DNA from: Bacteroidales bacterium | Lineage (GTDB): Bacteria; Bacteroidota; Bacteroidia; Bacteroidales; JAFGHD01 | Assembly: GCA_016927695.1 (NCBI GenBank) | Contig: JAFGME010000191.1 | Span: 1-33,904, forward strand | DNA: 33,904 bases | Direction: 5' to 3' | Shown: piece by piece, positions 1 to 33,904 of the stretch | Numbering within the stretch: position 1 is the first letter of the stretch | Layout of the letters: each line of letters starts with the position of its first letter | Translations under genes and position numbers: made by a program | Notes under the pieces: generated by a model | What the model saw: the letters and a program-made list of their open reading frames with translations, nothing else | Databases searched by the model: none | Told to the model about the DNA's origin: nothing

Positions 1-19
1 ATAGTAATAATTTTTTCAT
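1..19 (-). CDS. Possible 5' end of a truncated gene running off the left edge (MKKLLL..., signal-peptide-like start)
   Basis: Reverse complement of 1-19 reads ATGAAAAAATTATTACTAT; only 6 codons visible. Confidence 0.3.
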
Positions 20-147
20 CTTATTTATTTTAAAATTAATCAATGCAAAGGTCAGATAATGCAGGGCGGTATGTATTACACAATTAACGAAAAGAGTTAC
101 ATGATTCACACATTGTGAATTGTATTGAATGACTTAAATGGCTTTTA

Positions 148-163
148 GAGACTCTTTGAAAAT
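148..163 (+). repeat. Possible IS terminal inverted repeat (GAGACTCTTTGAAAAT)
   Basis: Resembles GAGACTGTTTxAAAA-type ends of IS5-family elements and lies just upstream of the transposase-like fragment; no matching right end seen in the window. Confidence 0.35.
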
Positions 164-200
164 ATAAAATAAGCCATTGATCATATTGATTATCAAACGA

Positions 201-329
201 ATGTGGATAATAATTAAAATGGCTGACCCAAGAAAGAGAAAATATTGCCTTCGGGAAATTATGAATCCACTTGTTTACATTACCAAAAGCGGAGGAACTT
301 TATGGTTTTGCCTGAACGCTGGATTGTAA
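201..329 (+). pseudogene. Decayed IS5-family (DUF4096-type) transposase N-terminal fragment
   Basis: Frame from 201 reads MWIIIKMADPRKRKYCLREIMNPLVYITKSGGTLWFCLNAGL*; matches the (R)KRKYxLREIxNAxxYxxKxG signature of IS5-like transposases, then diverges and stops. Confidence 0.6.
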
Positions 330-519
330 AACGAATATTTGCCTGACTTTCTTTTCATAGAAAAATGCCTGAAGATTATAAAAGATTACCCCCCAATCTG
401 GGATCGTGAGGTTTAATTAAATTTGCAAAGGCTTGATAAAAAATTTTATAAGTCAGTGCGAAACGTCAGTCACAATAATTAAAGTAATAATCAGTTTATG
501 GTTAAAAAGTACCTGAATT

Positions 520-1458
520 ATGAAATTATGGATACTCTTTTCAATCATAATGGCAACAGGACTATCTGCCTGTTCGCAGGAAAATAAAAATAATATGCAA
601 TATAACAAATTAACTCCGGAGGAAGAAAAGGTCATTCTGCACAAAGGGACAGAAAGGCCCTATTCAGGGAAATATGTCAGTTTTAATGAAGAAGGCATAT
701 ATCTCTGCAAACGATGCAATGCCCCGCTATTTAAGTCGCTGGACAAATTTGATTCTGAGTGCGGATGGCCTTCGTTTGATGATGAGATAGAGGGAGCCGT
801 CAAACGCAAGCCCGATATCGACGGGCAAAGGACGGAAATTATTTGTGCAAATTGCGGGAGCCATCTGGGGCATGTTTTTGAAGGTGAGAGGTTCACCGAA
901 AAAAATGTAAGGCATTGTGTCAATTCAATTTCTCTTCAGTTTTTACCGGTTCCACAAAAACCGGAAACAACAGATGACCTCCATGAAGCGATATTTGCAG
1001 GCGGTTGTTTTTGGGGGGTTGAATATTATATGCAAAAAGTTCCCGGGGTGATTTCTACCACTGTCGGTTACACCGGTGGCCTGAAGCCCAATCCAACTTA
1101 TGAGGAGGTTTGCTCGCACAGTTCGGGCCACATTGAGGCGGTGAAAGTTGTTTTCGACCCGGCCAAAACCTCGTTTGAAGAACTGGCCAGGTTGTTTTTC
1201 GAAATTCATGATCCCACCCAGCAGGGTGGACAGGGGCCTGATATCGGTCAACAGTACATCTCTGTAATTTTTTATATGAGCGATGATCAGAAAAAAATTT
1301 CGGAAAAACTCATCCGTATGCTAACCGATAAAGGATACAGAATAGCAACGGAACTCAGAAAAGCAACCGTTTTCTGGGAGGCTGAAAAATATCACCAGGA
1401 TTATTACCTGAAAAACGGGGCCTTGCCTTATTGCCATGCTTATAAGAAAAGATTTTAG
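520..1458 (+). CDS. msrBA: Bifunctional peptide-methionine sulfoxide reductase MsrB-MsrA fusion, predicted lipoprotein
   Basis: Lipobox-like GLSAC; MsrB zinc motifs CKRC and CANC with HCVNSISLQF; MsrA GGCFWGVEYYMQ and VGYTGG motifs. Confidence 0.93.
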   Translation: MKLWILFSIIMATGLSACSQENKNNMQYNKLTPEEEKVILHKGTERPYSGKYVSFNEEGIYLCKRCNAPLFKSLDKFDSECGWPSFDDEIEGAVKRKPDIDGQRTEIICANCGSHLGHVFEGERFTEKNVRHCVNSISLQFLPVPQKPETTDDLHEAIFAGGCFWGVEYYMQKVPGVISTTVGYTGGLKPNPTYEEVCSHSSGHIEAVKVVFDPAKTSFEELARLFFEIHDPTQQGGQGPDIGQQYISVIFYMSDDQKKISEKLIRMLTDKGYRIATELRKATVFWEAEKYHQDYYLKNGALPYCHAYKKRF

Positions 1459-1770
1459 CAAAATATTTGTATTTAAAAAAAATATGTACTTTTATTGCCG
1501 TACAAATCATTGGACAGATAATCAGTGCTGCAATTTGCGAAAGCGCCGCTAAAAACAAGCAGTTGCCTGATTTTTTTCAATTGAATATTCAGGCGTGAGT
1601 TAAATGGCACTTTCTCAATAAAAAAAGATATATTGCAAAAATGCATACAACCGTATGCCGTTTTGTTTTGTCTTGGCTGCACTATGATAATTTTTATCCA
1701 ATGTGATTAAGTAAACTTGAAATATTAACAATTTATATCAAAATTCACAATCTACTAAATCTTTCATATT

Positions 1771-2514
1771 ATGATTACTCATTTTACAGGAAACGTGCCT
1801 TTCATTACAAAGGATCAGATGATCGAAGTGGACCATCAGATGGGCGAGAAATTTAACATCGATCTTTTTCAGATGATGGAAAATGCCGGATTAAACCTCG
1901 CTGTGCTTGCACGTGAAATTTTTCTTAAAGGTGACACTGAAAAGGAAGTACTTGTATTTGCAGGCGCAGGAGCCAACGGTGGCGGCGCTATGGTTGCAGC
2001 TCGCAGACTCAGAAATTGGGGCTATCCGGTGAAAATCGTTCTTGCCGCCAATGAAAAAAAACTCAGACCTGTCACGAAAAGGCAGCACACCATTGCCACA
2101 CAGCTCAACATCCCGTTTGTGGCAGATGTCAGCAAAAACACTGCGCTGATCCTTGACGGAATCATCGGCTACAATGTGGCCGGCACTCCGACAGGCCCGG
2201 CAGCAAAGGGCATTAAGATGATCAATGATGCCACGGTGCCTGTGTTGGCATTGGATTGCCCTTCAGGTCTTGATCTGGCCACCGGTAAACCGGCAACCCC
2301 GACAGTGAAAGCAAAAGCAACCATGACATTGGGGATTCCCAAAAAAGGCCTTTTCAAAATGACCGGATCAAAATTTATCGGGGATATTTTTGTTGCAGAT
2401 ATCGGTATCCCGCCTGAAGTATATGATCAGTTCGGCATTAAAAAAGATCATATTGCAAAACTATTCGCAGGAAACACTGTCGTAAAAGTTAACCGGCTGG
2501 TGGTATTCGGATAA
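1771..2514 (+). CDS. YjeF N-terminal domain protein, NAD(P)H-hydrate epimerase-like (no kinase domain)
   Basis: FAGAGANGGGAMVAARRL nucleotide-binding-like motif, ALDCPSGLDLATG, 247 aa only. Confidence 0.82.
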   Translation: MITHFTGNVPFITKDQMIEVDHQMGEKFNIDLFQMMENAGLNLAVLAREIFLKGDTEKEVLVFAGAGANGGGAMVAARRLRNWGYPVKIVLAANEKKLRPVTKRQHTIATQLNIPFVADVSKNTALILDGIIGYNVAGTPTGPAAKGIKMINDATVPVLALDCPSGLDLATGKPATPTVKAKATMTLGIPKKGLFKMTGSKFIGDIFVADIGIPPEVYDQFGIKKDHIAKLFAGNTVVKVNRLVVFG

Positions 2515-2530
2515 TGCACCACTGCATTAT
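2511..2530. terminator. Stem-loop between convergent genes (ATAATGCA-CCAC-TGCATTAT)
   Basis: Perfect 8-bp inverted repeat with 4-nt loop overlapping the stop codon of the YjeF_N gene; no strong U tract. Confidence 0.4.
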
Positions 2531-2566
2531 TGCAGAAGATCAAATAAAACTCTTTGCTGAATCAGG

Positions 2567-3748
2567 CTAATGCTCTGAGTGCCGGAGGCTTTCCGTAAGG
2601 TAAGGATGGTGCTGTGGTATAAGTATGCCCCTGCCCAGTGTATACGCAGTAACATACAGGTAAAACCCCGCAAAACCCAGGAACATTCCTATTTCGGTGA
2701 AGCCAATTTTAAGGTCCCCTACCGTACCCGGCATGATCTGTTCAAAAAGGTCGGTCCACAGGCCGATCAGTAAAAATACCACCACTATGCCCAGAACGGT
2801 TTTTTTCCTGGCAAAATAGTTGGAAAGAAGTACAACAAAGGGGACAGCCCAGTTCAATATAAGGTTAAGGTAAAAAAGGATTCCCCAGGCGCCTTGTGTG
2901 CGTTTGACAAAGTACACGATTTCTTCCGGAATGTTGGCATACCAGATCAGCAGGTATTGCGAAAACCAGAAGTAGGCCCACATGATCGAAAGGATAAAAA
3001 TGTATTTTGAAAAGTCATGCCAATGGGCATTTCCTGTAAATGTAAAATAGCCGTAATGATGCAGCACAACAACCAGAAGCACGATCAGCGCTGAACCATG
3101 GAAGAAAGCGCTTACAAAGTTCTTGAGAGAAAAGATGGTACTGTACCAAACGGGTTCCAGAGTCATGATCCAGTCGAAAGAAGCTACGGAGAAGGTCAGT
3201 GCAAGTGTGAATATATACACCCTGGAAAAAAACTCGCTTTTCCGGTGATGTTCCAGGCCGCCTTCTAAGTCTTCCTTTAATGAAAGCCTTCTCAGAATAA
3301 GGGTGAATACAATCCAGCTTGCCAGTATCACCACCATCCTGATAATAAAAAAGGGAAGATTCAGATAAGGTTCCTTATGATGCAGAATGTGAAGTGCATG
3401 GTCGTCGAAGCCTTTTTCCTCAGGGTTGAACCAGGGATACAGGTAATTCACTCCAGGCAGAAGAAGCAGCATGATCACGGCTCCCGGCAGGATATAGGCT
3501 GCCATGGCTTCGGGTATCCGTTTGAAAGCAGACGACCATCCCGACCGGGTGATGTTCTGCAGGCTAAGGAAGAAGGATGCCCCTATGGCCAGACTTAAAA
3601 AATAAAAATTATTCAGCAGCAGGTTTGCCCAAAAGCGTCCCGGGTGTGAGATGTAGCCAACTACGATGGCAACGATACCCATTGCCATGAAAAAAAAGGT
3701 GATATACTTCAGAGCGGGTTTGAATACAAATTGATTATCCATGGACAT
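2567..3748 (-). CDS. actF: Alternative Complex III subunit ActF (integral membrane)
   Basis: Polytopic membrane protein in canonical act order; ORF track starts at 3841 but MSMDNQF... at ~3748 is more plausible. Confidence 0.88.
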   Translation of the reverse strand: MSMDNQFVFKPALKYITFFFMAMGIVAIVVGYISHPGRFWANLLLNNFYFLSLAIGASFFLSLQNITRSGWSSAFKRIPEAMAAYILPGAVIMLLLLPGVNYLYPWFNPEEKGFDDHALHILHHKEPYLNLPFFIIRMVVILASWIVFTLILRRLSLKEDLEGGLEHHRKSEFFSRVYIFTLALTFSVASFDWIMTLEPVWYSTIFSLKNFVSAFFHGSALIVLLVVVLHHYGYFTFTGNAHWHDFSKYIFILSIMWAYFWFSQYLLIWYANIPEEIVYFVKRTQGAWGILFYLNLILNWAVPFVVLLSNYFARKKTVLGIVVVFLLIGLWTDLFEQIMPGTVGDLKIGFTEIGMFLGFAGFYLYVTAYTLGRGILIPQHHPYLTESLRHSEH

Positions 3749-3764
3749 TGCCTTATTTTTCAAG

Positions 3765-4349
3765 TTAAAGACTTTCTTTAAAATTATTCCTGATATAAAG
3801 GATGATCTTCCATCTGTTTTCCGGGCTGATTTGCGCACCATGGGGTCCCATAAGGCCTGAAAGCGAGCCCAATGTGATCACATGAAATATTTCTCCGTCG
3901 GGTTTGTCTTTTACGTAATTATCGTTCAATGCTCTGGGTTTGGCAGTAAACAAATTGCCCGTATAGAGGTTTCCGTCACCTCCTCCGGATATCCCGTGGC
4001 AGAGTGCACAATAAATATCGTATTGCAGTTTTCCTGTGGATATGTCCGTTTCATTAACATCCAGTGGATTTGTCAGATCCAGGCCTGCCCTTACCTGGTC
4101 TTCGAATGTCCTCTTGTACTGATAAGGAATGATCCCTGCCGGCACTGTTCCTTCCACAGGCATCTGTTGTGTAATGCTGTCTGCAAAATTGGGATTTTCA
4201 GTATATGTTTCATAAGCCTCTGAATAGGCCATATCCGGCATGTAGGCCCATCCGGGGTGATTTTCGCTGTGCCGGCACGAAAACGCCGCCAGCAACATCA
4301 TGATTGCCAAAGCTTTCCGGAATACCATACAGGGTGTATTTAAATTCAT
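3765..4349 (-). CDS. actE: Alternative Complex III subunit ActE, monoheme cytochrome c lipoprotein
   Basis: Single CALCH heme motif, lipobox-like LLAAFSC, gene order; start probably MNLNTP (~4349) rather than 4400. Confidence 0.88.
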   Translation of the reverse strand: MNLNTPCMVFRKALAIMMLLAAFSCRHSENHPGWAYMPDMAYSEAYETYTENPNFADSITQQMPVEGTVPAGIIPYQYKRTFEDQVRAGLDLTNPLDVNETDISTGKLQYDIYCALCHGISGGGDGNLYTGNLFTAKPRALNDNYVKDKPDGEIFHVITLGSLSGLMGPHGAQISPENRWKIILYIRNNFKESL

Positions 4350-4359
4350 TTCAACTGTA

Positions 4360-4893
4360 TTAAAAGGGTTCTTTGATTTTTTCAACGATTTCCATTTCAT
4401 CCACTTTCAGAGCCCCGCCTGCGGTCATAATCCTTTCAGCTTCCGCAGTATCAATGTCATCGGTCTTTTCAAGTATGATGATGAACCGGTCGTCGGAAAT
4501 ACCTTCATATTCAAAATGGGGTTTTGCACCCGGACCTTTTTTTTCTCTGAGAAAAAAGAGGGTTATGGCAGAAACGGCAGTAATGTTGATCACCATCACA
4601 AAAATGACGATCACAAACGACAGTGTGTTTTGCGGTTTACCCCCAAAAACCAGCGGATAATTCACCACCGAAGTCCAGTATAGAAAACCGAAAGTAATGA
4701 GCAGTGCAAAAAGGCCTGAAACAAAAGCGGTTGCAGGCAACCTGGTTTTCAGTTTCAGTTCGTCAAATACTTTATGGATGGGAAACGGGCTGATGACATC
4801 GGCTATTGGGATATTTTTCTCCCGGATGGAGCGAATAGCGCCCAACAGTTTATCTTCGTCATCAAAAACCCCGATTATTCTGATTCTGTTCAT
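4360..4893 (-). CDS. actD: Alternative Complex III subunit ActD (DUF3341)
   Basis: DUF3341-like MNRIRIIGVFDDEDKLLGAIRSIRE..., two TM helices, gene order. Confidence 0.9.
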   Translation of the reverse strand: MNRIRIIGVFDDEDKLLGAIRSIREKNIPIADVISPFPIHKVFDELKLKTRLPATAFVSGLFALLITFGFLYWTSVVNYPLVFGGKPQNTLSFVIVIFVMVINITAVSAITLFFLREKKGPGAKPHFEYEGISDDRFIIILEKTDDIDTAEAERIMTAGGALKVDEMEIVEKIKEPF

Positions 4894-4899
4894 TTGCCC

Positions 4900-6255
4900 T
4901 TATTTTTTGCCGGTGTCTTTTAAAATTGATTTCAATTCACTTATGGCCATCATGGGGATAAACCTGATAAACAGCAGAACGCCGATCCCGAATATCCCGA
5001 TTGTTCCCAAATAGGTACCTATCTCAACAAGGGTCGGTTTGTAGTCAGCCCAGTTGGAGGGCAGGAAATCCTTTGAGAGGGAAGTGACAATAATAACAAA
5101 CCTCTCAAACCACATTCCGATGTTGATGATGATGGAGATGATGAATACGAGGGTCAGATTTTTACGTACCTTTTTAAACCAGAACAGCTGAGGAATGATG
5201 GCGTTGCATGTAACCATTGCCCAGAAAGCGAAGGTATAATCGCCCCTGATCCTGTTGTGAAAGAAGGTGTACAGCTCACCTTCCAAACCTGAGTACCAGG
5301 CGATAAAAATTTCCGTGGCGTAAGCTGTACCCATGATCAGGCTGATGAAGGTAAGTATCCGTCCAATGGCATCCATGTGTCCGTCGGTGACATAATCCTG
5401 GAATTTAAAAACTTTCCGGATGATGATCATGAGGGTAAGCACCATGGCAAAACCGGAAAAGATAGCTCCGACCACAAAGTAAGGTGGAAAAACCGTAGTG
5501 TGCCATCCGGCCATAACGGAGGTGGCAAAATCCATAGATACGATAGAATGAACGGCAATCACAAGCGGAGCAGCCAGCCCGCCCAGGATCAGTGCAGTGG
5601 TTTCGAACCTCAGCCATGACCTTGCCGAACCCACCCACCCAAAGCTCATGAAGGCGAAGACAGCCTTCTTTATTTTGGATTTGGCCCTGTCCCTCACCGT
5701 GGCCAGATCAGGAATCATGCCGATGTACCAGAAAGTAGCCGAGGCTAAGAAATAGGTGCTGATGGCCACCACATCCCAAAAAAGGGGGGAGTTGAAATTG
5801 ACCCATAAAGGCCCGCGGGAATTGGGGTAGGGAAAAATAAAAAAGCCAAGCCACAGTCTTCCCATGTGTAAGAGCGGGTACAATCCGGCACATACCACAG
5901 CAACCACGGTCATAGCTTCAGCGGCCCTGTTGATGGATGTCCGCCACTTCTGCCTCAGGATCAGCAGAAAAATGGAAAAAGCCGTTCCGGCATGGCCGAT
6001 GCCGATCCACCACACAAAATTGATGATACCCCAGCCCCAGCCTACCGAATTATTGACTCCCCAGGAGCCTATCCCGACAGTAACGGTAGTGTAAATGGCC
6101 CAAAGTCCAAAAAGCAGCGCCCCGAAAAACACAGAAAGGGCAATATACCACCACAAAGGAATGCTCCGTTCCTGCGGACTCAGTATGTCATTTGTGATCT
6201 GCCCGTAGGTTTTGTTGCCTTCGATTAATACGCCTCTGACTTTAGTGTTGTACAT
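4900..6255 (-). CDS. actC: Alternative Complex III subunit ActC (NrfD/PsrC-like quinol-binding membrane protein)
   Basis: NrfD-like polytopic protein (FVWWIGIGHAGTAFSIFLLILRQKWRTSINRAAEAMT...), gene order. Confidence 0.93.
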   Translation of the reverse strand: MYNTKVRGVLIEGNKTYGQITNDILSPQERSIPLWWYIALSVFFGALLFGLWAIYTTVTVGIGSWGVNNSVGWGWGIINFVWWIGIGHAGTAFSIFLLILRQKWRTSINRAAEAMTVVAVVCAGLYPLLHMGRLWLGFFIFPYPNSRGPLWVNFNSPLFWDVVAISTYFLASATFWYIGMIPDLATVRDRAKSKIKKAVFAFMSFGWVGSARSWLRFETTALILGGLAAPLVIAVHSIVSMDFATSVMAGWHTTVFPPYFVVGAIFSGFAMVLTLMIIIRKVFKFQDYVTDGHMDAIGRILTFISLIMGTAYATEIFIAWYSGLEGELYTFFHNRIRGDYTFAFWAMVTCNAIIPQLFWFKKVRKNLTLVFIISIIINIGMWFERFVIIVTSLSKDFLPSNWADYKPTLVEIGTYLGTIGIFGIGVLLFIRFIPMMAISELKSILKDTGKK

Positions 6256-6281
6256 ATCCTATGTTTGATTTTCACAGATTA

Positions 6282-9200
6282 TTAAGAATGATGGTCATCA
6301 TTTTTCCCGTCCGTAACATCCCGGTTCCTTATCCTGGTAAGGTAAGCCACCGAAGACAATGTGTGGAGTTCTTCCAGAAGATGATACATCCTGGGGTCGC
6401 TATAAAAGCCTGATATGGCGCTCTCCTTATCGTTCCTGTCACCAAAAACAAGGGCTTTGGAAGGGCATGCCTGGACACAGGCAGGTTTAATTTCTCCATC
6501 CTCAAGAAAACGTCCATCCTTTTTGGCTTCCAGCTTTTGCTCCTGTATTCTTTGCACGCAGAAGGAGCATTTTTCGACCACCCCTCTTGATCTGACGGTC
6601 ACATCCGGGTTCAACACCATTTTGCTCAGATCCTCATTGAAATTATAATCAAAATTGTCGTTATTGGAAAACTGAAACCAGTTAAAACGCCTTACCCTGT
6701 AAGGGCAGTTATTCATGCAGTACCTTGTTCCGATGCACCGGTTGTAAGCCATCTGGTTGAGGCCTTCCTTGCTGTGAGGAGTAGCTGCCACAGGGCAAAC
6801 GTTTTCACATGGGGCATTATCGCAGTGCTGGCACATGACAGGCTGAAAAACCACTTCCGGATTTTCAGGTTCCAGGTTGGAAAATTCTTCCGGGCCCATT
6901 TTATCGGGTTCAACGGTAGAAAAATAGCGATCGATCCTCAGCCAGTGCATGATGCGGCGGTTCCTGACCTGCTCCTTCCCTATCACAGCAATATTATTTT
7001 CTGCCTGACATGCGATAACGCAAGCGCTGCAACCGATACACCTGTTGAGGTCTACTCCCAGCCCCCAGTGAAATCCGTCGTAAACCGGTTTCTGATAAAG
7101 GGTGACAGCATTTTTCTCATTGATCGCATGCATTTCGTTCCCGGAATCAGGATGTTCAGCCCATTTGCCCAGCACCGTTTCCCTGATCAACGGCCTTCCT
7201 TCAGCGGAATGATGTGTCTGGGTGGTGGCCAGATTATACTTTTTCCCAGTTTTTTCGATGATCAGAGGAATGCCCGAGTATCTCAGGGTTGAATTTTTAT
7301 ACTCAGCCAGGCCAAATACATTCTTTCCGATGCCGTCAGCCACTTTCCCTGTTCCGGTTCTTCCATAACCCAGGGCAATGGAAGCCGTGCCGTGGGGTTG
7401 CCCGGGCTGAAGAAGAACAGGCAGTTCAATGGCGCCATTGATAAGGACAACATCCTCATATTCAATGCCCTGCTCTCCGGCATATAAAGGAGAAATGGCA
7501 AGGTAATTGTCCCATACCGCCTTGGAAACCGGATCGGGCAATTCCTGAAGCCAGGGATTATTTGCATGCTTACCGCTTCCGATCCCTACCTTTTCATACA
7601 AAACCAGCTCCAGTCCGTTTCCGGCAGGCACATCCGGGCTCATAGCCGTCATCGAAGCGCTGAAAAAACCATGGTTGAATACATATGACCCTGCGTTATC
7701 CGGGTCGGGTTCAAAAATCCCTTCCTGCAAAGTATGCAGCCAGAAATCCTCAAAACCGGTGTATTTATCCTGCACAGGAAACATATTCTCTTTCCAGAAA
7801 TCCTTCAGATACGCATGGTAGTCAGGCTGCATTCCCGCCCAGGTCATAAAAGTTTCCTGGGCCTGCCTTGTGTCGAAAAAATTCCTGATGCAGGGCTGGG
7901 CAAGGCTGAATATTCCGGCGCCGGGCTCAGCATCATTCCAGGATTCGAGATAGTGATGATCGGGACAGATGTAATCTGCATGTGCAGTGGTTTCATTGCC
8001 GGCTTCAGCGATGGCAACACTGAGTTTCAGATTCTTCATCCCTGACAGGAATTTTTCAGGATCATGATAATGGTAAAGGGGATTCACATGATGCAGGATC
8101 AGGGCTTCGATCTCACCATGATTCATTCTTTCCACGAAATCTTCCACCGCTTTGTCGGTTCCCTGTTTGATAAGTATCCTGCAGTTCAGATCAATGGTAT
8201 GGCCATAATTCCCCAGAAGAAGATTGATACCTGCAACCAGAGTCTGGATATCCGGATCATTGGTGCCGGAAACTACAATGGATTCGCCCCTGTGGTCCCA
8301 CAGGTCGTCAACCAGTGTGGAGATGTCTGCTGAAGTCGAGGGGTTGCCGTAATTGGCGCTGCCTGCCTTTACAGCCAGCTCGTTATACAGGTTCATAAGC
8401 AGGTTTTTCTCCTGCGAAGGTTTGATTCCACGGCGGTAATCTGCATTGCTGCCGGTAAGTGAAAGACAGGATTCGAACTGGTAATGTTTTGACATCTGCT
8501 TTTTATCGCCGCCAATCTCACGTGACAGGCCGTACCGATAGGCAAAGCTGACCGGGGAAAGCCAGGTACCCAGAAAATCGGCATTGAAGCCGGCAATTAC
8601 CCTGGCTTTGTCGAAACGGTAATCAGGCAGCCCTTTCCCTCCGAACAAAGCGCCGGTCACCATCACTGAAGCGGAATAGGATACCGGATCGTAAAAAATA
8701 ATTTCGGTCATGGGATATACCTGTCTGAAACTCTCCAGAATTTTCAAGGTGGAAGGACTGATGACCGTTGAGGAAAGTATTGCGATCTTTCTTCCGGAAT
8801 CATTGGCGGATTTGAGTTTGGCCATGATTTCCGAATCTGATGTCTGCCAGTCGGTTTTCGCCCCATCCTTTGCAGGATATTGAAGGCGGGCGCTGTCATA
8901 AAGATTGAGCACCGATGCCTGAATACGGGCGCCTGTACCTCCGTGCGTCAGGGACGACAATTCATTGCCTTCGATTTTGATGGGTCTGCCGTCTCTCACC
9001 TTAACCACTACCGGGCAATACTCATCGCCGTCATAAAACGTTGAAGCATAATAACTTGATATTCCGGGGGTAATTTCTTCCGGCTTATTGAGATAGGGAA
9101 TGGCTTTCCTCACCGGCTGCTCGCAACTTTGTGCAAGTGTGGCATAACCCACTGAAAAACCAAGCATTTTGAGAAAATCACGCCGGCTGGCCTTCAGGCT

Positions 9201-9317
9201 CAGATCCTCGGCCTGCTTGTCAGAATCGCCCGGAAACCCGGGTTCAGGATCTTTCTTCAGGCCGCTTTCTGCGGACATCTGTTTTAATTCTTCCAGGCTT
9301 TTCCAGTATTTTTTCAT
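6282..9317 (-). CDS. actB: Alternative Complex III subunit ActB (molybdopterin-oxidoreductase-like plus ferredoxin-type Fe-S domain)
   Basis: Tat-like SRRDFLKMLGFSVGYATLAQSC; C-terminal Fe-S motifs CIGCSACVIAC, CQHCDNAPCENVCP, CIGTRYCMNNCP, CSFC...CVQACP. Confidence 0.95.
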   Translation of the reverse strand: MKKYWKSLEELKQMSAESGLKKDPEPGFPGDSDKQAEDLSLKASRRDFLKMLGFSVGYATLAQSCEQPVRKAIPYLNKPEEITPGISSYYASTFYDGDEYCPVVVKVRDGRPIKIEGNELSSLTHGGTGARIQASVLNLYDSARLQYPAKDGAKTDWQTSDSEIMAKLKSANDSGRKIAILSSTVISPSTLKILESFRQVYPMTEIIFYDPVSYSASVMVTGALFGGKGLPDYRFDKARVIAGFNADFLGTWLSPVSFAYRYGLSREIGGDKKQMSKHYQFESCLSLTGSNADYRRGIKPSQEKNLLMNLYNELAVKAGSANYGNPSTSADISTLVDDLWDHRGESIVVSGTNDPDIQTLVAGINLLLGNYGHTIDLNCRILIKQGTDKAVEDFVERMNHGEIEALILHHVNPLYHYHDPEKFLSGMKNLKLSVAIAEAGNETTAHADYICPDHHYLESWNDAEPGAGIFSLAQPCIRNFFDTRQAQETFMTWAGMQPDYHAYLKDFWKENMFPVQDKYTGFEDFWLHTLQEGIFEPDPDNAGSYVFNHGFFSASMTAMSPDVPAGNGLELVLYEKVGIGSGKHANNPWLQELPDPVSKAVWDNYLAISPLYAGEQGIEYEDVVLINGAIELPVLLQPGQPHGTASIALGYGRTGTGKVADGIGKNVFGLAEYKNSTLRYSGIPLIIEKTGKKYNLATTQTHHSAEGRPLIRETVLGKWAEHPDSGNEMHAINEKNAVTLYQKPVYDGFHWGLGVDLNRCIGCSACVIACQAENNIAVIGKEQVRNRRIMHWLRIDRYFSTVEPDKMGPEEFSNLEPENPEVVFQPVMCQHCDNAPCENVCPVAATPHSKEGLNQMAYNRCIGTRYCMNNCPYRVRRFNWFQFSNNDNFDYNFNEDLSKMVLNPDVTVRSRGVVEKCSFCVQRIQEQKLEAKKDGRFLEDGEIKPACVQACPSKALVFGDRNDKESAISGFYSDPRMYHLLEELHTLSSVAYLTRIRNRDVTDGKNDDHHS

Positions 9318-9334
9318 AGAGATCGTTGCTTATT

Positions 9335-10477
9335 TTAATAATGGCACATCTGGCAATTATTGCCACCCACATCATCAACCGTTACATTTGTTCTTTTCCC
9401 GGTGTTGATTTCCTCATTAAAACCGGTATATTTCCGGTAGAACTCATTTTCGGCAAAACGGACATGGGTGGTTCTGTGACACTGGATACACCAGCCCATA
9501 CCCAATGATTCCACCTGAACAATTTTATCCATTTTTTCCACCGGGCCGTGACATTCAGCGCACTGCCTCCTGCCGGCGTTCACATGCTGGGCATGACTGA
9601 AAAAGACGTGATCGGGCAGATTATGCACCCGGATCCACCGGATGGGTATTCCTTTCTCCCAGGATGCAAGAACTTTGGCGATTTCGGCTTCCCCGGTTTG
9701 TTTTCCGTTTCTGACCACATTATGGCAATTCATGCATACGTCAGTACCGGGGATTCCGGCGCTCTTGCTTTCGGGTGCAGCGCTATGGCAGTAAAGGCAA
9801 TCGATTTTATTCTGCCCGGCATGCACTTTGTGTGAAAACCAAACAGGCTGTTCGGGGGAGTAACCCTGTTGCCTGCCCAGAGCCTGCGCTTCAATGACTA
9901 CAATTTCGATGCAGACGAAAACAGAGATAACAATGACAATGATATGAATAAATTTCACACGGACAATCCTGAACAGGCTGAGGTCTAAGATGGACAGAAT
10001 GATCAATCCCAGAAAAATCAGAAAAGTAGGTTGCGTGTTGCCGGGTCCAATGTTTCTGTGGGTTAACAAAAACTCTTCAGCATCCGTTGATGGTGCCTCA
10101 ACCCGGGGCGTCTTTGTTTCTGCTGTTGCCTCCGGTTCAGGCACATAGTCTTTGATATATTCCAGGATGCCCCTGATCTGAGCGTCGGTGAATTCAAAGG
10201 GCGGCATGGGCACTTTATACTCTTCCCAAAGCTTCACCGCATCCGGATCTCCTTTTTGAATCATTTCCTGCGAATTACGGATAAATGCGATCAGCCAGTT
10301 CTCGCTCCTGCGCCCGGTTACTCCGGTTAAATCAGGTCCGATGAGCCGTTTTCCCATCACATGACAAACCTTACACTGGCTCCATTCAGAGGGGGGGTCG
10401 GATGAGGCATGAAGAGGGGTATGGGTCAGGGAGAATAAAAACCATAAAGTAACACTGAAATATAGTCGATTAACCAT
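9335..10477 (-). CDS. actA: Alternative Complex III subunit ActA, multiheme cytochrome c with N-terminal monoheme domain
   Basis: Six CxxCH motifs: CKVCH, CLYCH, CMNCH, CAECH, CIQCH, CQMCH; first lies in a separate cytochrome c domain followed by TM segments. Confidence 0.92.
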   Translation of the reverse strand: MVNRLYFSVTLWFLFSLTHTPLHASSDPPSEWSQCKVCHVMGKRLIGPDLTGVTGRRSENWLIAFIRNSQEMIQKGDPDAVKLWEEYKVPMPPFEFTDAQIRGILEYIKDYVPEPEATAETKTPRVEAPSTDAEEFLLTHRNIGPGNTQPTFLIFLGLIILSILDLSLFRIVRVKFIHIIVIVISVFVCIEIVVIEAQALGRQQGYSPEQPVWFSHKVHAGQNKIDCLYCHSAAPESKSAGIPGTDVCMNCHNVVRNGKQTGEAEIAKVLASWEKGIPIRWIRVHNLPDHVFFSHAQHVNAGRRQCAECHGPVEKMDKIVQVESLGMGWCIQCHRTTHVRFAENEFYRKYTGFNEEINTGKRTNVTVDDVGGNNCQMCHY

Positions 10478-10620
10478 AAAAAATCAGGTTGTTATGCTGT
10501 TATCTTTTTCAAACTTTATTATTCCGAGTGTAAAAATAATAAATAAATGCAAATAAAGTAATCCTATACTTAAATCTGATTTTATTTATAAAATGTCTAA
10601 ATAAGAGGTAGAACAGTTAC

Positions 10621-12807
10621 TTATTTAACAAACAGCAGTTCCCTGTATTTTGGGAGGGGCCAGAGTTCATCATCGACCATAAGTTCAAGTTTATCAATAT
10701 GGTATCTGATTTTATCGATAAACGGAAAAACATTCCGGTTATAGGCCGCCGCTTTCTCCACGACATTTTCGGTTTTATTGGCTTTTTTTCTCTCTTCGAT
10801 CATCAGCAGCACCATATCCTTGATTTGTTCAATATGCTCAGAAATGTCCTTAATAGACTGAAGCTGGTTTCTGCTCAGTTTCACAAATGTTTTTGAATCG
10901 AGGACCTCTTTAAGCCCTTTCACATTTTCAATAAGCTGATTCTGATAACGGATGGCAATCGGGATGATGTGGTTCATGGCCAGATCTCCGATCACCCTTG
11001 ATTCGATCTGAATTTTATTGGTATAATTTTCTAGTTGGATTTCGCACCGGGCCAGAAGTTCACGGGGTGTCATCACATTATTTCTTTCGAAAAGGCTGAT
11101 GCAATCGGCACCGGTAAGGGCTTTAAGCGCATCAGGGGTTGATGTGATATTGGGCAGACCCCTCCTTTCGGCTTCCTGAAGCCAGTTATCACTGTAATTG
11201 TTGCCTTCGAAACGGATCTTCTCCGATTCCCCGATATAGTTTTTTACCACCTGAAAAATGGCCTCATTACGTGAAGCTCCATTATCCGTCAATTTCCCAA
11301 TATCCTGCATGAATTCACGGAGCTGATCCGCCATGATGGTATTGAGGGCAATCATTGGACCTGCGCAATTGGCCGACGAACCGACCGCTCTGAACTCAAA
11401 CTTGTTCCCCGTAAAAGCAAAGGGAGAGGTCCTGTTCCTGTCGGTATTATCCAATAAAATTTCAGGAATTTTGGGAATGCTCAGGTTCGATTCTGATCCA
11501 CCTGCATTGAGGTTGCCTTTTTTAGTACGCTTCACGATCTGGTCAAGGGTTTTTGACAGTTGTTCCCCGATAAAAACAGAGATGACAGCAGGGGGAGCTT
11601 CATGTGCGCCCAGGCGGTGATCGTTGCCGGCAGATGCGATATGCGCTCTCAGCACCCCTGAATATTTGTCGACGGCTTTGATGATATTGACCAGAAAAAC
11701 GATGAATCTCAGGTTTGATTTAGGTGTTTTCCCGGGAGAAAGCAGGTTTTCGCCCGTATCGGTCATCAGCGACCAGTTGTTATGTTTTCCTGATCCGTTA
11801 ACCCCTTTATAGGGTTTTTCATGCAGAAGCACCTGGAAATCGTGCTTTCTGGCAGTTTTCTCCAACAGATGCATCAGGAGTTGGTTGTGATCCACCGAAA
11901 TATTGGCCTCTTCAAAAATGGGAGCACATTCATACTGGTTGGGAGCCACCTCATTATGTCTTGTTTTAACGGGTATTCCCAGCCTGTGGGCCTCATACTC
12001 GAAATGCCTCATAAAGTTATAAACCCTTTCGTGGATGGTGCCAAAATAATGGTCGGAAAGCTGCTGGTCTTTGGCTGATGCATGGCCGAACACGGTACGC
12101 CCGGTAAGGGCAAGGTCGGGCCGCGCCTTAAAAAGAACGGAGTCCACCAGGAAATACTCCTGTTCCCAACCCAATGTTGCAAACACTTTCTCCGTGTTTT
12201 TATCGAACAAACGGCAAACCTCTGTTGCAGCGCTGTCTAAAGCCGACAGTGATTTCAGCAAGGGGGTCTTATAATCAAGGGCTTCCCCTGTATAAGAGAT
12301 AAAAATGGTAGGGATACACAGGGTCTGATCGATGATGAAGGCATAAGATGTAGGGTCCCACGCCGTGTAGCCCCTGGCTTCGAACGTATTCCTGATGCCG
12401 CCGCTGGGGAAGCTTGAGGCATCGGGTTCCTGCTGCACCAGCTCTTTTCCCTGGAAATTCTCTACAGATTTCCCCCCCTCCACCGGAACAATAAATGCAT
12501 CATGTTTTTCTGCCGTTGTACCGGTGAGCGGGTGAAACCAATGGGTATAATGGGTGGCGCCTTTGCTTACGGCCCATGCTTTAAGGCCTGACGCCACCTG
12601 GTCGGCTATCTTGCGGTCAATCTGGCCGCCCTTTTCGATGGCGTTAATCAGTTTGACATACGCTTCCTGGGTGAGAAATTCGCGCATTGCCGCACGGTTA
12701 AAAGTCATTTCGCCAAAATAGTCTGAAATCTTTTTTGAGGGGATATCCACCTCCTTTATTTGCCTGTCAAGCATTACCCTGAGCGCCTGAAACCTGAAGT
12801 TTTCCAT
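10621..12807 (-). CDS. glnN: Glutamine synthetase type III
   Basis: 728 aa GSIII: FNRAAMREFLTQEAY, TRHNEVAPNQYECAPIFEEANISVDHNQLLM, GSGKHNNWSLMTD, DHRLGAHEAPPAVISVFIG. Confidence 0.95.
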   Translation of the reverse strand: MENFRFQALRVMLDRQIKEVDIPSKKISDYFGEMTFNRAAMREFLTQEAYVKLINAIEKGGQIDRKIADQVASGLKAWAVSKGATHYTHWFHPLTGTTAEKHDAFIVPVEGGKSVENFQGKELVQQEPDASSFPSGGIRNTFEARGYTAWDPTSYAFIIDQTLCIPTIFISYTGEALDYKTPLLKSLSALDSAATEVCRLFDKNTEKVFATLGWEQEYFLVDSVLFKARPDLALTGRTVFGHASAKDQQLSDHYFGTIHERVYNFMRHFEYEAHRLGIPVKTRHNEVAPNQYECAPIFEEANISVDHNQLLMHLLEKTARKHDFQVLLHEKPYKGVNGSGKHNNWSLMTDTGENLLSPGKTPKSNLRFIVFLVNIIKAVDKYSGVLRAHIASAGNDHRLGAHEAPPAVISVFIGEQLSKTLDQIVKRTKKGNLNAGGSESNLSIPKIPEILLDNTDRNRTSPFAFTGNKFEFRAVGSSANCAGPMIALNTIMADQLREFMQDIGKLTDNGASRNEAIFQVVKNYIGESEKIRFEGNNYSDNWLQEAERRGLPNITSTPDALKALTGADCISLFERNNVMTPRELLARCEIQLENYTNKIQIESRVIGDLAMNHIIPIAIRYQNQLIENVKGLKEVLDSKTFVKLSRNQLQSIKDISEHIEQIKDMVLLMIEERKKANKTENVVEKAAAYNRNVFPFIDKIRYHIDKLELMVDDELWPLPKYRELLFVK

Positions 12808-12852
12808 TGTAAATATGAGTTTAGGGGTTAAAAAGCATATTTTTCAAAAAAA

Positions 12853-12874
12853 CTGCAAATATAGTGCATTGCAG
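12853..12874 (-). promoter_or_regulatory. Predicted Bacteroidota-type promoter -7 element (TATATTTG, 12863-12856) inside an inverted repeat CTGCA-N12-TGCAG, upstream of glnN
   Basis: Minus strand reads CTGCAATGCACTATATTTGCAG; TATATTTG fits TAnnTTTG about 50 nt upstream of the GSIII start. Confidence 0.45.
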
Positions 12875-12880
12875 ATGTTT

Positions 12881-14344
12881 TTAACTCTTTATGCCATTGC
12901 TTTTTTTAACCATCCACAGGCCTGTGAATGTTAAAAGACCATTGATGATTAGCAATTCAAAGCCAAACCTGTAGCCATTAAAAAGCTGCATGGAGTGTAC
13001 GCTCAGAAAATAACAAATCACGGGTGAAATCACGGCAATAACAGGGGCCCATGGGTCGCGCACCCTGTATTTTGTGAAAAGGCCGAAAGCAAACATACCC
13101 AGCAACGGGCCGTAGGTGTAACCCGCAATGGTAAAAAGTCCGGATATGACGGCCTGATCGTTGATCATCCTGAAAATGATTATGACGGCAAGGATCAGGA
13201 AGGAAATACAGACATGAACGAGGATGCGTATATTTTTCCTCTTATTATTATCCATATCGGTTTTCTTCTCCAAACCAAGAAAATCGATGCTGAAAGAGGT
13301 GGTCAGGGCGGTAATGGCGCTGTCGGCGCTGGAATAGGCAGCAGAGATGAGACCAATGATAAAAACGATACCGGCAGCCATTCCCAGATGGTTGAAAGCC
13401 AACAGGGGAAAGAGGTCGTCAGACATCCGCGGCAGTGCGATGCCGGATTCAGCAGCGAATAAATATAGCGAGGCGCCTAAAAACAGAAAAAGCAGGTTTA
13501 CCGGGATCAGCACCCAACTCAACGTGATGATGTTTTTTCTTGCATCCCTCAGCGACCGGCAGGTAAGATTCTTCTGCATCATATCCTGATCAAGTCCTGT
13601 CATTACAATGGCGATGAAAATACCACTCATGAACTGCTTTAGGAAAAACCTCTCATCCCTCCAGTTACTGAAAAACAGCACCTGGCTGTAGTCGCTTTCG
13701 GCTACCCTGGCAAACAAACCGGAAAGGGAAAGATTCATAGATGATGAAACCAGTATAAGCGAAATGAATACCGCAAGAAGCATGAAGGTGGTTTGCATGG
13801 TATCAGTCCAGACAATGGTTTTTATACCTCCTTTGGCAGTGTAGAGCCAGATCAGGACGATAAACAGTAAGGCTGTGGCCCAGAAGGGAATATGCCAGTG
13901 ATCGAACACAAATATCTGCAGGACATTTACCACCAGAAAAAGGCGAAAGGATGCACCGATGATCCTGGAGATGAGAAAAAAAGCGGATCCTGTTTTATAC
14001 GACCAAAACCCAAACCTTCCCTCAAGGTAGGTATAAATTGAAGTCAGGTTCAGCCGGTAATACATCGGCAGCAAAACATAAGCAATGGCATAGTAACCCA
14101 GCAGATAACCCAACACCACCATCAGATAAGAAAACCTGGTTTCGCCCACCCACCCGGGAATAGAAATAAAAGTAACCCCGGAAAGCGAAGCCCCGATCAT
14201 ACCATAGGCCACGGCAAACCAGGGGGAAGCCCTGTTTCCGGTAAAAAAAGATGTATTATCAGCTTTTCGTGAGGTGCGCCATGCGATGACGAACAACAAT
14301 GCGGTGTAAAGTGCAAAGGATATAAATACGAGTATTGACGACAA
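12881..14344 (-). CDS. Sodium:solute symporter (SSS family)
   Basis: Polytopic membrane protein with SSS-type signatures (SLSGVTFISIPGWVGETRFSYLMVVLGYLLGYY, AAYSSADSAITALTTSFSID). Confidence 0.9.
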   Translation of the reverse strand: MSSILVFISFALYTALLFVIAWRTSRKADNTSFFTGNRASPWFAVAYGMIGASLSGVTFISIPGWVGETRFSYLMVVLGYLLGYYAIAYVLLPMYYRLNLTSIYTYLEGRFGFWSYKTGSAFFLISRIIGASFRLFLVVNVLQIFVFDHWHIPFWATALLFIVLIWLYTAKGGIKTIVWTDTMQTTFMLLAVFISLILVSSSMNLSLSGLFARVAESDYSQVLFFSNWRDERFFLKQFMSGIFIAIVMTGLDQDMMQKNLTCRSLRDARKNIITLSWVLIPVNLLFLFLGASLYLFAAESGIALPRMSDDLFPLLAFNHLGMAAGIVFIIGLISAAYSSADSAITALTTSFSIDFLGLEKKTDMDNNKRKNIRILVHVCISFLILAVIIIFRMINDQAVISGLFTIAGYTYGPLLGMFAFGLFTKYRVRDPWAPVIAVISPVICYFLSVHSMQLFNGYRFGFELLIINGLLTFTGLWMVKKSNGIKS

Positions 14345-14355
14345 AGCGGGAGGGT

Positions 14356-14907
14356 TTATTGGGTTACATAATGATCCAGAAAAAAACGGGCAAAAGGCGG
14401 CAATCCTTCAAAAGTGTAATCAGCATGTATTTCTGATCCGGTATCTGCAGGGTTAATGAGCACTGTAACCATCCCTGAGTTCCTTCCAAAATCAATATCG
14501 GTGGCGCTATCCCCTGCCATTACCGATTTATCAAAGCGGATTTGCGGGAAGTCTTTTAGCGCCTGCAGAGCCATCCCGGTTCCGGGTTTCCTGTATGGAT
14601 TATTCTCACTTTCCAAAAAGGGAGAATGGTAAATCCTGTCGATGCGTCCTCCGGCATCCATGATTTCCTTAAGCATAAATGCATGTACCGCATCAAGTTG
14701 CTGTTCAGTCATTATTTTTTTCCCTATCCCCTGCTGATTGGTCACAAGAATAATTTTACCAAAAACACGGGAGAATTCGGCCAGGGCTTTTTTCACGCCG
14801 GGAAGGAAAACGAAATCTTCGGGTTTTGTGACATACCCCCCGGGAACCCTCTTATTGATCACCCCGTCCCTGTCTAAAAACAATGTCCATCTTTTATCAA
14901 TAACCAT
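14356..14907 (-). CDS. gmhB: HAD-family D-glycero-D-manno-heptose-1,7-bisphosphate 7-phosphatase-like protein
   Basis: LFLDRDGVINKRVPGGYVTKPEDFVFLPGV, VTNQQGIGK, MAGDSATDIDFGRNSG; upstream extension to 15042 overlaps the preceding gene, so start ~14907 preferred. Confidence 0.85.
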   Translation of the reverse strand: MVIDKRWTLFLDRDGVINKRVPGGYVTKPEDFVFLPGVKKALAEFSRVFGKIILVTNQQGIGKKIMTEQQLDAVHAFMLKEIMDAGGRIDRIYHSPFLESENNPYRKPGTGMALQALKDFPQIRFDKSVMAGDSATDIDFGRNSGMVTVLINPADTGSEIHADYTFEGLPPFARFFLDHYVTQ

Positions 14908-15592
14908 ACATCTCAAATGTTTTTTTCGCTTTTTCCAGATCATCGGGATTGCAAATGTCCAGGAATTCAGAAAAACACCGGAATCCAAAAATCCTGAAAT
15001 CGCTGCATAATCCAAGTATATTCCCGGGTGTGAAGGCCTCATTTTTTTTATTGTGCCACTGTCTAAGCAATGACCTCTTAATCAGAAAAACCCCTCCCTC
15101 GGTGTATTCTTCGACGGGTATATTGTCAAGGCCTGCCAATCCTGTGATTCTGTAGTTTGGGTCCATTAATACCACGGGATCGTTCCTGATATCTCTTGCA
15201 AAGCGCAATGCAACAGTGGATTCAGCTTCCTTCAACTGATGAAAATCGGTTAAGCGCCTCACATTAATGTTGAAAAAACGATCAGGATAAATAACGAGCA
15301 CTGATGAGCCGGTCATATGTTCCATTGCTTCATTAAGTTCAGCAGGCAACAGAGGGGAATTTCCCACAGGAGCATAAGTAATTCTGAAGGAGCCGTATTT
15401 GTTGTTGTAAATATTCCTTATATGTTCATTCCATAGTCCTCCGGCTACAAGCAGCTCTGAAAACGACCATTGGTCAAGAAACCGCATCCACAATTCCATA
15501 AAGGGCCTGGCGGTTAACCGGGTAAGGCTTCCGGGAACTCCTGAGTTGTTAAGGCGATTTTCGTCAATGATGAATATGGCATCCCTGATCAT
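14897..15592 (-). CDS. Divergent sugar-phosphate nucleotidyltransferase-like protein (HddC-like fold) lacking canonical catalytic motifs
   Basis: Fold-level resemblance (ARPFMELWMRFLDQW...VLVIYPDRFFNINVRRLTDFHQ) and position between gmhA and gmhB; GGxGTRL, LGTGG and NGD motifs replaced. Confidence 0.65.
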   Translation of the reverse strand: MIRDAIFIIDENRLNNSGVPGSLTRLTARPFMELWMRFLDQWSFSELLVAGGLWNEHIRNIYNNKYGSFRITYAPVGNSPLLPAELNEAMEHMTGSSVLVIYPDRFFNINVRRLTDFHQLKEAESTVALRFARDIRNDPVVLMDPNYRITGLAGLDNIPVEEYTEGGVFLIKRSLLRQWHNKKNEAFTPGNILGLCSDFRIFGFRCFSEFLDICNPDDLEKAKKTFEMYGY

Positions 15593-16170
15593 TATCTTGG
15601 AAACAATTCAGATTCAACGATTTCGCAGATAATATGTCCGATCAGGATATGGCTTTCCTGTATACGGGGGGTATCGGTGGACGGAACGTTAATCAGGTAA
15701 TCACACAACTCTTTCATTTGCCCTCCCGTATCCCCTGTAAATCCAACAGTGGTCAATCCTGCGGATCTTCCTGCTTCCAGAGCTTTCAGAATATTGGGGG
15801 AGTTTCCGGAGGTGGAGAGCCCGATCAGGACATCCCCCTTTTTCCCTGTTGCTTTCACCATCCTGGCATACACTTCGTCGTAGGAATAATCATTGGCAAC
15901 GGCCGTAAGATAGGAGGTATTCACATGCAAAGCCTCAGCGGGCAGTGGATCCCGGTCGTAATAAAAACGCCCGGAAAATTCGGCAGCAAGGTGCTGGGCA
16001 TCGGCAGCGCTGCCCCCGTTTCCGCAAAACAACACTTTACCGCCATTTCTGAAGGAAGCAGTTATTACCATGGCTACCTTTCCGGTGGTTCCGGTGAGTT
16101 GATGTCCAAGGATAATCTTTTCCTTCACTGCAATGGATTCACGTATGATCTTTTCAATTTTTTCTTTCAT
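15592..16170 (-). CDS. gmhA: Sedoheptulose-7-phosphate isomerase (SIS domain)
   Basis: LFCGNGGSAADAQHLAAEFSGRF, GLSTSGNSPNILKALEAGR, PRIQESHILIGHIICEIVE; start at MKEKIEK ~16170. Confidence 0.93.
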   Translation of the reverse strand: MKEKIEKIIRESIAVKEKIILGHQLTGTTGKVAMVITASFRNGGKVLFCGNGGSAADAQHLAAEFSGRFYYDRDPLPAEALHVNTSYLTAVANDYSYDEVYARMVKATGKKGDVLIGLSTSGNSPNILKALEAGRSAGLTTVGFTGDTGGQMKELCDYLINVPSTDTPRIQESHILIGHIICEIVESELFPR

Positions 16171-16171
16171 A

Positions 16172-16687
16172 TTATTTAAATACAACCACCTCATTAAAAC
16201 TTTTTCTTTTCACACTGTGCCTCTCCATGTCGGCAGTCTGAGAAGGATAACCCAGCGACAGAATAATGGCCGGTTCGATGTGTTCGGGCAGTTCGAGCAG
16301 TGAAACCACCTTGTTTTTATTAAAATTGCAAATCCAGCATGTACCCAGACCAGCATCTGCAGCCGCCAGGGTCATGTGGTCTGCTGCAATGGCCAGGTCG
16401 ATGTCGCAATGGTCTTTGCCATCGCCCCTCTTCCATGAGGCGGAGTGATCGCCGCAAATCACAATAAATACCGGCGCCTCAAAGAACCACCCCCTGGCGT
16501 ACACTTCTTTCCATCCGGGAGCCGCCCCTTCATTCCTTACCACATAAAAAAGCCAGGGTTGATAATTTGCAGCCGAGGGGGCTACACGTCCTGCCTCCAG
16601 AACATAATGAAGTTCCTTATCTGGGATTTCCTTTTTCAGATACCCGCGGGCAGAAAACCTACGAATTGCAAGATCTAAAAATGACAT
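16172..16687 (-). CDS. Nitroreductase family protein
   Basis: IRRFSARGYLKKEIPDKELHYVLEAGRVAPSAANYQPWLFYVV; GLGTCWICNF; LSLGYPS. Confidence 0.9.
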   Translation of the reverse strand: MSFLDLAIRRFSARGYLKKEIPDKELHYVLEAGRVAPSAANYQPWLFYVVRNEGAAPGWKEVYARGWFFEAPVFIVICGDHSASWKRGDGKDHCDIDLAIAADHMTLAAADAGLGTCWICNFNKNKVVSLLELPEHIEPAIILSLGYPSQTADMERHSVKRKSFNEVVVFK

Positions 16688-16795
16688 TTCACTGATTTAT
16701 GAAAACTAAAAAACACTCATGCTACAAAAATAGTTGAAATTTATCATTAAAAACTATAATCACAACTCAACCGAGAATGCAGTTGCGCTGACTCC

Positions 16796-18619
16796 TTATT
16801 CATGTGAAACATCAATGAGGGTTTGCCTGTATGCATTGAAAACATTGGCTCTTGAAACAAACCCTACATATTTCTTTTTATCCAGCACGAGCAGATTATA
16901 ATTGCCTGTTCTTTTGAATTTTTCCATCACATTTTCCATGGAATCGGTCAGGAGTACTTTTTCATCGGCTGGGGGGTGGAACAGGTAGGCGGAAATGGGA
17001 TTGGAATATTTTTTCTCATTAAAAACATCAGCGCGTACATCGTCTAAAGTAACAAGCCCGCGAAAATACCCCTTTGCATCAACCACAGGAAAGAGGTTTC
17101 GTCTGGATTTTGCGATCACTTTGGTAAGGTCTCCCAGCGTTGAATGAGGGGGGATGGTCAGCACATCCTCGTCGATACAGTCCCTGAGGCTGAGCAGTGT
17201 AAGGACAGCCTGGTCCTTATGGTGTGTGATGAGTTCTCCCCTTTCGGCCAGTCTTTTGGTGAAGATGGAATGGGGGTCGAAGGTTTTTATGGTGATGAAA
17301 GATATTGTTGATGTAAGCATAAGCGGCACGATCAGAGCATAGCCGTTGGTCATTTCTGTGATAAGGAATATGGCGGTAAGGGGAGCATGCAGCACCGCCC
17401 CGAGCACACCTGCCATGCCGACGAGAGTGAAATTGGTTTCAGACAGGGGTCTTGTGATCTCCAGGTCGTTTATTGTCCGTGCAAAAAGAAAGCCCGTAAG
17501 GCCACCGGTTACGGCGCTCGGTGCAAAGATGCCGCCAATCCCCCCGCTTTCGGTGGTAAGGGTGGTGGCCACTACTTTAAAAACGATCAGAAATACAAGG
17601 AATAAGGCTAAAACCCAGGCATTGTCCCTGAAAGGATAGAACACCCCTTTTGATAAAAGTTCAGCCGAATGTCCTGAAATGATAAGCCGGATGGCATCAT
17701 ATCCTTCGCCGTAAAGAGGCGGGAAGAAAAAAATCAGCAATCCTAACATAATGACGCCGGCAAGCGCCCTGCTGTAATTATTGCGGAAAGCTGCCAGTTT
17801 CGTTTCCACGAAGCGCGTCATACGGTTGAAGTAAAGCGAAACCATGCCTGTAAGGAACCCAAGTAAAAGGTAAAGTGGAATATGTCTGATCATAAAAGGT
17901 TCCGTCAACTCAAATCTGAACAGTATTTGTTCTGCCAGGAGGAGCTTGGCGGTGATGGCTCCGATGGCAGAAGCCATAAGCAGAGGGATGATGGAGGAGG
18001 TAGTGAGGTCGAGCATAAGCACTTCCAGGCTGAAGATCACAGCGGCTACCGGGGTGGTGAATATTGAAGCCATGGCGCCGGCAGCGCCGCATCCGATCAG
18101 CAGTGTAGTGGATTTATAGTTTAGCCTGAGCAACTGCCCCAGGTTTGAGCCTATTGACGACCCGGTGCTGATAATCGGCGCCTCCAGCCCTATGGATCCT
18201 CCGAATCCTGCTGTCAGAGAACTCCCCACCAAAGAAGAAAACACTTTATGCCTTTTCATTTTACCTTCGAGCCTCGAGATGACATACAATATTCTCGGGA
18301 TGCCATGCCTGGTTTCGTCCCTGACAATGAACCTCAGAAAAAGCAGGGTAAGGAATATCCCAATGGCCGGATACAGCGCATACAGGTAATTCTGTTCCTG
18401 AAGCCGGAAACCGGAAGTAAGCAAACCCTGAATCATGAACACCGAAGTTTTGAGTAAGTATGCTGCGATGCCTGAGAAAAAACCGATTACGGCGCTCAGG
18501 ATGATCACGAAGTATCTGTCGCTCATCACTTTGGGCCTCCAGATCAGAAAACGGCCAATAAGATTACGTGTTTTACCGCTGCTTTCATTCATGCCAGAAA
18601 GGGAATGTTTTTCCGGCAA
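16796..18619 (-). CDS. ClC family chloride channel/transporter with C-terminal CBS domains
   Basis: GFGGSIGLEAPIISTGSSIGSNLGQ, ESGGIGGIFAPSAVTGG, C-terminal CBS pair. Confidence 0.92.
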   Translation of the reverse strand: MPEKHSLSGMNESSGKTRNLIGRFLIWRPKVMSDRYFVIILSAVIGFFSGIAAYLLKTSVFMIQGLLTSGFRLQEQNYLYALYPAIGIFLTLLFLRFIVRDETRHGIPRILYVISRLEGKMKRHKVFSSLVGSSLTAGFGGSIGLEAPIISTGSSIGSNLGQLLRLNYKSTTLLIGCGAAGAMASIFTTPVAAVIFSLEVLMLDLTTSSIIPLLMASAIGAITAKLLLAEQILFRFELTEPFMIRHIPLYLLLGFLTGMVSLYFNRMTRFVETKLAAFRNNYSRALAGVIMLGLLIFFFPPLYGEGYDAIRLIISGHSAELLSKGVFYPFRDNAWVLALFLVFLIVFKVVATTLTTESGGIGGIFAPSAVTGGLTGFLFARTINDLEITRPLSETNFTLVGMAGVLGAVLHAPLTAIFLITEMTNGYALIVPLMLTSTISFITIKTFDPHSIFTKRLAERGELITHHKDQAVLTLLSLRDCIDEDVLTIPPHSTLGDLTKVIAKSRRNLFPVVDAKGYFRGLVTLDDVRADVFNEKKYSNPISAYLFHPPADEKVLLTDSMENVMEKFKRTGNYNLLVLDKKKYVGFVSRANVFNAYRQTLIDVSHE

Positions 18620-18794
18620 TAAAGATAAATTTATTCAGCGACAAGTTACTAAATCAGGTTTTGTATTTGTTCGGTATATATTCAGATTATAACCGGAATG
18701 CTGTGGGAAACCTCTCTACTCCTTTGCAGGAGGCCTTTCCGCAGTGCGGGGAGGCTGCAATTTACAGGAACGACAAACCAAGGCATACAGCATA

Positions 18795-21700
18795 TCAGGC
18801 CCACTTCACCAAACCAAAATCCTGGCGGTGGGGAAGAAAATCAGCCTTGGGGAAGATCCTGAACGCAAAATTGAAGATACCCGACGAACTGAGCGGAAAG
18901 CGGCAAGTGTACCTTGCTGTCTTTTTCTCGCTGGAAACCAGATCCAGCTCTTTTGAAAAGAGTATTTCCCCGTTGCCCTTGCTGAAAATCAGCTCCACGC
19001 CGATGTTCTCCGGCCTGAGGTTCCTTACGTTGAGTACAATCCCTGCCGAGAAGTCGTCTCCCTGGTTCAGGGGTTGCAGCCCTGACTCGGAAATATCCCT
19101 CGACACCACCTCAATGTCATCCCAGTTATCCAGCACATGCTGCTTCCAGGCTTCAATTTCGCGGGCTTTTCTGAAGTTGGCGTTGCGTATGTCCGCCGAA
19201 CGTCTGATGAGTTTCTCATAATATTTACTCTGGTAGTCGTTCATCATCCTCCTCATGATGTAATGGGGTGCAATTTCGGCAATGTTGTTTTTAATATAGC
19301 TGACCCATTTATGGGGTATTCCGGTTTTGTCCAGGTCAAAGAAAGCAGGCACGATCTCATCTTCAATCAGACTGTAGATCGTTTCGGCATCTAGTTCATC
19401 CTGAAACTGCTGGTTGGCATACGTTTTGGCTTCCGTGATGGCCCATCCGGCATTCTCCCTGTAGCCTTCCGCCCACCAGCCATCCAGCACGGAGAGGTTC
19501 AAAACGCCGTTCAGCACAGCTTTTTCACCACTGGTACCCGAAGCTTCCAACGGCCGGGTGGGTGTATTCAGCCAGATGTCCACCCCAGAAACCATGTTGC
19601 GGGCAACACCCATATCGTAATTGTCAAGAAAAATCAGCCTCCCGGTAAATGCGGGGTCCTTTGAGATGCTTATGATCCGCTTGATCAGGTCCTGTCCGGG
19701 TTTGTCATTGGGATGGGCCTTACCGGCAAAGATGAAACGGACAGGGTATATGTCGTTGTTCACAATCCGTTTCAGCCTTGCCACATCAGTGAAAAGGAGA
19801 TGCGCACGCTTGTAAGTCGCAAACCTCCTGGCAAAGCCGATGAACAGCGCTTTTTCATCAATGGATTCGAGCACATCAATGATCACACGCGGATTTTCCT
19901 CCCTGCTTTTCAGGTCGACGCCGGTTTTTTTCCTAAGGAAATCAACGAACAGGGCTTTGCTTTTAACCCTTTCATCCCAAACGGCCTTATCCGTCACTTT
20001 GTGGATATTTTTCCAGATTCCGGGTTCGTGTATCTTTGCTGCAAACTCCTTTCCGAAATGTTTGTCATACAGTTTCTGCCAGTTTTTGGCTGTCCATGTG
20101 CCATAATGGACTCCATTGGTTACATGGCCTATATGCAGTTCACCCGGGAAATAGCCCGGATAAAGGCCTGCAAACATGCTGCGGGTGACTTTCCCGTGGA
20201 TTCTACTGACGCCGTTCATTTCCTGCGACAGACGGGCTGCGAGGATGCTCATGGAAAACTTCTCACTCATGTCGCTGGCTTTCATTCTGCCAAGGTTCAT
20301 AAAATCATCCCATGATATGTTGAGCCTTTCGGCATAATGTGGGATATATGTCCTGAGTATGTCTTCTGTAAAGGCGTCATGGCCTGCCGGTACAGGAGTA
20401 TGCGTGGTAAAAAGGGTGCTTGACCTCACCGCCTCTAAAGCCTGGTGAAATGAAAGCCGATCCTTCTGAACAAAAATCCGGAGCCTTTCAAGACCTGCAA
20501 AAGCGGCGTGACCTTCATTGAGGTGTAATACATCGGGCTGTATGCCCAGTGTTTCCAGCAACCTGATCCCTCCTACCCCAAGAAGCAATTCCTGTTTGAA
20601 ACGGTTCTGCCAGTCGCCGCCGTAAAGCTGATGCGTCACCGCCCTGTCTTCAGCGCTGTTGCCCTCAAAGTCGGTGTCAAGCAGGTAAAGGGTTATTCTT
20701 CCTACCGGCAGTTTCCAGGCCCTGGCAGTCATTTTCCTTCCGGGAAGGGCTATCCCTACGGTGACCCAGTTTCCTTCAGCATCCATGACAGGAGTCACCG
20801 GCAGATGATTGAAATCCTGGGCGCTGTAAGCGGCGATCTGGTCGCCGTGCAGGTTGATGTTTTGCTGAAAATATCCGTACTTGTATATCAATCCAACGGC
20901 AATCAATCCTGCATCGGTGTCGCTGGCTTCTTTCAGGTAATCACCGGCAAGTATTCCCAAACCGCCGGAATAGGTCTTCATTGATTCATGAAAGCCATAC
21001 TCCATGCTGAAATACGCGACCAGGCTCTCCTTTTCCAGGGCTGAGGCTTTGAGATACTCTTCAAATTTCTCCACCACTTCCTTCATCTTTTCCATAAAGT
21101 GGTTGTCGCTTTCCAGGTCAAGAAACCTTTGGTAGTTAAGATTTTCAAGCATGGAAATGGGATTGTGCTGATGCAACTCCCATAACTCCTGCCCTGCCAT
21201 CTCAAAAAGCTCCACGGCTTCATAGTTCCACGTCCACCACACATTGTTGGCAAGTTGTTTCAAAGATTCGAGTTTCTCCGGTATCCTCGACTGCACCACC
21301 AGTATGTTCCATTCCGGTTTTTGCTGTTTTCCGTTGATATACCAGCTCCCTTCATGAGATTTTTTATCGCCGAAAAGATCATATCTTGCCTCTACACGGG
21401 CAAGGGCTATTCCAAAGGCTCTGTTATAGTAAACGATCAGGTTTTTCCAGGAGAGGTTGTCCCTGATCCCGGCGGCTTCCGCCCTTGCGGAGGCAAGGTC
21501 ATCCTGTGTAAATGACAGATATTCAACGATCACAGAGGCCAGCGCGTGAACAGCCCGATCATAGTTGAGATCGCTCCGTTCGATGACCCTGATGATCCTG
21601 TTGAAGTTCGGGAAGTGTTCGTTCACCCAAAGTCCGAAGCCTGCCAGAGAAGTGGTGACGGCAGGAATACCGAATGCAACGCTCTCCAGGGGAGTGTATC

Positions 21701-23024
21701 CCCAGGGCTCGTAATAGGAAGGGAAAACCGTCAGGTCAAAGCCTGTAAGAAACTGGTAATACGAGAGGTTGAAGACACCGTCCTTTTCATCAAGGTAGGC
21801 CGGAACGAACATCACTTTGACTTTCCGGTCAGGGCTGTTCATGAGTTTCACCGCTCTGATTTTCTGAAGAATGAGGTCGTTTTCCTGGTTATAGAGTAAG
21901 TGGGTGAGATATTGCCCTGACGCAGGATGACCAGGAGATGGATTATCCATCAGGTGGAGTATGTCTTTGCGCGCCCCTGCATGATTTCCAGGAACGGCGA
22001 TCACTGCAATGATTTCCCTTTCGTTCTCATGGAGCAGGTCGATCTCTGCCAGGGCGTCGATAAAAAGGTCAAGTCCTTTGTTACGGTACTCGTACCTTCC
22101 GCTGGTGAGGACAAAAAAAGCGTTCCCCTCTATCGGTTGGCCAAAGAGGGCTTCTGCCACCCTCGCCAGCTTCTGCCGGACTTCACGGCGGGTGTTTTCA
22201 AATTCAGCGCCTGTGAGGAGGAATGCTTCGTCAAACCCATTTGGTGTAACTACATCTGGTGTTTTCTCAATGAACTTTTCACATTCAGCAGCAGTGATCC
22301 TGCTCACCGTGGTAAAAGCATCACTTTGCTGCGCCGCCTTTCTCTCAAGGGAGCTCTTGGCCACCACCCCAAACTGACGCGCCAGCCCGTGGATATCGTA
22401 AATAACCTTGTTGTCGTATAAAGGAAGGTTGTTACCTGCAGCGCTTCTGCCCATAACGGTGGCATGTGTGGTGAATATACAGCCGACCTGTGGCACATAT
22501 TCCCTCAGGTAAAGGATGCCGGCGCCCGTCATCCATTCATGGAAATGGGCAATGATGCGGTCTCCTCCCGAAAGGTAAAAATTGTAGAAGCTCTCCACCG
22601 CCTTGCCGGCAGCATATCCGAAGAGGGCTGGCTCTATGTAATCCCATTGCCCTGAAATGGAATCGAGCTTATAGGTTTCCCACAGTTTGGCAAAAATCAA
22701 ATCTTTTTCAGTGAAATATGGTGTAAAATCAACCAGAATCACTATGGGGTTGCCCGGCACGTTCCATCTTCCGGCGCGCAGCCTCAGCCCCTCGCCTTCG
22801 GCCTTGTCGCGCCAGATGCTGAACAGGGTCTTGTCTTCAGTGAATTCGGGATGTGCATGCGTTTCTTTCCATACATCAGGCCCTATCAGAATATAATTGT
22901 CGCCAAACTGCGCCGTCAGCGCCTGAACTTTGGTGGATACCACCGTGTAAATGCCCCCGATCTTGTTGCAGGCTTCCCAGCTTATCTCAAAAACATAGTC
23001 GGGCTTTATATTTGTTTCATCCAT
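18795..23024 (-). CDS. Fusion of glycogen synthase-type glycosyltransferase (N-term) and DUF3417/alpha-glucan phosphorylase (C-term)
   Basis: N-term EISWEACNKIGGIYTVVSTK and PSYYEPWGYTPLESVAFGIPAVTT (GT3-like); from ~21320 down ESLKQLANNVWWTWNYEAVELF, VLHLNEGHAAF, EASGTSGEKAVLNG (GT35 phosphorylase). Confidence 0.93.
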   Translation of the reverse strand: MDETNIKPDYVFEISWEACNKIGGIYTVVSTKVQALTAQFGDNYILIGPDVWKETHAHPEFTEDKTLFSIWRDKAEGEGLRLRAGRWNVPGNPIVILVDFTPYFTEKDLIFAKLWETYKLDSISGQWDYIEPALFGYAAGKAVESFYNFYLSGGDRIIAHFHEWMTGAGILYLREYVPQVGCIFTTHATVMGRSAAGNNLPLYDNKVIYDIHGLARQFGVVAKSSLERKAAQQSDAFTTVSRITAAECEKFIEKTPDVVTPNGFDEAFLLTGAEFENTRREVRQKLARVAEALFGQPIEGNAFFVLTSGRYEYRNKGLDLFIDALAEIDLLHENEREIIAVIAVPGNHAGARKDILHLMDNPSPGHPASGQYLTHLLYNQENDLILQKIRAVKLMNSPDRKVKVMFVPAYLDEKDGVFNLSYYQFLTGFDLTVFPSYYEPWGYTPLESVAFGIPAVTTSLAGFGLWVNEHFPNFNRIIRVIERSDLNYDRAVHALASVIVEYLSFTQDDLASARAEAAGIRDNLSWKNLIVYYNRAFGIALARVEARYDLFGDKKSHEGSWYINGKQQKPEWNILVVQSRIPEKLESLKQLANNVWWTWNYEAVELFEMAGQELWELHQHNPISMLENLNYQRFLDLESDNHFMEKMKEVVEKFEEYLKASALEKESLVAYFSMEYGFHESMKTYSGGLGILAGDYLKEASDTDAGLIAVGLIYKYGYFQQNINLHGDQIAAYSAQDFNHLPVTPVMDAEGNWVTVGIALPGRKMTARAWKLPVGRITLYLLDTDFEGNSAEDRAVTHQLYGGDWQNRFKQELLLGVGGIRLLETLGIQPDVLHLNEGHAAFAGLERLRIFVQKDRLSFHQALEAVRSSTLFTTHTPVPAGHDAFTEDILRTYIPHYAERLNISWDDFMNLGRMKASDMSEKFSMSILAARLSQEMNGVSRIHGKVTRSMFAGLYPGYFPGELHIGHVTNGVHYGTWTAKNWQKLYDKHFGKEFAAKIHEPGIWKNIHKVTDKAVWDERVKSKALFVDFLRKKTGVDLKSREENPRVIIDVLESIDEKALFIGFARRFATYKRAHLLFTDVARLKRIVNNDIYPVRFIFAGKAHPNDKPGQDLIKRIISISKDPAFTGRLIFLDNYDMGVARNMVSGVDIWLNTPTRPLEASGTSGEKAVLNGVLNLSVLDGWWAEGYRENAGWAITEAKTYANQQFQDELDAETIYSLIEDEIVPAFFDLDKTGIPHKWVSYIKNNIAEIAPHYIMRRMMNDYQSKYYEKLIRRSADIRNANFRKAREIEAWKQHVLDNWDDIEVVSRDISESGLQPLNQGDDFSAGIVLNVRNLRPENIGVELIFSKGNGEILFSKELDLVSSEKKTARYTCRFPLSSSGIFNFAFRIFPKADFLPHRQDFGLVKWA

Positions 23025-23046
23025 TTGTTCCTCTTTTTTAGGGTTG

Positions 23047-23054
23047 CAAATTTA
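23047..23054 (-). promoter_or_regulatory. Predicted Bacteroidota-type -7 promoter element TAAATTTG upstream of the glycogen synthase/phosphorylase fusion
   Basis: Exact TAnnTTTG match 23 nt upstream of the start codon at 23024. Confidence 0.45.
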
Positions 23055-23193
23055 CCTGATTTAGGTTTTAAGAAAAGTTTTTTTTCTGCGGATCTTTGAA
23101 AAGTTATACAGTAGATGGATTTTTAGCCCGGTCCTTCTGCCATCTATAGAAAACACCTTAACTTTACCCCATAAAAACAATCCATCGTAAAAA

Positions 23194-24414
23194 ATGAAAC
23201 TACTCCACACTTCCGACTGGCACCTGGGTAAACGGCTGGAAGATTTTTCCCGGCTTGAAGAACAGAAAGAGGTTCTTAATGAGATATGTGACATTGCAGA
23301 TGCTGAAGAAGCCGACGCCGTGCTGATTGCAGGCGATCTTTTCGACACCTGGAACCCTCCGACAGAGGCCTTGGATATTTTTTACAGGGCGCTGAAAAAA
23401 CTGTCGGCCAACGGAAAAAGAGCGGTCATTGCCATCGCCGGCAATCACGATTCGCCTGAGCGCATCGAATCGCCCGATCCCCTGGCAAGAGAATGCGGCA
23501 TCATTTTTACAGGATATCCCAACACCCATGTCACAGCCTTTGAGCTCGAAACGGGACTGAAAGTCCTCCGCTCGGATCAGGGTTTTTTAGAGTTGAAGCT
23601 TCCCGGCTCCCCCGTGCCGCTGCGGATCATACATACCGCTTATGCCAATGAGTTCAGGCTGAGGACCTACCTGGGCGGCAGCGACAGCGAGGAGGAAATG
23701 CGCATTTTGCTTGAGAAAAAATGGAAGCACGCAGCCGGAGCTTACTGTGATGAAAAAGGGGTGAATGTGCTCACAGGCCACCTCTTTATGGTGAAAAAAG
23801 GGGGCGAAATGCCGCAGGAGCCTGAAGAAGAAAAACCCATACTGCATGTGGGCGGCTCTCAGGCCGTGTTTACTGAAAATTTGCCGGAAGGAATACAATA
23901 TGCGGCATTAGGGCATCTGCACCGCAAACAAAGCATCGACAACGCCCACTGTCCGGTGGTTTATTCCGGCAGCCCCCTCTCCTACTCTTTTGCAGAGGCA
24001 AACCAGGACAAATATGTGATTTTGGCCGAAATCCAACCGGGAGAGAGAGCCAATGTCAGAGAGATCATGCTCCGCAGCGGTAAAAAACTCCTGAGGTACA
24101 GGGCGGAAAACATGGATGACGCCATGGCATGGCTTTCGGCCAATCCTACCTGCCTGGCAGAGCTCACTGTGGTCACCGAAAATTATCTCACCGCCGAAGA
24201 CAGAAGGCGGCTTCAGAAGACACACTCCGGCCTCGTGAATATCATCCCTGAACTCAGAAACGGCGAAGCGCCCGGAACCGCAGAGCCTGCCGTCGATCTC
24301 ACAAAAAACATGGAAGAGTTGTTCAGCGATTTCTTTCTTCATGAAAAGGGCCAGCCCGCCGGTGAAAGAATCATGCAACTTTTCAGGGAAACCCTTGCAC
24401 AAAACAATGAATGA
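23194..24414 (+). CDS. sbcD: Exonuclease subunit SbcD
   Basis: MKLLHTSDWHLGKRLEDFSR, AGDLFDTWNPP, IAGNHDSPERI metallophosphoesterase motifs. Confidence 0.95.
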   Translation: MKLLHTSDWHLGKRLEDFSRLEEQKEVLNEICDIADAEEADAVLIAGDLFDTWNPPTEALDIFYRALKKLSANGKRAVIAIAGNHDSPERIESPDPLARECGIIFTGYPNTHVTAFELETGLKVLRSDQGFLELKLPGSPVPLRIIHTAYANEFRLRTYLGGSDSEEEMRILLEKKWKHAAGAYCDEKGVNVLTGHLFMVKKGGEMPQEPEEEKPILHVGGSQAVFTENLPEGIQYAALGHLHRKQSIDNAHCPVVYSGSPLSYSFAEANQDKYVILAEIQPGERANVREIMLRSGKKLLRYRAENMDDAMAWLSANPTCLAELTVVTENYLTAEDRRRLQKTHSGLVNIIPELRNGEAPGTAEPAVDLTKNMEELFSDFFLHEKGQPAGERIMQLFRETLAQNNE

Positions 24415-24417
24415 TTT

Positions 24418-27400
24418 ATGATACCCCTTTCACTGACCATAGAAGGCCTGTATTCGTACCGTAAAAGGCAGACCATTGATTTCGGCAGGCTCGCCGGCGC
24501 AGGGCTGTTCGGCATCTTCGGCGGGGTAGGCAGCGGTAAGTCTGCCATCCTTGAAGCCATCACCTTTGCCCTCTACGGAAAAACCGACCGCCTCAACGCC
24601 TCCGGCGACAGCAGGAACTACAATATGATGAACCTCAAGGCCAACGAGCTTTACATCGGGTTCATCTTCAGCGCAGGTACTGCCGGAGACACCTATCTGG
24701 CTACCGCCAAAAGCAGGCGCAACACCAAAAAATACGACGATGTGAAAACCATTGAAAGGGCCGCCTACAGAAAACAGGGCGGCGACTGGATACCGGTTGC
24801 CCTGGAAGAGATAGAAAACGTCATCGGCCTGAGTTATGAAAACTTCAAACGCACCGTCATCATCCCGCAGGGACAGTTCCAGGAGTTCCTGCAACTTGGA
24901 CTCAAAGAACGCACCGAAATGATGAAAGATCTGTTCAACCTGTCGAAATATGATCTCTTTTACAAAGTCACCGCGCTTGAAACTACAGGCAATGAAAAAA
25001 TCCAGCGCATTGAAGGGCAGTTGCTGCAGATTGGCGACATCTCCCCTGAACGGCTGGAAGAACTCATAATCAAACAAGAACAGCTTGAACAGCAGCTTTC
25101 AGCCCTCACAGAAAACCTGAAAATATTGCAAAAGCAGGAAACAGAGCTCGGAATATTGGCCGGACTGCACAGCAAACTTCAATCGCTGACCGAAAGCCGG
25201 GAATTGCTTCTCCAAAGAAAAGACGAAATCGGGGAAAAGGAAAAAAGGCTGCAGGATTATGAACGCTGCGTTCTCCACTTCAAAAATCCTGTGGAAGCAG
25301 TTTTTCAAAAAAAACAGAAAATTGCTCATCTTGCAAAGCAGCTTCAAACCGGCGAAGAAGAACTCCGGCGGCTGACAGAAGGTATGTATGCAATAAAAAG
25401 CAGGATCGACCGGCTGCAGCCCGAATTTGACAAAAAAGAACAGACGCTGACGGAAGCGGATGAATTGGGAAAGATGGCGCGCATCGCGGAGAACAGCGCT
25501 GCGATCGCCGAGATCAGAAGCCGCATGGCCAATGGCGAAAAGGCAGTGAACGAAGTGGCCCTGAAAATCGAAAAGCTTCAGAACGACATCAAAGAGGGAG
25601 CCGGTGAAATAAAAAGCCTGAAAAGCCGGATGCCTGATCAAAAGCTCCTCGCCGATGTCAAGTCATGGCATACACAGAATGCCGGGCTCGGCAAAGCCTG
25701 GAAAAAAATCACGGAAGAGGCGGCAGCCGGCGCTAAAGAGGTGGCCGCATGGCAGGAAAAACTAAAAAACCTGTACAAAGCGGAGCCTTTTACCGGGATA
25801 GATCCGGAGGCGACGCCCGGCGAAGCGTTGACCTTTTTAGAAGACAGGAAACTGGAATATAAAAACAAGATCGCTTTCATAGAAAAGGAGGCCGGTCGCC
25901 TGCAGGTGCAGGCAGGGCTCGAAAGCTACGCAAAGGCCCTCAGGGACGGCGAAGCCTGCCCCCTCTGCGGCTCCAGGGAACACCCGCATAAACTCGATGT
26001 AAAAAATGTTTCCGCCATATTAAACGACCTGGAAAAAGAAAAAAAGAAACTTGAATCGGCCGTGGCCGCCTGTGAACAGCACCTCCGCCTGTTGTTTCAA
26101 ACCGCCCAGGAGCTGAAGGGAAAAAAAGAAAACGCCGGAAAGCTTGAAAAGAAAAAAGGAGAAGCAACAGAAGAACTTAAGCGCCATGAAGCCCTGTTCC
26201 GCTGGAAAGAGTACCGCGACCCCGCCGTGCCGGAACATGCCTTCAGGCTGGCGCATGAACTGCAAACAAAAATAAGGCTGACAGAAGAGCGCATCGAACA
26301 GTGGATACAGGAAGCTGAAGCTGAATCGATCAAAAAAGAGAAATACCGTGAAAATTCAGACGCACTGAAAAACCACTTCGCCGGTTTACAAAAAGAGACA
26401 GAAGTGCTTACAGCTCAGATCAGGCATCTTGACACAAGCGATTACAAAGACCTCGCACCGGAAGTCATTCTGCTTGAGGCCTCCGGGAAAAGGGAAAAAG
26501 TTGCCGCAATGGAGAAAGAATACAACAACTTGAGGAAAGACCTGACGGCCATGCAGGAAAAAGCGGATGTGCTCAGGGGAAAATCGGAAGCCGGCAAACA
26601 GTTACTGGAAGAAGAACAGAAGCTGTGCCTCGGAATGGAAACGGAAACGGACAGGCTGCTTAAAGAAAAGGGTTATGAAAGCATCAGAGAAGTGAAGGAT
26701 ATTCTTGCGCTTCAGGTCGACACTGCCGGGGAGAGAAAGGAGATAGAACAATACAGGCAATCGCTTGCAGCTTCAGACAGCCGTTTAAGTTCTGTCAACG
26801 ATGATATTGCAGGCAGGAAATACGATGCCGTAGCGCACGGGGAACTCCGGTCCCGGATTGCGGGCATGGTTGAAAAGGCAGGAGAGGTGAACCGTGAAAG
26901 CGGAAAAACAAGCCACGACATTTCCCGCCTGCAAACGGAGCTCCGGAGGCAGGCCGCTCTGAATAAAGAGTTGGAGGCGCTCCGGTTAAGAGCAGAAGAT
27001 ATACGGACCCTGAAAAACCTGTTCAAGGCCAATGGTTTTGTGAAATACCTGAGCAGGGTGTACCTTCAGAACCTCTGCAAAATGGCCAATGAGAGATTTT
27101 ACCCCCTCACCAGGCAGAAACTCAGCCTGGAACTCACTGCCGACAACGGTTTCCAGGTGAGGGATTTCATGAACGGCGGCAAAGTGCGAAACATAAAGAC
27201 GCTCAGCGGCGGGCAGACCTTCCAGGCTGCCCTCTCCCTGGCCCTGGCCCTGGCAGGCAACATCCGTAGCCTCAGCGGTATGGAACGCAACTTCTTTTTC
27301 CTTGACGAAGGCTTCGGCACCCTTGACAAAGAATCGCTGAATATCGTGTTCGAAACCCTCACCTCGCTCAGGAAAGCCAAGCGCGTGGTTGGGGTGATCT

Positions 27401-27498
27401 CGCATGTGGAGGAGATGCAACAGGAGATAGAAAGCTACCTGTACATCCGCTCCGACGAAGAGAGGGGCAGTATCATACAGGCGAGCTGGGAGACATGA
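24418..27498 (+). CDS. sbcC: Exonuclease subunit SbcC (SMC-like ATPase)
   Basis: Walker A GGVGSGKSAILEAITFALYG, coiled coils, zinc hook CPLC, ABC signature TLSGGQTFQAALSLALALA, FFLDEGFGTLD; starts 3 nt after sbcD. Confidence 0.95.
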   Translation: MIPLSLTIEGLYSYRKRQTIDFGRLAGAGLFGIFGGVGSGKSAILEAITFALYGKTDRLNASGDSRNYNMMNLKANELYIGFIFSAGTAGDTYLATAKSRRNTKKYDDVKTIERAAYRKQGGDWIPVALEEIENVIGLSYENFKRTVIIPQGQFQEFLQLGLKERTEMMKDLFNLSKYDLFYKVTALETTGNEKIQRIEGQLLQIGDISPERLEELIIKQEQLEQQLSALTENLKILQKQETELGILAGLHSKLQSLTESRELLLQRKDEIGEKEKRLQDYERCVLHFKNPVEAVFQKKQKIAHLAKQLQTGEEELRRLTEGMYAIKSRIDRLQPEFDKKEQTLTEADELGKMARIAENSAAIAEIRSRMANGEKAVNEVALKIEKLQNDIKEGAGEIKSLKSRMPDQKLLADVKSWHTQNAGLGKAWKKITEEAAAGAKEVAAWQEKLKNLYKAEPFTGIDPEATPGEALTFLEDRKLEYKNKIAFIEKEAGRLQVQAGLESYAKALRDGEACPLCGSREHPHKLDVKNVSAILNDLEKEKKKLESAVAACEQHLRLLFQTAQELKGKKENAGKLEKKKGEATEELKRHEALFRWKEYRDPAVPEHAFRLAHELQTKIRLTEERIEQWIQEAEAESIKKEKYRENSDALKNHFAGLQKETEVLTAQIRHLDTSDYKDLAPEVILLEASGKREKVAAMEKEYNNLRKDLTAMQEKADVLRGKSEAGKQLLEEEQKLCLGMETETDRLLKEKGYESIREVKDILALQVDTAGERKEIEQYRQSLAASDSRLSSVNDDIAGRKYDAVAHGELRSRIAGMVEKAGEVNRESGKTSHDISRLQTELRRQAALNKELEALRLRAEDIRTLKNLFKANGFVKYLSRVYLQNLCKMANERFYPLTRQKLSLELTADNGFQVRDFMNGGKVRNIKTLSGGQTFQAALSLALALAGNIRSLSGMERNFFFLDEGFGTLDKESLNIVFETLTSLRKAKRVVGVISHVEEMQQEIESYLYIRSDEERGSIIQASWET

Positions 27499-27509
27499 GC
27501 GTGGAACAG

Positions 27510-27804
27510 GGTTGCACCGGCATAACAACCAGATTGCCTCCATATTGGTCTGTGCTTCTCTCTGGAGTCTCCGTGAACTGCGAATGCCATAACGGTAGCC
27601 GTAAAGATACAACTTCATCAGCTCACCGGGGTGAAAAGCCGGACGGCCTTCCTGTCTGCTCTCAGCATGGGTAAACCCGAAGCTCTTCATGTCAATGGCA
27701 TCCACAAACAGGTCAACCGCACGCACAAAAGACTTCTTGTTAACCGACTCTTCGAGGTTTAGAATCAGCACCTGGTCTCTGTCTGTGCCTTGTATGTGTT
27801 GCAT
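27510..27804 (-). pseudogene. Truncated IS1182-family transposase (N-terminal ~96 aa only)
   Basis: MQHIQGTDRDQVLILNLEESVNKKSFVRAVDLFVDAIDMKSFGF...GRPAFHPGELMKLYLYGYRYGIRSSRRLQREAQTNMEAIWLL; homology stops ~12 nt from the sbcC stop and the frame continues antisense into sbcC. Confidence 0.85.
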
Positions 27805-27906
27805 GTAGCTTTATTTTTATTTACCCAATAAATATAATACATTCAGAGCATTCATATAAAATATATTTACACATGTTATTAATAATATAGTGTTAGTTTT
27901 TGCACA

Positions 27907-28037
27907 GCCTGACGGTTGGGGCTATATGCAGTAAGGGATTGCGGGCTACTTACCTGTTCATATAAACCGAAGTTTGAGCGGGCAGAATGCTTGAATTACC
28001 AATGAAATCCTTATTGTATATAGTCTTGCTGTTAGCG
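27907..28037. repeat. Long imperfect inverted repeat (~20-35 bp arms, ~60 bp spacer)
   Basis: Left arm CTATATGCAGTAAGGGATTGC (from 27922) versus reverse complement of right arm CTATATACAATAAGGATTTC (28023-28004); outer parts CTGACGG / CTAACAG also alike. Confidence 0.75.
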
Positions 28038-28183
28038 GTTGCTTTTTTACCTTTCTTGTTATTTATACTTTATAATAATTCCAATTTGAGAAATTTATAA
28101 ATTTGAATAATGTAGATTTCTATTCATTTGGCAAATTATATATCGATTATTAATTCGTTCAAACATTTGTTCTGCGATGTGCT

Positions 28184-28213
28184 AAAAAATAGGCTTTTTT
28201 CTTAAAACCTATC
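28184..28213 (-). terminator. Rho-independent-like terminator of the minus-strand photolyase module
   Basis: Minus strand GATAGGTTTTAAGAAAAAAGCCTATTTTTT: stem ATAGG/CCTAT extended by A-T pairs, followed by a U tract, ~110 nt after the stop at 28324. Confidence 0.55.
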
Positions 28214-28323
28214 ATTTTCAAATCTTTCAGTTAATTTGTTAAGATAGAGATAGTCATAGTTTTCTTATTTACATTTTACATAAATCATTTTTTTTGCTTT
28301 ATTCCATTACATGAATTTAGCAT

Positions 28324-29799
28324 CTAGATACTCTTTAAAAACCTTTCGGCTGTTAACAAATAGGCATTCTGCTTTTCGTGATTCATTTTATCAAAACTCC
28401 TGACCAACATGCATAATCTTGGGTTTTGCAAAAAGAAATCCCGGTGTGTGTGCATAAATCGCCAAAATAAACCATCCCATACTTCCTGCCATTCGCCTTT
28501 TTTATAATCACTCATTTTCATGAGATAGTTGCTTCCGCTGATGTAGGGTTTAGTGGACATCATTCCGCCATCAGCAAACTGACTCATACCGTAAACATTC
28601 GGAACCATCACCCAGTCATAGGCATCGATAAACAGTTCCATAAACCATCGATAGACTTCATCGGGATCAAATTCACACAACAACATAAAATTACCTAATA
28701 CCATTAATCGTTCAATATGATGACAATAGCCGGTATCCAGCACTTTTTTAATAGTACTGTCTAAGGGCTCTATTCCTGTAGTTCCATTCCAGAACGAAGC
28801 AGGAATTTTACGTGTAAAGCCCCAGTAGTTCATAGTCCTTTCTTCATTTCCTTTCAATTCGTAAACTGCCCTGATAAATTCTCGCCAACCTATAATTTGC
28901 CTGATAAAACCCTCTAATGAATTTAACGGTATTTTATGATTGCCGGCATATTGCAATGCCTCATCAATAATGAATTGCGGTGTTAGCAGACCCACATTCA
29001 GCATGGGTGTTAACACACTGTGGTGTAGAAAATTTTCATTTGTAACGATGGCATCTTCATACGCACCAAACTCTGAAAACCGGAATTTAAAGAAAGTTTG
29101 CAACCAGTTCTTGCTGTCGGAAAAGTTGGTTGGATAAATAAAATCAGCATTCAATTTTCCATAGTTTGCGGCAAAATATTTTTGAGTATAGGTTATGGCT
29201 TCATCATTAAAATGATTGGGTTCTAAGAAATCAATTTTCGGGGGTGTTTTTCCTTTGGGGTATTTTAAGCGATTTTCATCATCATAAGTCCATTTTCCAC
29301 CCATTGGTTTCTGGTTGATCTCTAATAATATGTTTCTGGTTTGGCGTTGATACTTATAAAAATCAGTTTGAAACATCCGCTTTTTGTCTGAAAAGTAGGT
29401 TTCAACATCTTTGGAAGAACATAAAAAATAAGCTGAACGATTTTTCCCTGATTTTACATCCGCAGCCTTGCATGCCTTTTCTATCCTTTGTTCCAGCCAG
29501 CAATCCGTTGTGTCGATATATTCAAAATCATTAATGCCAACGGTCCTTAAATGTGGTATTAACTTTCTAACATCAGCTAACGCATTGAATGAATCGATAT
29601 AAACAACTTCAATATTATTTGATTGAAGATAGCTTTCATAAAACTTCATACTGGCCCTGTGAAAAGCAATTTTCCATTTATGAAAATTATATTGCTTAAA
29701 GAACAACCACTCTTCAACTAAATAAATGGTATCGCATTTGGACACAAGCGGGTTGTGCTCAAACAATTGATGCGGAAACAGGATGCCAGTTTTATTCAT
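28324..29799 (-). CDS. Cryptochrome/photolyase-related protein of the FeS-BCP (PhrB/DPRP) type, without the Fe-S cysteine motif
   Basis: [109 protein letters not shown]. Confidence 0.92.
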
Positions 29800-29941
29800 G
29801 TTTATTTTTATTCATTCTGCATTTATCACTGCAATATTTTACTTCGTCCCAAACCTTTTCCCATTTTTTACGCCACATAAAAGGGCGTTCGCAAACCGGG
29901 CAAATCCTGGTGGGTAAATCTCTTTTTTTAATCTGATGCAA
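29792..29941 (-). CDS. DUF2256-like small zinc-ribbon protein (49 aa, TTG start; not in supplied ORF track)
   Basis: Minus-strand translation (L/M)[48 protein letters not shown]; CxxC...CxxxC; stop overlaps the ATG of the downstream photolyase gene. Confidence 0.88.
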
Positions 29942-29999
29942 GGTTGATTATTTTAGAGTTTTTAAACTTTTTGTTATTACCGTGAGATGTCTTTTGTTT

Positions 30000-31214
30000 T
30001 TATATTCCTTTAATTATTTCTTCGGCAGATCTTCTTCCGCTTTCCATTGCACCGTTAATTGACCCTTGCAACAAATAATCGCCGCAATAAAACACGCCTT
30101 CAGAAGACGTTGGTTTGTATTTTTTTTCAAAGTTTATCGCAGGCAAGGCCTCCCTGATAGTGTATGATTTTACCAGCTTCCAATTGGCTGCTTCCAAACC
30201 AAAAATTGATTTCAAATCCTCCATGAAAACATCCGCTTTAGTATGAATTCCATTGGCGGAGACTGAAATCAGATGTTTTCCATTTTGGGAGTAATTTGGC
30301 GCTACGTTGCTAATCATCACCACATTGTTAATTATTCGATTTGGGTTTGCATTGAGTATTACGTGTTTCGTGTCAATTGGCAGTTTTTCTGCTTCATAAT
30401 AGTTGTTGGTTACGCTGTGATATTCTACATTTTTGTTCATATTGCAAGCCAAAACCACTTTGTCAAATGATTCCTGTTTCCCGTCACTTTTAGTAACAGA
30501 CTTACTGTCGCATTTCAATACTTTTGTATTATATCGTATTTTGTCGGCTCCAATATAATCTACCAATTGCATAGGAATAGCACCCATTCCTTCCTTAGGG
30601 AGTGCAGCCCCCGCCTCGGCAAACATTTTAAAAGTAAACCGAAGCATTCTACTATCCGTTTCTAATGTATTTTCAAGAAATACCCCCTGATAAAAGGGAA
30701 TCCAAAAATCTTTTATCATTCGTTCACTGAACCCCAATTCTTTTAAATACTCTAAAGAACTAATGGTTTTTTTTCTGTTAAAAATATCCTCAATGCTTAA
30801 CCGGCTTAAGGTAAATTTCAGTTTCAATAATATTAACTTGTCAATTAAGGAGCCAGGGCCATTTACTACCGTTTTTAACAAGGCCGTAAATCCATTTCCC
30901 GGGCCATAAAATGGGATTTGTTTCCCGTTTTTGTAGATTAAAGAACCTTTATGAAACCGCTGCAATTGCAAATTGACATAGTCTAAAACTTTTTTCGTTT
31001 CGGGATATGCGGGCAATAAAACCTGAAAACCCCTATCCAACTGAAAGCCATCGAAGCGGTCTGTTTTCAGTTTTCCACCTGCTTTCTCAGAGGATTCAAA
31101 AATGGTAATATCGTTAATGCCGTTTTTTTTGAGATACCAGGCGCAGGTAAGCCCTGCAAGTCCAGCGCCAACAATACCTGTTTTCATTTTTTTTCTGTTT
31201 AAGCTCATTTTCAA
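30000..31214 (-). CDS. NAD(P)/FAD-dependent amine oxidase / protoporphyrinogen-oxidase-like protein
   Basis: GIVGAGLAGLTCAWYLKKNGINDITIFESSEKAGGKLKTDRFDGFQLDRGFQVL dinucleotide-binding motif; C-terminal GVFYCGDYLLQGSINGAMESGRRSAEEI. Confidence 0.9.
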   Translation of the reverse strand: MKMSLNRKKMKTGIVGAGLAGLTCAWYLKKNGINDITIFESSEKAGGKLKTDRFDGFQLDRGFQVLLPAYPETKKVLDYVNLQLQRFHKGSLIYKNGKQIPFYGPGNGFTALLKTVVNGPGSLIDKLILLKLKFTLSRLSIEDIFNRKKTISSLEYLKELGFSERMIKDFWIPFYQGVFLENTLETDSRMLRFTFKMFAEAGAALPKEGMGAIPMQLVDYIGADKIRYNTKVLKCDSKSVTKSDGKQESFDKVVLACNMNKNVEYHSVTNNYYEAEKLPIDTKHVILNANPNRIINNVVMISNVAPNYSQNGKHLISVSANGIHTKADVFMEDLKSIFGLEAANWKLVKSYTIREALPAINFEKKYKPTSSEGVFYCGDYLLQGSINGAMESGRRSAEEIIKGI

Positions 31215-31304
31215 ACTACTATTTCAGGCAAGGTTCAGAAAGTGTTTTTTGCAGAAAAACAAATTGGTTTATCTGCCAATCTTTATTGGTCTTGCAAAGG
31301 GTGT

Positions 31305-32435
31305 TTATGGTTTTGCATAAGGCAAGCGGCCTATTTCGGTGGATTTAAAATAAGCATCAAGCCCCTGACTGATTAATACTTCAGATGCTGATAAATTTAC
31401 AAATCCATCCTCTGCTATCCAATCTCTTGGTTCTTTGGTTCCCTTATAGCCAATATTGAGAGGATGTTCCTTGAAATAAATATTCTCCACCTGCCATGTG
31501 TCGGTAAACGATTGAAACGAACCTGCAAAAACCTGAATACCCGGTATATTTTCACTCAATGCCAGCATAAGATCAATACACTTTTTACTTATCGGATATT
31601 GAGAAAAAAAATCAGGCTCAATCAACAGAATCCGGTTGCCCTTTTCTTCCAAATGCCACAGCGGGTCGAGGTTATAATAGTTATAAATAAAAGTTGGCAA
31701 TTCAACATCAATTTTTGGAATTGATGCAGAAGATAAAAATATTTCAGGCACAAACTTTTTGGTAAGCAGAAATGAATCAGGCGTTTCCATTTGCTCCAAC
31801 TCTTCATACGATACATCCAAAAAGGCGTTGGATTGGTTGGTTAATGCGTACTTGTTAATGTTTTCCTGATTGGCATAGTATTTTTTAGAGCTGTTTGCGC
31901 CAGCTACCCACTGCCAACTGCAGGTGTTGCTTGCCCAGTCGCCATCCAGCAAATGATAATACAACCATTGCGAAGGGTTCAGCCAGTGCGATTTACCAAT
32001 GTTGCACACCAGCGAAGCCGTGTACATCCGGCAGGGATTGTGCATATACCCGATGCGGTAGATCTGCTGTATCGCCTCATCAATCGCATTAATCCCGGTT
32101 TTACCTTCTAATACTGCAACAGAAATTTCATAATTTGATACCGGAACCTGAGCTTGTTTTATTTCCCGATTTAAATCTTTTACCTGACCTACCCGTTGAA
32201 AATAATCACGCCAGCAAAGCTCTTTTACAAAGGACTCTATTTCCGGAATTTTGTATCCTTTTGCCAAAACAGTCTCCAGCACTTGCCTGGTGCTTATAAC
32301 ACCTCTCGAAATGCAGGGCGATAAATACGTGACTGCACCATCCACATAGTTCCTGGTTTTTCGATACTCCACCGGATCAATCCGATCTGCTTTTTCGATT
32401 ATCGCAGTATAGTCGGTTGCAAATTGAGGTTCCAT
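31305..32435 (-). CDS. Photolyase/cryptochrome FAD-binding domain protein with C-terminal Rossmann-like extension
   Basis: RNYVDGAVTYLSPCISRGVISTRQV, ELCWRDYFQRV, GYMHNPCRMYTASLV, LLDGDWASNTCSWQWVAGANSSKKYYANQ; no N-terminal antenna domain. Confidence 0.9.
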   Translation of the reverse strand: MEPQFATDYTAIIEKADRIDPVEYRKTRNYVDGAVTYLSPCISRGVISTRQVLETVLAKGYKIPEIESFVKELCWRDYFQRVGQVKDLNREIKQAQVPVSNYEISVAVLEGKTGINAIDEAIQQIYRIGYMHNPCRMYTASLVCNIGKSHWLNPSQWLYYHLLDGDWASNTCSWQWVAGANSSKKYYANQENINKYALTNQSNAFLDVSYEELEQMETPDSFLLTKKFVPEIFLSSASIPKIDVELPTFIYNYYNLDPLWHLEEKGNRILLIEPDFFSQYPISKKCIDLMLALSENIPGIQVFAGSFQSFTDTWQVENIYFKEHPLNIGYKGTKEPRDWIAEDGFVNLSASEVLISQGLDAYFKSTEIGRLPYAKP

Positions 32436-32442
32436 TTACCGC

Positions 32443-33018
32443 TTACTTCTTTCTGGCAATGTCATATTCAACATCTTTAACAACTTTCAGTAAGAATTTT
32501 TTTCTTGTTTCATCGGAGACAAATGGTACGGACCAAAATTGCCTGGTCCTGGTTTTAAACCAACCAAAAACAAAAGAATAAACCCCCATTACAAGTCTGA
32601 GCTTTACAGAGTTAACATATAGCGTAAGCACGGGTAGAGCAGGTGCGCCGTGTGTCAGATAGGTTCTTACCTTTTTGTCTGTTAAAAACGGTTTTGGATA
32701 AGCAAAGGTTTTTGTAATCGGAATGAATTTATAAGCATATCCGGGAATTAATACCTGATCAAAAAATGATTCCAGCAAAGGCGTACATCTGAACCACCAG
32801 ACAGGTGAAATAATATAAATCCGATTTGTTTTTGCAATTAGTTCTCTGTAAAAATTAACTTTCTGATCATCTCCGAACACATTAAATTTATCTTCATATA
32901 AGTCGATGGTATCTACATTTTCTTTATGGTCAATTAAGGTATTATAAACTGTTTTGAAAATCCCATTGTGACAAAAGCTTTGTTTATCAGGGTGTGCAAT
33001 AATTATTAAGTTGTTCAT
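32443..33018 (-). CDS. NAD(P)H dehydrogenase (quinone)/flavodoxin-fold protein (KefF/MdaB-like)
   Basis: NLIIIAHPDKQSFCHNGIF, RIYIISPVWWFRCTPLLESFFDQVLIPGYAY. Confidence 0.85.
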   Translation of the reverse strand: MNNLIIIAHPDKQSFCHNGIFKTVYNTLIDHKENVDTIDLYEDKFNVFGDDQKVNFYRELIAKTNRIYIISPVWWFRCTPLLESFFDQVLIPGYAYKFIPITKTFAYPKPFLTDKKVRTYLTHGAPALPVLTLYVNSVKLRLVMGVYSFVFGWFKTRTRQFWSVPFVSDETRKKFLLKVVKDVEYDIARKK

Positions 33019-33026
33019 TGTTATAT

Positions 33027-33039
33027 TGTTAAGTTGACA
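33027..33039. promoter_or_regulatory. Candidate operator TGTTAAGTTGACA (imperfect palindrome)
   Basis: TGTTAA-G-TTGACA arms; 9 bp upstream of the quinone-reductase start; resembles a second copy at 33121. Confidence 0.3.
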
Positions 33040-33120
33040 TTATTCTGCTCCATAATGAGAAACACACAGTAATGAAATGGTAAAATATAATCTGACCTGT
33101 AATCCATTAAAAAGGCATGA

Positions 33121-33135
33121 GTTAAGTTTAACATT
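33121..33135. promoter_or_regulatory. Candidate operator GTTAAGTTTAACATT
   Basis: GTTAA-GT-TTAAC palindrome; near repeat of GTTAAGTTGACATT at 33028-33041. Confidence 0.3.
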
Positions 33136-33168
33136 TTGATTTTAGTTTTTTGAAGCAAATCAGAATCT

Positions 33169-33519
33169 TTAATCCAGGAAAAATTTCATTGATTCAAAAA
33201 AGACATATGAATTTAGCAACATAAAAAACACAGCCGGCAACGAAATCCATAAACTGTCTTTGACTCTCAGCCTGGCAATAACACCAAAAAACATCAGCAA
33301 TGCCAGGCCACCTGAAGAAATCAGTAGAATTGGATGAATCATGAATCCCACAAACAATCCGAGTGCTCCGCTAATCTCCAAAACCGCGGTAAGTAGCCCG
33401 AATTTCTCAAGCCCAAAGCGCTTAAACTCACTTTTCATAGCCGGAGAAATAAAATAGTTTATACCGTAAACCAAAAAGGACAATCCCGAAATAACAATAA
33501 GAATTTCAAGAAAAGTCAT
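33169..33519 (-). CDS. DoxX-like small membrane protein
   Basis: Four TM segments; ATG at 33519 overlaps the stop (TGATG) of the upstream gene; the 33561 start in the ORF track is probably too early. Confidence 0.7.
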   Translation of the reverse strand: MTFLEILIVISGLSFLVYGINYFISPAMKSEFKRFGLEKFGLLTAVLEISGALGLFVGFMIHPILLISSGGLALLMFFGVIARLRVKDSLWISLPAVFFMLLNSYVFFESMKFFLD

Positions 33520-33869
33520 CAAAAAATTAACTTTAGGGAAACCGCTGCGATAAAAAGGCAAAGTAACAAGAGGAACAGCGACGGCACTCGTTTATGCCAC
33601 GGGTTGTTCGCTTTGAAGTGAAAATACTGAGCGCTTACCATCAGAAAAGCCATCATAAGCGCCGGAATAAGAACCAGCGATGGATACCAGATGCCTGCAA
33701 CCAGCAATGTAGCCAGGGCTATTTTGGTTGAGCCTACCAGGGTGCGGGCTAAATCGCTCAGGTGATACTGTTTAAATTCTTTTACGATATTATCGAAACG
33801 AAAAACCCATACAATTACAATCGAAACAGCAACAACAAGTTGAGCAATCACAGCGAAATTTGTCATCAT
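33519..33869 (-). CDS. DoxX-like small membrane protein (second copy)
   Basis: Four-TM protein MMTNFAVIAQLVVAVSIVIVWVFRFDNIVKEFKQY...; translationally coupled to downstream gene. Confidence 0.65.
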   Translation of the reverse strand: MMTNFAVIAQLVVAVSIVIVWVFRFDNIVKEFKQYHLSDLARTLVGSTKIALATLLVAGIWYPSLVLIPALMMAFLMVSAQYFHFKANNPWHKRVPSLFLLLLCLFIAAVSLKLIF

Positions 33870-33870
33870 A

Positions 33871-33904
33871 TTATTTTAGTTTTTTAATTTTCCTACTCAT
33901 CAGG
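33871..33904 (-). CDS. Possible 3' end of a further upstream gene (...LMSRKIKKLK*)
   Basis: Open frame from the window edge to TAA at 33873-33871, 1 nt from the next start codon; too short to identify. Confidence 0.25.
   Translation of the reverse strand, partial: LMSRKIKKLK

Follow-up and report, generated by a model that had tools for sequence, protein, structure and literature searches.

A probable Bacteroidota member of the inverted-topology photolyases with a flavin-reductase tail

Gene content of the photolyase locus

The window, i.e., the whole 33,904-nucleotide stretch that was analysed (Bacteroidales bacterium, assembly GCA_016927695.1, contig JAFGME010000191.1), carries on its minus strand a complete ORF of 376 aa with an ATG start (31305..32435), annotated here as an inverted-topology, NewPHL/SPL-like photolyase with a flavin-reductase tail. 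Pfam gives a single significant match, FAD_binding_7 (PF03441; residues 69-188, E 4e-21), and the PDB sequences that it matches, from photolyases and cryptochromes, align over their FAD domains only. The PF03441 match, an alignment with the E. coli photolyase (1dnp) and the conserved columns of 71 relatives place the catalytic FAD-binding helical domain at residues ~20-200 (31836..32378, minus strand), confirming that this photolyase-like ORF starts straight with the FAD domain. Pfam searches detected neither the N-terminal antenna domain of class I CPD photolyases (PF00875) nor the DPRP N-terminal domain (PF04244) in the ORF. The initial annotation had read the final ~130 aa as one antenna domain, which they are not: the surviving part of a C-terminal alpha/beta antenna-like domain (residues ~243-341; 31413..31709, minus strand; delimited by AlphaFold2 and hhalign) is followed by a 35-aa C-terminal remnant of a Flavin_Reduct protein, fused in frame (residues ~342-376; 31308..31412, minus strand).

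The gene directly upstream encodes a flavodoxin-fold NAD(P)H oxidoreductase (32443..33018, minus strand; PF02525, E 8e-18), and therefore no antenna domain precedes the ORF. A flavin-containing amine oxidoreductase (30000..31214, minus strand; PF01593, E 2e-36) lies between the ORF and a second photolyase (28324..29799, minus strand) of conventional order, with the DPRP antenna first (PF04244, E 2e-49) and the FAD domain (PF03441) last. This neighbour, a DPRP or prokaryotic (6-4) photolyase, belongs to the same superfamily and gene cluster as the ORF but differs from it in domain order and in its divergent FAD domain. In the C-terminal half of the DPRP neighbour only C359 and C375 are conserved in most of 42 relatives, and therefore the four Fe-S ligands of FeS-BCP appear to be missing from it.

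Synteny placed the DPRP photolyase in the same light-repair cluster in relatives. Among 49 loci with room, a DPRP photolyase was present in 32, and a member of the PHR family, a second photolyase family that bears PF00875, in 19, within 2.7 kb downstream. No counterpart of the amine oxidoreductase was found at related loci, and it showed no homology to the oxidoreductase adjoining the FAD-first gene of Asticcacaulis. This Asticcacaulis oxidoreductase, of the FAD/NAD(P)-binding type, is encoded directly upstream of the FAD-first gene. Other neighbours of FAD-first photolyase genes are a DUF3429 gene in Asticcacaulis and Novosphingobium (L132, L133, L086) and an AarF/ABC1/UbiB-family kinase gene in Ruegeria and Peteryoungia (L084, L087).

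Around 27 kb into the window, G+C content drops from about 0.50 to 0.36-0.42. Beside this fall is an ORF with a transposase domain (26986-27804, minus strand; DUF772, PF05598), which overlaps the end of a long plus-strand ORF (24418-27498). Given the fall and the adjoining transposase-domain fragment, the light-repair cluster was probably acquired by horizontal transfer.

Relatives and the fused end of the window copy

Scanning 84,980 species genomes gave 80 loci with relatives that were kept, 78 of them with usable ORFs. The relatives are 51-76% identical to the window ORF and nearly all are labelled Bacteroidota. The FAD-first order first noted for a single ORF was found in all 78, which share the start position and have the FAD domain followed by a short alpha/beta domain, mostly within 361-374 aa. 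Their starts are mostly preceded by little open frame, which speaks against the antenna domain in an upstream frame that the initial annotation had considered for related genomes. The reversed domain order is thus well supported. Of 396 Bacteroidota genomes drawn, 19 gave matches at E <= 1e-40, a count that includes the genome of the window and a short homologue. The inverted-order group is common in this phylum. The short homologue (L131 1396-2187, genome G340) is a 263-aa protein with an FAD domain only and CxxC-type cysteines, and resembles the short Fe-S SPL type. Closer to the window, the nearby genomes searched held, beyond its own genome, one clear orthologue, in another family; none was found in the one same-genus genome searched.

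The second domain is present in intact relatives, as an alpha/beta domain that is capping or antenna-like, and is truncated in the window copy. The window copy ends at model position 343, whereas the other close homologues in the Bacteroidota draw (17 of 17) reach positions 360-364. Intact relatives terminate in ...GYYPSFFAYWKKxEK instead of the flavin-reductase tail, and S350, F351, F352 and W355 of this terminal SFFxxW helix, invariant in 71 of 71 aligned relatives, are missing from the window copy. Over residues 339-376 the window copy matches the C-terminal end of a Flavin_Reduct protein of ~202 aa (PF01613); residues ~342-376 correspond to the final 35 aa of that flavin reductase, with 78% identity to the C-terminus of the one encoded at a related locus (L004:5106-5711). 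The gene for this protein directly follows the photolyase and is co-directional with it at 29 of the 72 loci that have room for it; at five loci it lies just upstream.

At the nucleotide level, photolyase similarity stops near base 1030 of the gene and flavin-reductase similarity starts near base 1024, with a short GAxGATG stretch common to both source genes at the junction. This overlap of breakpoints is consistent with the loss of about 570 bp between the 3' ends of the photolyase and flavin-reductase genes, or with an assembly error. The fusion may have arisen in assembly or binning, the true genome having an intact photolyase followed by an intact flavin reductase, a possibility we take seriously while judging it unlikely. 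The genome is fragmented (317 contigs, 5.8% contamination), the two source genes share those few bases around the junction, and the gene has been under purifying selection relative to its closest intact relative, L001 (dN 0.15, dS 1.1). Against an artefact, the genome search recovered neither a second copy nor any other part of the flavin reductase, only three other Flavin_Reduct proteins. In L001, moreover, this gene has separately shrunk to a remnant of ~70 aa between the photolyase and the DPRP photolyase (L001 5105-5320), so that erosion of the flavin-reductase gene is natural in this lineage.

With the terminal SFFxxW helix lost, the window copy is a truncated chimera, probably with impaired function. 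It also has P at the position of H134, which is invariant in relatives. Relaxed selection before the fusion was not evident, in that conserved-column deviations lay within the range of the relatives and dN/dS against L001 was about 0.14, with dS near saturation; given this ratio, function, if lost, would have been lost recently. At another locus (L055 18-1580), a 521-aa open frame joins photolyase and flavin reductase, but the photolyase C-terminus is out of frame in it, so that a frameshift or sequencing error seems likelier than a true fusion or bifunctional enzyme.

Fold and origin of the C-terminal domain

AlphaFold2 modelled L001 (71 sequences) with a mean pLDDT of 95.5 and pTM of 0.92. 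Residues 248-365 of the model form strands at 248-252, 267-272, 300-304, 319-322 and 333-335, with helices between them and a last helix at 351-365. The C-terminal domain modelled by itself had identical elements (pLDDT 93), and its conservation across aligned relatives is near the family average. The whole model matched solved photolyases over ~200-250 columns with a TM of about 0.45, which is what one would see if the FAD domains alone could align in sequence order, and Foldseek against viral structures gave partial matches to conventional photolyases only. Structure prediction thus bore out an alpha/beta fold for the C-terminal part, and Foldseek of the isolated domain gave no PDB match below E 0.001.

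The local profile-profile comparison with 10 other families ranked the antenna-bearing DPRP and PHR families first and second (scores of 26.5 and 25.9); among the eight unrelated families the highest score was 17.9. Columns 25-74 of the C-terminal domain aligned on DPRP antenna columns 23-80 with a pairwise P of 0.002 (hhalign), which reproduces the by-eye alignment of the tail with the antenna domain of the neighbouring photolyase. Strands and helices were in register, and the matches, which are weak, had a pairwise P of 0.001-0.002 against the antenna domains alone. In a Deinococcus FAD-first homologue (L085), PF00875 matches after the FAD domain, at residues 301-395, with an E of 0.001, below the Pfam cut-off. 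Because the profile ranking, the in-register alignment and the Deinococcus match point the same way, the C-terminal domain is likely to be a relocated antenna domain.

The same domain might instead have arisen independently as a HUP or Rossmann-like cap, which we regard as rather improbable. Consistent with such an origin, searches of the domain against Pfam and PDB sequences returned no match, and its best Foldseek matches were phosphopantetheine adenylyltransferase and UspA-type folds (E about 0.07), which belong, like photolyase antenna domains, to the HUP-like fold class. An independent cap sits poorly, however, with the in-register ranking of both antenna families above all unrelated ones and with PF00875 following the FAD domain in Deinococcus. 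As to the permuted photolyase of the initial annotation, FAD first and an antenna-like alpha/beta domain last is what the 78 relatives, the model and the weak in-register profile matches indicate; nothing here supports a different antenna site or antenna chromophore, and the architecture itself is not new.

Place in the photolyase family and likely function

Reversed architectures were published in 2020-2022. PMC13274461 and PMC9426592 describe NewPHL/SPL proteins as having inverted topology and repairing CPDs in single-stranded DNA, the latter attributing single-strand repair by the NewPHLs of Dinoroseobacter shibae and Methylobacterium mesophilicum to Emmerich et al. 2020; the name SPL comes with Xu et al. 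2021, who, as reported in PMC9649867, placed short photolyase-like proteins close to where the whole photolyase/cryptochrome family originated. Reversed order is also described for cyanobacterial Phr4/5, Phr6 and Phr7. As presented in PMC9426592, Phr4/Phr5 and Phr6 likewise have the FAD domain first and the photolyase domain last, but differ in carrying four Fe-S cysteines, in having a photolyase domain that InterPro recognises, and in being splittable into two genes.

The FAD-first alphaproteobacterial proteins used here (Ruegeria, Novosphingobium, Peteryoungia, Niveispirillum and Asticcacaulis in the HMM comparison) are proxies for the characterised NewPHLs (A8LJA9 and M7YZC8, accessions in PMC13274461). 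With the FAD-domain HMM, Deinococcus and G340 scored 137-143 bits, the alphaproteobacterial proteins 95-116, conventional class I-type photolyases 58-80, and the DPRP and PHR families 16-35. FAD-first proteins thus score highest, which favours a grouping with NewPHL/SPL over one with the conventional classes. The full-length profile matched a set of three alphaproteobacterial proteins and one Deinococcus protein over 324 columns (probability 100%, E 2.5e-41). The window gene and its relatives resemble NewPHL/SPL in having an N-terminal FAD domain, a C-terminal second domain and no N-terminal antenna domain, in length (~365-410 aa), and in conserving FAD and CPD-site residues without Phr7-type Fe-S cysteines; C144 is the sole cysteine among the invariant columns of the 71 aligned relatives, versus the four Fe-S cysteines of FeS-BCP. 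They differ in that the C-terminal domain of the Bacteroidota clade is shorter (~125 aa) and gave no direct profile match to that of the alphaproteobacterial proxies, its element order being alike by eye, in that Bacteroidota members often lie beside a flavin reductase, and in the missing terminal helix of the window copy. The Deinococcus proteins (L085, L137) also place the FAD domain first and are among the nearest by HMM score, but are ~457 aa long, with extra cysteines past the FAD domain and the sub-threshold C-terminal PF00875. Class I CPD photolyases (E. coli, Thermus) are alike in FAD domain and CPD-contact residues, and have their antenna domain at the N-terminus.

Taken together, the window gene very probably belongs, as a Bacteroidota member, to the inverted-topology photolyases (NewPHL/SPL), its end having been fused to a flavin reductase, probably by deletion. 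In the FAD-domain tree the Bacteroidota clade forms one group (92/99), and the poorly resolved deep branches do not join it to the alphaproteobacterial clade. It is conceivable, and in our estimate doubtful, that the clade is a separate inverted-photolyase branch with a minimal, cap-like C-terminal domain, paired with a dedicated flavin reductase, and that the window fusion possibly survives as a functional chimera with a new C-terminus.

The invariant residues Y24, W75, R76, N133, D164, D166, N170, W174 and W176 align (1dnp) with E. coli Y222, W277, R278, N341, D372, D374, N378, W382 and W384, respectively. In the same alignment, the nearly invariant E72 corresponds to E274 and the invariant W151 to W359; the position of E. 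coli W306 is not conserved in the family. We take these aligned E. coli positions to be FAD-binding or CPD-contact residues. Their conservation favours the view that intact members bind FAD and repair CPDs; judging from sequence, these members are therefore most likely light-dependent CPD photolyases. By analogy, single-stranded DNA is probably preferred. That the protein is a cryptochrome-like sensor and not a repair enzyme appears distinctly improbable: sequence alone does not separate photolyases from cryptochromes, and the invariant H134 is P in the window copy, but the family conserves the CPD-contact residues and its gene is linked to other photolyases. Least tenable by far is a conventional photolyase that lost its N-terminal antenna by frameshift or truncation and has an unrelated C-terminal domain, which fits with Pfam naming only the FAD domain but is contradicted by the 78 relatives of common start and order, which rule out a frameshift, by the flavodoxin-fold oxidoreductase as the upstream gene and by the conservation, confident fold and in-register antenna matches of the C-terminal domain.

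For a light-dependent CPD photolyase, the N-terminal helical domain of intact members would bind FAD, blue or UV-A light would excite the reduced FADH-, and an electron would pass to a flipped-in cyclobutane pyrimidine dimer, with the antenna-like alpha/beta domain packed on the FAD domain. The likely substrate, single-stranded DNA, and the repair chemistry are drawn from the published NewPHL/SPL class. The flavin reductase may help to supply or keep reduced flavin, as its gene linkage suggests. In the genome of the window, a deletion would have fused the two genes, and the product, without the terminal helix, would probably be impaired.

What is new is the gene neighbourhood of the Bacteroidota clade and the chimeric, probably impaired window copy. 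With its reduced C-terminal domain, this clade offers material to test the origin of that domain, and its frequent flavin-reductase neighbour offers material to test what reduces the flavin in the cell.
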